The notes under the pieces: generated by a model | What the model saw: the letters and a program-made list of their open reading frames with translations, nothing else | The model's database searches: none | Told to the model about the DNA's origin: nothing | Source: Candidatus Poribacteria bacterium | Lineage (GTDB): Bacteria; Poribacteria; WGA-4E; WGA-3G | Assembly: GCA_022827625.1 (NCBI GenBank) | Contig: JAJEIE010000033.1 | Location: forward strand, 124,001-188,000 | Direction of reading: 5' to 3' | DNA length: 64,000 nucleotides | Translations under genes and position numbers: made by a program | Shown here: piece by piece, positions 1 to 64,000 of the stretch | How positions within the stretch are numbered: position 1 is the first letter of the stretch | Layout: each line of letters begins with the position of its first letter

Positions 1-629
1 TAAAACACCAAGGGCAAATAATCGGCGACTGTCGCTTCCATTGTTTCTAAAAGTGCTGGACTCCATGGGACCGACGACGTTTCTGCTTCTAAAACACTCA
101 TCACCGATAGGAACTTCGGTAATTCGCAACTGAATCCGATGATGTCTCGCCTTCCGTAAGTCTCTAAATATTCCCTCAATACGTTTTTCACAAACACCGA
201 AACGTCGTTGTCGCTTAAAAGGTCTGCTCCTGGTGTTTCTGTTTGATAAAGCACAATCAACGTTCGCCCGCGAAGCCGTTCAGCGATTTCGAGATCGCCA
301 GCCACACATTTACGGACGTAGTCGCTGATATGATAGCACGGCGCATCGGCGTGGGGCTGTGCGATTAGGTAGTACCGACACGATTCGGATTCGCGCCTTT
401 GGGTAAATTGCTGAAGCGATCCTTGGATTGCTGTCGCTGTTCCTGTGTTACTGACGACCCACTCTATAGCGCTCAACCGATAGCGCGTTTTTAACAAAGT
501 GGATGGCAGCTGGATCCATGCGCCTTCTCCGCGTCGCGACAGTGCTGCTAATTCCGCTCGGTGTATCGCCGCCTCTTGTTTCCGCCTCCATAATAGCACG
601 CTACCTGTCTTAAGAGAGTCCGTCTGCAC
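1..629 (-). CDS. N-terminal part of possible glycoside hydrolase, cut by window edge
   Basis: The minus strand is open from position 713 to the left edge in one frame. I place the start at GTG 629 because AGGAG lies 8 bases upstream of it. About 209 residues are visible; the C-terminus is outside. Near the visible end, GRRDIIGFSCELPKF followed by VPWSPALLETMEATVADYLP recalls the pattern of large (beta/alpha)8 glycoside hydrolases (GH106 or GH2-like), where a G-F-x-x-D/E-P strand precedes an I-P-W-T-x-x-L helix. The family call is weak because it rests on this local pattern only. The start is divergent from the permease gene at 834. Confidence 0.5.
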   Translation of the reverse strand, partial: MQTDSLKTGSVLLWRRKQEAAIHRAELAALSRRGEGAWIQLPSTLLKTRYRLSAIEWVVSNTGTATAIQGSLQQFTQRRESESCRYYLIAQPHADAPCYHISDYVRKCVAGDLEIAERLRGRTLIVLYQTETPGADLLSDNDVSVFVKNVLREYLETYGRRDIIGFSCELPKFLSVMSVLEAETSSVPWSPALLETMEATVADYLPLVF

Positions 630-833
630 AATTTTTGCTCCTACTGTTCGCCTGAAAAATTTGCAACCCTTAAAGATTTTGTGATATACTTTATGCAATA
701 ACACCGAGGCGTGCTATAGGTGCTGTCCCAATCCACTGAACATACCTCTATTTTATCCGTTAAGCAGTTTAGCACACATGGTGAATTCGTGCAATCAAAA
801 CTTTTTCATGTCTATAACTATTAGGAAATAAAC

Positions 834-2084
834 ATGAACATACTCGAAAATCTTATTTCAGCATTTTCTATCCTTCGCGCGAGCAAACTCCGAACAGTTC
901 TTACGCTTTTGGGAATCACTATCGGCATCGCAGGCGTGATCGCGATGATGTCTTTTGGTGCGGGTGCTGAAAAACTCCTTATGTCCGAAATCGACAATAT
1001 CGGTGGACCGAGTATGTTTGGTGTTTATCGACCCGGACATATCCGTAAGAATGGACGCTGGCAACGCAATAAGAGTCCACATTACTTAGAAATGAGTGAT
1101 CTCCGGGATGTCTTAGCAGATTGTCCGTCCGTTGAAGTGGCGACTGTTGAAGGCAGCTACTACATCGGTCTCGGTGTTGACGGAAAATTTCAGCAGACGT
1201 ACCTCCGCGCCACAACAAATGAATATCAAGCCGTTCGCGACTGGCGTACGGAATACGGCAGATTCCTCGCTGATACCGACATGGACACTTGGACAAAAGT
1301 CTGCGTCATCGGTTCTAAGATATGGAAAGAGCAGTTTAAAGGACAGGATCCCATTGGGAAGGAAGTTATAATCAACAACCATGGGAGACACAACCGTTTC
1401 ACAGTCATCGGCATCATGGAGAGCCGCGGCGATGGACTCGAACGCGGAAAGAGCGATGATAACATGCTTTTCATCCCGATTACAACCGCACAGAAACGGT
1501 TTTGGGGACACGATTACGTCGGACACATCATGGTGCGCGCCAAGAGTCCGCTTTTGGTCGAGCAAGCCTTAAAAGAGGTAAAGACGGTTATTATGCGCAA
1601 CCACGGTGGAGACGACACCTTCTTCCGAACTTGGTCTGCTAAACAAGGCATCGCGAACGCGAAAAGGATGATCTTTATCATAGAGACAGTCCTCGTCGTC
1701 ATCGCTTCAGTCTCTTTGATTGTTGCGGGTATCGGTATCCTTAATATCATGCTCGTCTCGGTGACAGAACGGATTCCAGAGATCGGGTTGCGAAAAGCGG
1801 TGGGCGCGAAAAGTTTTGACATCCGGCTCCAATTCCTCACAGAATCTGTTCTCTTATGTCTCATAGGCAGTCTACTCGGTATTCTATTTGGTGCTGTCGT
1901 CGGGAAAGGTTTCGCATGGATAGTGGGTAGATTTTTGCAAGAGATGTCCTGGCCCTCTGTGATTACACCTGAAGCCATCTTGGTCTCTGTCGGCGCTGGT
2001 GCAGCCGTAGGTATTTTCTTCGGCTATTATCCCGCCAGCCAAGCCGCTAAGTTAACGCCGATTGACGCAATTCGGCATACATAG
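834..2084 (+). CDS. MacB/FtsX-type ABC transporter permease, copy 1
   Basis: Integral membrane permease of the MacB/LolC/FtsX type, 416 aa. It has an N-terminal membrane segment (about residues 15-45), a large extracytoplasmic MacB_PCD-type domain (about 50-280), and three C-terminal membrane segments. The last part carries the family's conserved TERIPEIGLRKAVGAK stretch after GIGILNIMLVSV. Such proteins couple a cytoplasmic ABC ATPase to movement of a substrate or to a periplasmic mechanical task. No ATPase or membrane-fusion protein gene is present downstream; an ATPase could lie elsewhere. AGGAAAT precedes the ATG. The next gene is a close paralog starting 8 bases after this stop. Confidence 0.93.
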   Translation: MNILENLISAFSILRASKLRTVLTLLGITIGIAGVIAMMSFGAGAEKLLMSEIDNIGGPSMFGVYRPGHIRKNGRWQRNKSPHYLEMSDLRDVLADCPSVEVATVEGSYYIGLGVDGKFQQTYLRATTNEYQAVRDWRTEYGRFLADTDMDTWTKVCVIGSKIWKEQFKGQDPIGKEVIINNHGRHNRFTVIGIMESRGDGLERGKSDDNMLFIPITTAQKRFWGHDYVGHIMVRAKSPLLVEQALKEVKTVIMRNHGGDDTFFRTWSAKQGIANAKRMIFIIETVLVVIASVSLIVAGIGILNIMLVSVTERIPEIGLRKAVGAKSFDIRLQFLTESVLLCLIGSLLGILFGAVVGKGFAWIVGRFLQEMSWPSVITPEAILVSVGAGAAVGIFFGYYPASQAAKLTPIDAIRHT

Positions 2085-2092
2085 GGACGAAA

Positions 2093-3331
2093 GTGAAAAT
2101 CTTAGAAAATCTCATTTCAGCGTTTTCCGTGCTTCGCGGGAGCAAACTCCGAACGATCCTTACACTCTTAGGCATTACGATCGGTATCGCGGGTGTGATC
2201 GCGATGATGTCTTTTGGTGCGGGTGCTGAGAAACTGATGATGGCGCAAATTGAAAATATCGGGGGCCCCAGTATGTTCGGCGTTTACCGACCGGGGTATG
2301 TCCGAAAAAACAACCGTTGGCAACGCAATACCAGCCCACATTATTTAGAAATGCGAGATCTGAACGATATTCTGGCGGACTGTCCTTCCGTTGAGGTCGC
2401 GACTGTTGAAAGGAGTCATCCGATCAACTTTGAAGTCGAGGGCAAGCATCAACAAACCTATATGCGCGCAACAACAAATGAATATCAAGCCGTCAGGCAA
2501 TGGCAGACCGAATACGGTAGGTTCCTCGCCGATACGGATATGGACTTCTGGAATAAGGTGTGTGTCATTGGCGCGAAAGTATGGAAAGAACAATTTAAGG
2601 GACAGGATCCCATCGGCAAGGAAGTCGGCATCAACAATAGACGTTTCACGGTTATTGGTATTATGGAGAGCCGCGGCGATGGATTGGAGGAAGGCAGAAG
2701 TGACGACAACATGATCTTCATTCCGATTACCACCGCACAAACCCGTTTTGGTGGGCGGAATCGGGTTGGTGCTATTATGGCACGTGCTAAGAGCATCGAT
2801 TTGGTCGATCAGGCACTCAAAGAGGTGAAGACGGTCATCATGCGCAACCACGGGGGCGACGAAACCTTTTTCCGAACGTGGAACGCCAAAAAAGGAATTG
2901 AAGGCGGAAGACGGGTTATTTTTATTATGGAGATGGTCCTCGTCGTCATCGCGTCGGTTTCTTTGATTGTTGCGGGTATCGGTATCCTTAACATTATGCT
3001 CGTCTCGGTAACGGAGCGGATTCCAGAGATCGGGTTGCGAAAAGCAGTCGGCGCGAAAAGTTTTGATATCCGTTTACAGTTCCTCACGGAATCCGTGCTA
3101 TTGTGTCTATTCGGGGGACTGCTCGGTATCGCGTTGGGGGCTGTCGTCGGGCAAGGTTTCGCTTGGGCAGTCGGTCGATTGTTTGGAGAGATAATTTGGC
3201 CCGCCGTGATTACATTGGACGCGGTGTTGATCTCTGTTGCCGCGGGTGCGATGGTCGGCATCTTCTTCGGCTATTATCCCGCCAGCCAAGCCGCTAAACT
3301 AACGCCGATTGATGCCATTCGGCATACATAG
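2093..3331 (+). CDS. MacB/FtsX-type ABC transporter permease, copy 2
   Basis: Tandem paralog of the preceding permease, 412 aa, with the same topology (one N-terminal membrane segment, periplasmic domain, three C-terminal segments). It starts at GTG 2093, eight bases after the upstream stop, so the two are very likely co-transcribed and translationally coupled. The first 100 and last 100 residues are almost identical between copies; differences concentrate in the periplasmic domain (for example ERSHPINFEVEGK here against EGSYYIGLGVDGK) and in the last membrane hairpin. The pair could form a heterodimeric permease, or be a recent duplication that is diverging in substrate contact. Substrate is not known. 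Confidence 0.93.
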   Translation: MKILENLISAFSVLRGSKLRTILTLLGITIGIAGVIAMMSFGAGAEKLMMAQIENIGGPSMFGVYRPGYVRKNNRWQRNTSPHYLEMRDLNDILADCPSVEVATVERSHPINFEVEGKHQQTYMRATTNEYQAVRQWQTEYGRFLADTDMDFWNKVCVIGAKVWKEQFKGQDPIGKEVGINNRRFTVIGIMESRGDGLEEGRSDDNMIFIPITTAQTRFGGRNRVGAIMARAKSIDLVDQALKEVKTVIMRNHGGDETFFRTWNAKKGIEGGRRVIFIMEMVLVVIASVSLIVAGIGILNIMLVSVTERIPEIGLRKAVGAKSFDIRLQFLTESVLLCLFGGLLGIALGAVVGQGFAWAVGRLFGEIIWPAVITLDAVLISVAAGAMVGIFFGYYPASQAAKLTPIDAIRHT

Positions 3332-3743
3332 AGATTGGCTATCGGCTGTCAGCCATCAGTGAAGAGCAGTCTTGTAGCATAGACTGTTAGTTCGTGCAAT
3401 TGGCTATTAGTGATTGGCGATTCGCAAAGAGGGCGAGGATGTCGTCGAAGGGTTTGCGTGTTCTGTTGCGGAACTTTTTGAATGAATATTGTAAGGTAAC
3501 CATATAAGAATAGTATAATATTTGTAGGGTGGGTGGAAAACCTGTTGTAGCGTAAATCTTATGAGGGATAAAAAATAAATTAGGTAATTGACGGGCAATA
3601 AATTGCCCTACTACAAACGGACTGGTTCGTAGTAGTGCGATTTATCGCACGTTTGAAAATTACTGAATTAATAAATTAATCTTCATAAAGTTTGTGCTAC
3701 AAGACCCCTTTATTGAACTGTGTTAGATTTTTAAGGATAAACA
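3332..3743. other. Intergenic region with dispersed hairpin repeat
   Basis: About 410 bases without a credible gene. The left part has short GCTATCGGCTGTCAGCC-like low-complexity sequence that recurs after many genes in this window. The right part holds a dispersed hairpin repeat (3593-3651). AAGGA at 3734-3738 serves the next gene. Confidence 0.7.
3593..3651. repeat. Dispersed hairpin repeat, family A, uninterrupted copy
   Basis: Contains GGGCAATAAATTGCCC (perfect palindrome) then CTACTACAAAC, and an inverted GTAGTAGTGCGATTTATCGC arm, so CTACTAC and GTAGTAG can pair around the two small hairpins. This copy is the uninterrupted (empty) form of the copies at 26247-26370 and 56263-56351, and its right flank (TTAATAAATTAATCTTCAT) also matches the flank of the 26247 copy. 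Confidence 0.85.
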
Positions 3744-4664
3744 GTGCCTATTTTTAGATTAGAGGAAAATAAACTCATCATCGCACAAGAAACGAACGTT
3801 GAACTTGAAAAACATTTGGAGAATTGGGTTGAAAACAGTCCGTGGGCAGTTATCCAAGACGAACTCATTCTGTGGATCGACAGACAAACGAGTGCCCAAG
3901 ATGAAGAAGGGACTATCTTTCCAGACTTGCTCGGTGTGGATTCGGAGGGAAACCTCGTCATCGTCGAATTCAAGCGCGGAAAAACGTCCCGAAATGTAGT
4001 TGCTCAATTGCTTGAGTACGCAGCATGGGCGAATGAACTTTCATCAGAACAGATCCATGAAACTGCTGAAACTTACTTTGAGACTCGCGATGAATTCAGA
4101 GGAAGGACTTTTCCCGATGCCTTCAGAGAGGTGTTTGATATACTTGAAACCGACGAACTCCCACCTTTCAATCAGAACTTGCGTATGTTTGTAGTTGCAG
4201 AAGAAATAGCACCACGGATTGCAAGTGTCTGCCGTTTCCTCCGAACTTCGTATGGAATGGATATCAGCTGCATAGATGTTTCCGCCTTCCAAACAAAAAC
4301 TGGTGAAGTACTCGTCAGTACAGAAACAAAGGTTGGAGATGAGGATTCCACTTCACCTAAAGCCCAGCAGCAACGTCGCTCGTCTCCTCCTCGACCGCCA
4401 AGTGATAAACCATTAGAACAGATTGTATGGGAAGCAGTCCAGGAATTTACAGACAGAGATCCAAACGCTATATTTGCTCCCATAGACATTCTACGAGTCA
4501 TTTTGGAGAAGCGTCCTGATTTGAAAAACGAAAGAATGAGAGACTGGATAAGAGCGGGCTGTGTTAACTACCCTGAACGACATATTTATTCTAAAGCCGA
4601 AGATAGATATTGGCAGGTAGGAAGGGGAAAATACCGTCTATACAATCCTGAAACAGATGCCTAA
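3744..4664 (+). CDS. NucS/DUF91-like PD-(D/E)XK nuclease
   Basis: 306 aa, GTG start at 3744 with AAGGA six bases upstream. A PD-(D/E)XK nuclease core is readable: P60-D61, then 13 residues later E75-F-K77 (in LVIVEFKRGK), and Q88-x3-Y92, the QxxxY element of RecB/NucS-type nucleases. This resembles the DUF91 / endonuclease NucS-like family that cuts DNA at unusual structures or mismatches. The C-terminal third (about 225-300) looks like a separate winged-helix-like module ending in GRGKYRLYNPET. It overlaps the next gene by 8 bases and lies upstream of a restriction-modification pair, so a role in DNA defence or repair is plausible. The exact substrate cannot be told. Confidence 0.8.
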   Translation: MPIFRLEENKLIIAQETNVELEKHLENWVENSPWAVIQDELILWIDRQTSAQDEEGTIFPDLLGVDSEGNLVIVEFKRGKTSRNVVAQLLEYAAWANELSSEQIHETAETYFETRDEFRGRTFPDAFREVFDILETDELPPFNQNLRMFVVAEEIAPRIASVCRFLRTSYGMDISCIDVSAFQTKTGEVLVSTETKVGDEDSTSPKAQQQRRSSPPRPPSDKPLEQIVWEAVQEFTDRDPNAIFAPIDILRVILEKRPDLKNERMRDWIRAGCVNYPERHIYSKAEDRYWQVGRGKYRLYNPETDA

Positions 4665-4884
4665 GCCAAAGATGACCTATTTTGAAAAAGAAGATATATT
4701 GCATCTCGTAATTTCTGATGAACCTGAGGACGGGAGCTTGGAGTTAAGCCCCAATGTTACGGCTGAGTTGAATGAAAATGGGGAACTTATCGGGATTGAA
4801 ATCCTGAATGCAAGCACTTTCATTCAGAATACGGTCTTAAATGCTAATCCTACTAAAAGGCTTTTGCTGGCTGTCGAAAACTAA
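4657..4884 (+). CDS. DUF2283-like small protein
   Basis: 75 aa. The sequence YFEKEDILHLVISDEP, then ELSPNVTAELNENGELIGIEIL, fits the short DUF2283 family (Y/D-x-D-x-L-Y-I and D-x-D-G-x-L-x-G-I-E-I/L patterns), whose function is not known. The ATG at 4657 overlaps the end of the nuclease gene by 8 bases, so translation of the two is probably coupled. DUF2283 genes often sit beside toxin-antitoxin or nuclease genes; whether this one controls the upstream nuclease is conjecture. Confidence 0.8.
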   Translation: MPKPKMTYFEKEDILHLVISDEPEDGSLELSPNVTAELNENGELIGIEILNASTFIQNTVLNANPTKRLLLAVEN

Positions 4885-4978
4885 TAGGTCTCGGCTCAGT
4901 GCTTTTTTGACAAATTTCTTTGAATGTGATAATATACCTGCGATTTCGATTATTTGCCCTGCCAGAAGGAAAGGATTC

Positions 4979-5827
4979 ATGAGTAATAACAACCCTTACA
5001 AAGATTTCACTACTCGTTTAAAGTTGTTGATTAGCAAGCAGCCCCAGTTGATTACAACCACACTCAGTAATATTTTCACTATGAGGCTCATTGGTAACAA
5101 AACCCATGGAGATTTAGCAGAGATTGCTATTTCTGAATTTATCAATCAATACATGTATGATTTCAACTCCGTTCACGTCGGTAAAGATCTTTATCGGGCA
5201 AAATCACAAGAGGAAGACATCACAATTACCAACGAAATTACCAAATACAAATTCCCAGTCAGTCTTAAAGCCTATGGTCATGGTCCGCTCCAACTTTCCA
5301 CTGACAAAAATTCTCTCATGTTTCCAAAATTGACACAAACAGGAAGGGAAATAAGTGAGCAGAACATCATCCAAAATCTTCTGAAAGATACCGCTTTTGC
5401 TGAGTTCGATAGCATCAATGTGCTCCCTTTAATCTATGATGAGAAAAAGCAACAATGCAATATACTTGTATTTGATTGGGAACGTGCAGTGGGTGAAACT
5501 GCATATATCGTTAGAGAGGAAAGTGGCAGAGGCAGAAAGCATCCTGTTTACCGATTTTACAATAGGAACAGTGATTATATATGTGAAGTGCGCTATGGTG
5601 ATGCTACTGCTAACGCTCTTCAACGTGGCTTATGGACTCATACCAAGAATGCCCTGAAATATTTTGATAGCATTACCAATGGATGGATTGTTTACTCTCA
5701 TAACTTGTCCCTTGTTAAACTCTTTTCTCATGCCCTCGTTTCTTCAGAGGCAGGACATATCACGGCGTTTGAGAAGATCAAGGAAGATATTGCAAATATA
5801 AAGCAGCAATTGGGGATGGAAATATGA
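4979..5827 (+). CDS. Type II restriction endonuclease
   Basis: 282 aa from ATG 4979, which has AGAAGGAAAGG just upstream; the frame is open further upstream to 4841 but those residues (with a TNFFECDN-like run) look non-coding. A PD-(D/E)XK-type active site is likely formed by E48 (HGDLAEIA), D80 (EEDITIT) and S95-L-K97 (PVSLKAYG). The stop overlaps the start of the DNA methylase gene by 4 bases (ATGA), the usual arrangement of a type II pair. Expected role: cutting DNA at the site protected by the partner methylase. The recognition site cannot be read from sequence. No close family name recognised. Confidence 0.78.
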   Translation: MSNNNPYKDFTTRLKLLISKQPQLITTTLSNIFTMRLIGNKTHGDLAEIAISEFINQYMYDFNSVHVGKDLYRAKSQEEDITITNEITKYKFPVSLKAYGHGPLQLSTDKNSLMFPKLTQTGREISEQNIIQNLLKDTAFAEFDSINVLPLIYDEKKQQCNILVFDWERAVGETAYIVREESGRGRKHPVYRFYNRNSDYICEVRYGDATANALQRGLWTHTKNALKYFDSITNGWIVYSHNLSLVKLFSHALVSSEAGHITAFEKIKEDIANIKQQLGMEI

Positions 5828-6960
5828 TGCAAACACTTCCTCTTTTCAACGATCTCATACTTGATCCTCCTCCTACCCAAAGCATAAAATACATCGGTTC
5901 CAAACTAAAACTCATCCCACACATCCTACAACTCATCAAAAAAGTCAACGCCAAAACAGTTCTCGATGGGTTCTCAGGCACAACTCGCGTCTCACAAGCA
6001 TTTGCTAAACTCGGCTATACCGTCGTTTGCAACGACATCGCCCCGTGGTCAAAGGTCTTCGGGACCTGCTACCTCCGCAACACGAAACCGAGAGAAGTTT
6101 ATCAGCCGCTTATTGCCCACCTCAACGCCGTTCCACCGATTGAAGGCTGGTTCACAGAACACTACGGCGGAGATGCCAACGGTGGGTGTGCTATCCAAAC
6201 CGACGGACTCAAAAAACCGTGGCAGCACCACAACACCCGTAAACTTGACGCGGTTCGGCAAGAAATCGAAACCCTCAATCTCGATCCCGTTGACAAAGCC
6301 GTTGCACTGACAAGCCTCATCCTCGCACTCGACCGTGTTGACAATAGTCTCGGTCACTTTTCTGCCTACCTCAAGGATTGGGCACCGCGCGCCTATAAAG
6401 CGTTACGGCTTGAGGTGCCTGAAGTCTTCACGTCAGAGGGAGATCATAAAATTTACCAAACCGACATCTTTGAACTCGTACCGCAGGTCTCCGTTGACTT
6501 TGCTTACTTCGACCCGCCTTACGGTTCAAACAACGAGAAGATGCCGCCCTCCCGCGTCAGATACGCCGCCTACTACCACCTCTGGAAAAGCGTGGTGCTC
6601 TTCGACAAACCGACCCTTTTCGGCAAAGCAAAACGGCGAGAAGATACATCAGATCCCCTCGCCGCCTCTGTATTTGAGGAATTTCGGCGCAACGATGACG
6701 GACGCTTTATCGCTGTTGAAGCCATTGCTGACCTTATCCAGATGACACAGGCGCGCTGGATACTGCTATCCTACAGTTCCGGCGGTCGTGCGACTGCTGA
6801 GCAGCTCAACGAAGTCATGGAGCGGAACGGAAAACTCCTCACTGTCCTCGAATTCGACTACAAAAAGAACGTCATGGCAGGCATGAAGTGGACTAACGAG
6901 TGGATAAGCGGCGCTGAAGAACCGAATCGAGAATTCCTTTTTCTCCTTGAAAAGAACTAA
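5824..6960 (+). CDS. D12-class adenine-specific DNA methylase
   Basis: 378 aa. N6-adenine methyltransferase that transfers a methyl group from S-adenosylmethionine to DNA. Visible motifs: IKYIGSKLKLIPHI (21-34), typical of the D12/Dam-like class; SAM-binding DGFSGT (48-53); and catalytic D230-P-P-Y233 followed by GSN. It follows the restriction endonuclease with a 4-base overlap, so it is the protective half of a type II restriction-modification system. The gene is convergent with the dehydrogenase on the other strand, and the two stops overlap by four bases (6957-6960), leaving no room for a separate terminator. Confidence 0.93.
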   Translation: MMQTLPLFNDLILDPPPTQSIKYIGSKLKLIPHILQLIKKVNAKTVLDGFSGTTRVSQAFAKLGYTVVCNDIAPWSKVFGTCYLRNTKPREVYQPLIAHLNAVPPIEGWFTEHYGGDANGGCAIQTDGLKKPWQHHNTRKLDAVRQEIETLNLDPVDKAVALTSLILALDRVDNSLGHFSAYLKDWAPRAYKALRLEVPEVFTSEGDHKIYQTDIFELVPQVSVDFAYFDPPYGSNNEKMPPSRVRYAAYYHLWKSVVLFDKPTLFGKAKRREDTSDPLAASVFEEFRRNDDGRFIAVEAIADLIQMTQARWILLSYSSGGRATAEQLNEVMERNGKLLTVLEFDYKKNVMAGMKWTNEWISGAEEPNREFLFLLEKN

Positions 6961-7967
6961 AGCGTGAGCATTTGCGAAGTGTCTTTACAAAACGCTTTCA
7001 CTCGCGGATGCTCCAGCACTTCAGGGTTAAGCATATACGCCGGTGCGCGTCCTTCAATCGCATCTGTAACCTGCCCAATCGTCCGCAGATCCAAACGAAT
7101 CCCAGACTCGACGGTCATACCGGCATTGTGGTTCGTACAGATGATACGCGGGTGGTCCTTGTGAATCGCTCGCGGTCCGTTAACCGGATCGTCCACGACA
7201 TAATACCACAACCGGTTTTCACGAACAGCGCGGTTCGCTGCCGCGTCGTCAACAAGATTCCCACGCGACGGATTGATGAGGGAGGCGTGTGGCTTCATCG
7301 CGCAAAACTCTTCGTAGCCGACAACAGTATCCGCACCCGATAGGTGTAGAGAGACAGTATCGCTTTCCCTGAAAAGCACCAACGGAGAATCAACCGCTTC
7401 CGCCCCAAATTCCGCTGCGAGTTCAGCAATACCTGGACGGATGTCATAAACCAAGAGTCGTCCTTGTTCACCAAGCAGCGGACGGGCGCGCCGCGCAACC
7501 TCTTGTCCAATCCGACCGAAGCCGTAGAGACCGAGCGTGGAACCCATCGCCTCATGCGTTTTGATGAGTCCAAAATCACCGCTGTGCGAAGCCCTGTTGA
7601 GCGTATAGACCCGCTTCAGCGTTGCGAGCCACTGTGCAATCGCATATTCAGCAACGGTCACCATGTGTTCCGGGGCAATCGTGGCAATCACACCGTATTC
7701 AGTCGCCATATCCACGTTAACGGTTTCATAGCCGACACCCCAGCGCGCAATGATTCGGAGCGATGTCGCCGCTTGGTAGAAACTTTCATGAAAAGGCACT
7801 GAGCTGGCTATGACACCCACAACGCCATCGGCGTGTTCGTCAGTCAGTTCCCGCGGGTGGATGCTCAACTCACCGAGTTTCCCTAAATCTGCCAACGCCG
7901 CTCGGCGTTCCGCAGTATCGAACTCAGGGTTTTCAAAAATCTGAGAGAGAAGAATCTTGGTTTCCAT
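6957..7967 (-). CDS. D-isomer-specific 2-hydroxyacid dehydrogenase
   Basis: 336 aa NAD-dependent oxidoreductase interconverting a 2-hydroxy acid and 2-keto acid. The Rossmann fold shows G149-F-G-R-I-G154. The catalytic Arg lies in NPSRGNLVDD and the catalytic His in CTNHNAG. The region where this family normally has D-V-F-E-x-E-P reads YYVVDDPVNGP, so the usual catalytic Glu is not obvious; this may mark a divergent subfamily. It is the last gene of a probable three-gene operon with the sugar kinase (12-base gap) and a small zinc-ribbon protein, pointing to sugar-acid metabolism. Confidence 0.9.
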   Translation of the reverse strand: METKILLSQIFENPEFDTAERRAALADLGKLGELSIHPRELTDEHADGVVGVIASSVPFHESFYQAATSLRIIARWGVGYETVNVDMATEYGVIATIAPEHMVTVAEYAIAQWLATLKRVYTLNRASHSGDFGLIKTHEAMGSTLGLYGFGRIGQEVARRARPLLGEQGRLLVYDIRPGIAELAAEFGAEAVDSPLVLFRESDTVSLHLSGADTVVGYEEFCAMKPHASLINPSRGNLVDDAAANRAVRENRLWYYVVDDPVNGPRAIHKDHPRIICTNHNAGMTVESGIRLDLRTIGQVTDAIEGRAPAYMLNPEVLEHPRVKAFCKDTSQMLTL

Positions 7968-7979
7968 AGTATTGTCTGT

Positions 7980-9023
7980 TTAGCGACTAATCCGCACACT
8001 CCCTGCTTGTATCGCTGTTTCTGCCTCTTCTGCCGTTGCCCAGTTGAAGTCTCCGGGGAAGGTATGCGCCAAGGCGGAATAACCCCCCGCGAAATCGACT
8101 GCCTCTTGGGGTGATTTTCCGTTCAGTAGGCTATAGATTAATCCTGACGAGAAACTATCGCCGCCACCCACGCGGTCTACGAGTTCTAAGTCCTCATAGA
8201 TACGGGAGAGATAAAACGCATCGCCATCAAACAGCAGTGTCCGCCAATCGTTGAGCCAACCGGTTTTTGCATCACGTAGAGTTGTGCCGATCATCTGAAC
8301 GTTTGGAAAAGCGTCTTTAACCCGTTTCGCCATCTCTTTGTAGCTATCGGGTTCGAGTTTGCTATAGGACTCGGTTGTGCCTTCCGCTGCGAAACCGAGC
8401 GATTTCTCAAAATCTTCTTCGTTCCCGATGAGAACAGAGACGTGCTCCATCATCGGTCGGTTCGCTGCTTGTGCTTCTTCCGCACTCCAGAGTTTGGAAC
8501 GGAAGTTCAGATCGTAACTCGTTTTGACACCCGCTGCGCGCGCCGCCTTGAGTGCTTCTGCTGAGACAGCCGCTGCCGATTCCGATAAAGCCGGTGTGAT
8601 ACCGCTGAGATGAAACCAACGCGCACCGCTAAATATAGATTCCCAATCAATCTCACCGACCTGCACGTTGGAAATCGCAGAATAACCACGGTCATAAGTG
8701 ACGCTGCTCGCACGCGGACCGGCACCCAATTCGAGATGATAGAATCCGTTCCGCTCTAAACCGATCCCGTCGAAGTCTGTCCAGACGATGTTCGACATAT
8801 CCACGCCGAGTTCACGTCCTTTGTTGCGGATATAGCGACCCGACCAGTTATCGACGAGTCGTGATACCCACGCCGTCCGCAATCCGAGTTGTGCAGCGTT
8901 GACGGCGACGTTCATCTCCGCACCGCCTGCTGTGATTTCCAGCGATGACACCTGCTCAAGCCGCATAAAATCGGGTGCTGTGAGTCGGATCATCGCTTCA
9001 CCGAATGTAACCAAATCGTACAT
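7980..9023 (-). CDS. PfkB-family sugar kinase, likely 2-keto-3-deoxygluconate kinase
   Basis: 347 aa. Ribokinase/PfkB fold: starts with DLVTFGEAMIRLTAP, has the substrate-binding GGAEMNVAVNAAQLG stretch, and ends with the ATP/catalytic signature RVGGGDSFSSGLIY, with catalytic Asp in GGGD. The combination resembles KdgK, which phosphorylates 2-keto-3-deoxygluconate. The neighbours (2-hydroxyacid dehydrogenase downstream, enolase-superfamily dehydratase nearby) suit breakdown of hexuronic or aldonic acids by a keto-deoxy sugar acid. Another 2-keto or ribose-type substrate is possible. It begins two bases after the upstream gene ends. Confidence 0.88.
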   Translation of the reverse strand: MYDLVTFGEAMIRLTAPDFMRLEQVSSLEITAGGAEMNVAVNAAQLGLRTAWVSRLVDNWSGRYIRNKGRELGVDMSNIVWTDFDGIGLERNGFYHLELGAGPRASSVTYDRGYSAISNVQVGEIDWESIFSGARWFHLSGITPALSESAAAVSAEALKAARAAGVKTSYDLNFRSKLWSAEEAQAANRPMMEHVSVLIGNEEDFEKSLGFAAEGTTESYSKLEPDSYKEMAKRVKDAFPNVQMIGTTLRDAKTGWLNDWRTLLFDGDAFYLSRIYEDLELVDRVGGGDSFSSGLIYSLLNGKSPQEAVDFAGGYSALAHTFPGDFNWATAEEAETAIQAGSVRISR

Positions 9024-9025
9024 AT

Positions 9026-9295
9026 TTATTCTCCTACTTTGATGTCTGTTTTGTGCTGATATTCGTGATAAAGATTTTCAATGCACGTTCCACAAAAACA
9101 GTAGACTCTGCCGTAGCCGCCGACCTCTTTTTCCAGCAATTCGGTCATTGGGAACTCGTCTTGGCACATCGCACAAAGTTCTATCTGTGCTTCCGGTGTA
9201 GCGTCTTCTGCATCTGATTTCTGCCGGGAAGACATAAAGTGCAAGAGCAGCCAAACCACAATAGGCGTTAGAATTACAAAAATGATAAATAGCAT
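9026..9295 (-). CDS. Small membrane-anchored cysteine-rich (zinc-ribbon-like) protein
   Basis: 89 aa. One N-terminal membrane helix (residues 1-19, very hydrophobic), then an acidic linker and a cysteine cluster: CAMC, later CFCGTC, which could bind one zinc ion. It ends two bases before the sugar kinase starts, so it is the first gene of that operon. No function is known to me; it may be a small membrane scaffold or a redox-sensitive regulator. Confidence 0.7.
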   Translation of the reverse strand: MLFIIFVILTPIVVWLLLHFMSSRQKSDAEDATPEAQIELCAMCQDEFPMTELLEKEVGGYGRVYCFCGTCIENLYHEYQHKTDIKVGE

Positions 9296-9381
9296 TCAGT
9301 GTTCCCTTCATAGCGACGGACAGCAATTCGTATTCTCGTTACTATAGCCGATACCGCTGAGAATGTCAACGGAATTGTTAT

Positions 9382-9408
9382 GGGTTATAAGTTATAAGTT
9401 ATAAGTTA
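9382..9408 (+). repeat. Short tandem repeat TTATAAGTT
   Basis: Three consecutive 9-base copies of a TTATAAGTT unit in the 286-base divergent gap between the small cysteine-rich gene (minus) and the dehydratase gene (plus). The AT-rich repeat may affect a promoter here, but no clear -35/-10 pair is seen. Confidence 0.7.
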
Positions 9409-9581
9409 AGAGGTTTCTCCGTAATAATTTTCCTAATTGTTAGCGTAGAAGGAAAGGGGCGCGAGTGGGAACTCGCTCCTACAAGGAGCGGCGGCATGCG
9501 TAGAATTGTTTTGGCTAATTCCTGACTTTTGTGCTAAAATACTGAAAACTAACAACCGAAAACTGACAACTGAAAGCACAA

Positions 9582-10697
9582 ATGACTAAAATAGCACACG
9601 TAGACGTTTACCCGACTGCTGTCGGGATGAAAGATGTCTTCAACATCGGCACCGGTTTCGTCGGGGATGCCGCTTCCGCAGGCGATCATGTTTTCGTCAA
9701 AATTACGACAGACGACGGCTGCGTCGGTTGGGGTGAACAACGCGCCCTCCCGTCTTGGAGCTACGAAACCACGGAGTCCATCACAACTACTATCCGACAT
9801 TACATCGCACCCCTACTCCTCGGACGCGATCCGCGCAATCACAACGAAATCCATTACGCCATCTACGATGCCTTGAAACCCGCTGTCAGCAATGGACATC
9901 CATTCGCTAAAGCCGCAGTAGACATCGCGCTGCACGACCTCCGTGGACGGCTTCTGGATGTGCCGGTGCATACCCTCTTCGGTGGGAAACGACACGACGC
10001 GCTGCCGCTCTGTTACGCCTTGAGTATGGATACACCAGAGATAATGGGTTTGAAGGCGAAAGCGTTATCTCCGTGTTCCTGTTTCAAAGTGAAAGTCGGT
10101 GGCAACCCGGCGGAAGATGAGGCACGGTTACGCGCAGTCCATGAAACGATGCCACACGCCAAGCTCTGGATCGATGCGAATCAGTCCTACACACCCTCTA
10201 ACGCCCTTGAATTGCTGAAGCGAGTTTCGGACATCCGCGAGATTTACTGCATGGAGCAACCCGTGGCGAGCCAAGACTGGTTCGGTATGAAGCGCGTCCG
10301 AGAAGACGCACCCGTTCCGCTTGCGATTGATGAAGGCTGCTTTACGTCCTTCGATCTGGCAAAGATCGCACGCTTGGAATGTGCCGATGCCGTCGTTCTG
10401 AAGGTCTGTAAATCTGGTGGTTTAGCAGAATGCCTCAAAAGCGTCCATGTCGCCGAAGCCAACGCCTTAGAACTCCTCGGCAGCGGTTTAACTGAAGCAG
10501 GGATTGGGTTCATTGCCAGTGTCCACCTCTTTTCAACGTTAGATTTAGTCCTACCTGCTGAGCTCAATGCTCCTGCTTTTTTGGAAACTTTGGCAGTGAG
10601 TGGTGTCGAAATTCAGGATCACGTCGTAACAGTGCCAGACGGTCCGGGACTTGGTGTCACACCTGATGAGGACTATATTAAGGCGAACCTTCTGTAG
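9582..10697 (+). CDS. Mandelate racemase / muconate lactonizing enzyme family (enolase superfamily)
   Basis: 371 aa. Enolase-superfamily enzyme that abstracts the alpha proton of a carboxylate, commonly a sugar-acid dehydratase or a cycloisomerase. Visible: N-terminal capping domain; catalytic K-x-K in CFKVKVGG; metal ligands in LWIDANQSY, CMEQPV and LAIDEGC; second catalytic Lys in VVLKVCKSGG. The K-x-K / D-E-D / K pattern is that of the muconate-lactonizing subgroup rather than the His-Asp mandelate racemase subgroup, so cycloisomerase, dipeptide epimerase or o-succinylbenzoate-synthase-like chemistry should be considered as well as dehydration. The last codons lie in a repeated 42-bp segment. 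Confidence 0.9.
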   Translation: MTKIAHVDVYPTAVGMKDVFNIGTGFVGDAASAGDHVFVKITTDDGCVGWGEQRALPSWSYETTESITTTIRHYIAPLLLGRDPRNHNEIHYAIYDALKPAVSNGHPFAKAAVDIALHDLRGRLLDVPVHTLFGGKRHDALPLCYALSMDTPEIMGLKAKALSPCSCFKVKVGGNPAEDEARLRAVHETMPHAKLWIDANQSYTPSNALELLKRVSDIREIYCMEQPVASQDWFGMKRVREDAPVPLAIDEGCFTSFDLAKIARLECADAVVLKVCKSGGLAECLKSVHVAEANALELLGSGLTEAGIGFIASVHLFSTLDLVLPAELNAPAFLETLAVSGVEIQDHVVTVPDGPGLGVTPDEDYIKANLL

Positions 10698-10772
10698 GAA
10701 GGAACTCCGATTCCCGACTTCCCTATTAAAGCGAACCTTCTGTAGGAGGGAACTCCGATTCCCGACTTCCCT
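10683..10772. repeat. Direct repeat (2 x 42 bp) spanning two convergent gene ends
   Basis: Two near-identical 42-bp copies at 10683-10724 and 10731-10772 (period 48). Each contains GTAGGAGGGAACTCCGATTC-like palindromic sequence. The first copy carries the stop of the enolase-superfamily gene; the second encodes, on the minus strand, the last residues of the MFS transporter. Confidence 0.9.
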
Positions 10773-11952
10773 CTGAAGATCGCGAACCCTTAATCAGGAT
10801 AAAAACCTCTATCAGAATAGCAACAGCAATCGCCACACCACAGAGTAAGTATGGGCTCCGAACGCCGAGTTGCGAATCCGCTGAGATACCACCTAAGAGC
10901 GGACCTAACAATATCCCGACACCGAGTATCGCTTCGTGCCACCCGCTTTTGTTCCCCTTGTCCACATGTCGATCCAACCCGTAATAGAGGCTGCTGAAAT
11001 AAGTAAAAGCAGCGGATACACCGATAATCCCAAACGCGAATGCCCAAAGGAGTGTGTGTTGGGTGCCCCATATTCCGAGGAAACTGAGTATTGCCAGCAA
11101 CTGAACGACGAGTATTGGCGCGAAACGGTAGTGCCAACGGGTTGAGTACCCCGTCCCAAGAATAACGAACGCCAGTGTCTGCAGACTACCAAGCGTTAGC
11201 ATGAGATTGCCGAACGTTGTAGGCAGCATCCCCATCTCCTTCGTCAGTTTCGGTGCGAGGCGTCTCAGGACCCCAAGCACGAACCAAGAGGCAAGGTTCG
11301 CACATCGCGCAAGATTGAGATGCGTTGTCCGAACGGGTAGGGATGGATAAAGCACTTCGGGAGGCTCTGATTGCTCGGTTCTGGCAACATCGAGTTTCAG
11401 GAAGTTACTTCCGAAAATTGTCACGACGGTGAACAACGTCGAGATGCCAGCAAGATAGAACGGTATAAACGGATTCGCGTCGCCATACAGATAACTGGAG
11501 AACACTGGACCTAAAGTAATACCCATACTCCAAAACAGGTTGAAAAGCATGACGCGATGGACGAGTTCACCTTCGCCCTCGCGTTCAGCAAGCCATGCCT
11601 CATAAGCCGGCCAGAAGAGTGCCATACTCACACCGATGCCAGGAAAAATAAGCAAGAGGTGCGTACCGTTCCGACAGTAGGGAAGCCCGAGACACGCAGC
11701 CCCCAGCACCAGAAACGCAGCATAAAGCACGTATCTCCGATCTATCCGATCCGACAGTCGCCCGAACGGAATCGCCAGCATCACGAAAAAACCGGTCATA
11801 ATCGCATTGAGGATCCCCAGAAACGTGGAAGATAATCCTAAATAACTCGTATAAAAGGAGGTGTTGGTGAGGACACTGCTATAGGCGAAGTCGATGAGTA
11901 GTACGGGAAAATAGACGGTAAGCAGTTGGGGGAGTTTTAAATTTCGGCGCAT
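10726..11952 (-). CDS. MFS transporter
   Basis: About 408 aa from ATG 11952, with roughly 12 membrane helices. The loop between helices 2 and 3 has GRLSDRIDRRYVLY, the MFS signature G-x-x-x-D-R-x-G-R-R in variant form. Substrate not known; location next to sugar-acid genes suggests a sugar or organic acid. The frame stays open upstream to 12003, but those residues are encoded by a tandem hairpin repeat (11957-12122) and precede the natural N-terminus MRRNLKLPQLL, so I chose the inner start. The C-terminal residues ESEFPPTEGSL come from a second repeat. Confidence 0.88.
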   Translation of the reverse strand: MRRNLKLPQLLTVYFPVLLIDFAYSSVLTNTSFYTSYLGLSSTFLGILNAIMTGFFVMLAIPFGRLSDRIDRRYVLYAAFLVLGAACLGLPYCRNGTHLLLIFPGIGVSMALFWPAYEAWLAEREGEGELVHRVMLFNLFWSMGITLGPVFSSYLYGDANPFIPFYLAGISTLFTVVTIFGSNFLKLDVARTEQSEPPEVLYPSLPVRTTHLNLARCANLASWFVLGVLRRLAPKLTKEMGMLPTTFGNLMLTLGSLQTLAFVILGTGYSTRWHYRFAPILVVQLLAILSFLGIWGTQHTLLWAFAFGIIGVSAAFTYFSSLYYGLDRHVDKGNKSGWHEAILGVGILLGPLLGGISADSQLGVRSPYLLCGVAIAVAILIEVFILIKGSRSSEGSRESEFPPTEGSL

Positions 11953-11956
11953 TAAG

Positions 11957-12122
11957 GCATCGGGGTTGAAAACCCCTCCTACAAATATTATGACAGAAGG
12001 CATCGGAATTGAAAATCCCTCCTACAAATATTAGGGCAGAAGGCATCGGGATTGAAAATCCCTCCTACAAATATTATGACAGAAGGCATCGGGATTGAAA
12101 ATCCCTCCTACAAATATTAGGG
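11957..12122. repeat. Tandem repeat, four 43-bp units with internal hairpin
   Basis: Units start at 11957, 12000, 12043 and 12086. Each contains GGGATTGAAAATCCC (6-bp stem, 3-base loop) followed by TCCTACAAATATTA. Units 1 and 3 end ATTATGACAGAAG; units 2 and 4 end ATTAGGGCAG, so the array is an alternating two-unit pattern, as if a dimer had been duplicated. The last unit contains the stop codon (TTA at 12117 on the plus strand) of the molybdopterin oxidoreductase gene. Confidence 0.93.
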
Positions 12123-13109
12123 CAGGACGACCTCTGCATCAATCATGTGATAGCCCGTCGCACCCACCGGTTCGACATCAATCCCGATTTCGTCTTGGAC
12201 GACCCCGTTGTTAGCGGTTGCTCTCGCATAGATTTCAACGGGCGCTGCGTTTTCCGGGACCTGCCACTCCCATTTCCAGAGCACCCATGCCAGCGGTGTG
12301 TCTTTTGCCCAAATTTCCGCCGCTTCCCACGTCTGACCGTAGTCGATACTGACTTCGACCTTCTTGATACCGTCGTGGTTCCCCGCATCGAACGCTGCAC
12401 CACTGATTGTATACGTTTTTCCGCCTGTGATCTTTTCGCCTTCACTGGGTGTGCCAATCATTGCAGCGAGTTTAACCTGTGCGATCGGATCCCACCCGCG
12501 TTTCTCCCAATAACTTTCATGTTCCGTCGCCAATTGGATATTAACAATCCATTTCGGGTTTTTCGTGCCGTAGTTCCCCGGGTTCAGCAAGCGAATCGGA
12601 AAGCCGTGTTCTGTTGGAAGTGGAACGCCATTCATCTCATAAGCGAGAAGTGTGTCTGTCTCCATTGCCTCTTCGAGTGGAATCGCTGTATGATAGCCGT
12701 CTGCGCAGCGGAAAACGACCACCTTGACTTCAGGCTTAGGACCGACTTTTTCAAGCAGATGGCGTAGACGTACGCCTTTCCACTCCGCATTGCTCATCTG
12801 TTCCGTGCCAATTGGGTCCCCGATACATTTCAACGTCCGTATCGCCGTAACAGATTCCATCGCCTTGATGTCCTCAATGCCTAAGGGGCGCATCGGTTTT
12901 TCGATGAGTCCAGTGATAGCCATTCGCCACGTTGCGCCGTCAAGCACAGCCGGATCCCCGATCTGTAGGATATAGAAATCGGCATTCGGTGTTATCAGCG
13001 TGCTCGGCTTCAGGGACGGCATGGCTTCCGTTTGTCCTTCGAGTTGAAGCGGCAGGACCATACCTGCGGCACTAATCGCGCTCAGTTTTATGAATTTTCG
13101 TCTTTTCAT
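12117..13109 (-). CDS. Tat-exported sulfite-oxidase-type molybdopterin oxidoreductase
   Basis: 330 aa. N-terminal Tat signal with RRKFIKL (twin arginine at 3-4) and a hydrophobic stretch, so it should be folded in the cytoplasm with cofactor and exported. Oxidoreductase molybdopterin-binding domain (about 45-210) with the likely molybdenum-ligating Cys95 in RTLKCIGDP, then a Mo-co oxidoreductase dimerisation domain (about 215-325; KVEVSIDYGQTWEAAE). This is the architecture of sulfite oxidases, sulfite dehydrogenases and related SorA/YedY-like enzymes. The small two-helix membrane protein encoded 48 bases upstream on the same strand could be a membrane partner, but it has no haem-ligand pattern I recognise. 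Confidence 0.92.
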   Translation of the reverse strand: MKRRKFIKLSAISAAGMVLPLQLEGQTEAMPSLKPSTLITPNADFYILQIGDPAVLDGATWRMAITGLIEKPMRPLGIEDIKAMESVTAIRTLKCIGDPIGTEQMSNAEWKGVRLRHLLEKVGPKPEVKVVVFRCADGYHTAIPLEEAMETDTLLAYEMNGVPLPTEHGFPIRLLNPGNYGTKNPKWIVNIQLATEHESYWEKRGWDPIAQVKLAAMIGTPSEGEKITGGKTYTISGAAFDAGNHDGIKKVEVSIDYGQTWEAAEIWAKDTPLAWVLWKWEWQVPENAAPVEIYARATANNGVVQDEIGIDVEPVGATGYHMIDAEVVLP

Positions 13110-13157
13110 TTTTTTAATTTTCCTTGCGGTTCGGTCAGCGTTATGACATACTGACTG

Positions 13158-13379
13158 CTATTTCTCCTTGCGTCTTTTTCTGCTTCGCATTCGCATTGTA
13201 ATTTTCACAACGCCTCTCACCATAATCGCTGTGCCGCCAATCAGAAATAACGGCATCCCCCATCTCCATTGAAAGAAAAAATAGGCGATAAAACTGACGG
13301 ACATGAAAACGATGAGCGTATTCAGGAGTTTTCTATTTTCATACCATTTTTGTATTTTTTCGTTGGAATGGATTTTCAT
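13158..13379 (-). CDS. Small two-helix membrane protein
   Basis: 73 aa, starting ATG 13379. Two membrane segments (about 18-35 and 41-58) and a strongly basic tail with RMRSRKRRKEK. It precedes the molybdopterin oxidoreductase by 48 bases and is likely co-transcribed. The function is not recognised. Confidence 0.65.
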   Translation of the reverse strand: MKIHSNEKIQKWYENRKLLNTLIVFMSVSFIAYFFFQWRWGMPLFLIGGTAIMVRGVVKITMRMRSRKRRKEK

Positions 13380-13710
13380 ACTTGTCCGCTTCTACTTACG
13401 CCTTTTGGGAACTATGTTTGACAGGTAAGCTGTCGTGCATCAGATACCCAATCGCACCGAAAACCTTTTTCAGTTCGTTTATCGTAAGCACCGTTTCGCT
13501 CAATGTAAACAGATCATCAACCAATTTCCGGCACCGCCTACAAAAATGTTATCATATATACTACCAAGTGTCAAGAGAAAATGGGGCGCAGCAGGGCTAT
13601 CCAGTTTCCATTTTCCGCATTTTATAGTTGCCGCTTGTTTGCAAATCTGGTATGCTATCCACAATTTACACGCCAATAGAAATGCTTTTCTCAAAGGACC
13701 GGAACTTCTC
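13380..13710. other. Divergent intergenic region upstream of the sulfatase gene
   Basis: 330 bases between the divergently transcribed small membrane protein and sulfatase genes. A plus-strand frame is open from 13435 into the sulfatase, but it lacks any protein-like character before 13711. GTATGCTATCC near 13650 may be part of a -10 region. Otherwise nothing seen. Confidence 0.5.
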
Positions 13711-15189
13711 ATGGCAAAGCAACCGAATATCCTCTTTCTTATGACCGACCAGCAGCGTTTTGATACAATCGGTGCGCTGGGTAATCCGCTTATTCAGACG
13801 CCGGGTCTGGATCGACTTGTTCGCGAGGGTACGAGTTTTACGTCAGCGTATTGTCCATCGCCTGTCTGTGTGGCATCGCGATGCAGTTTCCTGCTTGGAC
13901 AGTGGCCCCATCAGACCGGCTGCACAAACAATTCACCCATGCCGCAAGATCGGGTCTCGGTGATGGAATTGCTGAACGAGGTAGGCTATCAGACCCACGG
14001 CATCGGTAAGATGCACTTCTCTCCACAGAGCCGCAAAATGTGGGGGTTTGAAACGCGAGATTATTCCGAAGAAGGTCCAGGTCCTGACGATTTCACGGAG
14101 TTTCTCCACGAAAACGGCTACGATCATATCGTCGCACCGCACGGTGAACGGAGCGAATACTACTATATTCCGCAACCCTCGCAGCTTCCGGCACGTTTGC
14201 ACCACACACAATGGGTAGGCGATAGAACACTCCGATTTTTATCCGAGCGTAATACAAATCGACCATTTTTATGTTGGTCGAGTTTTATCAAACCGCACCC
14301 ACCCTTTGAATCGCCGGTGCCGTGGAACCGACTCTATCGCACCGTCGAGATGCCGCTTCCGTTCCTGCCGCCCGACTATGCGCATCTGCATACCTATTGG
14401 AATCGGCATCAGAATCGTTATAAATACCGCGACCAAGGCCGCGATATGAATCTCCTGCGGACAATGCGGGCTGCCTATTACGCTGCTATCTCCTTTATTG
14501 ATTACCAAGTCGGTCGAATCCTCGACCAGCTTGAAGCCGAAGGCGAGTTGGATAACACACTAATCATTTACACCTCCGATCATGGCGAGCTGCTCGGTGA
14601 TTACGACTGTTATGGGAAACGCGCTTTCCTTGACGCAGCGGCTCGGATTCCGCTACTCGTCCGCTATCCTGAGCGTTTTGAGACGAACGTACAGTGCGCC
14701 ACACCGACCAGTTTAGTCGATGTGCTTCCAACCAGTCTTGGTGCAGCCGGACTGCCGTTACAAACAGACCGAAGTGGCGCGGATCTCGCAGATATTGCTA
14801 CGGGCAGTACCCAACGGGACGCTATTATCGGTCAATTGGGACAAGAAGGCACGGGATTGTATATGCTCCTTACGTCTGAATACAAATACATCTATTCCGC
14901 TGCGGATCGTAAGGAGTGGCTTTTCAGACGTGCACCGGACAGACTTGACGAACGTAGCGTTGCGGGTAATCCGGGATATGGGAGCGTCCTCAACACCTAT
15001 CGAAAACGCTTGATTGAATGGTTCCGCGAGGATGGATACGAAACACCGCTGGATGGCAACAGATGGCGAGACTTCCCGCTACCCCATGAACCAGAAAATC
15101 CGGATGCCGGTCAGCTTTTCCAAGATGGGCGTTCTGTGAGTGATCAGTTTCCGGAGGGCTATTCACCAAAGGTTGACACACTTAGGTAA
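13711..15189 (+). CDS. Sulfatase (formylglycine type)
   Basis: 492 aa from ATG 13711, where the conserved sulfatase N-terminus QPNILFLMTDQQR begins. The activation motif C53-V-A-S-R57 carries the Cys converted to formylglycine; metal ligands are expected in the N-terminal TDQQR and in YTSDHGELLGDYD. It hydrolyses sulfate esters, probably on a sulfated glycan given the marine or host-associated setting. No signal peptide is visible at the chosen start, so it may be cytoplasmic unless a different start is used. A C-terminal region after about 400 (LIEWFREDGYETP) is typical of choline-sulfatase/iduronate-sulfatase-like members. Neighbouring genes are not obviously a sulfatase operon. Confidence 0.94.
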   Translation: MAKQPNILFLMTDQQRFDTIGALGNPLIQTPGLDRLVREGTSFTSAYCPSPVCVASRCSFLLGQWPHQTGCTNNSPMPQDRVSVMELLNEVGYQTHGIGKMHFSPQSRKMWGFETRDYSEEGPGPDDFTEFLHENGYDHIVAPHGERSEYYYIPQPSQLPARLHHTQWVGDRTLRFLSERNTNRPFLCWSSFIKPHPPFESPVPWNRLYRTVEMPLPFLPPDYAHLHTYWNRHQNRYKYRDQGRDMNLLRTMRAAYYAAISFIDYQVGRILDQLEAEGELDNTLIIYTSDHGELLGDYDCYGKRAFLDAAARIPLLVRYPERFETNVQCATPTSLVDVLPTSLGAAGLPLQTDRSGADLADIATGSTQRDAIIGQLGQEGTGLYMLLTSEYKYIYSAADRKEWLFRRAPDRLDERSVAGNPGYGSVLNTYRKRLIEWFREDGYETPLDGNRWRDFPLPHEPENPDAGQLFQDGRSVSDQFPEGYSPKVDTLR

Positions 15190-15255
15190 TGGTTAATAGT
15201 TGTTAGTGATTAGTTGTTGGTTAATGGCTTTCGGTTAAGCGAAAAACCGAAGTTC

Positions 15256-15351
15256 CCACAGCCTAACAGGCTATGGTACAAACTTCATTGTTGCCCTCCA
15301 CAGTTTCACGAAAAAGACACCCCACAGCCTAACAGGCTATGGTACAAACGC
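15256..15351. repeat. Two copies of an AGCCTAACAGGCTATG repeat
   Basis: CACAGCCTAACAGGCTATGG then TACAAAC occurs near 15257 and again near 15323. AGCCTaacAGGCT is a small palindrome. A relative is seen at 44648-44672 (AGGCTAACAGCCTATGCTAC). The second copy ends about 10 bases before the ligase gene. Confidence 0.85.
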
Positions 15352-15364
15352 GAATGCGGAAATT

Positions 15365-16699
15365 ATGCCGATACGTCGCTCCGTTAAAATGCTGCTTTCA
15401 AAAGCAGCATGGCGCGCCTACAATACCTACCGTAAAGGTGCGCGTTACCCATCCGAACTTGCACACACAACCGAATTACTGAATGGAACGCGCGAAACCC
15501 TTGCGGCGTTTCAGAAAGTGCGCTTAGAGCAACTCATCCAGCACGCATATCAGACAACACCTTATTATCGTGAATTGCTAAAGACAGGGTCGGTAAGTAT
15601 GTCGGAGATCCCACCCCTTGAGAAGCAGGACATCCGAGAACATTTGGCGCGTCTCTGTTCTGAAGCCTTTACGCCGGAACAACGCATTAAGAACGCGACG
15701 GGTGGTTCAACTGGCACACCGCTTACCTTCTATCAAGACAGAAACTATTGGAACCAGCGAAATTTAAGCGTTTACTATTTTGATAGATGGGCGGGTTGGG
15801 ACCTCGGTGAACCTCAGTTGATTATCTGGGGAGCACCCGCAGATCTGAGAGGCGACGCACACTGGAAACATCGGCTCAATACCTTTTGGCGGAATCAGTA
15901 TTGGCTCGACGGATTTCACCTCACAGACGAGACAATGCATGCAGCCTTTGAGAAGATGAATAGGTGGAATCCGGGGACAATTCTCGCCTATCCCTCCTCG
16001 CTTTATCAGTTCGCCAAATTCGTTTATGAAAACGGCTTGAAACCGAGATGGAGTCTGAAAGGGATTATCTCTTCGGCGGAGATGCTCCATCAACATTATC
16101 GTAATTTGGCGGAGACTGTTTTTGACGTTAAAGTCTTCAATCGTTATGGCGGACGTGAGGTCGGTTTAATCGCGATGGAGTGCGCTGAAGGCAGGATGCA
16201 TATCAACTGTCGGGACCTTTACCTCGAAATAGACAGTCCCGATCCATATAGGCACCCTGGCGATATTTTGGTTACACACCTCAACAACTATGCAATGCCG
16301 TTTATTCGTTATCGGATTGGAGACATCGGCGTTTTCTCTGACGAGATGTGTCCATGTGGTAATGCGTTGCCTATTCTGGCAAATCTGTTCGGACGCTCTA
16401 CGGCGACCTTCCGAACGAGAACCGGGACGTTGATACACGGCGGGTATTTTACACAACAATTCTATAATGTTCAAGGCGTGAACCAGTTCCAACTCGTTCA
16501 GGAAACGCTTGATAGATGCGTTTTGAAACTGGTTATTAACGAGCAGTGGCGGGAGGCGACACGTCATCACCTTGTTCAGAAAATCCAGGAGGCACTCGGT
16601 GCGGATGTCGTTATTGAAGTAGCGTTTGTTGATGCTATTCCGCTTCCTGCTTCAGGCAAACGAGAATTCACGATTTCGAGAGTAACAGGAGTAAGTTGA
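15365..16699 (+). CDS. Phenylacetate-CoA ligase / CapK-like adenylate-forming enzyme
   Basis: 444 aa. The AMP-binding P-loop reads ATGGSTGTPLTFYQD (about 111-125), followed later by FNRYGGREVGLIAMEC and YRIGDIGVF, in the order seen in PaaK/CapK-type ligases. These activate a carboxylic acid as an acyl-adenylate; CapK-like members are tied to surface polysaccharide biosynthesis. The C-terminal domain ends PLPASGKREFTISRV, which includes the conserved Gly-Lys. No paa operon is nearby, so the CapK-like reading is preferred. The start ATG 15365 lies next to a hairpin repeat and has a weak ribosome binding site. Confidence 0.87.
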   Translation: MPIRRSVKMLLSKAAWRAYNTYRKGARYPSELAHTTELLNGTRETLAAFQKVRLEQLIQHAYQTTPYYRELLKTGSVSMSEIPPLEKQDIREHLARLCSEAFTPEQRIKNATGGSTGTPLTFYQDRNYWNQRNLSVYYFDRWAGWDLGEPQLIIWGAPADLRGDAHWKHRLNTFWRNQYWLDGFHLTDETMHAAFEKMNRWNPGTILAYPSSLYQFAKFVYENGLKPRWSLKGIISSAEMLHQHYRNLAETVFDVKVFNRYGGREVGLIAMECAEGRMHINCRDLYLEIDSPDPYRHPGDILVTHLNNYAMPFIRYRIGDIGVFSDEMCPCGNALPILANLFGRSTATFRTRTGTLIHGGYFTQQFYNVQGVNQFQLVQETLDRCVLKLVINEQWREATRHHLVQKIQEALGADVVIEVAFVDAIPLPASGKREFTISRVTGVS

Positions 16700-16719
16700 T
16701 CTCACTGAGGTTTTACCAA

Positions 16720-17175
16720 CTATATCTCCTCCAAGAATCTGATTTTATCTTCGAGATTTTTGATTTGTCCCTCAAGAACTCTGTAATCTTTCTGACGGAG
16801 TGCCATAATAATTTGTGGGACACCAATTGCTAACACGATTAAACCCATAAGACCTGTCACAAATATCAAGATGATGTTTTGTTTCCCATCTACTCCTGCA
16901 AATTGCTTGTCAATTGCCTCAAATTGCTTGTCAATTGCCTCAAATTTCGTGGTAAACTTGGTATCCATTTCTGCCAATTTTGTGGTAAACTTGGTGTCAA
17001 GCACCTCAAATTTCAGATCCATGTACGCTTGCATCCGTTTTTCGAGAGCAGCATTCTCGGCTTTGACAATCGCGGTGACCTCTTCTCGAATGACTCGGAT
17101 ATCTTCCGGGGTCAATTCTGCAAGCACGGGAGCCGCGACCAGTAGAAATAGCGCAAACGGAAATAAAACTTTCAT
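16720..17175 (-). CDS. Secreted or membrane-anchored coiled-coil protein
   Basis: 151 aa. Signal peptide (1-19, cleavage after VLA), then an acidic helix (TPEDIRVIREEVTAIVK), then a coiled coil made of short near-exact repeats (DTKFTTKLAEM / DTKFTTKFEAI / DKQFEAI / DKQFAGV), a membrane helix (about 101-125) and a second short coil. The 44001 protein has the same plan: signal peptide, LTxxDxxxIRxxVxEE helix, repeat coil, membrane helix. The function is unknown. It is convergent with the ligase gene. Confidence 0.75.
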   Translation of the reverse strand: MKVLFPFALFLLVAAPVLAELTPEDIRVIREEVTAIVKAENAALEKRMQAYMDLKFEVLDTKFTTKLAEMDTKFTTKFEAIDKQFEAIDKQFAGVDGKQNIILIFVTGLMGLIVLAIGVPQIIMALRQKDYRVLEGQIKNLEDKIRFLEEI

Positions 17176-17241
17176 GAATTCTTCCCCCTTGCAAACATTA
17201 TAGCCAATCTGCTGACCAAATACCAGTTAATTTTTATTTTT

Positions 17242-19650
17242 TCAACAAAGGTCTCGGAGCGGCGCGTTCCGTTCTGTTCCACCTGGCAGATACGCCAAGA
17301 TCAATCCATCAACCGGTAGACTCCGATCTGCGACAACGCCTGTACTCTGTTCTGCTGTCACACCTTTGGAAAGCAACAGATAGAAGGTATCCTTCTTCCA
17401 ACCGGGGGTCGTAAAGAAATTTCCCTGTCCTTTTGAGATAACCAAATCTGCCTGTAATAGTGCATTGAAGAATTCAGGGGTGCCGTGATAAAGATTCGTC
17501 CCGATTGTCTTCGCACCCGACGACATCAATCTGACAGTGCCGTGCTGAATTGCTGCCTGAAGTTCGACGAACTGCGGATAGTTCACTATTTCGTGAAGAT
17601 CGGCAAGCGTTACATCGTTGCTGGCATCTTCTGCTTTCCCAACAACCGTGATACGGTGTCCGCACCCGACAAGGTCTTGAACGAAGGCGATGTCAAAGAT
17701 GACCTCACCATCGTTGTCAGCAAGCCAGAGGAGATCCTGTGGCTCCCCATCAATCACCTTTGCACGGAAGGTTTCATAACAGTCTATGGCAAAAGGTGCT
17801 TCGACTGCGGCGCGCAAGACTTCAGAAAAGTAGTCTGGATTCGCGTTCAATCGCTTCATAACCCGTTCGCTATTGTAATCGACGATATTTCCGGTGACGA
17901 CCAACTTCAAACGTTGTAACCAACCGTTGCTCCAGAACTCCGGCAGCAGTTCCAAGGCGGTCTGTCGGGCTTTGCGCTTGTCATAGTGATAAGGGTTTGG
18001 GTTCCCGCTATGAAGCGTTACCATCTCGAAGATACTCCCCCATATCTCTTCAGAGGTAAGGGATTCAATCAGGTATGCACCGTTGGCGAGACGCATATCC
18101 AACAGCGTTTGGACTGCTTCACGCATCACTTGTTGGCGTTCCGGCGTGCGTGCGGCTCGTGGAATCAGTTCCGTAGCACTGTGCGACAGGACATGCTGGC
18201 GCAGGTTCTCCCAATCGGGCAATTCTTTCTTCTCACCAAAGGCGAAAAGCCCTGGGATATACCCGGGTGGCACAATCTGATCGAAGATCGGTTTCGGTAC
18301 TGAGGGTGGCGTTTGCGCTGGTGGCACGCCAAGCGTCCGATTTGCTAAGACAATACCCGCAGGGATTACTGTTCCACGCGCGACAACCGATGAGAGTTGA
18401 ACGCCGTTTCCGACGCTGACTGCATCGAATGTGCAATTTTTAATCGTACTTCTTGTAGCGAGACCCCGGACAGGTGCTGCGACTGTTTCAGGGAATGGGT
18501 TGCCTTCAAATTTTGTATCGGTTGCAGAAACACCCGCTAATCCAACCGAATCCCCTACCGTTGTTGCCCCGAGCAGTGTGACGTTCTCAAGCCTACAATA
18601 GTCTCCAATTTGGACATTTCCGCCGAGATGTACCCTGCCGATGAGATAGCACGCCGTCCCTATCTCGATATTATCGCTGCCCAATGTTATCTGTGCGGCA
18701 GGATCAACGCGAATCCCTTTCTGCGCAAGCAATTCACGGGTCTGTGCAAAGCGTGCTGCCTCACCCGATAAGACGTTTAACCAGCGGTTAACCCCTGACA
18801 ACACCTCACCGCGATAGATGAAAGCGTTTGTTTTCAAACCGTCTTCATAGCAGTGGCGTATCAGATCGACGTGGTGAAGTTCGTTGTTTCGGTTTGGGTG
18901 GGGTTGTAACCGATCTATCCGATCTAACAACGCGTTTTTCCGAATGAGCGTAATGCCTGTGTTGGTGTATGCCTCACCGTTGTGCCATCTATCCCACATC
19001 CACTGCTTTTCGGCTTCGGTCATATCGTACCACTCTTTGGTCCCGACGAGTTTCCCTGCTGTACCAAAGAAAAGTCCGCCCTTATCGACGACTGTTTCAG
19101 GGATTTTTCCGCATAAAGTGACATCCGCACCAGAGATAAAGTGGGAGAGCAGCGTCTGTGCAAAAATGTCTCTCTCCAAAAAGGGTTCATCCCCGAACGA
19201 TACGCCGATCCATTCAGCGTCTGATTCACGGAGTGCCGGGAGTGCTGCCTGTAATGCGCCACCGGTGCCGTTCATCTCTGCTTGGACAGCGTAAACGGCG
19301 TTGGGACCTAATAACTGTTCTGGAGACTCACTTTTCTCAATACGCGCTGCCATCTCTGGGTTGATAACGACAATATCGGGACGCGTGCCGGGGAGATGCT
19401 GTCGGGAGCGTTGGAGCATATTCTGTTCGCCGAAGGTGATGTCCAGCGTTTTGCTCAAGCGTCCTGTCGGGTCGATACGGGTGCCTTTACCGGCAGCAAG
19501 TACGACCCATTGGGGAGTGAGGTGGTTTTCAAGCGTATCTTTGGGGAGTGCAGAGAGGAAAACTTCAAGTGCAGCGGTATCTGCTGAGATCGCCGCGAGT
19601 GTGTCTTCTAATTTGCAACCGAGAAGGTTTTCGAGGAGGCGTGTTTTCAT
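17242..19650 (-). CDS. Nucleotidyltransferase / left-handed beta-helix / DUF89 phosphatase fusion
   Basis: 802 aa with three parts. (1) Residues about 45-300: GlmU/RmlA-type nucleotidyltransferase with LAAGKGTRIDPTGRLSKTL (G54-x-G-T-R58, K67). (2) About 310-450: hexapeptide-like left-handed beta-helix (ITLGSDNIEIGTACYLIGRV). (3) About 480-790: DUF89/ARMT1 damage-control phosphatase domain with metal-binding D645-N-D-G-E and S739-K-G-Q-G-N. The first domain should make a sugar nucleotide from NTP and sugar-1-phosphate; the third should dephosphorylate a damaged or side-product sugar phosphate. No frameshift or internal start separates them. The final beta-strand KGV...RSLPVDG is kept. The sugar isomerase and oxidoreductase genes lie upstream on the same strand. 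Confidence 0.85.
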   Translation of the reverse strand: MKTRLLENLLGCKLEDTLAAISADTAALEVFLSALPKDTLENHLTPQWVVLAAGKGTRIDPTGRLSKTLDITFGEQNMLQRSRQHLPGTRPDIVVINPEMAARIEKSESPEQLLGPNAVYAVQAEMNGTGGALQAALPALRESDAEWIGVSFGDEPFLERDIFAQTLLSHFISGADVTLCGKIPETVVDKGGLFFGTAGKLVGTKEWYDMTEAEKQWMWDRWHNGEAYTNTGITLIRKNALLDRIDRLQPHPNRNNELHHVDLIRHCYEDGLKTNAFIYRGEVLSGVNRWLNVLSGEAARFAQTRELLAQKGIRVDPAAQITLGSDNIEIGTACYLIGRVHLGGNVQIGDYCRLENVTLLGATTVGDSVGLAGVSATDTKFEGNPFPETVAAPVRGLATRSTIKNCTFDAVSVGNGVQLSSVVARGTVIPAGIVLANRTLGVPPAQTPPSVPKPIFDQIVPPGYIPGLFAFGEKKELPDWENLRQHVLSHSATELIPRAARTPERQQVMREAVQTLLDMRLANGAYLIESLTSEEIWGSIFEMVTLHSGNPNPYHYDKRKARQTALELLPEFWSNGWLQRLKLVVTGNIVDYNSERVMKRLNANPDYFSEVLRAAVEAPFAIDCYETFRAKVIDGEPQDLLWLADNDGEVIFDIAFVQDLVGCGHRITVVGKAEDASNDVTLADLHEIVNYPQFVELQAAIQHGTVRLMSSGAKTIGTNLYHGTPEFFNALLQADLVISKGQGNFFTTPGWKKDTFYLLLSKGVTAEQSTGVVADRSLPVDGLILAYLPGGTERNAPLRDLC

Positions 19651-19740
19651 TTACTTATCACTGTCTAAGTCTACTCCGTGATTCAGGAAAAAATAAAGAG
19701 GGTAGGCGCGACACCTACCCTTATAAATTGTGAGTAACGC

Positions 19741-20496
19741 TTAGACGTTACAGACATCGTAAGCGTGTTGCATCGCGTCAAAGGCGTCGCCTTTGGGTCC
19801 GAACTCATGACCGACATAGAGGTCGTAGCCTGTTTGGACGATAGCGCGCATCACGGCAGGATAGTAAATCTCCTGCTCATCGTCGAGATCGTGCCGTCCA
19901 GGGTTACCGGCTGTATGGTAATGCCCAATGTAGTCGCTGTAGTCGGTGATGTTCCGAATGAGGTCGCCTTCCATGATCTGCATGTGGTAGATGTCATAGA
20001 GGAGCTGCGCCCGTGGTGAACCGACGCCTTTACAGACCTCAACACCCCATTCCGTCTTATCGCACTGATAGTCGGGATGGTTGACTTTGCTGTTGAGCAA
20101 CTCGATACAGAGGTTAATCCCTTTTTCTTCAGCGGCTTTGGTGACGCGCGATAAACCTTCTATGGTATTATCACGTCCCTCCTCTTCTGATTTTCCTTCT
20201 CGGTTTCCAGAGAAACATATCAGTCCAGGGATGTCGTTCGCTGCGGCGATGTCGATATTCTTAAGGAGCTCGTCCTCAATACGGTCGTGATTTTCGCGCT
20301 TGTTCAAGCCATCGGGGAGTGAGGCGTGTCCAGAAATAATCGCAACACGCATTCCGTGGTCTTTGACGACCGACCAGTATTCTGCGGGCAACATTTCAAC
20401 GGATTTATAACCGATGTCAGCGGCTTTTTTGATAACTTCTATTGGGTCTCTGCCACGGCTGAAACCGCCGAAACAGATGGATTGATTAATTGGCAT
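19741..20496 (-). CDS. Hydroxypyruvate-isomerase-like TIM-barrel sugar isomerase
   Basis: 251 aa of the AP-endonuclease-2 / xylose-isomerase-like TIM-barrel family. Features: CIELLNSKVNHPDYQ strand with metal-binding Glu, LLYDIYHMQIMEGD with Asp and His ligands, GHYHTAGNPGRHDLD, and YVGHEFGPKGD with the final Glu. The GNPGRHDLDD run is typical of hydroxypyruvate isomerase relatives. It isomerises or epimerises a small sugar or keto acid in the cytoplasm. It lies 123 bases downstream of the Gfo/Idh/MocA oxidoreductase gene on the same strand, a common pairing in sugar-alcohol catabolism. Confidence 0.88.
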   Translation of the reverse strand: MPINQSICFGGFSRGRDPIEVIKKAADIGYKSVEMLPAEYWSVVKDHGMRVAIISGHASLPDGLNKRENHDRIEDELLKNIDIAAANDIPGLICFSGNREGKSEEEGRDNTIEGLSRVTKAAEEKGINLCIELLNSKVNHPDYQCDKTEWGVEVCKGVGSPRAQLLYDIYHMQIMEGDLIRNITDYSDYIGHYHTAGNPGRHDLDDEQEIYYPAVMRAIVQTGYDLYVGHEFGPKGDAFDAMQHAYDVCNV

Positions 20497-20570
20497 AATT
20501 CTCTCTTTCTTTCGTTTTTAAAGTAACCTAAGTTGCCATCTTTGTAGCATGAGGCACGTCGCCTCTGGGT

Positions 20571-20598
20571 GCGCAAACTAACAGTTTGCGGTACAAAG
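20571..20598. repeat. Dispersed hairpin repeat, family B
   Basis: CGCAAACTAACAGTTTGCG, a 7-8 bp stem with CTAAC loop, followed by GTACAAAG. The same core occurs at 26429, 27650, 27760, 43653 and 51436. Confidence 0.9.
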
Positions 20599-20619
20599 CT
20601 CCACGGATAAGGACATTCT

Positions 20620-21585
20620 TTATAGGTCTACTGCTTTACCCGTGCGGAAGGAGGTACTCGCAGCGAGCATGATCCGCAACGTCTCTAACGCATCGCTATA
20701 GGGTGATAGAATCTGTGAACCATCGCCACTCTTCACGGCATCAATAAAGACGCGATCCCGATCTTGTCCACCTTCGTTTGAGAGCGGTTCTGTCTCGCCG
20801 CCACGGTTGACTTGGTTTGGACCCCCGACGGTAACGACCAACCCACGTGTGAACACTTCGAGTTGAACGCGATTGAAACCTTCCATAGCGCAGCAGGAGA
20901 CGATGTTGGCGACACTTCCGTTCTGGAACTCAATATTGACCATGCTGATGTCGTCTACATCGTAGTTTTCGACATCCGTCATGCTACCGCTTGCGGCGAC
21001 ACCGTGTACGGTCTTACCGTCGCTGCCGACGAGGAAACGTGCGAGATCAAAGATGTGTGTTGTCTGTTCGACGTGTTGTCCACCGGATTGTGCGCGGACG
21101 CGCCACCACGGTGTACCGGGCAGTCCACCCACCCAATAGCCGAGTGCCCCGAGGATTTGGGGTTGTGCTTCGAGCATGGCTTTCGCATTCTGTGCGTTGC
21201 CGCCGTAACGCCAGTGATAACCGACACTCGTAATCACACCGCTCCGCGCAATGTCTTCATTGATAATGACTGCCGGTTCCAATTCACTGTGGATCGGTTT
21301 CTCAATGAACATTGCAATCCCTTGTTCGCAGGCAATCCGTTCTTGTTCGCCGTGTGCGAAGGGGGGTGTGCAGATATAAACGGCGTCGAGGTCTTCTTTC
21401 TCGTACATCACGCGATAGTCGGTATAAGCGTTTCCACCGAATTCTTCGGCGCGTTGTTTCGCACGGTCTTCCGAGATGTCACACATTGCAGAGAATTCAA
21501 CGTCCTCAAAGTTGTCTTTGAGATTGTTCATGTGTGCACCAGCCATCCCGCCGGTTCCGATAAAACCGAGTTTCACTTTATCCAT
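20620..21585 (-). CDS. Gfo/Idh/MocA family oxidoreductase
   Basis: 321 aa NAD(P)-dependent oxidoreductase. N-terminal Rossmann motif KLGFIGTGGMAGAHM (G-x-G-x-x-A), the family's E-K-P-I-H (FIEKPIHSE) with the catalytic Lys near residue 96, and a C-terminal alpha/beta domain with GGQHVEQTTHIFDLARFL containing the usual H-x-x-D. It acts on a sugar or cyclitol. GGAGAAAAT precedes ATG 21585. It is probably co-transcribed with the downstream isomerase gene. Confidence 0.93.
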   Translation of the reverse strand: MDKVKLGFIGTGGMAGAHMNNLKDNFEDVEFSAMCDISEDRAKQRAEEFGGNAYTDYRVMYEKEDLDAVYICTPPFAHGEQERIACEQGIAMFIEKPIHSELEPAVIINEDIARSGVITSVGYHWRYGGNAQNAKAMLEAQPQILGALGYWVGGLPGTPWWRVRAQSGGQHVEQTTHIFDLARFLVGSDGKTVHGVAASGSMTDVENYDVDDISMVNIEFQNGSVANIVSCCAMEGFNRVQLEVFTRGLVVTVGGPNQVNRGGETEPLSNEGGQDRDRVFIDAVKSGDGSQILSPYSDALETLRIMLAASTSFRTGKAVDL

Positions 21586-21670
21586 ATTTTCTCCTTAAAA
21601 AATGCATAGCGGGTTTCCAACCAAATTTGAGCGTCTATTTGTTGCTGCAGTATGTTTGGTAAACAAGAAC

Positions 21671-21760
21671 GGGCAATAATGCACTTCGCATGAATCAACG
21701 GTATTCATGCCGTGTGGCATGAACCGGGGCGAGTACGCCGCAGAATTGCCCTACTACAAA
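21671..21760. repeat. Family A repeat interrupted by two nested repeats
   Basis: Outer family A arms GGGCAATA and GAATTGCCCTACTACAAA flank a 31-bp-type element (halves ATGCACTTCGCAT and GGCGAGTACGCCGCA), which is itself split by a 36-bp element at 21692-21727 with the ATGCCGTGTGGCAT hairpin. It is the same arrangement as at 26247-26370. Confidence 0.9.
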
Positions 21761-21877
21761 CAAGATTTACCTATAATTTTACGATGGACAACCCAGTAGA
21801 TAGGGAGAATCCCTAAATTTTACGGATATAGTCTACCAAATGCCGATGTTATATAGCAAGCAAATTTTTTCGGAATG

Positions 21878-21886
21878 TGCTATAAT
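21878..21886 (+). promoter_or_regulatory. Extended -10 promoter
   Basis: TGCTATAAT (TG-N-TATAAT) lies about 70 bases upstream of the 21955 gene. There is no good -35 at 16-18 bases, which fits an extended -10 promoter. Confidence 0.5.
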
Positions 21887-21954
21887 ATGTTTGTGTAAAA
21901 TAAAAGAAATCAACGGACGTTTAAATTTGCTACCAAAGTGAGAGGTAAACTATT

Positions 21955-22242
21955 ATGAACGATGCTGAATTCCGCGAACGTGTTTTAGCTTGGATGGAGC
22001 GCACTGATAATTGGATGGAGCGCACTGATAATTGGATAGAGCAAACTGATAGATGGAAAGAGAAGACTGATGATCGGTTCACAGACATCCGAGAATCTCT
22101 CGGTGAGCTCCAAGTAGGTTTAGGTTGGATTCGAGGTAAGCTTGAAGGAAGGCAGGAGACGGATGCTGCGCTGTGGGGCAAAATCGCAGTCTTAGGAGCA
22201 ATAGGTTCCGCAATTATCGCGCTGCTCGCGTATTTCAAGTAG
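21955..22242 (+). CDS. Small repeat-containing coiled-coil protein with C-terminal membrane helix
   Basis: 95 aa. Starts MNDAEFRERVLAW, then three 8-residue repeats (MERTDNWM, ERTDNWIE, QTDRWKEK), then a helical linker (RFTDIRESLGELQVG) and a hydrophobic C-terminal helix (AVLGAIGSAIIALLAY). GAGAGG lies about 9 bases before the ATG. Tail-anchored topology with a cytoplasmic coil is likely. The function is unknown; compare the proteins at 16720 and 44001. It lies 78 bases upstream of the isomerase gene and may be co-transcribed. Confidence 0.75.
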   Translation: MNDAEFRERVLAWMERTDNWMERTDNWIEQTDRWKEKTDDRFTDIRESLGELQVGLGWIRGKLEGRQETDAALWGKIAVLGAIGSAIIALLAYFK

Positions 22243-22320
22243 GGTAAAACGGTAATGTCTCTTGTGTTTTCAAGAGGAATGCGGATAGCACTTGAACTCA
22301 AATACAAAGGGGGATACACT

Positions 22321-23115
22321 ATGGGTTTCAAATTTGGATATAGTACGCTACGTTGGCAAACGCCGGACTTTGAGGAACTCCTGACACAACTCAAGGATGC
22401 AGGTTGGGACGGTTGGGAGATGCGTCAATCCTTAGATTGGGTCGGTCCACCGCAACGCATCCGTAAGATATGCGATAATGTGGATCTGCCGATTGCGGCT
22501 GTCACAGCACGGGGTCTGCCGATTGATAAGAATTGGGAACAGATGGAGATCAATAAACGGCGTATCGACTTCGCTGCGGCGGTTGAAGCCGACTGTTTCA
22601 TGTTTATGGGGGCAGGTAAACCGAAAGATCGTCCTGTCAACAGTGAGGATCTCGCTGCACTCGCCGATGTCTCCGAAGAATGGGCTGAGTACGCTTCGCA
22701 ATACGGTTTGGAGGTCTGTTATCATATCCATACCAACACGACTGTCGATTCGATTGACGACTGGGCGAAATACATGAGTCTGCTCCGAAAGTGCAAACTT
22801 TGCATAGACGTGTCGCATTCGGCACTTTGGGGTTACGATCCCATCGACTCTATACGTCGCTATAGCGACGCGCTCGTCTACGTCCACCTTCAGGACTACG
22901 GCAGCGTCACGGGTGGCGACGATGGTACGCCTTACGATGTCGGTTGGGTCGATGTCGGTGCGGGGACGGTCATGGATTTCCCCGGCATCATGTCTACACT
23001 TGCGGAACTTAAATACGACCGTTGGGTCACGGCGTGTCCGGGACAGGTTGAAGAGCGTTCGGATATCGAGCGTATGAGCGTCAACCGCGAATATCTGCGG
23101 GAATTGGGGTATTAG
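22321..23115 (+). CDS. Sugar phosphate isomerase/epimerase (TIM barrel)
   Basis: 264 aa from ATG 22321, with AGGGGG 7 bases upstream; the frame is open from 22255 but the extra residues do not match the fold. IolE/xylose-isomerase-like TIM barrel: GYSTLRWQTPDFEELLTQLKD at the start, VCYHIHTNT, LCIDVSHSALWGYDP with Asp and His, and VYVHLQDYG. It probably isomerises or dehydrates a cyclitol or keto sugar. Distinct from the isomerase at 19741. Confidence 0.88.
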   Translation: MGFKFGYSTLRWQTPDFEELLTQLKDAGWDGWEMRQSLDWVGPPQRIRKICDNVDLPIAAVTARGLPIDKNWEQMEINKRRIDFAAAVEADCFMFMGAGKPKDRPVNSEDLAALADVSEEWAEYASQYGLEVCYHIHTNTTVDSIDDWAKYMSLLRKCKLCIDVSHSALWGYDPIDSIRRYSDALVYVHLQDYGSVTGGDDGTPYDVGWVDVGAGTVMDFPGIMSTLAELKYDRWVTACPGQVEERSDIERMSVNREYLRELGY

Positions 23116-23120
23116 CAAAT

Positions 23121-23188
23121 AGCGAACCGTTGACCGCAAACCGTTGACCGCGAACCGTTGACCGCAAACCGTTGACCGCAAACCGTAA
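23121..23188. repeat. Tandem 14-bp repeat
   Basis: Five units of GCRAACCGTTGACC between the isomerase stop and the MutL-family gene. R alternates mostly G and A in successive units (GCGAACC, GCAAACC). Confidence 0.85.
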
Positions 23189-23253
23189 TACGCAATACAC
23201 GAAACGCGGTAGGCGATTAGCGAATAGCGAAATTCAAACTGGAGACCGAGTGC

Positions 23254-25074
23254 ATGAACAAAGCAGCGGGGGAGATCCGCTCTATTCTCGCTACCGATTG
23301 TGGTAGCACAACGACAAAGGCAATTCTTATTGAAAAACGGGGTGACGAATACCAACTCATTGTGCGCGGTGAGGCACCGACGACGGTTGAAGCCCCGGTC
23401 GAAGATGTAACAGCGGGGGTTATTAATGCCATTACCGAAGTTGAGGAGCTTGCCGGCCGCAAACTTCTCAATAATGGGAGTGTCCTGAAACCGCAGCGTG
23501 GCGACGAAGGCGTTGATATTTACATATCAACCAGCAGTGCAGGGGGTGGACTCCAGATGATGGTCGCAGGCGTTGTCCGCAATCTGACAGCAGAGAGTGC
23601 CGAGCGTGCTGCCCTCGGTGCGGGTGCAATCGTCATGGATGTCATCGCTTCCAACGACAAACGTCTCCCTCATGAAAAGATCGAACGTATCCGACATCTC
23701 CGTCCCGATATGCTTCTTTTGTCGGGTGGCATTGACGGTGGAACGACTTCGCACGTCGTTGAATTGGCAGAGATTATCGCCGCGGCACGTCCGAGACCGC
23801 GATTGGGTATCGCTTATGAACTCCCGCTCATCTATGCTGGGAATATAGACGCACGTGAAGCGATTGAAGAACGCCTGCAAGATGTGATGGCACTGGAGAT
23901 GGTAGACAACCTGCGTCCGGTTTTAGAACGTGAAAACCTCATGCCGACGCGTCATAAGATTCAGGAGCAATTCCTCGAACACGTTATGGCACACGCCCCC
24001 GGCTACAGGAAACTGATTGATTGGACAGACGCACCGATTATGCCGACGCCGGGAGCCGTGGGTGAGATTATCCAGACTGTTGCCTCACAACAGGATATTG
24101 CAGTCGTCGGGGTTGACATTGGCGGTGCGACAACCGATGTCTTTTCTGTTTTTAAGAACAGAGAGGCGGCATCAATCTTTAACCGAACCGTCAGTGCGAA
24201 CCTCGGCATGAGTTATAGTGTCTCCAACGTCCTCGCTGAAGCAGGCTTGGAGAATGTGCTCCGCTGGGTCCCGTTTGACATTGAAATCGGGGATCTCCGA
24301 AACCGGATCAAGAACAAGATGATTCGGCCGACGACGATCCCGCAAACGCTACAAGAGTTGATCCTTGAACAGGCGATTGCTCGCGAGGCACTCCGACTCG
24401 CTTTTGAACAGCACAAGCAGCTCGCAGTCGAATTGCGGGGTGTCCAGCAACAACGCACGATCTCCGAAGCCTTCAATCAATCCGAAAGCGGTCAAACACT
24501 CGTGAATATGCTCGATTTAGAATTGATCGTTGGAAGCGGTGGTGTTTTATCCCATGCCCCCCGCCGTCAGCAAGCCATGCTCATGCTGATAGACGCTTTC
24601 GAGCCTGAAGGGATCACGCATCTCGCTGTTGACAGTATCTTCATGATGCCGCAACTCGGCGTCCTCGCGCAGGTCAATCCAGAGGCTGCGACCCAAGTCT
24701 TTGAACGGGATTGTTTGATCCATTTAGGGACGTGCATCTCGCCTATCGGTGTTGGCAATGCGGGTGAAGCGTGTCTCACTGTTGAACTGAGTCTTCCAGG
24801 GCATCCACCTGTTGTCCAAGATGTGCCGTACGGTGAAGTCCGTCTCTATCCGTTGGGGTTGGGTGAAACGGCATCGGTTAAATGCCAACCTTCTCGGAAA
24901 TTTGATCTTGGCGCGGGGCGCGGCAATCCAGTTGCGGCAGAGGTGCTGGGTGGCGTTGTCGGGTTGGTTATCGATACCCGCGGCAGACCGCTTGAAATTC
25001 CGACAGATTCTGCAGATCGGGTCACGCAACTTAGGAAGTGGCAGGCTGCGTTGGAAGCCTATCCATCAGATTGA
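23254..25074 (+). CDS. MutL family protein (glutamate mutase associated)
   Basis: 606 aa. ASKHA-type ATPase of the MutL family found in clostridial glutamate mutase operons: SILATDCGSTTTKAILIE (phosphate-1), MVDNLRPVLERENLMPTRHKI, VVGVDIGGATTDVFSVF (second phosphate loop) and VGSGGVLSHAPRRQQA. Family members are believed to help maturation or reactivation of B12-dependent glutamate mutase. No mutase subunit genes (glmS/glmE) are in this window, so the partner enzyme is elsewhere or the protein serves another task. GGAG lies about 9 bases before ATG 23254. Not related to the mismatch-repair MutL. Confidence 0.9.
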   Translation: MNKAAGEIRSILATDCGSTTTKAILIEKRGDEYQLIVRGEAPTTVEAPVEDVTAGVINAITEVEELAGRKLLNNGSVLKPQRGDEGVDIYISTSSAGGGLQMMVAGVVRNLTAESAERAALGAGAIVMDVIASNDKRLPHEKIERIRHLRPDMLLLSGGIDGGTTSHVVELAEIIAAARPRPRLGIAYELPLIYAGNIDAREAIEERLQDVMALEMVDNLRPVLERENLMPTRHKIQEQFLEHVMAHAPGYRKLIDWTDAPIMPTPGAVGEIIQTVASQQDIAVVGVDIGGATTDVFSVFKNREAASIFNRTVSANLGMSYSVSNVLAEAGLENVLRWVPFDIEIGDLRNRIKNKMIRPTTIPQTLQELILEQAIAREALRLAFEQHKQLAVELRGVQQQRTISEAFNQSESGQTLVNMLDLELIVGSGGVLSHAPRRQQAMLMLIDAFEPEGITHLAVDSIFMMPQLGVLAQVNPEAATQVFERDCLIHLGTCISPIGVGNAGEACLTVELSLPGHPPVVQDVPYGEVRLYPLGLGETASVKCQPSRKFDLGAGRGNPVAAEVLGGVVGLVIDTRGRPLEIPTDSADRVTQLRKWQAALEAYPSD

Positions 25075-25092
25075 ATTAATAAATTTATTTAC

Positions 25093-25121
25093 TTGACAAA
25101 TTTTTGTTAAAAATTTAGAAT
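25093..25121 (+). promoter_or_regulatory. Sigma-70-type promoter for secreted paralog 1
   Basis: TTGACA (25093-25098), 17-base spacer, TAGAAT (25116-25121). About 130 bases of leader follow before the ATG, including hairpins CACCTAACTTTTTGGTG and a GTAGGTTTT/AAAACCTAC stem. Confidence 0.8.
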
Positions 25122-25252
25122 ATCATTAGTAAATTGTTTAAATTCCCTCGTGAATTTGAATGACATTCAAGATTCACCTAACTTTTTGGTGAGGCCTGTA
25201 GGTTTTCAAAACCTACTATTAAATTACGATAACCATAAGGAGATAAACTTCA

Positions 25253-26083
25253 ATGCAGAAATCTTATCACCTCATGCTCGCCACGGTGATTCTTTTCGCA
25301 CTGGCTATGAGCATATCACACCTCGCATTCGCGCAGAAAGTTAACCTGAAGGATGGTCCTATCCCTGAAAAAGACTGGATGGTGAACCCCGGCGAGGCAG
25401 CGTTGAATGAAAGCCATGCAGACAACAAGAACTGGATCGAGAAGTGGTACGGTCCTGATGGCAACTACGAAAACAACAATGGGTTCGCCGCTTCCGCACC
25501 CAAAGACCTTATCGATGAAGGCACGAACGGTAAATTGACCCAAATCTCCCTATCAACGGTTGAAGGTTTAAAACTGACGCAGACTGTGGATATTGGATGG
25601 AAGGGTGCTAACGGTGGGGCGCGAGGTTGGACTGTCTTTGAAATTGACCCTGCGGATGCACACCACATGAATCGCGACGGGCCCGCTGATAACATGGATA
25701 TGTATGCGATCTGTGTTATTGACGCACCTGAGGATATGAAAGCCGTGATGTCTCCAGCACACGATGATCACGCACAGATCTGGATTAACGGTGAAAAGTG
25801 GTACAACAACTCCGCATGGACGGGTGCCGCACAAGAAGTCGATTTTAATATTGAAGTCGACTTGGTGAAAGGCGCGAATATCGTCCTGTATCGGTGTGGT
25901 GAATCCGGCGGACACGCCTATATGAACCTCCACTTTGACGATAAGACCCACGATGTCGCCGATTTCTATCCGGACAAGTCAGACGACCAAGCAAGTTTCT
26001 TCAAAGAAATTGATAGGGTCTTAGATGTTGAAGCTGCGGGTAAATTGACCACGACGTGGGCGGATATTAAACGGACTAACTAA
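25253..26083 (+). CDS. Secreted protein, paralog 1 of 3
   Basis: 276 aa, with AAGGAG before ATG 25253. Signal peptide 1-27 (ends HLAFAQ). The mature part shares long blocks with the two downstream paralogs: KWYGPDGNYENNNGFA, SPAHDDHAQIWINGEKWYNN and VLYRCGESGGHAYMNLHF. The pattern of a beta-sandwich with Asp and Trp/Tyr (AQIWINGEKWYNN) suggests a PA14- or carbohydrate-binding-like domain, but I cannot name the family. The C-terminus GKLTTTWADIKRTN is shared in form with the paralogs and with the Kelch protein. It has a strong promoter and terminator of its own, so probably abundant. Confidence 0.85.
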   Translation: MQKSYHLMLATVILFALAMSISHLAFAQKVNLKDGPIPEKDWMVNPGEAALNESHADNKNWIEKWYGPDGNYENNNGFAASAPKDLIDEGTNGKLTQISLSTVEGLKLTQTVDIGWKGANGGARGWTVFEIDPADAHHMNRDGPADNMDMYAICVIDAPEDMKAVMSPAHDDHAQIWINGEKWYNNSAWTGAAQEVDFNIEVDLVKGANIVLYRCGESGGHAYMNLHFDDKTHDVADFYPDKSDDQASFFKEIDRVLDVEAAGKLTTTWADIKRTN

Positions 26084-26090
26084 AACAACG

Positions 26091-26132
26091 AAAGTCCCTG
26101 CTTCTTTTTTGGGGTGGGGACTTTTCTTTTTT
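26091..26132 (+). terminator. Rho-independent terminator after paralog 1
   Basis: AAAGTCCC (26091-26098) pairs with GGGACTTT (26117-26124), followed by a T-rich run to 26132. Confidence 0.8.
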
Positions 26133-26246
26133 AAAAATTATGCACCTTTTCTAACCTAAAATTGTGTCTTTATAATTAAGCCCGAAAATATGTGACTTAC
26201 GTACCACAAACTGTATGAAATTTCAGAAAATAATTCGGTAATAGAC

Positions 26247-26370
26247 GGGCAATAATGCACTTCGCATGAATCAACGGTATTCATGCCGTGTGGCATGAAC
26301 CGGGGCGAGTACGCCGCAGAATTGCCCTACTACAAACGGGTCTGTTCGTAGTAGTGCGATTTATCGCACG
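26247..26370. repeat. Family A repeat with three-level nested insertion
   Basis: Outer family A repeat as at 3593-3651, including the GTAGTAGTGCGATTTATCGC arm and identical right flank. Inserted after GGGCAATA is a 31-bp-type element (26255-26318), itself split by a 36-bp element (26268-26303). It lies in the 415-base gap 26084-26498, which contains no gene. Confidence 0.92.
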
Positions 26371-26428
26371 TCCAGAAATTACCCAATTAATAAATTAATC
26401 TTCATTTAGTTTGTGTTTAGGATTTGCA

Positions 26429-26453
26429 CGCAAACTAACAGTTTGCGCTACAA
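26429..26453. repeat. Family B hairpin repeat
   Basis: CGCAAACTAACAGTTTGCG then CTACAA, about 45 bases before the Kelch gene. Confidence 0.88.
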
Positions 26454-26498
26454 TAGAAGTGTCCAATTAATTACGGAATTCACTCTAAGGAGGACACC

Positions 26499-27599
26499 AT
26501 GTTCGCAAAATACAAGTATTTGCAATCGGTTTTAGTGCTTCTATTTGTTGGGATTTCTGCAAATTTGGCTGTCGGTTGGGAACAGGTAACCAAGCTACCG
26601 ACGTTAAGGGTTGCAATGGCATCTGCTGCTGTTGGCGATCACATTTATCTTATCGGTGGCTTTAATAAGGATGAGAATTTAGGGGGTAGCGCGCCTGCAC
26701 TTTCAAGGGTGGATGTCTACGACACACAAACAAATACATGGCATCAAGCTGCAGGTATGCTCACGCCGCGCATCGGATCGAGGGCTGCCGTTTTTTCCAG
26801 CGATATTTATGTGTTTGGTGGATACATTCGGATGGCACTTCGCAATGAGTTGCGCAAAAAAACTGTTTACACAAAAACGATTGAAGTGTATGACACGCGA
26901 ACCGACACGTGGATCAAGAAGCGCGACATGCCGACGCTCCGTAGGAGCTTCGGGACTGCTGTTGTAGATGGGAAAATATACATCATCGGTGGAAACGTTC
27001 ACAACAAACAACTCGGTAAGCAGGTGTCCACAGGTCTCGTTGAGGTTTACGATCCGTTGACCGAGAGATGGGAGCGGGGCGCAGATATGCCGACAAAACG
27101 CGGTTGGCTTAATGTGGCTGTCGTGGATGGTAAAATCTATGTGCTTGGGGGATACATCTTGCTGGAGCACGGACTCGGACTTGATGTTGACCGTTTTTCC
27201 AGACGTATTGAGGAGTATAACCCGAAAACCAATAGTTGGCGTAGACTCCCTGACTTGCCGATGTTCAAATACGCTTTTTCATCCGTTGTTGTAGATGACG
27301 AGATTTACACAATAGGCGGCTATGATCTGGACAATCGGGACGCATATCTTGACCTCGTAGAGGTTTATCATCCGAGAGCCAACAGATGGCGTCCATCTCT
27401 GCCGATGCTCACACCCAAAATGACAGTCGCTGCAGTTGCCAACGGTACAATCTATCTCCTTGGCGGTAGCGGGGATGGACCTAAAGGAAGAAACCATTTT
27501 TCACCAGTGGTTGAAGCGTATGATACCGGCTTTCGAGCGGTTGACGCAAAGGGTAAACAAGCAACCCGCTGGGGTGAGATCAAAAAGCCTCATGAATAA
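26499..27599 (+). CDS. Secreted Kelch-repeat beta-propeller protein
   Basis: 366 aa. Signal peptide about 1-26 (ends NLAVGWEQ). Six Kelch repeats with the G-G doublet and Y...W spacing: HIYLIGGF, DIYVFGGY, KIYIIGGN, KIYVLGGY, EIYTIGGY, TIYLLGGS, each followed by VEVYDP-type strands and W. Six blades form a closed propeller for binding proteins or glycans outside the cytoplasm. The C-terminus after the propeller, VDAKGKQATRWGEIKKPHE, resembles the tails of the flanking secreted paralogs. AAGGAGG stands 7 bases before ATG 26499. Confidence 0.93.
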   Translation: MFAKYKYLQSVLVLLFVGISANLAVGWEQVTKLPTLRVAMASAAVGDHIYLIGGFNKDENLGGSAPALSRVDVYDTQTNTWHQAAGMLTPRIGSRAAVFSSDIYVFGGYIRMALRNELRKKTVYTKTIEVYDTRTDTWIKKRDMPTLRRSFGTAVVDGKIYIIGGNVHNKQLGKQVSTGLVEVYDPLTERWERGADMPTKRGWLNVAVVDGKIYVLGGYILLEHGLGLDVDRFSRRIEEYNPKTNSWRRLPDLPMFKYAFSSVVVDDEIYTIGGYDLDNRDAYLDLVEVYHPRANRWRPSLPMLTPKMTVAAVANGTIYLLGGSGDGPKGRNHFSPVVEAYDTGFRAVDAKGKQATRWGEIKKPHE

Positions 27600-27615
27600 C
27601 GTGAGTTTGAGATAT

Positions 27616-27806
27616 AATGTCAGTACTTGTTAGTTTGTGGCGTGTGCTTCGCAAACTAACAGTTTTGCGGCGTACTCGCCCAGATGCAATGTGCATCGCG
27701 GTACAAGTCAGACTTTTATCGAACCAATGTCAGTACTTGTTAGTTTGTGGCGTGTGCTTCGCAAACTAACAGTTTGCGGTACAGGTCAACCTTTTATCGA
27801 ACTCAC
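27616..27806. repeat. Tandem pair of family B repeats, one carrying an insertion
   Basis: Two copies of about 80-110 bp beginning AATGTCAGTACTTGTTAG at 27616 and 27726. Both have the CGCAAACTAACAG arm. The first is split by a 32-bp element (27666-27697, TGCGGCGTACTCGCC...GTGCATC) exactly where the second continues CAGTTTGCGGTACA. Confidence 0.92.
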
Positions 27807-27856
27807 GTTCATATAGGAAATTCTAAGAATATACAAAAATTTTGGATTATTATTGC

Positions 27857-27885
27857 TTGACAAATTTTCGTAAATATATTATACT
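27857..27885 (+). promoter_or_regulatory. Sigma-70-type promoter for secreted paralog 2
   Basis: TTGACA (27857-27862), 17-base spacer, TATACT (27880-27885). The leader to the ATG is about 170 bases and contains GAACCCGTAGGCGGTTC, a possible hairpin. Confidence 0.85.
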
Positions 27886-28060
27886 ATTATATAGCATTAT
27901 TCCATAAATACAATTTTGTTCACTTTCGCTGGCGAGGGCTTCAGAAGAACCCGTAGGCGGTTCTTTCAAACTTCGCCTTATTTTTGCCCTATCAGGACAA
28001 ATGGGTTTATGGGATAAGTTCTAAGTTTTGAAAATTTTATCAGGAGGCATTGTATTTTCA

Positions 28061-28891
28061 ATGAAAATGTTTTACCAATTGACCCTCACAACAGCGATCG
28101 TATTTGCGCTGCTTGTGGGCATAACACACCTCGCATTCGCGCAGAAAGTCAATATTGATGACGGTCCGATAGCCGAAAAAGATTGGCTGGCAAATCCTAA
28201 AGTCGCTGCACTGAACGAAGACCATTCAGGGGAAAAAACGTGGATTACCAAGTGGTACGGTCCCGACGGGAACTACGAAAACAACAATGGATTCGCCGCT
28301 TCCGCACCCAAAGACCTCATCGATGAAGCCACTAACGGCAAACTTGATCAAGTGAAACTTTCAACAGCAGCGGGTTTGAAGCTGACACAGTCTGTGGATA
28401 TCAACTGGAAAAAGGCGAACGGCGGTCCCCGTGAATGGACTGTCTTTGAACTGAATCCTGCCGACGGTAACAATATGAATAGAGGCGGTCCCGCTGACAA
28501 TATTGATACCTACGGGATTGTCGTTGTTAAAGCACCCAAAGCCATGAAAGCCGTGATGTCCCCAGCGCACGATGACTATGCGCAAATCTGGATTAACGGC
28601 GAAAAGTGGTACAACAACTCCGCATGGACGGGTGCCGCGCTTCAAGTTGACTACAATATTGAAGTCGATTTACAAAAAGGCGGCAACGTTGTCCTCTACC
28701 GGGTGGGTGAATCCGGGGGTTCGGCGTATATTAACCTCCACTTTGACGATGAAACCCACAAGGTCTGCGACATCTATCCCGATAAGTCAAACGACCAAAA
28801 GAGTTTTTTCAGCGAAGTCGCTGGTGCTTTGTCCGTTGAACCGACGGATAAATTGACGACCACATGGGCAGATATTAAGCGGAACAACTAA
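28061..28891 (+). CDS. Secreted protein, paralog 2 of 3
   Basis: 276 aa from ATG 28061, chosen because MKMFYQLTLTTAIVFALL matches the signal peptide of paralog 1 and AGGAGG lies 13 bases upstream; the frame is open from 28028. Signal peptide ends HLAFAQ. The same conserved blocks occur as in paralog 1 (WYGPDGNYENNNGFAASAPK is identical), and the tail is DKLTTTWADIKRNN. The family function is unknown. Its own promoter 180 bases upstream indicates independent expression. An unmatched feature: Arg-Cys in VLYRCGES of the other copies is VLYRVGES here. Confidence 0.85.
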   Translation: MKMFYQLTLTTAIVFALLVGITHLAFAQKVNIDDGPIAEKDWLANPKVAALNEDHSGEKTWITKWYGPDGNYENNNGFAASAPKDLIDEATNGKLDQVKLSTAAGLKLTQSVDINWKKANGGPREWTVFELNPADGNNMNRGGPADNIDTYGIVVVKAPKAMKAVMSPAHDDYAQIWINGEKWYNNSAWTGAALQVDYNIEVDLQKGGNVVLYRVGESGGSAYINLHFDDETHKVCDIYPDKSNDQKSFFSEVAGALSVEPTDKLTTTWADIKRNN

Positions 28892-28916
28892 AAAGCCCAT
28901 TTTTCCTTTAATTTTC

Positions 28917-28945
28917 TTGACAAATCTCCGTCAAGGTGTTACAAT
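28917..28945 (+). promoter_or_regulatory. Sigma-70-type promoter for secreted paralog 3
   Basis: TTGACA (28917-28922), 17-base spacer, TACAAT (28940-28945); about 125 bases of leader before ATG 29070. Confidence 0.82.
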
Positions 28946-29069
28946 AAATTGTAATGCTGAACGCATTTAAGCGTTTTATAACCTGTCTAAAGAAGCTTAG
29001 GGAGCGTCCAACGCAACCTAATTACTTTCAACTCTCAATTAACCTACAAAAAGGATATAGTACTTAGCA

Positions 29070-29903
29070 ATGAGAAGATTAAATACTTTTACCCTCGCAA
29101 TTGCGATTATTTTCGCCTTGAGTATGAGTTTCTCGCACTTTGCATTCTCGCAAGCGAACCTGATTCAAGGGGGTCCTCTGGCAGAAGACGTGCTCTTAGA
29201 AGATCCGGACCCGAACACTGATGCCTTGAGAGAAGATCGCAGTGCTGTAGAGTCGTGGATTAGCGTATGGTACGGACCCGACGGTAACTACGAAGAAAAC
29301 GGCGGTTTTGCAACTTCGGCACCGATCGATCTTATCGACGAAGGTACTGGCGGTGCACTCAATCAAGTTTCACTCTCAACTGTTGATGGCTTGCTCATGA
29401 CAGCAGACATTGATGTGGAATGGGGCGACGCCAACGGCGGCACCCGCGGATGGGCTGTTTTTGAATTAGATCCGGTAGACAACAACCACATGGAAAGAGG
29501 CGGTCCCGCGGATAACATTGATACCTACGCTATATGTGTTATTGATTCACCGAGCGACATGACATCTGTTATGTCCCCAGCGCATGATGACTATGCACAA
29601 ATCTGGATTAACGGCGAAAAGTGGTACAACAACTCCAGATGGACAGGCGCACCTTTAACGATTCTTCACGACGTTGAAGTTGAGTTACAAAAGGGTCTGA
29701 ACGTCGTCCTCTATCGTTGTGGTGAATCCGGTGGTTCGGCATATCTGAACCTGCACTTTGACGATGTAACGAACGATGCCGTTAGTATCTATCCCGAAGC
29801 TGGAATGGATAAGCAGGGCTTACTTGATTTCGTGGCTTCGTCTGTTGATGTTGAAGCGAAAGGCAAGTTGACCACGACTTGGGCAGACATCAAACGCAAG
29901 TAA
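29070..29903 (+). CDS. Secreted protein, paralog 3 of 3
   Basis: 277 aa, AAAGGA upstream of ATG 29070. Signal peptide 1-28 (MSFSHFAFSQ end). More divergent in the first third (LLEDPDPNTDALREDRSAVES) but with the same SPAHDDYAQIWINGEKWYNN and VLYRCGESGGSAYLNLHF blocks and the tail GKLTTTWADIKRK. Its promoter and strong terminator make it a single transcription unit. The function is unknown. Confidence 0.85.
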   Translation: MRRLNTFTLAIAIIFALSMSFSHFAFSQANLIQGGPLAEDVLLEDPDPNTDALREDRSAVESWISVWYGPDGNYEENGGFATSAPIDLIDEGTGGALNQVSLSTVDGLLMTADIDVEWGDANGGTRGWAVFELDPVDNNHMERGGPADNIDTYAICVIDSPSDMTSVMSPAHDDYAQIWINGEKWYNNSRWTGAPLTILHDVEVELQKGLNVVLYRCGESGGSAYLNLHFDDVTNDAVSIYPEAGMDKQGLLDFVASSVDVEAKGKLTTTWADIKRK

Positions 29904-29923
29904 ATACTTTTTACTATTGTATA

Positions 29924-29953
29924 GGCGCGCTTTCTGAGCGCGCCTTTTTTTTT
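29924..29953 (+). terminator. Rho-independent terminator after paralog 3
   Basis: GGCGCGC (29924-29930), loop TTTCTGA, GCGCGCC (29938-29944), then nine T. A textbook hairpin and T-run. Confidence 0.95.
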
Positions 29954-30070
29954 ATCGTTGTTGGCTGTTGGTTGTTAGTTGTTGGCGAACCAGCATCAAC
30001 GGTATTCAGGTTTCCTTATGGCATTCACCGGTCTGTTAGTCCCTCACCGCTTGCAAATCGTAAAGCTATC

Positions 30071-30088
30071 TGATATAATAATAGCATG
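30071..30088 (+). promoter_or_regulatory. Extended -10 promoter with possibly leaderless start
   Basis: TGATATAAT (TG-N-TATAAT, -10 at 30074-30079) ends only 6 bases before the ATG at 30086, so a transcript would begin at or next to the start codon. No Shine-Dalgarno sequence fits between. Confidence 0.6.
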
Positions 30089-30718
30089 CGAAACAAAACC
30101 CTCTGTTGCTTGTTTATAGCTGCTTTCGTTTGCACCTTCGTCGGATGGATTGGGGGTTGGAAACGGACGCTGAAAGCGGGGAATGCAGCGTACGTACTTG
30201 GGAATTATGATGCAGCACACGCTGCCTTCCAACAGGCGACCCTCGAAAATGCTGACACGCCGGTTGCGCCGTATAACCTTGGCACTGCACTCTATAAAAA
30301 GGGTAGATTCAAGGAAGCGATACTCGCATTTCAGGAATCGCTCTCCAGACACAGTGGGCAAACTGAAGTGCCTCTGCATCTCGCAGCGATCCATTACAAC
30401 TTAGGAAACGCCCAATTTAAGAGTGGCGACCTCGGACGTGCCATTGAATCATACAAACAGACGCTCCGTTTGAATCCGCAAGACGCTGATGCCCAACACA
30501 ACCTTGCATTGGCACAACAACTCCTGAGACAACAGTCGAACTTCGCACAGCAACAGGAGCCGAAAAAAGACGCTACGCCGCAGACTGAGGTGAAACACAT
30601 CGGCAAGGCAGAAACAGTCCGCCTCTTGGAACATTTAAGTCAGAATGAGAATCGGATACGCCAAAAGTTATTACAAGAACAACGCAAAAGTGGGGTTCGG
30701 CGGGAAAAGGATTGGTAA
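30086..30718 (+). CDS. TPR protein (BatC/BatE-like)
   Basis: 210 aa. N-terminal membrane or signal helix (6-25), then at least three tetratricopeptide repeats: GNAAYVLGNYDAAHAAFQQA, PYNLGTALYKKGRFKEAILA, HYNLGNAQFKSGDLGRAIES. A Gln- and Lys-rich C-terminal helix follows. Together with the downstream BatD-like gene it resembles part of the Bat (Bacteroides aerotolerance) operon, in which BatA/B, BatC and BatD are linked. batA and batB are not present on either side. TPR motifs bind partner proteins at the membrane. Confidence 0.85.
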   Translation: MRNKTLCCLFIAAFVCTFVGWIGGWKRTLKAGNAAYVLGNYDAAHAAFQQATLENADTPVAPYNLGTALYKKGRFKEAILAFQESLSRHSGQTEVPLHLAAIHYNLGNAQFKSGDLGRAIESYKQTLRLNPQDADAQHNLALAQQLLRQQSNFAQQQEPKKDATPQTEVKHIGKAETVRLLEHLSQNENRIRQKLLQEQRKSGVRREKDW

Positions 30719-32417
30719 GTCGCCCTGCGCTTTTGTAGCACAAACTTTTAGTTTGTGTCTCTTCCTAATCTACCCCTTTTTCGCTGCTGCTCAAACGCAG
30801 ATAGCAACTGGTGCCACGCATGCGACTATTAATGTCGCTGCGGTTGTGAAACCTCGTCACATCCAACTCGGCGAGAAGGCGCGTTTGGAACTTACCCTTT
30901 CGGGGGACGCTTTCATCGAACACGTCAAAGCCCCCAGGTTCAATTTTCTGCCAGCATTCCTCGCTGTCCCCCTCCGCTCCGAGACCGTGCCACACCTGAA
31001 ATCAGATAAGATTGCGGTTTCCATGGCATGGGTTTATGAACTGATCCCGCAAGCCGTCGGCGACTTCGTGCTATCTGATATCCAGTTCGACTATCAAGGC
31101 AGTCTTTATTTTGCAAATCCGGGTGCGATCCGTGTCAGTGGTACGGACACGTATCAGGAGGCTTTAACGGGTGGTATTCATCGGGTCGAGGTTGAAGTCA
31201 GTACACCAACGCCGTATCTCAACGCCCCGTTTACGTATACCTTCCGCTATCTCTATACGGTAACCCTCCCGACGCGCGAGTCTCCAACGCCCCGACTCCC
31301 GGAGTTCCGTGATTTCTTTGTCGAGACATTGGAAACACCGCCGCCATACACACGGCAAATCCGTGGGGAGACGTTTTGGGTTGAGGAATACGCACATAAG
31401 TTATATGCGAAGAAAGCCGGACAGATCGTCCTTGACCCTGCAGAGCTGCTACTGCCACTCCCGCAAGGACGCAGAACGTTGAAAACGAAACCACTGACGT
31501 TGACAGTGCAACCGCTACCGGAAATGGGTAGACCTGTGGATTTCAGTGGTCCTATCGGTGAATACCAAATCTCGGCGGAACTGGAGCGCGGTTGGGTTGA
31601 GGTCGGCAGCGCGCTAACGCTCACTGTGCGTGTCTCTGGACGTGGTAACCTTCAGGTGGGTGATGCACCCAAATCGCCTACGATCCCTGGCGTCATGGTG
31701 AGCGGTCCCAATTTCTCCTATGATGCGATGCCAACGGGTATGGCTTACGTTTACACGCTAACTCCGCTACAGACGGGGACACTCCGCATCCCTGCCATCA
31801 CTCATGTTCACTTCGATCCGAACCGTGCGACTTACGTAACAACTCAGACAGCACCTATCCCGCTCTCTGTCCGTCCATCCCCGAACGACCTTGTTGATGT
31901 TGAGACTGAGGACAGCGCGTGGCGATTCTGGGGGGCACTCTTATTGGTTATCTTGCTCGTGGGAGGTTTGATCGCGGGATTCCTCTGGTATCGCGAATCG
32001 CGGACCGCGGACCGCGGACCGAGTAGGTCGGAGACCAATGAAACCGAAGTTCTAAACGCGCGGGGTTCAGCCGGAGAACCCCTAACACCGGGTTCACACG
32101 CACGGGCGGCACTCGCTGCCCTCGCGAATACGGACACTGCTCACGATGTCGCAAAATTTGCGAATACGCTTGCGCAAGTGCTTTATCAGTATCTGGAGGG
32201 GACGCTGGCACTCTCACAGCGCGATGTTGAGGCGGTACGTCAGGCAGGCGTTGAGGCGCAGATTTCGGAGGACATCCTTGCGGAACTGGTTGATCTGCTT
32301 ACGAAGTGTGATTACTATCGGTTCGCGCCTGTTCCACTGAGTGCTGACGAAAGGGGCGCGCTTATCGCTCGTGCTGAGGCGGTTATTGACTACATTGACA
32401 ACCTTCAGAATGGTTAA
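30645..32417 (+). CDS. BatD-like membrane protein
   Basis: 590 aa if translation starts at ATG 30645, overlapping the TPR gene by 74 bases. It has a signal peptide (hydrophobic core about 30-48, cleavage after AAAQT), a large extracytoplasmic region of Ig-like beta domains (VKPRHIQLGEKARLELTLSG; VEVGSALTLTVRVSGRGNL), a membrane helix (about 424-446) and a cytoplasmic helical tail. This is BatD architecture, linked to oxygen tolerance or envelope stress. The signal peptide is partly encoded by a dispersed AGCACAAACTTTTAGTTTGT repeat (30736-30757). A start closer to the signal peptide, such as GTG 30690, is possible. The linker after the membrane helix contains a threefold GCGGACC repeat. Confidence 0.83.
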   Translation: MRIGYAKSYYKNNAKVGFGGKRIGKSPCAFVAQTFSLCLFLIYPFFAAAQTQIATGATHATINVAAVVKPRHIQLGEKARLELTLSGDAFIEHVKAPRFNFLPAFLAVPLRSETVPHLKSDKIAVSMAWVYELIPQAVGDFVLSDIQFDYQGSLYFANPGAIRVSGTDTYQEALTGGIHRVEVEVSTPTPYLNAPFTYTFRYLYTVTLPTRESPTPRLPEFRDFFVETLETPPPYTRQIRGETFWVEEYAHKLYAKKAGQIVLDPAELLLPLPQGRRTLKTKPLTLTVQPLPEMGRPVDFSGPIGEYQISAELERGWVEVGSALTLTVRVSGRGNLQVGDAPKSPTIPGVMVSGPNFSYDAMPTGMAYVYTLTPLQTGTLRIPAITHVHFDPNRATYVTTQTAPIPLSVRPSPNDLVDVETEDSAWRFWGALLLVILLVGGLIAGFLWYRESRTADRGPSRSETNETEVLNARGSAGEPLTPGSHARAALAALANTDTAHDVAKFANTLAQVLYQYLEGTLALSQRDVEAVRQAGVEAQISEDILAELVDLLTKCDYYRFAPVPLSADERGALIARAEAVIDYIDNLQNG

Positions 32418-32817
32418 TGGTTATTGGTTACTGGTTATTGGTTACTGGTTATTGGTTGTTGGCGGTTGGCTATTCGCGGTTTATTGTCTGAACTGTGATT
32501 TATGTGATTCAATGATTTATAGGATTTAAGCCCTCTGTGATTGACAATCCTCTTTTTTGTGGTAGATTTTAGAATTACTTTTACATCACAGATCGGCAAG
32601 TAGAAGAGGTCGGGATTCGGAAAAAATCAGAATCAACGGTATAAAGCCTATAAAGGCTTCAAATCAACGGTATTCATGCCGTGTGGCATGAACCGGGGTA
32701 TGAATGCCTTATGGCATTCCCCGCCTCCTACAAGTATGCCTGAAATGTAAAGGTATTTTCATAATTCACCATAGTATTACCGAATTATTTTTTCAAAAAC
32801 AGTAAAGGAATCCAAAA
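32418..32817. other. Intergenic region of simple and hairpin repeats
   Basis: 400 bases without a gene: a GGTTATTGGTTACT simple repeat (about 32409-32467); AGATTTTAGAATTACTTT; and hairpin repeats with ATGCCGTGTGGCAT (about 32677-32690) and GAATGCCTTATGGCATTC (32702-32719). Confidence 0.75.
32655..32730. repeat. Hairpin repeat, family C (unnested copy)
   Basis: AATCAACGGTATTCATGCC then GTGTGGCATGAACCGG is the same 36-bp element that is found nested inside the repeats at 21692-21727 and 26268-26303. It is joined here to a second hairpin GAATGCCTTATGGCATTC. An AATCAACGGTAT copy just upstream (32630-32641) suggests a local duplication. Confidence 0.85.
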
Positions 32818-33324
32818 ATGGAAATATTCTCGCTCTTCATGCTCTGGTTACATATTATCGCTGCGGTTACGTGGATCGGCGGCAATCTCATCTTAGCGAT
32901 GGTGATTGTCCCGCACTTCCGGCAAAACCTACCGCCTGTCCAACGCATCCAACTCCTCACGCAGATCGGTAGGCGTTTTGAACCGGTTGTGTGGGGATGT
33001 GTCGGTGTGCTATTTTTCACGGGTATTGTTAACATCTTCTACGCCGTAGACCTTACCTCTCCGACTGCGCTCTCTGGTGCGTTCATGCGGACACTCCTTA
33101 TCAAGATCGGGCTTTTCTTCGTGCTGGTTATCCTGACGGCGTTGCACGGCATGGTGCTTGCGCCGCAGTTGGCTGCTGCAACTGAGAATTTGGATCCAGA
33201 TTTGGAGGAACTCCCACCGGAAATTAAACCGCTCCGTTCTCGGATGTCGATTGTATCGAGTCTGATGGGGGTTGTCTCGCTTTTGATTCTGCTCGCTGCG
33301 GTTGCCCTCCGTATGGGGATCTAA
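32818..33324 (+). CDS. CopD-domain-like membrane protein
   Basis: 168 aa with four membrane helices: LFMLWLHIIAAVTWIGGNLI, PVVWGCVGVLFFTGIVNIFY, LIKIGLFFVLVILTALHGMV, SSLMGVVSLLILLAAVAL. The WLHIIAAVTWIGG start (His and Trp-x-G-G) and LTALHG with a second His fit the CopD / copper-resistance D family, where conserved His can bind copper or haem. AAAGGAA is 7 bases before ATG. It stands alone, without a CopC gene. Confidence 0.85.
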   Translation: MEIFSLFMLWLHIIAAVTWIGGNLILAMVIVPHFRQNLPPVQRIQLLTQIGRRFEPVVWGCVGVLFFTGIVNIFYAVDLTSPTALSGAFMRTLLIKIGLFFVLVILTALHGMVLAPQLAAATENLDPDLEELPPEIKPLRSRMSIVSSLMGVVSLLILLAAVALRMGI

Positions 33325-33382
33325 TATAGCGATCAGCAGTCAGCAGTTAGCGATTAGCAGTCAGCGGTCCTTTCTATTGTTT

Positions 33383-34222
33383 CTAATCTGTTAGCGTGCC
33401 GTTGAGTTGTTCTAACTGCTGTGCGATCTCGTTGAGCTGCTCGTTTAAGACGTTCTGTGTGTCTGCGAGTGCTTTCGTGTTTTGTGGGGTAATGTCTACT
33501 ACCTCTTGACTGCTGTTAACGGCATTGTGTGCCACGAGGGTTTTGAGGATCTGATGTGCCAGACTCATGTGTTTCATCGTCTCTTTCGGATTTGTCATTT
33601 GGAAGATGAGGTGTTTCTGGTATCCGTAGAGGATTTCTAACTCTCGTGTGAGATTTTCCGAGCTGCTGAGGTCTTGGGTCCGGTAATTGGCGCAGTGTTC
33701 ATCTCGTGTCTGGATGAAGAGGGCACGGTACTTGTTGGGAAACTGAGGGTGGTCGATATGAAGCCGGCGGAATCTATTGAATAAGTTCTTTTGGACCTCC
33801 TTTTTATGATTAATTAGCGAAGTTTCTCTCTCCGTTCTAAGTGCTTTGTGTTTGTTGAAGCACTGTCTCCTCACCTCATACTCAAATTCCTTGAGGGCTT
33901 CCTCGTTAAGTATTTCATCGGCTTTGTTTCCGTATCTTTCTTGGTACTCTTCTTGGTATTCCTTGAGAAAGTCCGCGATGAAATAGCTTTTAAAGTTAGG
34001 TTCCTCTTCGCCGGCGTAATCCGCGTCGGGTAAATCTGCGTTTGCCAATTCTTCGGCTATCATATCGTCAAGCGTGGGTATCTCTTTGAGATAAGAGGGG
34101 AGGTCGGGAGGTAGTAGTTCATCTTCAAACTTTTCTATGAATGCCTCGACAATGTCGGTTAATTTCGTAAAGCAGGCGAAGTGTCTGACGACGAATTCTT
34201 TGTGTTCTTCTTGAAGTTTCAT
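33383..34222 (-). CDS. Protein of unknown function with DUF2280-like N-terminus
   Basis: 279 aa, AAGGAG 8 bases before ATG 34222. The first 30 residues (EEHKEFVVRHFACFTKLTDI) recall DUF2280 / small-terminase-like N-termini (EEHKxFVVxxLACFxxPS). The rest is helical and charged (FLKEYQEEYQERYGNKADEI), with a C-terminal coiled coil (NVLNEQLNEIAQQLEQLNGT). I infer either a phage-derived protein or a host regulator; no other phage gene is nearby. The gene opens the 33-43 kb accessory region. Confidence 0.6.
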   Translation of the reverse strand: MKLQEEHKEFVVRHFACFTKLTDIVEAFIEKFEDELLPPDLPSYLKEIPTLDDMIAEELANADLPDADYAGEEEPNFKSYFIADFLKEYQEEYQERYGNKADEILNEEALKEFEYEVRRQCFNKHKALRTERETSLINHKKEVQKNLFNRFRRLHIDHPQFPNKYRALFIQTRDEHCANYRTQDLSSSENLTRELEILYGYQKHLIFQMTNPKETMKHMSLAHQILKTLVAHNAVNSSQEVVDITPQNTKALADTQNVLNEQLNEIAQQLEQLNGTLTD

Positions 34223-34820
34223 CGGAATTCTCCTTAAAAATGTTACACCTATGTAACATTGCGTTACGTTGGTTATGGGTGATAAACCCAGTGCCTGTAA
34301 GGGTTTGTAGCGGTTTTGCTTTTAATGCGCTCCGGTGAAAAAAAAATAATTTTTCGGGAGATGTCGCATTTTACGCATTCAGCAGATGTGAGTAATTATA
34401 GTCATAGGACAATTAACGATAGCGTATAATAAGGACAAAATGTTTTTCGCTCCTAATGTAAATATAAACTTAATTTACAATTACATCTATATAATAGCAT
34501 ATATATTTGAGTAATTCAAATTTATTTTTTATTTTTTGTCTGAATGCACATCGCATTTGGGTGAGTACACCGCAAATCGCGGATTTTCACGGATGCGGCG
34601 GATGGCGCGGATTTTGGATTTTCTGTGTATTCGACGCGTTTCGTCATGTGTTGGGTTTCACTGGATAGGTCGGCGATGGCGGGCGTGTTGATGGCGTTGT
34701 TTATTGTCTGAATCACGGATTTACGCGGATTCGGCGGATGGCGCGGATTAGATGCTCTTCTCAACAACGCTTTTTGTTATATCTGTCTGAATCGTGGATT
34801 GTCGCGGATTTTTGGATAGG
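34223..34820. other. AT-rich intergenic region with CGCGGATT repeats
   Basis: About 600 bases. The left half is AT-rich (34330-34540) with no gene. The right half has TGTCTGAATCNCGGATT-like units near 34538, 34707 and 34787 with GGCGGATGGCGCGGATT. The first unit is split by a 31-bp element at 34544-34574. Short open frames here are repeat-derived. Confidence 0.75.
34544..34574. repeat. 31-bp mobile-looking repeat (family D) inserted in a CGCGGATT repeat
   Basis: ATGCACATCGCATTTGGGTG to ACACCGCA interrupts TGTCTGA / AATCGCGGATTTTC. Uninterrupted units of this host repeat lie at about 34707 and 34787. Confidence 0.88.
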
Positions 34821-35186
34821 TTACTGAAAAAATACCCACGAGATCGCTGCATTTTGGTCTGCTTGTGTTAGAAAGACTGCTGGCTCTGTTTCGGACGGTT
34901 TTCTATTCCGTAAATGCTGCATGAGTTCATCGTCACTATCGTCTTCGTCTTCATCTCTGAGAAAGAATGGCATCAAATGTGGTGGTACGTCATGTTCTCG
35001 TAGCATCATTTCCTCTAATTCTGATTTGCTAAGTGCGGTCGAAACATGCCCATTCAAAGGAGAGCCTTCCGGTACTGTATACACAAAGCCTTGATTCATT
35101 GCTTGCGCGATTTTGTGTTGGTGTTCGCGTTCTTCTTCGTTAAGAATTACGCCTTCTTGCCAATAGTGAGCGAATTGAGGTTTCAT
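34821..35186 (-). CDS. Hypothetical acidic protein
   Basis: 121 aa from ATG 35186 (AAAGGAAAG 6-8 bases upstream); an alternative GTG start at 35216 adds 10 residues. It contains an acidic run RDEDEDDSDDEL and an amphipathic segment EEEREHQHKIAQAMNQG. No family recognised. It sits between two repeat-rich gaps, upstream of none of its neighbours in the same operon. Confidence 0.55.
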   Translation of the reverse strand: MKPQFAHYWQEGVILNEEEREHQHKIAQAMNQGFVYTVPEGSPLNGHVSTALSKSELEEMMLREHDVPPHLMPFFLRDEDEDDSDDELMQHLRNRKPSETEPAVFLTQADQNAAISWVFFQ

Positions 35187-35243
35187 TTCTATCTTTCCTT
35201 TCTCGGTGAGTTTCACGTTTCTTGTCTTCCATGTAGAGTATTA

Positions 35244-35373
35244 CTAGTGTTTTGTCAACCTTGAGTTGAAGGGCGGTTCGTAGTAGTGCGATTTATCGCA
35301 CGTTCCAAACGGGCAATGAATTGCCCTACTACAAACAGATAGACCCATCAGTTAAAATTTGACAAAACACTAG
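35244..35373. mobile_element. MITE-like element with perfect 15-bp terminal inverted repeats
   Basis: Ends CTAGTGTTTTGTCAA (35244-35258) and TTGACAAAACACTAG (35359-35373) are perfect inverted repeats. Inside is a family A repeat (GTAGTAGTGCGATTTATCGC and GGGCAATGAATTGCCC). There is no coding capacity. A relative lies at about 47129-47363. Confidence 0.8.
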
Positions 35374-35400
35374 CTGTTATTCCGCGAGAGAGTCTGTGAT

Positions 35401-37029
35401 TTATGGTCTTGGAATCTCTTTCATTTGTGTATCCAACCATCTCATAATTTCAGCATTCATTCTGTGCGGATAGACACATAGGAAGAGAAGCAAAAGAATT
35501 GGATCATTTTTGATAGTTGGTGGGATACATGTTCCTTCCGATTCAAAAGATAATGCTTTTAATTCATCCCATTCTTGAGTCCGTTTAGGAATTACAGTTT
35601 TATTCGTGCCTTTTTCACACCTCCATCTATAGAATTCACAGGAATTTCCAGGTTCAAAGGATACAAATGCTAATCTCGTAACATCAGGCCAAAGAGATTT
35701 CATAGTTTGCTTCCGGTTTGTGCGGACAAATAAGTGAACAAGTCCTTCTAATGTATAGGAGTGACCAGTAAAGGTTTCCTCGAGAGAATCCTCACCGGGG
35801 CCAAGAATGGGCGCAAGAAGGTGCGGAAGGATGTCCTCCGCCTCATAGTAAGGGGTAGCAAGAAATTTTTTTCCCATTGGGTGATTTAGTTCACATATTA
35901 ATAAAATTAAATCTTGGAGCAGAGTTTTTGGTTCGATCGTCGCATCAATTTTCCGAAAATACCAAAGAAAGGCGAGATATTGAGGTATCGCTGCCTCTCC
36001 CCATAATTTTAGCTGGCTGCGTTTTTCTCTACAAAATTCACGGAGAAAATCGTCTATCTCATCTTTATCTATCTCGTCTCTACACCGCCATAACGCATAG
36101 ATGCTCATTAGTGCCAATAACCATGTCACACGGACCCTGTAAATATAAGAATCCGCTAAAATATCACCCTCTATAAGTTCTTCTCGCCCCCTAATCTCAT
36201 CACAGAGATGCGCCAAGGAGTTGTAGAGTGATTGGGTTGCAATTTCAACCTCATTTTTGTATGTTCTGCTAGGCAGATTCCATTTTTCCGCGAGTGCCAG
36301 AACATACGCTATGTAAAGCACCCATGCCTCAATTTCGGCTGCATGGTTATTTTCGTTGGAAAAACTCGAAATAGCAATCGCGCATAGAATCCCAGCACTT
36401 GCTATAACACGGGCACAATAATTTTCAGAAGGTGCTTTTTCACCATCGCGAAGTTTTAGAGGAAAAGTAGATTCAAACAAGGACGCAAGTTTTTCCTTTG
36501 GAAGAACCCCTTTGCCGTTTTCAAGAAACATTTCAAGGAAGGTTTTTGTATCGGTTAATTCCGAGGGCCACAGATTAATTCCTAATTTCTTTGCTTTGCT
36601 CGCAAGTTCGTCTCGAACAATAGTCTTCAAATGAAAATTGGTCCCTATCTGGTTCTTCCATGTTCGATTTTTATCATCTATTAAACGGCTGGCCTCTTCG
36701 TGGATTTTTCCATTCGTGACGAAATATGATCTGTGATGACTTGAGGTGTTGATCGATGGATGGATTATTTTTCCAAAAACCAATTTATCTATCTGCGGAC
36801 TTATATCGTTTGCCCACTTGCCTAAAGATATGTTACCAGTTTTCAACTGAAAAGCACAAGGCGTTCCATCAGGAGCGATAGTTATAATGTCTTTTCCCAT
36901 TTCCATGGAATTGTGTCTCGTAAGATGAATTATTGTATGGCCCTCGGCGGATAACATATAACAAAAAGGTTTCTCAAACGACCGTTCGGTTGCTTTATCC
37001 AACCAATTTTCGATTATTCTCTCTAACAC
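35401..37029 (-). CDS. Putative PD-(D/E)XK-type nuclease or defence protein
   Basis: 542 aa. The N-terminal 70 residues show a nuclease-like core: ERSFEKPFCYMLSAEGH, then GKD47IITIAPDG and FQ61LK63TGN, consistent with the D...(E/Q)-x-K variant of PD-(D/E)XK seen in Mrr-like enzymes. The remaining 450 residues are mainly helical with no named domain. The start overlaps the end of the upstream 198-aa gene by 35 bases, so the two are coupled. Location next to a type III restriction-modification system suggests a DNA defence role; this is inference. Confidence 0.6.
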   Translation of the reverse strand: MLERIIENWLDKATERSFEKPFCYMLSAEGHTIIHLTRHNSMEMGKDIITIAPDGTPCAFQLKTGNISLGKWANDISPQIDKLVFGKIIHPSINTSSHHRSYFVTNGKIHEEASRLIDDKNRTWKNQIGTNFHLKTIVRDELASKAKKLGINLWPSELTDTKTFLEMFLENGKGVLPKEKLASLFESTFPLKLRDGEKAPSENYCARVIASAGILCAIAISSFSNENNHAAEIEAWVLYIAYVLALAEKWNLPSRTYKNEVEIATQSLYNSLAHLCDEIRGREELIEGDILADSYIYRVRVTWLLALMSIYALWRCRDEIDKDEIDDFLREFCREKRSQLKLWGEAAIPQYLAFLWYFRKIDATIEPKTLLQDLILLICELNHPMGKKFLATPYYEAEDILPHLLAPILGPGEDSLEETFTGHSYTLEGLVHLFVRTNRKQTMKSLWPDVTRLAFVSFEPGNSCEFYRWRCEKGTNKTVIPKRTQEWDELKALSFESEGTCIPPTIKNDPILLLLFLCVYPHRMNAEIMRWLDTQMKEIPRP

Positions 37030-37591
37030 GCCATTCCTCCCTTTTTCGCTCTATGAGTGCCTTAAAACGCCTATTAATCTCGGGATCAGTCTTGGCTCGT
37101 TCAACAACTTCAACAAATGCCGGATACAACTTAGGACCAACAGCAAATGTTAAACCACTTGGATTTCCTGCTTCATCAAAAGATATGTGCATCTCTTCCA
37201 ACCCCTCGAAAAGCAAATCGATTGTTAAGGGTCCTCCATCAGAGGAAGTCACATTACCAACTTCTTCTGCTGCTTCACTAAGTGTTTTATAGAATAATTT
37301 CTTGATTTGTTCAGTCATTTCTTTTACCATATCATCAATTTTATTCAAGACCATCTCGTGAGTCATTGTCTCAACATCCGTCCACTTCACCTCTAGTTTA
37401 GCTGTTGCTTTCTCCATCTTCACTTCTTCACACGAACCATTTGCATAAATGGTGATGGATTTGTTTCCCTCAAAAATCATTACTTTGGGGGCATCAGCGA
37501 CCGGTCCCAGATGCAATAATTCGGCTTTTTTCCTTTCAGAATCAAGCATTTTTTTTAACTTTTCTTTCGTTTTGAGAAAATCCGGCAACAT
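36995..37591 (-). CDS. Protein of unknown function coupled to the nuclease-like gene
   Basis: 198 aa. It starts ATG 37591 with GGAATAAAT upstream, 77 bases after the Res gene ends. Highly charged, with a helical N-terminus (TKEKLKKMLDSERKKAELL), a beta-rich middle (KVMIFEGNKSITIYANGS) and a basic C-terminus (LIERKREEWRVRENNRKL). No family recognised. It overlaps the downstream 542-aa gene by 35 bases. The two probably act together. Confidence 0.65.
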   Translation of the reverse strand: MLPDFLKTKEKLKKMLDSERKKAELLHLGPVADAPKVMIFEGNKSITIYANGSCEEVKMEKATAKLEVKWTDVETMTHEMVLNKIDDMVKEMTEQIKKLFYKTLSEAAEEVGNVTSSDGGPLTIDLLFEGLEEMHISFDEAGNPSGLTFAVGPKLYPAFVEVVERAKTDPEINRRFKALIERKREEWRVRENNRKLVG

Positions 37592-37668
37592 ATTTATTCC
37601 TTTCTAACATCAGAATTTCCGGTGTGCTATGAGGGACCAACATTTGAATATTATCCGTTCAGTCCAAC

Positions 37669-40248
37669 TTATTCTGTTGCAAGTCGCAGTATTTCACTGA
37701 GTTTTTCCTTGAATTGATCCCTTACCTGTTTACTATAGAATTGCCCAACAGCGAGAATTCGGTATTTATGATTATCAACAAGTATATGAGTGATACCTTG
37801 TTCCTGTATTGATTTTAGAAATGTCTCTTTCCATTCATCGCGTTTTTCAAGGAAGCCGCCTTTGGGTTCGATGAATAGTTGATATGTGGTTGTTTCCCCG
37901 TTTTTCTGAAGCAGAAACAGCACGAAGTCAGGTTCAAAAGCACGTCCATCCTCAAAGTTATAGATTGCGAAATGTCTTTCATTGCGAACGAGATAGATCT
38001 CGTCGTATGGTTGTGGTAAATTTTTTATCCATTCATCAATAATTTTTACGAGGTCTCGTTCTTCGCTGGTGCCATAAAGTCCATTATACGCGAGCCATTT
38101 TTTCTTTTTTACAAATTTCTTATTAAATGTGCGGCTTTGCTTATTGATACGCGAGTTGCTTTTGTTGAATTTGAGTATTTTGTCATCAAAAATCTCTTGA
38201 ATAGGTTTCATCTGAAAGTCTGTTGTGCCTTCGTATTCCGTAAAACTATCTTGCATTTCAGTTTCAATTTTCTGTAGCAGATCACAACACGCCTTGAGCT
38301 TATCATGAGGATAGTCATGCAGCTGATATAATTGTTGGGTCTGCCCTCTGAATTTGATAGTTAACCCGCCTAAATAGTCCTGTGATGTCCGAAAGACTTC
38401 CATAGAACGTAGATTTGGGAAAAATCGTGTAAGTTTGTTAAATCTGAAAAAAGGATTACGTGCAATGGCAGCCTGAACGATATTGTGTTCAATATCTACA
38501 AGTGGTACATCTTTAGTATTAAGTTCTGTTATTTCGTATGTGTCGCTGTCGTCAAGTATCCTTGTTGCTGCACCGCTTCCTGCGGAGAGTGTATGTTCAT
38601 GATATTTCCGTTTGATACTTAATGTAGTTAAATCATCAAAAGAGTTCACCTGTTGCAGGTCTTTTCGCACTTTTTTATTCAACCAGATGAACCCTTGTCT
38701 ATAGAGTTGCGATTTCTTAAAAGACTTTTTACGTTTCACGTTTTTTCTCACAACTTTTTCGTCCATCAGCCCTCGTTTGACCAACTCGTTTTTTATCTCG
38801 GTGATATAAGGTGAATCGTTCATGCTGTGATAGTGGAGTTCTTCAATCACTCGGAGATTGTTCTTCATGTCTTTGTCAAATTTACGTTTATACTTGTCGT
38901 CGTGTTCTTGTAGCGTAAACGGGAAATAGCGCGCCCCGCGTCCAATGAGTTGTGCCTCCGCTGTTGGTGTTGAGTTTTTGGTGCCCCCGGTATCATAACA
39001 ACGAACGATGTCAAACAGATTAAGCACGTCCCATCCCTCACTCAGCATCTGTACAGCAAAGATTGCCCGTATCGCGTTGTGTTCAAGCCTGTTCACTTCT
39101 AATTGATAATTCTCTCTTTCCTCTTTAGAGTTTACAGCAAGGCAATATTTTTCTTCAAAGTTTTCTCTTAGAAAACGCGCGATCTCATCTGAACTAATTT
39201 GCTGCCCGTCAAAGTAGCGAAAAGCGCGTTTGATGATGGAAACTTCAGACTGGCGTATTGTGTCAATCTGGGTGCCGGTGAGGTTTTCTATAAGTTTGTG
39301 GAAGTCGTCTTTGTTCTGTTTGGATTCACATATTTTTTTGCTTTTAAACAGAATAACGGGTTTGAGTGGTATACCGTTATTTGTAGCAACAGTATGCTTG
39401 TAATAATGGAGTATTATCGCTTGCAGCATACGATCTAAGAGTCCGAAATCAGATCGAACAATCGAGATGTCTTTTGAGTATTTGTCATTTCGGAATTTTA
39501 CTAAATCGTATTGATATATGATTTTATCTTTATACTTCTCAACAATTGCCTCATTACTTTCCTCAAATGTCGCACTAAATCCCAATAACAGGTTCTGATC
39601 GTTAGCCTTAAATACCTTTTCAACAGTGTTTTCCCAAGACGGTTTTTGTTTTTCAAATGGTAAATCCATCTGTTCCTTTGTCTCAACGTTGAGGTGGTGC
39701 ACTTCATCAGAAAGTAGCACAATTTTCTTTTTCTCGAAATCATCAAAAGTTAAGCCATTCTCTCTTGCAGTACTCAAATTACTGTGTAATTTCTGTATAG
39801 TGGTAAAACAGATATTGATGTTATCGAGGTTTGCACCTTCAAAATTTTCTACCTTGTCTATAGTGATCTGTTCCCCGTTCAAATAGATGTATTCATTGAA
39901 TAGGTATTTTTTTGACTCTTGATTTAGGAAGTTGTCTTTTGTTTTTTCAATGATATTATCTGCATTGACGAAAAAGAGGAAATTCCGATACCCTTGCTCA
40001 TATAGATAAAGCATCAGCCCCGCCATGATAAGCGTTTTACCGCTACCAGTTGCCATATTGAAAAAAAGATGCTTCGGCATCGGGTTGCCGGAGACTCCAT
40101 TATGGTAGCCATGAATAAACCTCGCAAACGCTTCTATTTGATAGTCGCGGAGTGGAAAATTGGGGTTCAGATTTTGCGTAATACTCTGCGGCATCTGTTT
40201 ATTTATGACATTATTCTTAGAAAGTATCTCCAGTATTTGATCAAGCAT
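37669..40248 (-). CDS. Type III restriction enzyme Res subunit (helicase-nuclease)
   Basis: 859 aa from ATG 40248; the frame extends to 40368 but AGGAGGTG lies 9 bases upstream of 40248 and the upstream part overlaps Mod. Superfamily 2 helicase: Walker A ATGSGKT at 66-72, Walker B VLLSDEVHHLN (variant SDEVHH), motif VI region QLIGRGARYFPF. C-terminal endonuclease motif PDFVLFLL...LFIEPKGG (PD-x-ExK). ATP-dependent translocation and cutting of DNA when two unmodified sites are met. The Mod stop overlaps its start by 8 bases, giving a classic mod-res operon. Confidence 0.93.
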   Translation of the reverse strand: MLDQILEILSKNNVINKQMPQSITQNLNPNFPLRDYQIEAFARFIHGYHNGVSGNPMPKHLFFNMATGSGKTLIMAGLMLYLYEQGYRNFLFFVNADNIIEKTKDNFLNQESKKYLFNEYIYLNGEQITIDKVENFEGANLDNINICFTTIQKLHSNLSTARENGLTFDDFEKKKIVLLSDEVHHLNVETKEQMDLPFEKQKPSWENTVEKVFKANDQNLLLGFSATFEESNEAIVEKYKDKIIYQYDLVKFRNDKYSKDISIVRSDFGLLDRMLQAIILHYYKHTVATNNGIPLKPVILFKSKKICESKQNKDDFHKLIENLTGTQIDTIRQSEVSIIKRAFRYFDGQQISSDEIARFLRENFEEKYCLAVNSKEERENYQLEVNRLEHNAIRAIFAVQMLSEGWDVLNLFDIVRCYDTGGTKNSTPTAEAQLIGRGARYFPFTLQEHDDKYKRKFDKDMKNNLRVIEELHYHSMNDSPYITEIKNELVKRGLMDEKVVRKNVKRKKSFKKSQLYRQGFIWLNKKVRKDLQQVNSFDDLTTLSIKRKYHEHTLSAGSGAATRILDDSDTYEITELNTKDVPLVDIEHNIVQAAIARNPFFRFNKLTRFFPNLRSMEVFRTSQDYLGGLTIKFRGQTQQLYQLHDYPHDKLKACCDLLQKIETEMQDSFTEYEGTTDFQMKPIQEIFDDKILKFNKSNSRINKQSRTFNKKFVKKKKWLAYNGLYGTSEERDLVKIIDEWIKNLPQPYDEIYLVRNERHFAIYNFEDGRAFEPDFVLFLLQKNGETTTYQLFIEPKGGFLEKRDEWKETFLKSIQEQGITHILVDNHKYRILAVGQFYSKQVRDQFKEKLSEILRLATE

Positions 40249-42127
40249 CTGATTCATCACCTCCTTTAGTAGCGTAGAAGTCCGCATTGAGTTGTTTATC
40301 GGATTCGCTGACCTTGTGGGTTTCGTCCTTGATCTCAGAGAGATTGACATAGAGTTGGTTCTTATCAAGTTGCTTCATCAGTTCCTGTTTCTGTTTATCA
40401 AGATCGTCTATTTTGATGAATTCTTCTTCTGCCTGCTCAGGTGCTTTCGGGTTGATATACCAATTGAGAATAGATTTGCGTGGCATCTTTCGCCAGATTT
40501 TAAGGAGTTGTTCGGTGGATTCTGCAGACTGGATATGTTCCATATAAGTTTCGTTGTATGCCTTCAGTTCGCAAGAGAGGAAACGCCGGTCGGTGATGTT
40601 CTCTTGCACAATAAATTTTTCTAATCGCCTTTTGCATACCGTTATATGTTCTTCTAACTGCTCAACAAGGATGAATCGTCGGTTCCCGCCATCCTGATTG
40701 TTCAATTGTAGAACCGCTTGGCCTGTCGTACCTGAACCGGCGAAGAAGTCAAGAATGATCGCATCTTTATCTTTTTGAAAGAAAGTGGCACCGAGTATGA
40801 TTTCTTTTAGTAAGGAAGTCGGCTTTGGAAAAGCAAAAGTATCCTCACCCATAAGATCCTTTAATTCATTTTTACCATCGGCATTCAAGTGCTTTAGGAC
40901 AGAGTAAAACTTTGATCCATCTTGTTCCAGGGCCCTATACCTACCGACAACAGTTTTATTTTTTTCTTTTTTCAAAAGGATGTATTGACCGTCTTCTATT
41001 CCCTTGTCAATTTCATCTTTCTTTGCTTTTCCTTTAATCCTCTCAATATCTTCATAGTAACAAGTCCCATATTTTCCAAATTCCTTTCTTAACCAGTCTT
41101 CCTCAATCCAATATTTTTCGCCATCTTTTTCGACAATTTTGCCTCTGATATCTTTGGGCTTTCTCAAAGGTTCAAAATTTTTAATCTTTTTTGCATAAGT
41201 CAATAAATAATCGTGTCCTTTTACAACTTGTTTAGCAAGCCCACCACCTTCTGCACGTATTACTACAAAATTGGAAACGAAATTCTCATCTCCAAAAATT
41301 TCGTCCATTATAACTTTCAAATATGCTTGTTCATTATCATCGCAACTTGCAAAGATCACTCCATCATCTGTCAATAGTTCCCTTGCCACTTCCAATCGGT
41401 TTCTCATAAATGTAAGCCAACTGGAATGGTTAAATTTATCGTTGTATCCAAATGAATCTTTTCCGGTATTATAGGGTGGGTCAATATAAATGACTTTGAT
41501 TTTTTCGTAGAATTGTTTTTTTAGGGTGTGGAGTGCGATGAGGTTGTTGCCCTTGATTATAAGGTTGTCGCGTATTGTGCCGTTTTCATCCCGCTGGATT
41601 TCTGTTACGTCCTCTTCACCTTCAACAGTGTAGCGTTTCCAGTTGGTAAGCACTTTTGGGTCGAACATCTGATTTATTTCGTCCGGTGCGAGAATTTCAT
41701 TGAAGAAGATTTCATCTTGCTTCCACTGTTCCTTTTGCTTTCGTTGTTCCTTTGTTTGCCCGCCCTCAAGGACACAATCCTTGTATGGCCAGACGAGTGA
41801 GACTTCTCCGCGTTCTTGCAGGTATTTGCCGTCAATGTTCAATTGGACCTTGTTTTTGAATTTCGTATACGACTTGTCTAGGAAGTTTACATCATTGAGA
41901 TAGGCAACGAATTTATTATTGTCGAAAATCCAGCGTCCTGCGATTTCCTCAAAGAACGCTGTAGCGACGGTATCATCGCTGAGTAATAGAGTGATTAAGT
42001 CTTTGTCGAGATCGTAAGCGCGTCGTTTGATGCGTTCCTGTAGCAGCTCCCCTGTATCATCATCAACAAAGTCGTTCTCTGTTTTGAGAAGTTGGGTAAA
42101 TTTTTCGTCAAATGTTTTTTCGGACAT
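40241..42127 (-). CDS. Type III DNA methyltransferase Mod subunit
   Basis: 628 aa. N6-adenine methyltransferase of beta class: catalytic IDPPYNTG (D216-P-P-Y219) comes before SAM-binding DFFAGSGTTG, the typical order of type III Mod proteins. The central region between the two motifs is the variable target-recognition domain (about 300-440); it is Lys-rich and AT-rich in the DNA compared with the rest, as expected for a swapped recognition domain. Works with Res for restriction and alone for methylation. AAAGGGG stands about 10 bases before ATG 42127. Confidence 0.94.
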   Translation of the reverse strand: MSEKTFDEKFTQLLKTENDFVDDDTGELLQERIKRRAYDLDKDLITLLLSDDTVATAFFEEIAGRWIFDNNKFVAYLNDVNFLDKSYTKFKNKVQLNIDGKYLQERGEVSLVWPYKDCVLEGGQTKEQRKQKEQWKQDEIFFNEILAPDEINQMFDPKVLTNWKRYTVEGEEDVTEIQRDENGTIRDNLIIKGNNLIALHTLKKQFYEKIKVIYIDPPYNTGKDSFGYNDKFNHSSWLTFMRNRLEVARELLTDDGVIFASCDDNEQAYLKVIMDEIFGDENFVSNFVVIRAEGGGLAKQVVKGHDYLLTYAKKIKNFEPLRKPKDIRGKIVEKDGEKYWIEEDWLRKEFGKYGTCYYEDIERIKGKAKKDEIDKGIEDGQYILLKKEKNKTVVGRYRALEQDGSKFYSVLKHLNADGKNELKDLMGEDTFAFPKPTSLLKEIILGATFFQKDKDAIILDFFAGSGTTGQAVLQLNNQDGGNRRFILVEQLEEHITVCKRRLEKFIVQENITDRRFLSCELKAYNETYMEHIQSAESTEQLLKIWRKMPRKSILNWYINPKAPEQAEEEFIKIDDLDKQKQELMKQLDKNQLYVNLSEIKDETHKVSESDKQLNADFYATKGGDESDA

Positions 42128-42722
42128 TTACTGATAACCCCTTTCAATTATTACTTGTTTTTGGCGTTTTGCCTTTTATGGATTAGTTTAGACGGGACAG
42201 AAATTCCTCACAGTTGGGCTAAATTAGGTTACATAGTATCACTTTCACAATGGACGGGGCACAACGCGGGATACATTGCGGTGAGAATACTGCCCACGAG
42301 CTGAGAAATAGTATAGCAAATTTGACATCGAATGTCAAATACTTTTCAAGTCCAAAACGACTTATTACGTAACGATTAGGAAGTTGATTTAATCTGTTCA
42401 ACTTCCTTGATTCCAGAAGATTTAATATTGGATAGATTGATTATGATGCCTCACTCAAAAGATTGCTCTTGGGCACCGATGTTCTAATGGACAAGGTAGA
42501 CCTGACGAGGCATTAGGCAGCGCGGATGTTGTCGGAATCAGGATTTCTGGGATTTGCAGGATTATGCTACCTTTTTTCGCTGTGGAATTTTAGGTCGTTA
42601 TTTCTAATTGACTTGGCAGAGGTCCCAAAAATCGTGTATACTTTATTTGCGGTTTTCACAAAACCTTAGAAAATTAAATTGGAATACCAGCGTAGAAAGA
42701 AACAACACGAGGTGTAAAGCAA
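42128..42722. other. Divergent intergenic region with promoter
   Basis: About 595 bases between mod (minus) and the 42723 gene (plus). No credible gene. An ATGCCTCAC / GACGAGGCAT inverted repeat (about 42449 and 42507) is seen, and a promoter at 42613-42642. Confidence 0.6.
42613..42642 (+). promoter_or_regulatory. Sigma-70-type promoter
   Basis: TTGGCA (42613-42618), 18-base spacer, TATACT (42637-42642), about 80 bases before the 42723 gene. The promoter at 43894-43923 has the same design. Confidence 0.6.
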
Positions 42723-43505
42723 ATGTCTAAACCAATCGTATACCAATTGTCTGACTCGGAACTGAAAGAATGGCTTAAATATAGCAAGGATTTTCTTTCA
42801 GCCGTAGACGAAACCGTTGAATTAACTCCTTTTACTGCTTCAGGTTCTACCAAGCAAAAAATACTCAGGTTTTTGTTCATGGAGGTACGGGCTGCTGCGT
42901 ATGATATATGCGTTTTAGCAGAATCGTTACTTACTAATGACAGGCACCATTTTTCTCGCTCTATAGAGTCTGCAAGAAGGTCGATCTTGGAGAATATGAT
43001 AGATTATTTCTATATTTCTGAATCTGACGATTCCGTAGCGGAACAGCGCATGGACTTTATGGTCGTGGCAAATACCATAGATGATAATGAAAAGGAAAAA
43101 AAAGAAAAAACTTTTCAAAGGAAATATAAAGTTGGTGGGAGGGGCGACTTTTGGTCTGGTAAATCACGAAAAGAGAAGGTAGAGCAGGGCATATAGAAAT
43201 ATCCACCAGTTCATAACGAGAAATCTTTTGCTAATGTAGTGAAGTCCATGTTTGATTACCTTAACGAGCAAGTTCACGGAAATACTATAGGCGCATCATA
43301 TTTTACTTTTGACAAACATGGGGGATATGTAGACGAGTATTGTAGGCAAGTTGCATTAGGGCTTCTAACCTTATCGGTTCCTTTTTATGTTCTCACTCAC
43401 GCTTACTGTACTTTCAACGGCAGGAGAAGCGAAATAAAGCGTTTTAATTTTTTCTATTCATACCTTTGCAACCTCCTAATAAACGATTCAGAGGACACAC
43501 TATGA
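42723..43505 (+). pseudogene. DUF5677-like gene interrupted by an in-frame TAG
   Basis: Two open frames, 42723-43196 (157 aa) and 43239-43505 (88 aa), are in the same reading frame and are separated only by a single TAG at 43194-43196; the codons between the stop and GTG 43239 are all sense. Together they would make about 260 residues with SARRSILENMIDYFYISESD, FWSGKSRKEKVEQ and VHGNTIGASYF, a layout like DUF5677-type defence-associated proteins (low certainty). It is either a recent nonsense mutation, a sequencing error, or suppressed amber. It follows its own promoter and adjoins the type III system. Confidence 0.6.
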
Positions 43506-43652
43506 AGGTATTTAGAAACAGAAAATCTAGCACGGATTGTAGAGGGCGACTTGTTGCTCGGATGGAACATTATTGAGAAGCGATGCCGAGGCTAATGTCT
43601 AAGGCATTCTAAAGTCTACCGTAGTTTACAGTAAGTTTTAGAATTATGGGTA

Positions 43653-43671
43653 CGCAAACTAACAGTTTGCG
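43653..43671. repeat. Family B hairpin repeat
   Basis: CGCAAACTAACAGTTTGCG followed by GTACAAAAG, flanked by TTTTAGAATTA on the left and TAATTCTAAAA on the right, as if inserted into another palindrome. Confidence 0.88.
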
Positions 43672-43718
43672 GTACAAAAGAGGTGTTCAAGTAATTCTAA
43701 AATCTACTATAGTTTTCC

Positions 43719-43833
43719 AATAATTTGGGGCCGGAAGCCTGAACTTGTTCGGGAAAAGTGCGATGTCCCGGATTTGGTCTGGGAATAGACCAAATCCATT
43801 CCTTGTATTACATTTAAATTCGGGCTTCCATCC
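43719..43833. mobile_element. 115-bp structured element with flanking direct repeats
   Basis: Outer arms GGAAGCCTGAA (43733-43743) and TTCGGGCTTCC (43819-43829); inner perfect 11-bp stem GGATTTGGTCT / AGACCAAATCC (43770-43780, 43787-43797). Flanked by direct repeats ATAGTTTTCC at 43709-43718 and 43834-43843, a possible target duplication. Could also be a structured RNA. Confidence 0.55.
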
Positions 43834-43893
43834 ATAGTTTTCCTTCACATAAGTAAACTTATCCCTGAAAACTAAATAGCCCTAAGAATTGAC

Positions 43894-43923
43894 TTGATAC
43901 TCTTTGTAGGAATAGTGTATAAT
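43894..43923 (+). promoter_or_regulatory. Sigma-70-type promoter
   Basis: TTGATA (43894-43899), 18-base spacer, TATAAT (43918-43923), about 77 bases upstream of ATG 44001. Confidence 0.75.
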
Positions 43924-44000
43924 ATTTTTAGGGTTTCCATAAACCTCTTAATCGAACGAGTAAAATTTGATGCCTGACCCTACATCATAGGAGTCCCTCA

Positions 44001-44321
44001 ATGAAAAACATTCTTGCCCTCTCAATACTCTTTTCTGTAATCGCACTGCCGGCATTCGCAGCGTTGACCGAGGCGGACCTCAATAAGATCCGCTTGATCG
44101 TCAAGGAAGAAATCCAAGAGGAAATCAGACCCATAAAAGCCGAGATCGCTGGCATAAAAACGGATATTGGTGCGCTCAAGGAAAATGTCGCACGGTTAGA
44201 TGGGCGTTTGACGGGCGTTGAAAAACAGGTCTCACATGCGACGAATGTAACGTACGGGCTAATTGCTCTGATTGTCGTCGCTATAGGCATCCCGGCGTGG
44301 AGAGGGAAAATAGACCGGTAG
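44001..44321 (+). CDS. Secreted or membrane-anchored coiled-coil protein
   Basis: 106 aa, AGGAG 8 bases before ATG. Signal peptide (1-20, cleavage after AFA), LTEADLNKIRLIVKEEIQEE helix, coiled coil with 7-residue steps (IKAEIAGIKTDIGALKENVARL), then a membrane helix (about 85-102) ending in basic residues. It has the same plan as the 16720 protein (signal peptide, LTxxDxxxIR helix, coil, TM). The function is unknown. Confidence 0.78.
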   Translation: MKNILALSILFSVIALPAFAALTEADLNKIRLIVKEEIQEEIRPIKAEIAGIKTDIGALKENVARLDGRLTGVEKQVSHATNVTYGLIALIVVAIGIPAWRGKIDR

Positions 44322-44778
44322 GGTCTTTGACACCTCTGAAAAATCAACGACACACCTTATCTTAACTTTGCGAAATTGTGGTCTAAATAAGCGTAGGCCC
44401 TACACATCCGATAAATATCGCTACTTTCATCGCTCCCAAAACCCCGCCGAATTACCAAGCCGTTGCCCGTTACCAAAAACCGTAAATCCGCTCCATCCGC
44501 ATAATCCGCGAAAATCCGCGATTCAGACAGGAAAAGGATAACGCCTCACCGCTGGCTGCTATAAACATTTTGAAAAAACACCCAAGCAAAAACCCCCGCT
44601 GGGGCTTGGAGTAGATCAAACCGGCGAAGAAGGGTTCATGATCCGCGAGACACAGGCTAACAGCCTATGCTACAATGAATGACACAGGAAACCAACGGTC
44701 TCCTATGCTACAATGACGCACAATCTAACAAATTACGCTACGAAGATGGCAACTTGGGTTTATTTTTAACTTGCTACG
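44322..44778. other. Intergenic region with dispersed repeats
   Basis: About 455 bases, no gene. Holds a CGCGAAAATCCGCGATTCAG segment (inverse orientation of the 34.5 kb host repeat) at about 44507, AGGCTAACAGCCTATGCTAC (44650-44669) and further TATGCTACAATGA copies near 44703. Confidence 0.7.
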
Positions 44779-45342
44779 TTAGAAAGGAAGGAAAAAAGAG
44801 GCGACGAATAGGACATTGATAAACACCAGCACGCCGCGTCCCAGTCGGGTCTTTAGGCGTGGGAACAGATAGATCGATACGGCGAGAATACCTACGCATT
44901 CTACCACTCGGAAGATACCGGCGTGATGATTGTTATCCCAATACGAAATCGGACTCGCAAAGATAAAATCGGAGAGCGGGAAGAGGTGATGGTGTCCGTC
45001 GTCGTGATGGGTCAGGAAATCGAAAGCGCAGTGAATCAGCATACTCCACGCAACGACTGTCACTCGCTCGGAGTGCATCAGGTAATACCCGATCCCCAAC
45101 AGAATCAGAATTAAAGGCACGGCGTTGAACACATCGAAAAAGTTCTGCCACGCCTCCATGAAGTACCGAGACCCCCACATGTCACGCTGCGAGGTTTGGA
45201 AGATGAAAGTCTCTACGGCGAAGAAGATAAAAATCGGGATGTCGGGTATCACGGCACCGAGGAAGGCGTAAGAGTGGAGGTACGGTTTCCCGCGTTTTGA
45301 GAGGAAGGCGATGTTGAGGATGGCGTGGGATTGGGTGGTCAT
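44779..45342 (-). CDS. YdjM/DUF457-like membrane-bound metal-dependent hydrolase
   Basis: 187 aa with four or five membrane helices. The pattern of His and Asp (SHAILN near the N-terminus; GAVIPDIPIF; HCAFDFLTHHDDGHHHLFPLSDF) matches the YdjM/DUF457 family of membrane-embedded, metal-dependent hydrolase-like proteins. The substrate is unknown. It stands alone on the minus strand. Confidence 0.8.
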   Translation of the reverse strand: MTTQSHAILNIAFLSKRGKPYLHSYAFLGAVIPDIPIFIFFAVETFIFQTSQRDMWGSRYFMEAWQNFFDVFNAVPLILILLGIGYYLMHSERVTVVAWSMLIHCAFDFLTHHDDGHHHLFPLSDFIFASPISYWDNNHHAGIFRVVECVGILAVSIYLFPRLKTRLGRGVLVFINVLFVASFFLPF

Positions 45343-45496
45343 TGTTTTATGGTTTATAGTTGTTGGTTATTGGTTGTTGGTAAAAGAGCGTTGTGGGTAT
45401 GACAAACGTTTGCAACTGACACACGATTAACTAAGAACCAGTAACCATTAACTGAAAGTGGCGCGTAGCGGAACGACCTGACTGCTGACGGCTATT

Positions 45497-46855
45497 TCAC
45501 AAATGCCAGATTTCGCTCTTGAATTCGGGGAATAGGCAATTGAGTAGCACGGCAGTCGTCGTGTTCTTCGTCCAGCAATCGACGAAATTAGCATCCAATT
45601 CCTCTATCCGGCACCGTCCACAGAGTAAGTGCAAGAAGGTGAGATCGGGGAACACCGCGTCACCGTCTTCGATGTCCTCGGGTGTCCAATCGGTGAGTTT
45701 TGTTATGCACCCTTGCTCGAATGTGAAGCGGATGCCGCTGCGATAGAAACTCATCTTGAGTTCCCCTGTGTAGCCTTCCGCAACAGTGCCGATGAGGTGT
45801 TTTTCGAGTGCGGGTTGAATATGCCGTAGAAACGCTATTAGGTTCGGGATTCGGATGTACCACGAGTAGGGTAAGTCCTTACGGACAATAGATTTCGGCA
45901 GGACGGTATAGAACGGATGCTCACGTCCGAGCATGAACTGGATTCCCGCCGCCGCTGAAGCCTTACTTTCGACGGCTATCGGTGTCGCCTTCGCTTTTTT
46001 CCAGAGTTCCCGTAATAGCGACGGCGCGAGATGTAGATATCCGACCCCAGGTTTCAGTTCCATTCGCATCACAATGAAATTAGCGTCCGTGTCCTTGCCC
46101 TCGCCCCATCCGTCGTAGCACCACTGTAGATGTTGCACATATCCAAGCCGTGTCCCCTCCGTATCTTCAATGAGTAGCCATTCCATCCGCGCGCCACTGT
46201 CTGCGGAGCGTCCGTTGAATTCATATTCCCAGAGTTCGGGACTTCGCGGGCATGCAAAGACTTGAGATTCGATTGCGTGTGCGTAGAGGTCTTGAATGAA
46301 AGCGTTGTCCGCATCTGTGCGCGATCGGAGGCGACAGGTCTCTGTCTCGCCGTCTTTCACAGCTGGGATGTGTATCCCATCGATGACCAATTCCGCTTCC
46401 ATATCGAGTGTCATCTCATATCCGAACATTCGATAGTACCACGGTATCCCTGTGATGCCTTGCATGAGTTCCCGGCGCGCCTCGCTCAAGGCGTGAATCA
46501 CCTCAAACTGCTTTCGGACGAGTCCGCGTCTGCGGTATTCCGCTTCAGTTGCGACGAACTCGGGTTGCCCGAACTCGAATGGGATGCCGCTGTAGGTCCA
46601 GGTCTGTGAGATGAGACACATGGATGAGACTATTTTTCCGGTTGTGGTGTCCTCAACGACGGTGAAATCGCTTGCGTTGCAGGTTGGATGGTTCCCGGAC
46701 ATCAAGTCCTTGACGTTCGGACCGGCATCCTCGGCTTCGTGGAGTCGGACGTTGAATTCAGTGAGTGCGTCCACGTCGTCGGGTGTGGCGAATCGGAGTT
46801 TTAGGTTATCGCCGAGGTCTATCGGCATTTTTGAGAGTATGCTGTTTTTTGGCAT
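45497..46855 (-). CDS. Eis-like GNAT acetyltransferase with SCP2-like C-terminal domain
   Basis: 452 aa from ATG 46855, with AAGGAA 7 bases upstream; an in-frame extension to 46918 lacks similarity to the family. N-terminal GNAT domain (LRFATPDDVDALTEFNVRLH; EFVATEAEYRRRGLVRKQFE is the acetyl-CoA-binding R-x-x-G-L), a second GNAT-like middle region, and a C-terminal SCP2/sterol-carrier-like domain (KMSFYRSGIRFTFEQGCITKL). This is the Eis architecture. Acetylates amines, perhaps antibiotics or peptides. Substrate not predictable. Confidence 0.87.
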   Translation of the reverse strand: MPKNSILSKMPIDLGDNLKLRFATPDDVDALTEFNVRLHEAEDAGPNVKDLMSGNHPTCNASDFTVVEDTTTGKIVSSMCLISQTWTYSGIPFEFGQPEFVATEAEYRRRGLVRKQFEVIHALSEARRELMQGITGIPWYYRMFGYEMTLDMEAELVIDGIHIPAVKDGETETCRLRSRTDADNAFIQDLYAHAIESQVFACPRSPELWEYEFNGRSADSGARMEWLLIEDTEGTRLGYVQHLQWCYDGWGEGKDTDANFIVMRMELKPGVGYLHLAPSLLRELWKKAKATPIAVESKASAAAGIQFMLGREHPFYTVLPKSIVRKDLPYSWYIRIPNLIAFLRHIQPALEKHLIGTVAEGYTGELKMSFYRSGIRFTFEQGCITKLTDWTPEDIEDGDAVFPDLTFLHLLCGRCRIEELDANFVDCWTKNTTTAVLLNCLFPEFKSEIWHL

Positions 46856-47128
46856 GGACGTTTCCTTGTGAGGTGATGTATCAAAAGGGATTATAGCACA
46901 GGACGCAAATCGCGTCAAATGGGTTGTGGGTTATAAGTTAACGCAAGTTGCCACTTATTTATACACATAGCACTCCGCTGGAGTGCAAGAGTTGGAATAC
47001 ACGATTTTCTATAGACATATCACCCCGCTGGGGTGAAGAAAGGTATTGAAAAAGGTTTTCCAAACGTGTAGAATTCGTTAGTAGCAACTTGGGTTAAGTT
47101 ATAAGCCAAGCGGGATTTGGGAACAATA

Positions 47129-47363
47129 TAGTGCCTTGTCAACCTTGAATTGAGAGGCGGCTCGTAGTAGTGCGATTTAGCGCACGTCAAAAACGGGCAA
47201 TGAATTGCCCTACTACAAACAGATAGACCTAAGCACACGTCAAAAACGGGCAATGAATTGCCCTACTACAAACAGATAGACCTAAGCACACGTCAAAAAC
47301 GGGCAATGAATTGCCCTACTACAAACAGATAGACCTATCAGTTGAAATTTGACAAAACACGAG
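47129..47363. mobile_element. MITE-like element with tripled 53-bp centre
   Basis: Left end GTGCCTTGTCAA (47131-47142) and right end TTGACAAAACAC (47349-47360) correspond to the perfect ends of the 35244 element with two mismatches. The centre GGGCAATGAATTGCCC...AGATAGACCTA is present three times, at 47181, 47234 and 47287 (period 53). Confidence 0.78.
47181..47338. repeat. Tandem repeat, three 53-bp units
   Basis: Units at 47181-47233, 47234-47286 and 47287-47338, nearly identical; the first begins CGCACG instead of CACACG. Each has the GGGCAATGAATTGCCC palindrome. No spacers, so not CRISPR. Confidence 0.93.
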
Positions 47364-47414
47364 TCTAAAATATTCCAAAATGCTGAAAAAAGCGGTGTAG
47401 ACTTTGTGGAATAT

Positions 47415-47423
47415 TGATATAAT
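47415..47423 (+). promoter_or_regulatory. Extended -10 promoter with possibly leaderless start
   Basis: TGATATAAT (-10 at 47418-47423) stands 9 bases before the comEC ATG at 47433, the same TGATATAATAA sequence as before the TPR gene at 30071. Confidence 0.55.
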
Positions 47424-47432
47424 AACCGAACC

Positions 47433-49904
47433 ATGAAGATTACGCCGCGTCCGGCACTCTACTTTCTGATCCCATACCTCCTCGGCATTGTTGCTGGTAG
47501 TTGGACCTCTATCCCGTTTCTGTGGCTCTGGCTTTCCATTCTGTTCAGTTTTATCGGTAGCCTTGCCACTAAGAATCGGAGACGCTACCTCTCTTACGGA
47601 CTACTCCATCTCGCCGTTTTCGCAGGCGGTATGCTACGTCTGGACATCGCTGCCGTCTCACCCGTCCCCGACCCCTTTTACGATGCACCCGTCAGTTTTT
47701 CAGGTACGACGACCTATCAACCCGAACGCGGGACGGAATGGGAAGCGTGTTATGCTGTGGGTGAACTCCGACGCTTATCAGATCCATCGCAGTGGATGAA
47801 GGCGAAATTGCTTATTAGATTTCAAGAACCCGTGCCGCTCCGCTACGGTAAACAGATAACTCTCACCGGCGTTTTCCAAGAACCGCAAGGCAAACGGAAC
47901 CTTGGCGGCTTCGATTACAAGGCATACCTTGCGCGGCAGAACGTCGTCGGGATCGTCGAAGCCGTAGGACTGCTACGGATTGGTGAACAACGTGGATTTC
48001 CGCCCTTGCGTTGGATAGAGGCACTCCGCATTCGGACAGAACGCCTGATTGATGCCATCTATACCAGCACCTCACTGCACGTCCAACTCGTCAAAGGTAT
48101 CTTACTCGGCAAACGGAGCGATATACCGTCAGAGACGTTAGACACTTTCCGAAATAGCGGCACCTTCCACGTCCTCGCCGTCTCCGGTCTACACGTCGGA
48201 CTCATAGCGGGGTTCTGCTACCTCGGCTTTTCACGCTTCCGATTCCCACAGAAGGTTGTATGTCTGCTGACGATTATCACCGTGCTCATCTATGCGAGTC
48301 TCATCGGGTTCCGTCCGTCTGTCTTTCGTGCGGCGTTGATGGCAATCCTGTTTCTATCTGCTGCGCTCCTCGACCGAGATACCGATATATTTAACCTATT
48401 GGCGTTCGCTGCGCTGGTGTTGCTCCTCTTGAACCCGCATCAGTTGTGGGATGTCGGCTTCCAACTCTCATTCGTTGCCGTCGCATCCATCGTCTATTTC
48501 GTTCCGAAGATGGAGAAACCGTTGCAACACCTCTGGGAAGGCACAGCGGAATCCGCCGAAGCGGACCTCTCAATGCTGACGAAGTTGCGGCACAAGGCAG
48601 TTAAATGGTTTATTTTGTCTTACCTCGTGACGTTCGCTGCACAGATCGGGACAGCACCCTTGATCGCCTACCACTTTTTTCGGACGTATCCGTTGGGGAC
48701 GATTGTGGGTCCCTTTGCCGTAGGACTCGTGTCGCTCATTGTTGCGATGGGGCTGGGGTTCGTCTGTATCGGTTTTGTGTGGCTTCCGTTGGCGAAATTA
48801 TTGTCCGTCCTCAACCACGTTATTATCTCTACCTTCTTAATCCTTATCGGTACCTTTGGGCAGACATGGGGCGTTGTGAAACTCACACCCCCGACCTTTG
48901 GGGGCTTCGTCCTCTACATCGCCGTCTGTCTGGGTATCACACACCGGCAATGGGTTCGTAGGCAGTGGAGAGCTGCGAGTCTCATTGGGCTATCGGTTGT
49001 GGCAATTTGGGTCTGGGACGCTGCGTTTCACGAGAGGGGCAGGCTTCTGGAGGTCGTGACGCTGGATGTCGGGCAAGGCGATGCCGCTGTCGTCCGGTTC
49101 CCTGACAATCGGACGATGCTCATAGACGGCGGTATTCGGCGCACCTATTACGATGAGAAGAAACAGGAGATGACCGACTACGACGTGGGCGAACGGATTA
49201 TTGAACCCTACCTTGACTATCACGGGATTCGGAAACTCGACGCGGTTGTGCTGACCCATCCTGACCTCGACCACGGCGGCGGACTCGGCTATATTTTAGA
49301 AAACTTTGAAGTCTCACGCCTCCTCGGTATATCGGAGATGCCACTCGATTCCCAAACCAATCAACGACTCCGGGCAATTGCCGAAGCACACGATATTCCT
49401 TATGCGTTTCCCTATGCCGGAGAGATTGCGCTAACGCCGACAGCTACACTGCGCTTACTGCATCCGATTGACGCTGCGTCCACTGACCTACTGGATGCAG
49501 ACAAAAACGACGACTCCCTCGTTATCAAACTCTCCTACGGCGAGGTGGATGTGCTCTTTACAGGGGACATCGGCGAAGCGGCAGAGACTCGGCTTATCGC
49601 TTCTGGGCAGGACCTCCGTTCAGAGATTCTGAAGGTTCCGCATCACGGGAGTCGGACATCGAGCAGCGCACCATTTTTAGACGCAGTTCAACCGCGTTGC
49701 GCCATTTTCTCACTCGGTGCGGGGAATCGGTATCAGTTTCCGCACCCTGAAGTCGTTGCGCGGTATGAAGGGCGCGGGTGCCGACTCTGGCGGACGGACG
49801 TATCTGCAGCGATTACCCTCCGCACCGATGGGATACGGTGTTGGATTGAAGGTTTAGCGGTCAGCGGTCAGGGCGTTCCGCTCCGCTCCACTCTCAGCCG
49901 TTAG
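47433..49904 (+). CDS. comEC: ComEC/Rec2 family DNA internalisation protein
   Basis: 823 aa integral membrane protein for uptake of single-stranded DNA in natural competence. Order: N-terminal membrane helices and a DUF4131-like OB region (1-190), the competence domain with FHVLAVSGLHVGLIAG and GFRPSVFRAALMAILFL (about 220-520), and a C-terminal metallo-beta-lactamase domain (LDVGQGDAAVVRFPDNRTMLIDGG; LTHPDLDHGGG; VLFTGDIGE; ILKVPHHGSR). Full length for the family. The ATG follows a TGATATAAT -10 element by 9 bases, with no ribosome binding site in between. Confidence 0.95.
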   Translation: MKITPRPALYFLIPYLLGIVAGSWTSIPFLWLWLSILFSFIGSLATKNRRRYLSYGLLHLAVFAGGMLRLDIAAVSPVPDPFYDAPVSFSGTTTYQPERGTEWEACYAVGELRRLSDPSQWMKAKLLIRFQEPVPLRYGKQITLTGVFQEPQGKRNLGGFDYKAYLARQNVVGIVEAVGLLRIGEQRGFPPLRWIEALRIRTERLIDAIYTSTSLHVQLVKGILLGKRSDIPSETLDTFRNSGTFHVLAVSGLHVGLIAGFCYLGFSRFRFPQKVVCLLTIITVLIYASLIGFRPSVFRAALMAILFLSAALLDRDTDIFNLLAFAALVLLLLNPHQLWDVGFQLSFVAVASIVYFVPKMEKPLQHLWEGTAESAEADLSMLTKLRHKAVKWFILSYLVTFAAQIGTAPLIAYHFFRTYPLGTIVGPFAVGLVSLIVAMGLGFVCIGFVWLPLAKLLSVLNHVIISTFLILIGTFGQTWGVVKLTPPTFGGFVLYIAVCLGITHRQWVRRQWRAASLIGLSVVAIWVWDAAFHERGRLLEVVTLDVGQGDAAVVRFPDNRTMLIDGGIRRTYYDEKKQEMTDYDVGERIIEPYLDYHGIRKLDAVVLTHPDLDHGGGLGYILENFEVSRLLGISEMPLDSQTNQRLRAIAEAHDIPYAFPYAGEIALTPTATLRLLHPIDAASTDLLDADKNDDSLVIKLSYGEVDVLFTGDIGEAAETRLIASGQDLRSEILKVPHHGSRTSSSAPFLDAVQPRCAIFSLGAGNRYQFPHPEVVARYEGRGCRLWRTDVSAAITLRTDGIRCWIEGLAVSGQGVPLRSTLSR

Positions 49905-49963
49905 CAAAGCGGTTTTACGGATAGACGATTTAACTGATGGCTGAAAGCGTAGCGTGCTGATGG

Positions 49964-51049
49964 CTAACTGCTAATTGCTATACGGAGTGCCTCCTGATTC
50001 ATTGCGTCCACGAAAGCGGTATTGATGTCTGATAACGGATATGTTTTTCCGATGAGTTCTCCGAACGGGTAGCGTGTGCGGGTCTCTGCCACAAAACCGA
50101 GGGCATGCCCAAGGGAGGTGTGGTGATAGTTATGAACGCCGCGAAGCACTATACATTTTGTGACAATCTGATGGGCATCCACGGAGATGTCAGCGTTTGG
50201 ATAGACGTAGCCGAGCGTCAAGCAACGTCCACCAATCCCTAACCATGTAATCAGGTTCGGAATCCCAATGGTCGCGCCACTGACTTCCACGCCGAGATCG
50301 GCACCTCGTCCGTTTGTAAGTTCCTTGAGTGCGGTATCAATCTCTGCAACGGATTTGTCGTTTGGGTTGAAGGTGTGTGTCGCACCGAAGCGTTTGGCAA
50401 TCTCCAAACGTCCGGCGTTGGTGTCTACAACAGCGACACAACGGTATCCTTTTTCACGCAGGTAGCACGCCGCATAGATACCGAGCATCCCGGCTCCATG
50501 AATAACAGCCGTTTCACCCGCCTGGAGACCGATCGTCTCTAAACCGTTGACGACAGTTGTGAGGGCGCAGTTGATGGGGACCGCCTCTTTGTCCGTCACG
50601 GCATCAGGGAGGCGATAGATGGCTGTTCCGGGACGGAGTAGGATGTGCGAGGCGAACCCCCCGGATAGGATGGAATCCCCCGCATTACGCGCATGTCCGT
50701 ATTTGAACATCGTTTCGCATTTCTGCGGCAGATTCCGATTGACACAATAGTCGCACGTTCCACAGCAAGCCGTCATGCTCCACGTGATCCGATCTCCTTC
50801 ATGGAGTGTCTCTCCGGTGGCGGACCGGCGGCGGGTCGGTGCTGCAATGGTACCGACGATTTCGTGTCCAAGCACACACGGTGTCTCTGCACCGCGGCGA
50901 CCTGAAACGGTGTGGAGATCGGAACCACAGATGGTTGCGAGTGAAACGCGGACGAGTACATCGTTTGGGGTGGCAGTGATAGGCATCTCGCAGACTTCAA
51001 ATGGTATGCCTACTCCGTGAAAATGGGAAATTTTTGCGGATATTTGCAT
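49964..51049 (-). CDS. Zinc-dependent alcohol dehydrogenase family
   Basis: 361 aa from ATG 51049 (AAGGAA 11 bases upstream); the frame extends to 51103 but the added residues are not family-like. Medium-chain dehydrogenase: catalytic zinc site ATICGSDLHTVSG and GHEIVGTI; structural zinc cysteines in TACCGTCDYCVNRNLPQKC; nucleotide site GAGMLGIYAACYL. The GSDLHT and RGADLGVEVSG blocks fit polyol or threonine dehydrogenase-like members. Oxidises a secondary alcohol using NAD. It stands between comEC and argB, on the minus strand. Confidence 0.92.
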   Translation of the reverse strand: MQISAKISHFHGVGIPFEVCEMPITATPNDVLVRVSLATICGSDLHTVSGRRGAETPCVLGHEIVGTIAAPTRRRSATGETLHEGDRITWSMTACCGTCDYCVNRNLPQKCETMFKYGHARNAGDSILSGGFASHILLRPGTAIYRLPDAVTDKEAVPINCALTTVVNGLETIGLQAGETAVIHGAGMLGIYAACYLREKGYRCVAVVDTNAGRLEIAKRFGATHTFNPNDKSVAEIDTALKELTNGRGADLGVEVSGATIGIPNLITWLGIGGRCLTLGYVYPNADISVDAHQIVTKCIVLRGVHNYHHTSLGHALGFVAETRTRYPFGELIGKTYPLSDINTAFVDAMNQEALRIAISS

Positions 51050-51293
51050 TGTGTTGAGATTCCTTGAAATATTCCGTTGGTTCGTAGTAGGGAAACCATT
51101 CATTGCCCGTTCATAACGTTCTCTGACGTGCGATGAATCGCACTACTACAAACATCTTGTTTTGTGATGGAATTTAAAAAGAGTTCCAGTTAGTCTATAA
51201 AGAAGCACTCTTGATGGTCAAGCTGGCCGCTGATAGCCCGGGGAATGCCACACGGCGTTCATACCGCTGACGGTTAATTTAGCCACTTTTAAT

Positions 51294-51322
51294 TTGACAA
51301 ACAGGGGTATGTCCCGTATCAT
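51294..51322 (+). promoter_or_regulatory. Sigma-70-type promoter upstream of argB
   Basis: TTGACA (51294-51299), 17-base spacer, TATCAT (51317-51322). It is 210 bases before ATG 51532; a family B hairpin stands in the leader. Confidence 0.7.
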
Positions 51323-51435
51323 ATATTATATTAACGTCAGTTCGACTTAAACACTTCGTCAATGCTAAAGGTTCTCTTTTTTGGCTGTCAACGCCCTAAA
51401 TTGTAGCAGCAACTGTTAATGTTTGGCGTGCGCTT

Positions 51436-51454
51436 CGCAAACTAACAGTTTGCG
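51436..51454. repeat. Family B hairpin repeat in the argB leader
   Basis: CGCAAACTAACAGTTTGCG, followed by CCTTTTATCGAACTCACGTT, the same right flank as at 27787-27809. Confidence 0.88.
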
Positions 51455-51531
51455 GTACAAGGAAGCCTTTTATCGAACTCACGTTATATTATACACTATT
51501 TGAAGAAATATAGAGGACACAACTCAAAAAG

Positions 51532-52407
51532 ATGAACAGAACTGCTGAAGTTCTTATTGAAGCCTTACCTTATATTCGTCGGTTTTATGACCGGCGGATT
51601 GTTATCAAATACGGCGGTGCGGCGATGGAGGATGAGGCACTTATCCACTCCGTCATGCAGGACATCGTTTTAATGAAATACGTCGGTATCCGTCCAATTA
51701 TCGTTCACGGCGGTGGCCCCCGAATCACGGCGTGGATGGATAAGGTCGGGAAAGTTCCCGAATTCGTGCAGGGGCTGCGTGTAACCGATGCCGAAACCGT
51801 TGAAATCGCTGAGATGGTTCTCGGGTCCATCAACAAAGAGATCGTTTCATGTATCAATCAACACGGCGGAAAATCAATTGGACTCTCTGGAAAAGACGCG
51901 AACCTAATCCTTGCGGAGAAACAACAGACGCAGCTAACGGATGAAAACGGACAGCAAACTGATGTTGATTTAGGCTACGTCGGAAAAATTATTGGGGTCA
52001 ATACTGAAGCGATCATCGCGCTTGACAAAGCCGATTATATTCCTGTCATCACACCGATTGGGGTCGGTATCGATGGACAGACCTATAACATTAACGCCGA
52101 TACAATGGCGGGTGAGGTCGCAGCGGCGTTCCAAGCGGAAAAGTTGATTGTCTTGACGGACACGCGCGGTATCCTCCGAGACCTATCGGATACGACTTCC
52201 CTGATTCCGACGATTCATATCAGAGAGGTAGATCAATTCATTGCGGAAGGTTTGATCGCAGGGGGTATGCTCCCAAAAGTAGAGGCGTGTACAACGGCAC
52301 TCATGGGTGGGGTTTATAAGACGCATATCATTGATGGAAGAATCGAACACTCTTTACTGCTTGAGGTCTTCACAGAGGGTGGTATCGGCACTGAAATTGT
52401 TAGGTAA
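51532..52407 (+). CDS. argB: Acetylglutamate kinase
   Basis: 291 aa. Phosphorylates N-acetyl-L-glutamate, second step of arginine biosynthesis. Amino-acid-kinase fold with RIVIKYGGAAM (ATP), IVHGGGPRITAWMDKVG (substrate), YNINADTMAGEVAAAF and LTDTRGIL. Typical length for the cyclic pathway enzyme (about 290 aa with the N-terminal helix LIEALPYIRRFYDR, seen in arginine-inhibited forms). The next gene, of unknown function, starts 16 bases after the stop. No other arg genes are here. Confidence 0.97.
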   Translation: MNRTAEVLIEALPYIRRFYDRRIVIKYGGAAMEDEALIHSVMQDIVLMKYVGIRPIIVHGGGPRITAWMDKVGKVPEFVQGLRVTDAETVEIAEMVLGSINKEIVSCINQHGGKSIGLSGKDANLILAEKQQTQLTDENGQQTDVDLGYVGKIIGVNTEAIIALDKADYIPVITPIGVGIDGQTYNINADTMAGEVAAAFQAEKLIVLTDTRGILRDLSDTTSLIPTIHIREVDQFIAEGLIAGGMLPKVEACTTALMGGVYKTHIIDGRIEHSLLLEVFTEGGIGTEIVR

Positions 52408-52423
52408 GTGTGAGGAGAAAAAG

Positions 52424-53596
52424 ATGGCGGAACGCAAAAAAATTGCTGCAATCATCACGACCTATTTTCAGCACTCGCACGCAGATGTGATTGCTACGAA
52501 ATACATGAAGGGTTTCCCAACGGACACCGGACACCGTATGCCGCGCGTTGACCTGGTCTCTATCTATCTCGATCAGGTAGACGATCGGGACATCGGGGTC
52601 GGTCTGGCAGCGGAACACAACGTCCCGATCTATCCGAGTATTCGGCAGGCTCTGACGCTCGGTGGCAACGAACTGGCTGTCGATGGTGTGCTACTGATTG
52701 GCGAACACGGGGATTATCCATATAACGAATTTGAACAGCACATGTATCCCCGCCGGTATATGTTTGAGCAAATTTGCGGGGTGTTTGCGTCGAGCGGTAG
52801 ATCGGTGCCTGTCTTCTGCGATAAGCACCTCTCCTACAATTGGGACGATGCGCGCTGGATGTTTGAACGCGCGAAAACCCTTGACGTGCCGTTCATGGCA
52901 GGCTCTTCGCTCCCGCTCTCTTGGCGGAAACCCTTTCTGGAACACCCACTTGACACAGCACTGGAATCCGCAATCGGTATCGGATATGCCGGTGTGGAGT
53001 CCTACGGTTTTCACGCGCTTGAGACGCTGCAATGTATGATTGAGCGTCGGCAAGGCGGCGAGTCCGGCATTGTGGCGATCCACTGTCTGGAAGGAGATGC
53101 CGTCTGGGAAGCGGGTGAGGCAGGAGAATGGTCGCTTGAATTAGCCGAAGCCGCATGCGCGCAGATTGAAGATCGTCCCGACAGCACGTTTATAGCGGGA
53201 TGTCCAAACCCGACTGCGTTTCTATTGGAACACCGTGACGGGTTTCGGTCTGCGGTGCTGATGCTGACGGGATACGTCTCTGACTTCGCTTACGCAGCGA
53301 AAGCGGGTGATACGCGCTACGCTACGGAGTTTTACCTGCAGAACGGTCCCCCACATGCACATTTTAGTTATTTGAGTCTCAACATCGAGGAGATGTTCGT
53401 TACGGGGGAGCCGCAGTATCCCGTGGAACGGACGCTTCTTGTGACGGGTGTCCTTGACGCGCTTATGCACTCGCGCGCCGAAGGACACGTCCGAATTGAG
53501 ACACCCCACTTGGCAGCACTCGCCTATCGTTCCTACCCAAAGATGCCCATCCGACCCACAGCACCCCGGCCTGAAGGCGCGACACTCAGCCCCTAA
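52424..53596 (+). CDS. Conserved protein of unknown function, co-transcribed with argB
   Basis: 390 aa from ATG 52424 with GAGGAG 7 bases upstream; the frame is open back into argB but that part is antisense to nothing useful. I know the type only as a conserved hypothetical of Planctomycetes, Verrucomicrobia and similar bacteria. Features: HSHADVIATKYMKGF, VDGVLLIGEHGDYPYNEFEQ, VFCDKHLSYNWDDARWMFER, FMAGSSLPLSWRKP and GYAGVESYGFHALETLQCM. The early part resembles a Rossmann-like oxidoreductase without a clear G-x-G motif. Its location after argB with a 16-base gap suggests co-expression, not necessarily shared function. Confidence 0.75.
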   Translation: MAERKKIAAIITTYFQHSHADVIATKYMKGFPTDTGHRMPRVDLVSIYLDQVDDRDIGVGLAAEHNVPIYPSIRQALTLGGNELAVDGVLLIGEHGDYPYNEFEQHMYPRRYMFEQICGVFASSGRSVPVFCDKHLSYNWDDARWMFERAKTLDVPFMAGSSLPLSWRKPFLEHPLDTALESAIGIGYAGVESYGFHALETLQCMIERRQGGESGIVAIHCLEGDAVWEAGEAGEWSLELAEAACAQIEDRPDSTFIAGCPNPTAFLLEHRDGFRSAVLMLTGYVSDFAYAAKAGDTRYATEFYLQNGPPHAHFSYLSLNIEEMFVTGEPQYPVERTLLVTGVLDALMHSRAEGHVRIETPHLAALAYRSYPKMPIRPTAPRPEGATLSP

Positions 53597-53634
53597 CCGC
53601 ACCGGACGGTGTTGGAAAATTACCGAAAGATATA

Positions 53635-54603
53635 GTGGAAAACGCAAACACTGTAGAGGCTCCATCTCAACACTCAGGCCTTATGGCAACGATATTCAGG
53701 TGCTACCGGAAGAACTTTGTTCTGTTTTGGTGCATCATGATTCCGTTTATTATCCTCAGCCTCCTGTTTGAAATTCCACCCATGCTAACTTCTAAACTCC
53801 CTACTTCGGATGCACTATGGCATTTTGATACGTCCCGCGGTGTTTCTGTGGACGACCACCGCAAACGGGCAGGTGTGGGTTGGGGGACACATTTCGTTTA
53901 CCACGCTTTCAGCATTGATATTTTGTGGTTAGCGATGTGTCCACTCATTTTCATTATTGTACAACGCCAGCGTAGCATGAAGATCACTTTAGGGGCAATC
54001 TGGGAACAGACATCTTCAAACACCGGGGCAATTTTAGCCCTGTTTTTTCTTTTAGCACTGCCCGGTGTTGTTGCGGGTTCAATTGCGCTGGTGCTTTTAG
54101 AAATTTTCCGTAAGCTGCCTGTATCAGGTGATATTTTAGATGTCCTTGCGGTACTTACCATCATTCTCCTCTTTTCTGCTATCATCTATTTTATGGTAAC
54201 TTCGAGTCTCTGTAATCAAGGGATCATGGTTGAAAATCTACGGGCAATAGCTGCACTGCGCCGGAGTAGTAAACTGGTTCGCCCGGCATGGACGCGGTTT
54301 TTTAAGATGTATGTGATGCTTGCTTGGGCAACGATAGTATTTACCTCCGTTCTCCTCGGATTAACGTTGTATATTTTTTCAATGACTGTGCCGGAATTCA
54401 GAGCGGTTCGTGATGTTTTGTTGTCATCAAAGGGCTGGACGTTCTTTATTGGTGGACATATAAGAATAAGTTTCGCGGAAGCACCGAATCTCTGGACAGT
54501 CGGCGTGATGGCTATGGTAGATACTTTCATCCATGCTGCGGTGGCTCCTGTCTGGGCAGCCCTGACAACGTATCTCTATTTAGAACGAGCGTATGAAGTT
54601 TAA
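53635..54603 (+). CDS. Membrane protein of unknown function
   Basis: 322 aa from GTG 53635, 38 bases after the preceding gene. About six membrane helices (for example FWCIMIPFIILSLLF, LALFFLLALPGVVAGSIAL, VLTIILLFSAIIYFMV, FTSVLLGLTLYIF) with a soluble loop near 60-95. It looks like a DUF-type integral membrane protein similar to glycerophosphodiester-phosphodiesterase membrane domains, but I cannot assign a family. Confidence 0.68.
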   Translation: MENANTVEAPSQHSGLMATIFRCYRKNFVLFWCIMIPFIILSLLFEIPPMLTSKLPTSDALWHFDTSRGVSVDDHRKRAGVGWGTHFVYHAFSIDILWLAMCPLIFIIVQRQRSMKITLGAIWEQTSSNTGAILALFFLLALPGVVAGSIALVLLEIFRKLPVSGDILDVLAVLTIILLFSAIIYFMVTSSLCNQGIMVENLRAIAALRRSSKLVRPAWTRFFKMYVMLAWATIVFTSVLLGLTLYIFSMTVPEFRAVRDVLLSSKGWTFFIGGHIRISFAEAPNLWTVGVMAMVDTFIHAAVAPVWAALTTYLYLERAYEV

Positions 54604-54613
54604 TCCACCGCTC

Positions 54614-54643
54614 CATCGTTGTAGGAGGGATTTCCGAATCCCG
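54614..54643. repeat. Single copy of the GTAGGAGGGATT hairpin repeat
   Basis: TTGTAGGAGGGATTTCCGAA then TCCCGACG; reverse complement of the unit forming the array at 11957-12122. It lies between two convergent genes and could act as a weak two-way terminator. Confidence 0.85.
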
Positions 54644-54672
54644 ACGTTTACCGACAGATAACCCACAACTCT

Positions 54673-55404
54673 TTATATCACATACGACTCAGGGTTCCGC
54701 TCAACCTCTTCTAAGAGCGTATCCACATAATCCTTAATCCGAAACAACCGACACGTCGCGTCTCCCACCGGTCCCTGCCTCAATCTACCGACTTCATCCC
54801 AAAACGCCCCCAGTTCCGAACGCTTCAGTCGGATATATTCGGCTTCAGGGTCTTCCGCAAGGCGTTTGTTCCAATGCATCACCTCAACGAAATGCACATA
54901 AGTCGATGACTCGTAATCGACACCGAGCATGAGGAGTTTGGCATTTGCTTTGTAGGCGCGGAACATCGGTGAGTGTGTGCCGTAGGTTTTTCCCCATGGG
55001 GGTTGGTCCCACGGGGACTCGTAGCCTTCAAGACGGAGATGGTCTGCCACAAACGCTTGCGCGTCTTTCCCGCGCGCCGCAATGGCGTGGGAATAGTGGT
55101 TAGAGCGATAGGTATCCGACATTTGCCGGAAAAACTCCGTCAGCCATCCCACCGTAGACGGGGTCTTCCCAATATTCCAAGACGCTATCCGTTCTTCTCG
55201 ACTCGGTAGCAGACTGAACGACGGCATCAGAATCAGCCCGTCCCGTCCGACAGCCGCTGCTAAGGCGGAGATAACCGTACCCGCTCCACCTGCAACAGGT
55301 CCGAGACTCTTGAAGGATGAATGGATGAAAAGCGTATCCCCATTTTCGATGCCGAGATGGGTGAGGTCTTGGATGAGTTTTTCGCAAGCGTGGGGTGCTT
55401 TCAT
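54673..55404 (-). CDS. AAC(3)-family aminoglycoside N3-acetyltransferase-like protein
   Basis: 243 aa. Begins with the family pattern GDTLFIHSSFKSLGPVAGGAG and LILMPSFS, then NHYSHAIAARG with the expected His and AYKANAKLLMLGVDYESSTYVHFVEV. Acetyl-CoA-dependent acetylation of amino sugars; in environmental bacteria often of uncertain substrate rather than resistance. The ATG at 55404 shares a base with the stop of the upstream gene (TAATG), so translation is coupled. Confidence 0.88.
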   Translation of the reverse strand: MKAPHACEKLIQDLTHLGIENGDTLFIHSSFKSLGPVAGGAGTVISALAAAVGRDGLILMPSFSLLPSREERIASWNIGKTPSTVGWLTEFFRQMSDTYRSNHYSHAIAARGKDAQAFVADHLRLEGYESPWDQPPWGKTYGTHSPMFRAYKANAKLLMLGVDYESSTYVHFVEVMHWNKRLAEDPEAEYIRLKRSELGAFWDEVGRLRQGPVGDATCRLFRIKDYVDTLLEEVERNPESYVI

Positions 55405-56168
55405 TATTGCGTCTTGAAGAAGGTAATCATATCCGTAAAGCCGTAAAGACTGATGCTGCGATAGGTAATCGTAAGGTCTTTTGTCGTTTCTTCAAAGATT
55501 TTTGCCCAATCCGAGACAAGGGGTGTCGCCAGCTGCGCGGATTCGTTGTTGGCGAAATAACCGAGTGTAACGTGAGGTGTGTATTCGGAATGTGAGATTT
55601 TCACAGGAAAATTTTCATAGAGAGCTTCGCGGCGTTTTTCAATCTCTTTGAGGATCCGTGCCGATTCCTGATCTGCTGGCTCCAAAAGGACACCCATTCC
55701 AGAGTACCATTTGTAAAGACTGCCAAACTGAAAAGTGATGTTCCAATCAGGATGCTGGACTAACGGAGATTCATGCGTCCATTCTGTAAACCTACTGTTT
55801 TTGTCGAATGTATTTGGTAGGTTTTTTACGAATCCTTCCCACGTTTCAGACCCTGACGGGTTCCCATCTGGGAAATGACGGACGTTTAAACCGTCCCAGA
55901 CGGTAACATGATAGGAACTCGGCGGTAGTGGACAAAAGAGATATGTATTTGTCAGCAAGCGCGTGTCAATACGATCGCGCGCCTCAACGAAGGCTTGATA
56001 GAGTTTCAAACTCGGATGGCTCGAAACACTATCCAATTTCATGCGTTCAGAATTTTGTTGTAGGATGGACAAACCGTTGTCAGGATTATCGAACAAGAGC
56101 GAGAACCCGTTGAACGGTGCCCAAAGCGGTGCGAAACCGAGAATTTTATCTTGGGTGATGGTTATCAT
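55404..56168 (-). CDS. 2H phosphoesterase (DUF1868-like)
   Basis: 254 aa. Two H-x-T motifs, YHVTVWDGLN (about 81-90) and PHVTLGYFAN (about 201-210), identify the 2H phosphoesterase superfamily, in which the two His act as acid and base in hydrolysing cyclic phosphates or 2'-5' bonds. The 121-residue spacing and the length of 254 fit the DUF1868-like group rather than the shorter LigT. The stop overlaps the start of the acetyltransferase gene in TAATG. Substrate not known. Confidence 0.85.
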   Translation of the reverse strand: MITITQDKILGFAPLWAPFNGFSLLFDNPDNGLSILQQNSERMKLDSVSSHPSLKLYQAFVEARDRIDTRLLTNTYLFCPLPPSSYHVTVWDGLNVRHFPDGNPSGSETWEGFVKNLPNTFDKNSRFTEWTHESPLVQHPDWNITFQFGSLYKWYSGMGVLLEPADQESARILKEIEKRREALYENFPVKISHSEYTPHVTLGYFANNESAQLATPLVSDWAKIFEETTKDLTITYRSISLYGFTDMITFFKTQ

Positions 56169-56262
56169 ATTTTTTGGTTATGTTATGTAGCATAAACTTT
56201 TAGTTTGTGTTTCATATCCGCCGCAAATTGAATGAAAATTGGAAATAGATTAGGTAATTGAC

Positions 56263-56351
56263 GGGCAATAAATTGCCCTACTACAAACGGACCTGTTCAT
56301 AGTAGTGCGATTTTGCGGCGTACTCGCTCAAATGCGACGTGCATTATCGCA
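56263..56351. repeat. Family A repeat interrupted by the 31-bp element (opposite orientation)
   Basis: Starts as the uninterrupted 3593 copy, but the second hairpin AGTGCGATTTATCGCAC is split after GATTT by a 32-base insertion (56314-56345) reading TGCGGCGTACTCGCTC to GTGCATT. Confidence 0.92.
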
Positions 56352-56457
56352 CGTTGAGAAATTACCGAATTATGGTAAACCTTAGAATTAATTGGACACT
56401 ATAGATCAAAAACCAATCCCTTATCAAGGAGGAATAGTGTCTGTTAAGAGGCTCACG

Positions 56458-57627
56458 TTATCTAAGCGCACCGTGCAATCGCAGCAAAGCGGCAATTTGG
56501 CCCGCGTTTGCTCTACGCATCCGTTGTGCGACTTGGAGCGGGGTCAAACCTTTCCGGTTCTTGAGGTTCGGGTTTGCGCCTTTAAGGAGCAAGGCTTCTA
56601 AGGCTGCCCGTTGTTTCTCTCCGTTTTTTATCGTCGATCGGATCGCCTCAAAGAGCGGCGTCTCGCCGTTATCGTCCGTAGCATCAACCGTCGCTTCATT
56701 TTTGATGAGGAGATTGATGACTTTGGAAAAACCCGCTTTCGCGGCGTAATGCAGTGCTGTTTTCCCTTTGTAGTTCCGAACGTCAATATCAGCACCCATA
56801 TCTAAAAACTCTTGGACTTTGTCTGGATGTTCTCTATTGTCGCCGCGACAGGCGTAAACAAGAGGTGGCCAGCCCCCTGACCCCATTGCGTTTATATCTT
56901 TCGGCGGGATTCCATAACGCTTGAATAGCGCGCTTATTTCCGAACCGTCGTCCAAGATACGCGGTGCCTTGCTTGGATCGGCACCATTTTCAAGCAGCAA
57001 TTTGGCAATCTCCACTCGCTCGTCCGAGGCGGCATAATCCAGAAAGCGTTCACTATACGGCTTGATGACTGCCCCCCGCGAGATGAGCAACGCAACAATT
57101 GCAGGGTCTTTGCTCCTGATGGCATAGCAGAGCGGGGTTGCCCACGCTGCTTCTCGGTGCTCAAAGGTGTGGGGTTGCCCGGTGGGTAGCATCACCGCCT
57201 GAAGGTATCCTTTGTTGACCGAGCCTGGATCGTTATCAAGGTGCGAACGAACGGTGTCGTAGTCTCCGAGGTAGGCAGCGGTATGGATGTCGATTGTCGC
57301 GCCCTGCTGAAGCAGAAATTCAGCGACGGTGTCGCGTCCTTCATAGCGCGCCACACAGTAAGGTGATATTTCAATCCTGTGCTGGATGTGATAACAACCC
57401 GGCAGATTTATATCGGCACCGTGTTCGAGAAGGAATTTGACCATCTCCAATTTCCCACGGTATGCCGCCTCCCAGAGCATCGTCCGACCGTGTGAGCCGA
57501 CGGTATGAATCCAAGCCGGATTATCGTCGAGCAGTTGGCGCACAGTGTCAAGATCGCCGCGTCCGGCTGCTGCAACGACGATTTTGAGGAAGTCGCTCTG
57601 ATTTCCTGTGAGTTGGACGTTTGGCAT
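56458..57627 (-). CDS. Ankyrin-repeat protein
   Basis: 389 aa. At least eight ankyrin repeats are readable, with G-x-T-x-L-x-x-A helices: GRTMLWEAAYRGKLEMVKFL, RDTVAEFLLQQGATIDIHTA, GKTALHYAAKAGFSKVINLL, GETPLFEAIRS, GLTPLQVAQR. No signal peptide or catalytic domain; a cytoplasmic protein-binding scaffold. Symbiont genomes are rich in such proteins, some acting on the host, but there is no secretion signal here. It follows the dioxygenase gene by 13 bases on the same strand. Confidence 0.92.
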   Translation of the reverse strand: MPNVQLTGNQSDFLKIVVAAAGRGDLDTVRQLLDDNPAWIHTVGSHGRTMLWEAAYRGKLEMVKFLLEHGADINLPGCYHIQHRIEISPYCVARYEGRDTVAEFLLQQGATIDIHTAAYLGDYDTVRSHLDNDPGSVNKGYLQAVMLPTGQPHTFEHREAAWATPLCYAIRSKDPAIVALLISRGAVIKPYSERFLDYAASDERVEIAKLLLENGADPSKAPRILDDGSEISALFKRYGIPPKDINAMGSGGWPPLVYACRGDNREHPDKVQEFLDMGADIDVRNYKGKTALHYAAKAGFSKVINLLIKNEATVDATDDNGETPLFEAIRSTIKNGEKQRAALEALLLKGANPNLKNRKGLTPLQVAQRMRRANAGQIAALLRLHGALR

Positions 57628-57640
57628 TTACCTTCCTCCT

Positions 57641-58396
57641 TCAACCCACTTCCACGACGTAGGGTCGCCTCCCAACAGAAGGTGGTAGCATCATCCGTTT
57701 CTGTTGTTCGGTTAACTCACCGTATTTGCTGAGGTCGTGATACTGTCCCGACCACGCCGAGTGTCCCGGACTGTACTTATAGAGCAGTGAACGGCGTTGA
57801 TGCTTTGCTTTCCACGGCATTGTTCCGTGAACGAGTGCCTCGGTGAAAAACAGCACATCTCCGGCTTCGACAGGCGGTTGCACGACGTAGTGTGTCGGAC
57901 GCTCAAAATTCCGCACATCTGAGGGCAATTCCCGCAAGAAATTGCTTTTATGACTGCCCGGAATACAGGCAAACCCACCCGCACCTGCTGGGGCATCCGC
58001 CAAATTGTACGTCATTACAGATAACCCATTTCGCATGATACCATCGCGGTACTTGTACCAGTGATCCGCTTCAGGACCACCGGGTCCACCACCATCTTCA
58101 CCACCGTGCAATCTTCCGCCTTGTTGCCCTTCATCCATGAAGATGGCGTAGTCGTGGTCTAAACGGACGTGGGGACCCAATAATTCGAGGAGATACGGGA
58201 GAATTTTCGGATGATCAATCAGGCTCTTAAAGGGTTCACCCCACAGACTCGACACTCTATCGCCGTGTCCTCTCAAGTTATCGCTGGATTCTCTATCAAT
58301 AATCTCATTCATCTCAGCGACTTCATCTTCGGTCAAGACGTTCTTTATGACGAGGTAACCCTGAAGGTCTACTTGGAATTTTTCTTCGCCTGTCAT
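57641..58396 (-). CDS. Phytanoyl-CoA dioxygenase-like protein, copy 1
   Basis: 251 aa. Fe(II)/2-oxoglutarate dioxygenase of the PhyH family: DLQGYLVIKNVLTEDEVAEM start, RLDHDYAIFMDEGQQGGRLH, GGFACIPGSHKSNF, AGDVLFFTEALVHGTMPW (distal His) and RSLLYKYSPGHSAW (2-oxoglutarate Arg). The proximal H-x-D of typical PhyH enzymes is not clear; HGGEDGG may supply ligands. Function in this group is unknown. It is a close paralog of the 59024 gene and is followed by the ankyrin gene. Confidence 0.9.
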   Translation of the reverse strand: MTGEEKFQVDLQGYLVIKNVLTEDEVAEMNEIIDRESSDNLRGHGDRVSSLWGEPFKSLIDHPKILPYLLELLGPHVRLDHDYAIFMDEGQQGGRLHGGEDGGGPGGPEADHWYKYRDGIMRNGLSVMTYNLADAPAGAGGFACIPGSHKSNFLRELPSDVRNFERPTHYVVQPPVEAGDVLFFTEALVHGTMPWKAKHQRRSLLYKYSPGHSAWSGQYHDLSKYGELTEQQKRMMLPPSVGRRPYVVEVG

Positions 58397-58540
58397 GATG
58401 TAGGAACTCCTTGTGTCGGCTATTAGCCGTCAGCAATTGGCTGTCAGTTTGTAGGTTGAGTTGAACAGAATGAACTCATAGGGGTCAATTGCGTGTATAG
58501 GTTATCCCTAAACCCGGTAGAATTTGTTTTATTTTTCCTA

Positions 58541-59020
58541 TTAGTCCGCGTAGTCGTAACTCTCTGGAATGATAAGATCCAACGTAATAACACCTACAGC
58601 ACAACCTGTGAGGCATCCGAGGACAGCAGAGCCGGCGCGGATGCTTCTGAGTTTGTTTTGATAGGTCTTCGTATAATGATAGACATATTCTGGAGATTTA
58701 CCCAGTAATTTTGCAGCAGGCACCTGTATCTGCATCAGATAAAGGGTGCCAAAAGCAGATCCGATTAATGAGCCACCTGTGGTAAGTGGAGGCCATTGAC
58801 AACTTGAGGTACTGTAATTATACTCATATAAAAGGACGCCAAAGCTGAACATGGCTAATACGAAACCTGTGCCAGCCCCTTTTAGGAAATTATCAACTGT
58901 TACTAATTCAACATCGGCATTTGCGTCCGTTATCGCCTGCTCACGGTCGGAAATCGGATGAGCCATGACGGTGCTACAGGCAAAAAGCGGTAGAAAGATA
59001 TAAACAAAAACTTTTTTCAT
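58541..59020 (-). CDS. Small secreted or membrane protein between two dioxygenase paralogs
   Basis: 159 aa. Signal peptide (1-20, MKKVFVYIFLPLFACSTVMA), a membrane segment about 47-67, a Gly-rich hydrophobic segment (TTGGSLIGSAFGTLYLMQI) and a C-terminal hydrophobic segment (GSAVLGCLTGCAVGVITLDL). No family recognised. It starts three bases after the upstream dioxygenase stop, so it is co-transcribed with it. Confidence 0.7.
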   Translation of the reverse strand: MKKVFVYIFLPLFACSTVMAHPISDREQAITDANADVELVTVDNFLKGAGTGFVLAMFSFGVLLYEYNYSTSSCQWPPLTTGGSLIGSAFGTLYLMQIQVPAAKLLGKSPEYVYHYTKTYQNKLRSIRAGSAVLGCLTGCAVGVITLDLIIPESYDYAD

Positions 59021-59023
59021 CTT

Positions 59024-59758
59024 TTAGCCTACCTCAATAACCGGAGGTCTCCGACCGATTGAGGGTGGCATCAGCATCCGTTTTTGTTGTTCCGTTAATC
59101 CATCGTATTTACTGAGGTCGTAGTAATTCCCCGACCATGCGGAGTGTCCGGGACTGTATTTGTAGAGCAGTGAACGGCGTTCGTGCTCCGCTGTCCATGG
59201 CATTGTCCCGTGAATGAGTGCCTCGGTGAAAAACAGCACATCTCCGGCTTCGACAGGGGGTTGGGCGACGTAGTGTGCAGGACGCTCGAACCGACGCACC
59301 TCTTTGGGAATCTGGGTCGGGAAGTTGGATTTATGGCTGCCCGGAATACAGGCGAAGCCACCCGCACCTGCCGGGGCATCCGCCAGATTATACGTCATCA
59401 CAGACAACCCGTTCCGCATGTGTCCGTCGCGGTATTTGTACCAGTGATCCCCGACGTGTCCACCGGCGCGTCCACCGTCCTCACCGCCGTGCAGTCCGCC
59501 ACGCCCTTGCCCCTTTTCCATGAAGATGGCGTAATCGTGATCGAGACGTACATGATGCCCCATCAATTCAATGAGATATGGCAGGATTTTTGGATGATCA
59601 ATCAGCCGCTTGAACGGTTCACCCCAGAGACTCGGTGGTCCCTTGCGGTCTCCACTGTCGATAATCTCGTTCATCTCAGCGACTTCAGCGTCGGTTAAGA
59701 CGTTCTTGATAACGAGGTAGCCCTCAAGGTCTACTTTGAATTTCTCTTCACCTGTCAT
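59024..59758 (-). CDS. Phytanoyl-CoA dioxygenase-like protein, copy 2
   Basis: 244 aa, close paralog of the 57641 protein, with the same blocks DLEGYLVIKNVLTDAEVAEM, LSVMTYNLADAPAGAGGFAC, IPGSHKSNFPTQIP, EALIHGTMPW and RSLLYKYSPGHSAW. Main differences are the shortened region at about 35-45 and the sequence after the HGGEDGG loop. Likely Fe(II)/2-oxoglutarate-dependent oxidation of an unknown substrate. It is the first gene of the operon 59758-56458. Confidence 0.9.
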   Translation of the reverse strand: MTGEEKFKVDLEGYLVIKNVLTDAEVAEMNEIIDSGDRKGPPSLWGEPFKRLIDHPKILPYLIELMGHHVRLDHDYAIFMEKGQGRGGLHGGEDGGRAGGHVGDHWYKYRDGHMRNGLSVMTYNLADAPAGAGGFACIPGSHKSNFPTQIPKEVRRFERPAHYVAQPPVEAGDVLFFTEALIHGTMPWTAEHERRSLLYKYSPGHSAWSGNYYDLSKYDGLTEQQKRMLMPPSIGRRPPVIEVG

Positions 59759-59951
59759 TGTGTAGGAACTCCTTTATTTAGCGGTCAGCCGTCAGGTCGC
59801 TGCGCTTTCAGTAGTCAGTCAGGAAGTGTTTAAGTAAAGTACCGCTCTTAAAAATACTGACAACTGAGAGTGCGGGGAATGCCATTAAGGCATTCATACC
59901 GTTGATTTGCGTAGCGGAACGCCCTGACAGCCAACAACCGACAGCCGACTG

Positions 59952-61103
59952 CTATTTTACCACTTCAAAATCGAAACCGTCAAGTACATCGCCGTTTACC
60001 TCAAGCTCAAAACGGTGCCATCCCAGACACGCTTTGCCATCGTGATACTGCTTAAGCGACGGCAACGGAAAAAGAGATTTCTTATAATCCACACGCTGTT
60101 TCGGTTTCAACTTTCGTTGACTGAGACGGTAGCGTTTGCGTGTGACGTGTCCCGATGGACGTTTGTAAGCGACTGCGTAGTAAGTCAAGATCGTCTGTTC
60201 TGTATCGGATTCACTCTGTAGACTGAACGAAAATCGAAAAGGCTCGTTAATCGGTAGCGTCTGCCGTTCAGGTGTCAGTTCGATGAGCGTGATGTCTGCC
60301 TTTCCCAACTTCGGAACTGTACCCAGTCCCAGTAACTTAAACGCCCGCTTGTCTCCAATCTTCACCTGATATTTTAAGGCACGCTGGAGGATCTTTTTCG
60401 TCTCTGCGCGTCCATCCCGACTCCACTGCTCCAACCTGGCGTAGCCTGCTTCTGGGTAGTCTTTGACGATGTCCCGCATATCCGTCCCGACCTGCTCCCG
60501 CACACGCCCGTCTGCGTCGTTTTTGCGTGTCTCCAGCAGTGCTAAGATCGGTTGTGGGTCTTGGATATAGGGTCGAAGCCATTTCTGCCACGTGCCTCGT
60601 GTACAGAGCGACGCACACACAAACAGACGGAGGTTGGCGTTGTCGTCTTTCACCCATTCCCCGAAACGTTCAAAACACCGATTGGGGTCTTTGATGATAA
60701 ACGCGCGCATCTCCGCACCGCGTGCGCAACGGTGTTTTGCGAGTGTCTCGAAAGCATCCAGAGAGGCATCGAAATCCGCCAGTCCGTAGAGACTGATAAA
60801 GTGCGAAATCGGTCGTAGGCTTGTCTCGACTTCAGCAGTCGGGTGTTGTCCTGGGTTTGCTGGAGCCTCAACCTTGACGTAACCCATCAGAATAGCGAGT
60901 GCCTCGGAATAGTCTTGGGGCAGATGCTCCCGTAGGGCGCGTCCGATGGCTTTTGTCACGTTATAGATCGTCTGACCCTCCATCTCTGTCCGCACGTCCG
61001 CAACGAAGGCGGGGACATCAAACTCAGGGTAGATCCGTTGAAGTTTTTGTCCGATGACTAACCCGTCTTGTGTCAGATCGAAAAGCGTACGTTGCTCTCG
61101 CAT
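59952..61103 (-). CDS. AlkC-like DNA glycosylase (HEAT-repeat) with C-terminal beta-sandwich
   Basis: 383 aa from ATG 61103, with GAGGAG 10 bases upstream; the frame is open to 61379 but the upstream residues are not family-like. HEAT-repeat alkylpurine glycosylase: WVKDDNANLRLFVCASLCTR, DGRVREQVGTDMRDIVKDYP and ALKYQVKIGDKRAFKLLG, followed by a separate C-terminal domain (RFSFSLQSESDTEQTILTYY) of Ig-like beta-sandwich form, the arrangement of AlkC rather than the shorter AlkD. Removes 3-methyladenine or related bases. It sits alone on the minus strand. Confidence 0.85.
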   Translation of the reverse strand: MREQRTLFDLTQDGLVIGQKLQRIYPEFDVPAFVADVRTEMEGQTIYNVTKAIGRALREHLPQDYSEALAILMGYVKVEAPANPGQHPTAEVETSLRPISHFISLYGLADFDASLDAFETLAKHRCARGAEMRAFIIKDPNRCFERFGEWVKDDNANLRLFVCASLCTRGTWQKWLRPYIQDPQPILALLETRKNDADGRVREQVGTDMRDIVKDYPEAGYARLEQWSRDGRAETKKILQRALKYQVKIGDKRAFKLLGLGTVPKLGKADITLIELTPERQTLPINEPFRFSFSLQSESDTEQTILTYYAVAYKRPSGHVTRKRYRLSQRKLKPKQRVDYKKSLFPLPSLKQYHDGKACLGWHRFELEVNGDVLDGFDFEVVK

Positions 61104-61676
61104 ATTTGGGGACTCCTCTCCTTGGTGTGTAAATGATAGCATATTCAACGGAAGGCTGTCAACTGGGAATTCGGGGTGTTTGGTTGTTTGTCTGAATGCA
61201 CGTCGCATTTGGGCGCGTACGCCGCAGATCGCGGATTTGCACGGATTATACGGATGGTGCGGATTTTGGGTGGCTATTGAGGGGTAGTGGTGGATTGGAT
61301 GGGTTTTGAGCGGGACACCATCAGAAAGGCAGCAGTGGGCGGAATGTCTATAGAAAACGGTATATTCAAAAGTTCGCATTTCAGCAAAGTGCTATGTTTG
61401 TAGAATAAGAATCGATAAATGTTCAGTTTTTTCGGTGAAAGCATTTATAGTAGAATGTGAAAAATTTAAGAATTTGCCGACAAGTACGCTGCCGGTGAGG
61501 TTTTTTAACCTCTAAAAAAATGAAAGTAACGCATTGCTGTCCAATTTTTTGAGAGTTATAAATCGTGCTTTTATGAATTTTTCTGTCATTACTATAAAAA
61601 ATGCTGCCCCTACAAGAGGAACAGCAAATTAATTCCTAATAATCGTCCTGGGTTAAGGCGTTCTACCACTAACAAC
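61104..61676. other. Intergenic region with nested repeat
   Basis: About 570 bases without a gene. TGTCTGA is separated from GATCGCGGATTTGCACGG by the 31-bp element (61196-61226). Another hairpin GAGGTTTTTTAACCTC (61497-61512) is seen without the T-run of a standard terminator. Confidence 0.72.
61196..61226. repeat. 31-bp element (family D) inserted in a CGCGGATT repeat
   Basis: ATGCACGTCGCATTTGGGCG to ACGCCGCA splits TGTCTGA / GATCGCGGATT, exactly as at 34544-34574 and in the same orientation. Confidence 0.9.
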
Positions 61677-63089
61677 CTACCAACGCATAGATGCTTTTCT
61701 CTCCTCAACCTGTTGCCAGAATTCATCAACTGTTTCTTCAGACTGTGCCGGTATTAGGAAATCTTTCCATTGGTTTTTAAGTTTTTCGGCAAAATCACTG
61801 TCTTCATATTCTAAACCCAGAATCCACTGCTGGATTATACGACCGTGTCGGACAGCCTTGGTTCGCTCCTCGCTTCGCATATTCCAACGCTTTGTTGAAG
61901 TAGATTTGATTAACAGGAAATGCACCCATGGCGCTTGATGAAGATGCCATTCCAATTGGCTCAGTCCTCTTAGTGCAAATTGGACGGTTTCAAGAGTAGG
62001 ATTTTCCAGATCATGAAGCCGTTCATTGAGCAATTCCCGTGCGATTTCTGCCAGCATCTGTTGTCCGATAGGCCAAAATAGTAAATGATCTGTTTCATCT
62101 TCAGTTTCCCTATTGAGGAGATTGTGGACACGCATCTTAGTTGGTTCATTCCGAAGAACTGGGAGCTCAGTCAGTAGGGCTTCCCAATATATGACTAATT
62201 CATCATAGAGGCTATCAATGTATTCTTCGGATGGTCGGAACTTTTTGAAAGTTGCCAAATCCGTACTTTCTTCTCTGATTGGTCCCCAACCGTTAGAAAT
62301 TCTCTGTAATGAACTTAACAATTCAATGTTCATCTCATACAATGTTTCGATGCTCGTAAAGTATGGATCTCTGACTGTAAGGTTTTTGCCCTTCTTAGTC
62401 TTAATTCGATTCGATTCTCTTTGTTTACCGGCGAACTGAAAAAAAGTGTTTTCAGTAATTAGCCTTCGTGTAATAATTGCAAACGTATCGTCCTCATCCA
62501 TAATGATGTTGGTTGCCTGATCCATTGGTTTGGCATAACGGTTTAAGTTAGAGAAAAGCCTGCGGTACTTTTGCATGAAGGTTTCATTAGAATCTTCTCG
62601 ATTTGGCACGATAACAATGACAGAGAATTCATCCTCTTCAAAATCCTTGGGAGTACCATCTGATGTCGGATCGTTTCGAGCCAGAAGGGTTTTGATCGCC
62701 GATAGACGGTGCTGGCCATCTAAGGCATAGTATTTCTGTGTCCCATCAAACTTTAAGACTCCGAAAGCTTCATTAAGCCTGCGATCATCGTGGAAAAGTT
62801 CAAAACGTGGATCGTCTGTAACCTCGACTGGGTAAAACACCGGATCTCCTTCAAGTGCTGCAACAACTATTGAGGAGAAAAAGCGATGAGGTTGACGTTT
62901 TAAATACTCCACAATATCTTTTTTTACTCTACTCTCATCTAGAATCCGCTGAATTGCTTCGTCAAGGGTTCGATCTTCATGGACTTGGGAAGCATACATT
63001 ACATTCTGACTTAGTTCACGAGCACTCATTTTGACTACATAATAATTCCATGTGCCCATGCGCGAACATAAAGCTGGGTAAATATTCAT
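61677..63089 (-). CDS. DGQHR-domain (DndB-like) protein
   Basis: 470 aa. The DGQHR motif is at D124-G-Q-H-R128, in KYYALDGQHRLSAIKTLL, followed by FSVIVIVPNRED and ETFMQKYRRLFSNLNRYAKP. In DndB and relatives this fold is ParB/Srx-like and the family is tied to DNA phosphorothioate modification or other modification systems, with DndB as regulator. It lies in an apparent operon with a GIY-YIG nuclease and an HNH protein. The long C-terminal half (200-470) is helical and not assigned. No DndA/C/D/E genes are visible here; they may lie beyond the edge, or this may be a different system. Confidence 0.85.
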   Translation of the reverse strand: MNIYPALCSRMGTWNYYVVKMSARELSQNVMYASQVHEDRTLDEAIQRILDESRVKKDIVEYLKRQPHRFFSSIVVAALEGDPVFYPVEVTDDPRFELFHDDRRLNEAFGVLKFDGTQKYYALDGQHRLSAIKTLLARNDPTSDGTPKDFEEDEFSVIVIVPNREDSNETFMQKYRRLFSNLNRYAKPMDQATNIIMDEDDTFAIITRRLITENTFFQFAGKQRESNRIKTKKGKNLTVRDPYFTSIETLYEMNIELLSSLQRISNGWGPIREESTDLATFKKFRPSEEYIDSLYDELVIYWEALLTELPVLRNEPTKMRVHNLLNRETEDETDHLLFWPIGQQMLAEIARELLNERLHDLENPTLETVQFALRGLSQLEWHLHQAPWVHFLLIKSTSTKRWNMRSEERTKAVRHGRIIQQWILGLEYEDSDFAEKLKNQWKDFLIPAQSEETVDEFWQQVEERKASMRW

Positions 63090-63125
63090 AAGCGTTATCC
63101 TTCATTAGATCTAATAGTTTTACTA

Positions 63126-63563
63126 TCAAGCATGTCGTGGACTTCCTACTTTCGCCGGGATATGTCCACGTATACGGTTTGCTGGTGGCCCGAAACAGTC
63201 GATGAGACGTGCTTCAAGTTCCGCAATTCGCTCCGGATTTACTTCGGCAAACCAATATTCAAGGTTATCGCCGAAGCACTGTTTTGCCATTACAATTTCT
63301 TGTTTTGGGTTATTGCAGTGATAAAGGAATCGGTCATAAAGGGTTCCTCTGTCTGCCTTTCCAACATAAATAACATTATATAGCGATTTAAACAACCGCT
63401 GATTGAAACGGGGTATTTTGACGCAGATAACGTATACCCCCGGTCTTCTGGGGACGCTGTCCCTATAAAGTTGTCCTAACTTCGTTTTTGACCAGCGCGT
63501 TCCTTCTACTACTTGTGGTAAGAGATCCCATTCTTGCTTTTTAAGGGTCCAACCGTGTTGCAT
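63126..63563 (-). CDS. GIY-YIG-like endonuclease
   Basis: 145 aa from ATG 63563, with AGGA 7 bases upstream; TTG 63581 is an alternative. A GIY-YIG-like fold is suggested by PGVYVICVK (the GIY strand), YNVIYVGKADRGTLYDRFLYH (YIG strand, then conserved Arg) and an acidic E in ELEARLIDCFG. These enzymes cut DNA with a single metal ion. The gene is between the HNH gene and the DGQHR gene, all on the minus strand with short gaps. Confidence 0.75.
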   Translation of the reverse strand: MQHGWTLKKQEWDLLPQVVEGTRWSKTKLGQLYRDSVPRRPGVYVICVKIPRFNQRLFKSLYNVIYVGKADRGTLYDRFLYHCNNPKQEIVMAKQCFGDNLEYWFAEVNPERIAELEARLIDCFGPPANRIRGHIPAKVGSPRHA

Positions 63564-63598
63564 AAATATATCCTGATTCAATTAACTGTGTCACTATA

Positions 63599-64000
63599 TC
63601 AACTTGCTCCTTTATGCACGTTGCATTGTTGACAAAGTGCTTGGCCATTATCAATAGTTGTTTCTCCACCTTGACTGTGTGGAATGATGTGGTCAGCGTG
63701 CATTTGATCAATATTAATTTCTTTATTGCAATTACTATTCTGACACCGTCCACCGCTGCGGTACCAAATGATATATCGTTCATCATCAGTGAATGCGCGT
63801 CGCGAATCCTTAGGTATCAGATTTTGAGTATCTCTAAGAAATTGCTTTTTGTACACTTCATGCCGCTTTTGAATACTTTCCTCTGCCCCTCCTTGATTTT
63901 TAAACGCTTGAATATAATCGTACAAATCCGTCTTCCAGAGATTTTCACCAGAAGAAAGCAAATCTCTTGGATCAGATACCTCCCTTCTTTCTCTTTCAAA
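63599..64000 (-). CDS. C-terminal part of HNH nuclease-domain protein, cut by window edge
   Basis: About 133 residues visible; the frame is open through the right edge, so the N-terminus is outside. The C-terminal HNH nuclease: CQNSNCNKEINIDQMHADHI with IPHSQGGETTIDNGQALC, i.e. C-x4-C, H-A-D-H-I-I-P, N in NGQALC, and C-x2-C, the standard HNH treble-clef with zinc cysteines. The visible N-terminal part (FERERREVSDPRDLLSSGEN) suggests the end of a longer domain, possibly DUF262-like as in GmrSD/SspE-type proteins; this is inference. An internal TTG at 63961 exists but is unlikely to be the true start. Confidence 0.8.
   Translation of the reverse strand, partial: FERERREVSDPRDLLSSGENLWKTDLYDYIQAFKNQGGAEESIQKRHEVYKKQFLRDTQNLIPKDSRRAFTDDERYIIWYRSGGRCQNSNCNKEINIDQMHADHIIPHSQGGETTIDNGQALCQQCNVHKGAS

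Follow-up and report, generated by a model that had tools for sequence, protein, structure and literature searches.

A probable mobile element of 32 nucleotides in REP-like hairpins and other sites of Poribacteria

Why is one of two adjacent hairpin repeats split while its neighbor runs on without a break? We addressed this question in a window of 64,000 nucleotides (positions 124,001 to 188,000 of contig JAJEIE010000033.1, our C25) from a Candidatus Poribacteria genome of 5.0 Mb in 41 contigs. The initial annotation of this DNA, made from the letters alone, had described two direct copies of a repeat (here called B) lying side by side, the first interrupted and the second continuous, and a base-by-base comparison bears this out (Table 1). 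The insert, given there as 31 bp, counts 32 nt: the first B copy reads TGCGGCGTACTCGCCCAGATGCAATGTGCATC at 27666-27697 and continues with GCGGTACA... from 27698, whereas the second reads GCGGTACA... directly from 27776. Identity between the two copies is 50/50 bases in the left arms and 24/28 in the right flanks, and the neighbor is thus the internal empty-site control that it had been taken for. Other B copies without the insert exist as well; more than 20 B matches cross the junction uninterrupted, and about seven others are filled. A related strain had also been proposed as a comparison; in the nearest relative found (G022), with flanks 90–94% identical, the orthologous intergenic region lacks the entire block of about 222 bp that holds both B copies. 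Because this block is absent from G022 and has no copy in G031 or G028, the B pair itself is probably a recent arrival in the window genome. Since the nearest relative is without the whole block, we infer insertion at 27666, rather than precise loss, from other loci. The split copy is surrounded by three related stretches (window 25249-29800) that are 71–81% alike and are likely duplicated genes.

Is the insert peculiar to this locus? We named it E (sequence TGCGGCGTACTCGCCCARATGCRAHGTGCATY) and searched for its 30-nt core, which has 44 matches in its own genome at up to three mismatches (22 forward and 22 reverse), against none for a reversed-pattern control in the same genome; the copies are therefore not a product of chance. 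At up to two mismatches, E is present in 34/36 genomes of the same genus, its own included, with 1 to 104 copies in each, and in 0/24 genomes from other genera of the same order or class. Among the genomes compared, E is restricted to one genus, some members of which hold few or no copies. A pattern scan of named genomes yielded at least 108 stretches in at least 80 records with E, with Poribacteria in every match listed.

Which sequences harbor E? The claim that it uses several unrelated hosts proved correct: E sits in the REP-like hairpins A, B, and C, in a repeat D, in itself, and at nonrepeat loci. A rough host rule distributed 178 distinct copies over A (59), B (44), C (35), D (6), and tandem E-E arrangements (15), leaving 19 unassigned, several of which are by eye variants of A, B, C, or D. 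The loci examined were mostly chosen for holding E, which biases the share of filled hosts but leaves the following gap lengths unbiased. The loop of hairpin A1 (GGGCAAT..ATTGCCC) measures 2 nt in 35 cases, 34 in 22, 66 in one, and 67 in two; that of A2 (GTGCGAT..ATCGCAC) measures 2 nt in 32, 34 in 13, 66 in two, and 87 and 101 in one each. Over all loci examined, the gap in B is 0 (27 cases), 32 (16), or 30 (1), and that in D is 0 (8) or 32 (7), while 107 gaps in C comprise 62 of 2–3 nt, 29 of 34–35, 3 of 66–67, and 13 of other lengths. In four host families, then, the gap is almost always of the host's own length or that length plus 32 (or 64), and E is therefore a 32-nt unit.

Hosts A and C are GTAG-type hairpins clustered around Y1 (RAYT-like) genes. 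A hairpins flank such genes at L214 in the window's own genome (C7, with many A-type hairpins on both sides of the gene) and at L220, and C hairpins do so at L215, L224, and L225; near these genes, E occurs at L215, L220, and L224, inside A- or C-type hairpins. Elsewhere in the window, three tandem units at 53-bp spacing (47183-47363) each contain an A-type hairpin, and short tandem repeats with a 14-base spacing (e.g., GCGAACCGTTGACC) occupy 23122-23191, 32409-32485, and 45334-45396.

Table 1. Copies of E, their hosts, and the two B repeats in the window (a slash marks the junction)
Feature	Positions	Strand	Remark
Element E, 32 nt, G18-C32 subtype, inside hairpin repeat B	27666..27697	+	
Split B copy, left arm	27616..27665	+	50/50 identical to 27726-27775
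Split B copy, right part	27698..27725	+	24/28 identical to 27776-27803
Adjacent uninterrupted B copy, internal empty site	27726..27803	+	
Block with both B copies	27619..27840	+	Missing from orthologous intergenic region of G022
E, A18-T32 subtype, in loop of REP-like hairpin A2 (GTGCGATTT/ATCGCAC)	56314..56345	+	
Copy of E within repeat D (CCGCGATT/CAGACA); its stem has the compensatory variant GGTG/CACC	34543..34574	-	
Copy of E within repeat D (CCGCGATC/CAGACA)	61195..61226	-	
REP-like hairpin A1 holding an E that another hairpin element splits, which makes it about 33 nt longer	21678..21742	-	
Second copy of the nested A1 arrangement at 21678-21742, 93 bp identical	26254..26318	-	

Do these varied sites share a signature? 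The sequence RRTT(Y) or RRTTT(Y) lies 5' of E at 102/119 distinct junctions and at 3.4% of random positions, a statistic that stems from few independent hosts (about nine types), since A, B, and C are repeats. Of the other 17 junctions, seven apparently belong to the right-hand copy of a tandem pair, which has the end of E itself on its 5' side. Counted by host type, seven of the roughly nine carry the motif, and all have TT at the edge or one base away. The 3' flank is far less informative. A guide in which the AAAT linker of E pairs with the RTTT flank was considered and dropped because position 18 shows no covariation with flank position -2.

Filled and empty versions of the same site were then compared among relatives. 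At L082, outside repeat hosts, E is present in one genome and missing from 8/8 aligned relatives, an exact 32-bp difference; here E occupies the final codons of a gene, keeps the reading frame open, and alters the end of the protein. At L130, likewise in nonrepeat DNA, four of eight aligned genomes are filled and four are empty, with exact edges (GTGCAATTT/AACAG). Within an A2 hairpin, L180 and L009 again differ by exactly 32 bp. The inverted A-hairpin pairs at L040 and L135 are nearly identical apart from their E content: in one genome, the left hairpin holds two tandem copies and the right is empty, and in the other, the left is empty and the right holds one. L116 and L080, two related repeat units that are paralogous rather than proven orthologous, differ in that one has an E whose left end is interrupted by a further E. 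No target duplication was seen at the sites compared, and a 1-nt duplication was rejected, the A1 sites reading ATTC/TGCGG...CATT/ATT. At three further sites of the window, the comparison was less clean: orthologs of window 55700-56900 in G031 and G060 (L246 and L247) lack about 1.1 kb (55385-56478) around the E at 56314, and in 60700-61700 and 33900-35100, orthology ends beside E.

Could E instead be original to the hairpins and be disappearing from them by precise deletion? The even split at L130, where either state may be the ancestral one, would suit such loss. However, the same 32 nt recur in unrelated hosts and within E itself, just one of nine aligned genomes is filled at L082, and most hosts have no direct repeats at the ends of E that could drive a deletion; we give this explanation hardly any credence. 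Exact 32-bp presence and absence, unrelated hosts, self-insertion, two conserved hairpins (below), and a conserved 5' flank are all observed, and E is very probably a discrete, nonautonomous mobile element, 32 nt long, whose insertions are precise, duplicate no target sequence, and lie 3' of RRTT(Y).

Are the copies equivalent in all hosts? E comes in two subtypes that differ in the closing pair 18-32: A18-T32 in hosts A, C, and D, and G18-C32 in host B and in the left copy of tandem pairs. With hosts assigned by the rough rule, the former is found in 100/100 copies from A, C, and D and the latter in 41/44 copies from B; the bases that follow G18-C32 copies are usually RYG. In the tandem pairs (L035, L040, L101, L103, L116, L150, and L175), the left copy is G18-C32 in 7/7 and the right copy A18-T32 in 8/8. 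Such pairs may have arisen when one E inserted into another or when E moved as a dimer of 64 nt, and their sequences fit both. This tracking of host by subtype is what one might expect if E did not transpose at all and spread through recombination, gene conversion, or template switching between filled hairpin repeats, as is the slightly greater likeness of own-genome copies within a host family (2.66 differences, vs. 2.94 between families; P = 0.056). Yet the exact differences at L082 and L130 lie in nonrepeat DNA without known homologous donor context, the edges of E are precise in unrelated hosts, and the split copy at 27666 matches its neighbor on both flanks and not the other filled B copies. 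Recombination is thus a decidedly unlikely account of the whole pattern, and E, once inside a REP, can be copied along with its host.

Does E have a conserved fold? Its 32 nt comprise two adjacent hairpins, at positions 4-7/12-15 and 18-22/28-32, and both are backed by compensatory changes. Among the 178 copies, pair 6-13 is CG in 152, TA in 22, TG in 3, and CA in 1, and pair 18-32 is AT in 126, GC in 49, GT in 2, and AG in 1; a G.A mismatch disrupts pair 5-14 in 19/178. Over 65 distinct 32-mers, Watson–Crick pairs fill 558/585 pair cells; 1,000 shuffles averaged 514 and never exceeded 527. RNAfold keeps the two hairpins in E alone and predicts other pairings for the composites with A1, B, and C. 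Because the stems contain 16 G.T pairs against 4 A.C mismatches (65 distinct 32-mers; binomial P = 0.012, with copies that are not independent), the strand as written seems to be the one that folds.

Conserved hairpins could also mark a regulatory RNA element, a terminator or attenuator under selection at gene ends, and E is mostly intergenic (13/178 copies lie within rough ORFs of 120 aa or more). Against this, its orientation relative to genes shows no preference (46 sense vs. 40 antisense among co-directional gene pairs), it is absent from the other genera and sparse or missing in some genomes of its own, and an Rfam search of 27000-28300 gave no match up to an E-value of 1. We regard a regulatory role as highly improbable.

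The excess of G.T pairs would likewise agree with movement through an RNA copy, in which reverse transcription or reverse splicing returns a folded transcript to DNA—a route reportedly suggested earlier for the small dispersed repeats of Nostoc—but G.T pairs stabilize folded single-stranded DNA too, and the lack of orientation preference also speaks against this route. RVT_1 went undetected in 16/36 genomes, the window's own included, and 15 of these 16 carry E, with up to 40 copies; the single-contig genome G010 combines 40 copies with no RVT_1 match. Copy numbers of E and RVT_1 were not correlated. Given E in 15/16 genomes without detected RVT_1, reverse transcription is less likely than the Y1 route discussed below, and we rate an RNA copy as rather unlikely.

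E is itself a host. Other hairpins sit in it right after its first hairpin: one type (GGTTCATGCC.. or GGAATGCC..) occurs where E occupies A1, A2, or C, and another is of a CCCCCCTGATAAGGGGG type. Because E both sits in hairpin hosts and holds hairpins itself, the nesting of small hairpins reaches at least three layers, a display of layered parasitism. The first type, in full GGTTCATGCC..GGCATGAA..ACCGTTGATT with a GGAATGCC variant, forms the nested copies of the window (21678-21742 and 26254-26318, minus strand) and recurs within E at L109, L224, L251, and L027. A third insert, CCCCCCTGATAAGGGGGG.., takes the place of the E linker at L021, L035, and L118, and similar stretches also stand alone elsewhere. 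Near the split B copy, a C-like hairpin (GGCGAGG..CTTCGCC, window about 27936-27990) holds another small hairpin, AGAAGAACCC..GGTTCTT, found in G022 and G028 too.

What might move so small a segment? Y1 transposition yields asymmetric flanks, no target duplication, and hairpins at the ends. E would move as a folded single strand, its two hairpins serving as minimal left and right ends, and a HUH/Y1-type single-strand transposase would cut and join it in trans. Its targets would mostly be foldable or single-stranded DNA, REP loops for example, and any later spread of host REPs by a RAYT would take E with it. The guide and hairpin logic of Y1 transposition is set out in PMC6006769, there for IS608, and in PMC8266576. 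Y1_Tnp was found in 37/38 same-genus genomes; the exception, G012, is 89% complete and has E copies with no Y1 match. Over 36 genomes, the copy numbers of E and Y1 were not correlated (rho = 0.11, P = 0.51). Eight IS605-type copies in G005, read at their left ends, do not resemble E, nor do two IS200-like copies of the window's genome at either edge. Among the loci examined, a search for an autonomous element with the halves of E as its ends returned only nested small hairpins, and a search of Y1 loci for a partner returned RAYT-like genes flanked by A or C hosts and IS605/IS200-like elements with other ends. Orientation on the G005 chromosome showed no two-arm bias (88 of 118 copies, P = 0.15, with the origin not located), so insertion on the lagging strand is not supported. 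As the mover of E, a HUH/Y1 single-strand transposase acting in trans is the best fit, which we infer tentatively and at somewhat less than even confidence; toward the whole reading, a mobile E together with folded-strand transfer in trans by such an enzyme, we lean slightly. A more radical picture of stacked mobile hairpins in Poribacteria, with REPs, E within REPs, and further hairpins within E, all moved by an undescribed enzyme or process able to insert folded strands of roughly 30 nt into T-rich loops of single-stranded DNA, strikes us as doubtful; if it were true, the smallest known mobile DNA would have arisen independently in a second phylum.

E is among the smallest mobile DNA elements seen, and its bearers, the Poribacteria, are sponge-associated bacteria. 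Its orthologous empty sites show that DNA of just 32 nt can move, and in a lineage other than the cyanobacteria, where such elements were described. Many copies, many same-genus genomes, species rich in E (such as G005, G018, and G027) and free of it (G028 and G034), and clean junctions make a ready system, and the mover of tiny elements thereby becomes a testable question. In a full-text literature search, titles and abstract openings reported no such element in Poribacteria.

How does E compare with known systems? Its hosts A and C resemble the REP/REPIN sequences associated with RAYT transposases (PMC3733652, PMC3116915, and PMC8266576) in being GTAG-type hairpins beside Y1 genes, and host A has the TY loop that PMC3733652 gives for many GTAG families. 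E itself differs: its consensus has no GTAG-type tetranucleotide at a hairpin foot, and it sits inside GTAG hairpins and also in unrelated DNA, and a classification as REP was rejected. IS200/IS605 elements make no target duplication and have a conserved 5' and a little-conserved 3' flank. E shares all three features with their nonautonomous derivatives, which are moved by Y1 transposases, and shares the hairpin at each end, but it is far shorter, has no spacer between right hairpin and right edge, and does not match the ends of the resident IS605 and IS200-like copies examined. We do not class it as such a derivative; no partner with matching ends appeared among those copies.

The closest parallel comes from cyanobacteria. 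Elhai et al. in 2008 reportedly described mobile small dispersed repeats (SDRs) of 21–27 nt in Nostoc punctiforme and relatives. These are said to be tiny, to insert precisely into repeats and into their own copies, to show compensatory changes in their folds, and to be confined to one clade. E likewise is confined to one clade and dispersed in copies shorter than about 50 nt, and it shows precise empty sites, a secondary structure with compensatory changes, and nested and self-insertions. Unlike the SDRs, it measures 32 nt instead of the reported 21–27, belongs to Poribacteria, forms two adjacent hairpins, and uses REP-like hairpins and RRTT(Y) sites as hosts; on its side of the comparison stand exact empty sites at orthologous nonrepeat loci. 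PMC4390886 states that SDR5 inserts precisely inside HIP1, and the Nostoc study is cited there and in PMC3733652 and PMC3116915. Compared by description, E appears to work like the Nostoc SDRs and to differ from them in size, phylum, and target.

Follow-up and report, generated by a model that had tools for sequence, protein, structure and literature searches.

The right edge of a 64,000-nucleotide stretch of a Candidatus Poribacteria genome (hereafter the window) carries genes for a DGQHR protein, a GIY-YIG-like nuclease and an HNH protein, which raises the question of what kind of DNA modification or defence operon they belong to and which of them form a conserved unit. The first-pass annotation described three minus-strand genes, with the HNH gene cut by the edge, and the open reading frames are present as claimed; its figure of about 35 bases for the gaps holds for the 36 bases between the DGQHR and GIY-YIG genes, but not for the 17 bases between GIY-YIG and HNH. 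Extension of the contig to the right, as proposed there, revealed sspD, sspC and sspB and the DUF262 domain of the HNH gene (Table 1). The order of transcription in this host genome (assembly of 5.0 Mb) is SBD-HNH, sspB, sspC, sspD, DUF262-HNH, GIY-YIG, DGQHR, and sspC overlaps sspB by 8 bases. An in-frame ATG six codons inside the TTG start of the GIY-YIG gene agrees with the start of several orthologs. The hairpin downstream of the DGQHR gene is a possible operon end; it is a match to the consensus only, and such sites as a class lie near the shuffled background. Beyond the island, on its other flank, lie two near-duplicate genes (57641-58396 and 59024-59758) with the common start MTGEEKF...GYLVIKNVLT, which we take to be PhyH-like.

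Table 1. Genes and signals of the operon. Plain numbers are window positions; the window is C25:124001-188000 and L003 is C25:184001-204000 of the same contig, and a window position equals the L003 position plus 60000.
Feature	Position	Strand	Description
Terminator-like hairpin and T run	61602..61626 (L003:1626-1602)	-	51-75 bases after the DGQHR stop
DGQHR/DndB-family gene	61677..63089	-	470 aa; DGQHR motif at residues 124-128; TIGR03187 and PF14072
GIY-YIG nuclease gene (predicted)	63126..63581	-	151 aa from TTG; ~145 aa from ATG at 63563
DUF262(GmrSD_N)-HNH gene, C-terminal part	63599..64000	-	runs past the window edge
DUF262-HNH, whole gene	L003:3599-4849	-	416 aa
sspD	L003:4898-5743, outside the window	-	281 aa; PAPS-reductase family sulfurtransferase
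sspC	L003:5950-9534, outside the window	-	1194 aa; ATPase
sspB (DUF4007)	L003:9527-10600, outside the window	-	357 aa
SBD-HNH gene	L003:10946-11839, just outside the window	-	297 aa; sulfur-binding domain and HNH_2

The modification core is recognized with high scores: SspB matches PF13182 at 301.6 bits (cut-off 27) and the PADLOC SspB model at 329 bits, SspC its PADLOC model at 1104 bits, and SspD its own at 381.6 bits over the full length, in the gene order B-C-D found in Ssp systems. Because these genes lie directly upstream on the same strand, the operon is assigned by sequence to the DNA phosphorothioation (PT) systems of the Ssp branch. The expectation of a DNA modification or defence operon is thus borne out in the form of a PT-type operon with sspBCD adjoining. 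The remark that DndC/D/E are not visible was correct as far as dndCDE is concerned, but modification enzymes do exist, just past the edge; the neighbors are not housekeeping genes, and the association recurs in other genomes. A Dnd system in the host was rejected, since the genome contains no match to the DndC family. No SspA/IscS cysteine desulfurase gene was seen within the operon, and the window and operon proteins gave no PADLOC match to SspF, SspG or SspH, models that PADLOC may not contain.

The GIY-YIG protein scores only at the border of the GIY_YIG_2 profile (22.8 bits against a cut-off of 22.4), and several members of its family, L061 and L132 among them, have no Pfam match at all, so that they would stay hidden from domain-based surveys. 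In 38 diverse sequences G48, Y50, Y72, G74 and R84 are invariant, and E123 is present in at least 90%. The AlphaFold2 model (pLDDT 87.5) superposes on the GIY-YIG domain of UvrC with a Z of 10.5 (2.2 Å over 85 residues), and on R.Eco29kI and the 5hmC-specific PD-T4-3 with Z values of 7.9 and 6.9. Motif and predicted fold agree with the earlier label of GIY-YIG-like, and with its active-site residues intact the protein is placed in the GIY-YIG superfamily as a predicted nuclease.

The DGQHR protein belongs to the DndB superfamily by profile, as had been suggested, with 101.5 bits to TIGR03187 (cut-off 58.85) and 111.4 bits to PF14072 DndB (cut-off 29.1). However, it reaches 49.6 bits against a cut-off of 328 for the DndB equivalog (TIGR03233) and 27.6 against 450 for DGQHR_dnd_1 (TIGR04172); being so far below the equivalog cut-off, it does not earn the accompanying label of regulator. 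The motif D124-R128 is invariant in 42 sequences, and W14, Y16 and Y17 are invariant or nearly so. A PDB sequence search with the profile gave no meaningful match. The AlphaFold2 model (pLDDT 88) consists of a ParB/sulfiredoxin-like N-domain and a helical C-terminal half, and the N-domain resembles Noc/ParB (Z 7.8), sulfiredoxin (5.6), SspE (5.1) and the GmrSD enzyme BrxU (4.5). The SspE match is weak (rmsd 3.9) and is a likeness of fold, not of function. Because all of the listed matches agree, although with modest Z values, the predicted N-domain is assigned to the ParB/Srx superfamily, to which the sensor domain of SspE also belongs. The DGQHR profile also aligns with that of DUF262-HNH around DGQHR/DGQQR (E 1e-5).

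In the HNH gene, both the HNH domain (PF01844, 51.3 bits; cut-off 21.4) and the anticipated DUF262 domain (N-terminal GmrSD_N/DUF262, 72.6 bits) match. Profile search found no GmrSD_C, and PF01844/HNH_5 takes the place of the SspE-type DUF1524/GmrSD_C HNH; the best PADLOC match is NsnA. The sequence carries PQYQR and DGQQR motifs, which are SspE-type N-terminal features. PxYQR is common in DUF262 proteins, and PQYQR is therefore weak evidence for PT sensing by this protein. At the other end of the operon, SBD-HNH scores 338 bits against NF045808 (cut-off 180), an NCBI model for PT-DNA restriction endonucleases; its residues 5-142 align to the solved sulfur-binding domain 7cc9, and HNH_2 (PF13391) is also present. 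The occurrence of a member of a PT-DNA-cleaving family beside the PT modification genes of the same genome poses an apparent paradox of self-restriction, unless the sequence contexts differ.

Which of these genes belong together becomes apparent from relatives. Four close ones (G065, G075, G062, G069) have SspBCD-GIY-DGQHR without DUF262-HNH, two of them with tandem DGQHR genes, and two others (G048, G079) have SspBCD-DUF262HNH-DGQHR with GIY absent. A fixed three-gene trio is rejected on these grounds. Since relatives lack DUF262-HNH or have it in place of GIY, the conserved unit is GIY-YIG plus DGQHR, and DUF262-HNH is optional. From the proposal of a nuclease pair with a DGQHR protein, there remains a little-described pair of one nuclease and DGQHR; across genomes the adjacency of GIY and DGQHR is kept and the trio is not. 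DGQHR adjoins GIY in all 20 GIY-anchored matches in the phylum. When a collection of 84,980 species, each represented by a single genome, was scanned with DGQHR as anchor, 80 loci were obtained. GIY is adjacent in 67 of them; 53 have SspBCD (at least two genes) in the neighborhood and 7 have DndCDE, and of the 20 with neither SspBCD nor DndCDE many end at contig ends. These loci are distributed among many phyla, including proteobacteria, Acidobacteria, Chloroflexi, Bacteroidota, Planctomycetes, Actinobacteria and a Thaumarchaeote, and the gap between GIY and DGQHR is mostly -4 to +30 bases. Because orthologs keep both the catalytic motifs and the adjacency, the finding is not one of chance. 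No GIY::DGQHR fusion was found, an apparent long GIY protein being masked sequence. A tblastn search of plasmids, with the GIY protein of the window as query, gave no match, and four plasmid sspBCD loci that were examined have other genes downstream.

For a sample free of choice on DGQHR, DUF4007 (SspB) served as anchor in five phyla, whose names come from the records of the centre genomes. DUF4007 was carried by 11/398 genomes of Pseudomonadota, 22/345 of Bacteroidota, 33/292 of Cyanobacteriota and 14/297 of Acidobacteriota, about 3-11%, against 45/81 in the window's phylum. After three centre genomes chosen through DGQHR had been left out, 80 usable SspBCD loci remained. Thirteen of them contain the GIY-DGQHR pair (10/30 poribacterial, 3/50 others). 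A second pair, in which a 220 aa GIY-YIG-like protein accompanies a DGQHR protein of roughly 780 aa, occurs in 8; DUF262 proteins are encoded in 16 and DGQHR without GIY in 9, and 42 have neither DGQHR nor DUF262. These counts imply that GIY-DGQHR is one of several partners of SspBCD, common in Poribacteria. The second pair (L061:3972-6960 and seven further loci, e.g., L164, L167, L173, L205, L212) involves a family designated GIY-B, of ~220 aa, with no Pfam match and the motif G[IL]Y..YIG..R..E, which lies beside the ~780 aa DGQHR in Ssp loci including those of cyanobacteria. Two other kinds of neighbor were encountered. A GHKL (HATPase_c_3) ATPase of ~820 aa occurs at L057:7721-10183 and near SspBCD in 14/80 sampled loci, and SspBCD neighbors of similar size are labelled 'sensor histidine kinase' in plasmid records. 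In L196-L198, L204 and L208 (e.g., L196:12660), the genes downstream of SspD include ones for ~700 aa proteins with a match to an ABC-ATPase profile derived from DndD, possibly another effector type.

Among 43 loci with GIY, DGQHR and SspD, the GIY and DGQHR distances correlate with r=0.78 (0/1000 permutations), and the partial r is 0.77 when SspD is taken into account, while the correlations with SspD distances are 0.22 for GIY and 0.24 for DGQHR. Inside each subfamily the partial correlation of GIY and DGQHR is 0.51-0.77 (0/1000 permutations). Judged from these sequence distances, the two genes act as one cassette that has switched its modification partner.

Exchange is also seen at a fixed poribacterial chromosomal site, where different genes follow a constant SspBCD. 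The cargo is GIY and DGQHR, DUF262-HNH and DGQHR, all three, DUF262-DUF1524, GIY-B with long DGQHR and the GHKL ATPase, the GHKL ATPase, the ABC-ATPase, or others. The flanks are what we take to be, on one side, MutY and FGE-sulfatase-like genes and, on the other, genes for HEAT-repeat (AlkHEAT), PhyH-like and ankyrin proteins. Variable Ssp islands occupy this site in L003, L054-L057, L190, L193, L196-L198, L201, L205, L209, L216, L218, L263 and L264. The closed genome G081 (L263) has lost sspB but still contains sspC and sspD, and all that is left in G078 (L264) are fragments of sspD and an SBD-HNH gene. The idea that the pair persists in genomes without PT genes is weakened by these two, given the SspC and SspD of the one and the sspD fragments of the other. 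Only the draft genomes G052 and G047, both incomplete assemblies, still have an intact GIY-DGQHR pair and no match to SspB, SspD or DndC, which would fit a nuclease that PT licenses, or one that targets PT, better than a cutter of all unmarked DNA. The host genome itself contains a second GIY-YIG and DGQHR pair (L005:7050-10850; G000:C8:113050-116850), followed by two tandem HNH_2 genes that are relatives of the SBD-HNH family at 129 and 142 bits, below the cut-off of 180. Neither SspBCD nor DndCDE was found near this C8 pair; in the relatives L071, L072 and L073, DndCDE lies beside the pair at apparently the same site.

On balance, the locus is probably an Ssp-type PT defence operon in which GIY-YIG and DGQHR form a split, PT-dependent restriction module of the SspE/DndI kind. 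In both SspE and DndI an HNH nickase is coupled to a ParB-like NTPase domain of the DGQQR type; this domain recognizes PT with a Tyr pocket, and PT licenses SspE and restrains DndI (PMC13251355, PMC11662687). By analogy with this coupling of a DGQQR domain to a nuclease, sensor and nuclease could here be divided between two proteins, a reading favored because the two genes are linked, co-vary, lie beside PT genes and are swapped at one site. SspBCD, with a cysteine desulfurase SspA/IscS, would place sulfur marks on host DNA; the DGQHR protein would act as an NTPase-type sensor of ParB/sulfiredoxin fold, detecting the PT state of DNA and licensing or restraining the GIY-YIG nuclease; and host DNA, being marked, would be spared, whereas incoming DNA would receive nicks or cuts. 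The DUF262-HNH fusion, with its SspE-like plan, may be a second effector in the same operon. It is our inference that the GIY and DGQHR proteins form a complex, hydrolyze NTP, sense PT, cleave DNA and act against phages. The low share of sampled Ssp loci with the pair, the occurrence of DGQHR without GIY, the lack of a fusion, the weakness of the structural match to SspE and the genomes G052 and G047 count against this reading.

A DndB-type role is the strongest competitor: DGQHR would repress the modification operon under modulation by ATP, and GIY-YIG, on its own, would be a downstream or suicide nuclease acting when the system fails. DndB has been reported as a regulator of PT modification in Salmonella (PMC4507180), and a comparative study proposes that URI/GIY-YIG genes at dnd boundaries encode suicide effectors that serve as a backup (PMC10853773). 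DGQHR is also kept where DUF262-HNH replaces GIY (L056, L057); found beside DUF262-HNH or alone, it is not the partner of GIY only and may be a regulator. However, DGQHR co-varies with GIY and not with SspD, GIY was never found without DGQHR in the phylum (20/20) and the DndB equivalog score is far too low, which leaves this role rather unlikely. It is improbable that the pair attacks PT-modified foreign DNA in a type IV-like manner, together with the SBD-HNH enzymes often beside it and with the host exempt by sequence context. The pair does have genes of the SBD-HNH family beside it, both in the C8 island and in the operon of the window, and some pairs are in genomes where no PT modification gene was found, but most adjoin SspBCD or DndCDE, and an attack on PT-DNA endangers the host unless contexts differ. 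Very improbable is an aid to modification instead of restriction (e.g., a nick for sulfur insertion, or target choice), as the pair, though situated inside the modification operon, is absent from 67/80 SspBCD loci, is also found beside DndCDE and is replaced by nuclease cassettes at the same site.

A broader reading is possible, which we put forward tentatively: GIY-YIG and DGQHR may be a self-contained split PT sensor-nuclease cassette that serves both single-stranded (Ssp) and double-stranded (Dnd) systems and fills part of the sspBCD loci without a restriction partner, GIY-B and long DGQHR repeating the design. A survey in 2021 counted 2,211/2,678 sspBCD loci without sspE or sspFGH, a share given as 84%, and considered that further restriction partners might exist (PMC8092258); GIY-DGQHR is a candidate for part of these. 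The cassette is short, two conserved genes with the residues of the nuclease active site intact; several phyla have it, and DUF262 nucleases take its place at one fixed site. A search of an open-access library of papers found none on a GIY-YIG with SspBCD or on a fixed GIY-DGQHR pair.

Comparison with known systems places the pair among PT-linked genes of several kinds. URI/GIY-YIG nucleases at dnd boundaries likewise link GIY-YIG to PT genes (Rakesh, Aravind, Krishnan 2024). The passages on them present them as likely standalone backup effectors at the boundary and describe no DGQHR pairing or SspBCD association; Ssp is covered there in short, SspE being taken as the equivalent of DndB (PMC10853773). 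DndB (TIGR03233) and DGQHR_dnd_1 (TIGR04172) have the PF14072/TIGR03187 family and the DGQHR motif in common with the window protein, which in contrast is far below their cut-offs, is linked to a GIY-YIG gene and belongs to a family found mostly with ssp and not dnd. SspFGH is a multi-gene restriction module with SspBCD, as proposed here for GIY-DGQHR, but SspF is reported to carry a Walker A motif and SspH to be similar to FtsK-like translocases (PMC8092258), and GIY-YIG and DGQHR are of neither type by profile. IscS-DndBCDE-DndI has a single effector with a ParB-like DGQQR domain and a nuclease beside the PT module (PMC11662687), and GIY-DGQHR lies beside DndCDE in 7 loci; DndI, however, is one DUF262-DUF1524 HNH protein acting with double-stranded PT, whereas GIY-YIG has a separate DGQHR partner and occurs mainly with Ssp. 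Likewise, SspE combines sensor and nuclease in one protein with a PT-reading Tyr pocket, whereas here the genes are separate, the nuclease is of the GIY-YIG type and DGQHR is likened to the sensor by predicted fold and motif. SspE is also larger (roughly 770-820 aa, with a DUF1524/GmrSD_C HNH) than the window's DUF262-HNH (416 aa, with a PF01844 HNH). On the other hand, SspABCD-SspE has the same sspB-sspC-sspD core as the window's operon, and the order of DUF262 (DGQQR, PxYQ) and then HNH in SspE matches that of its DUF262-HNH protein.
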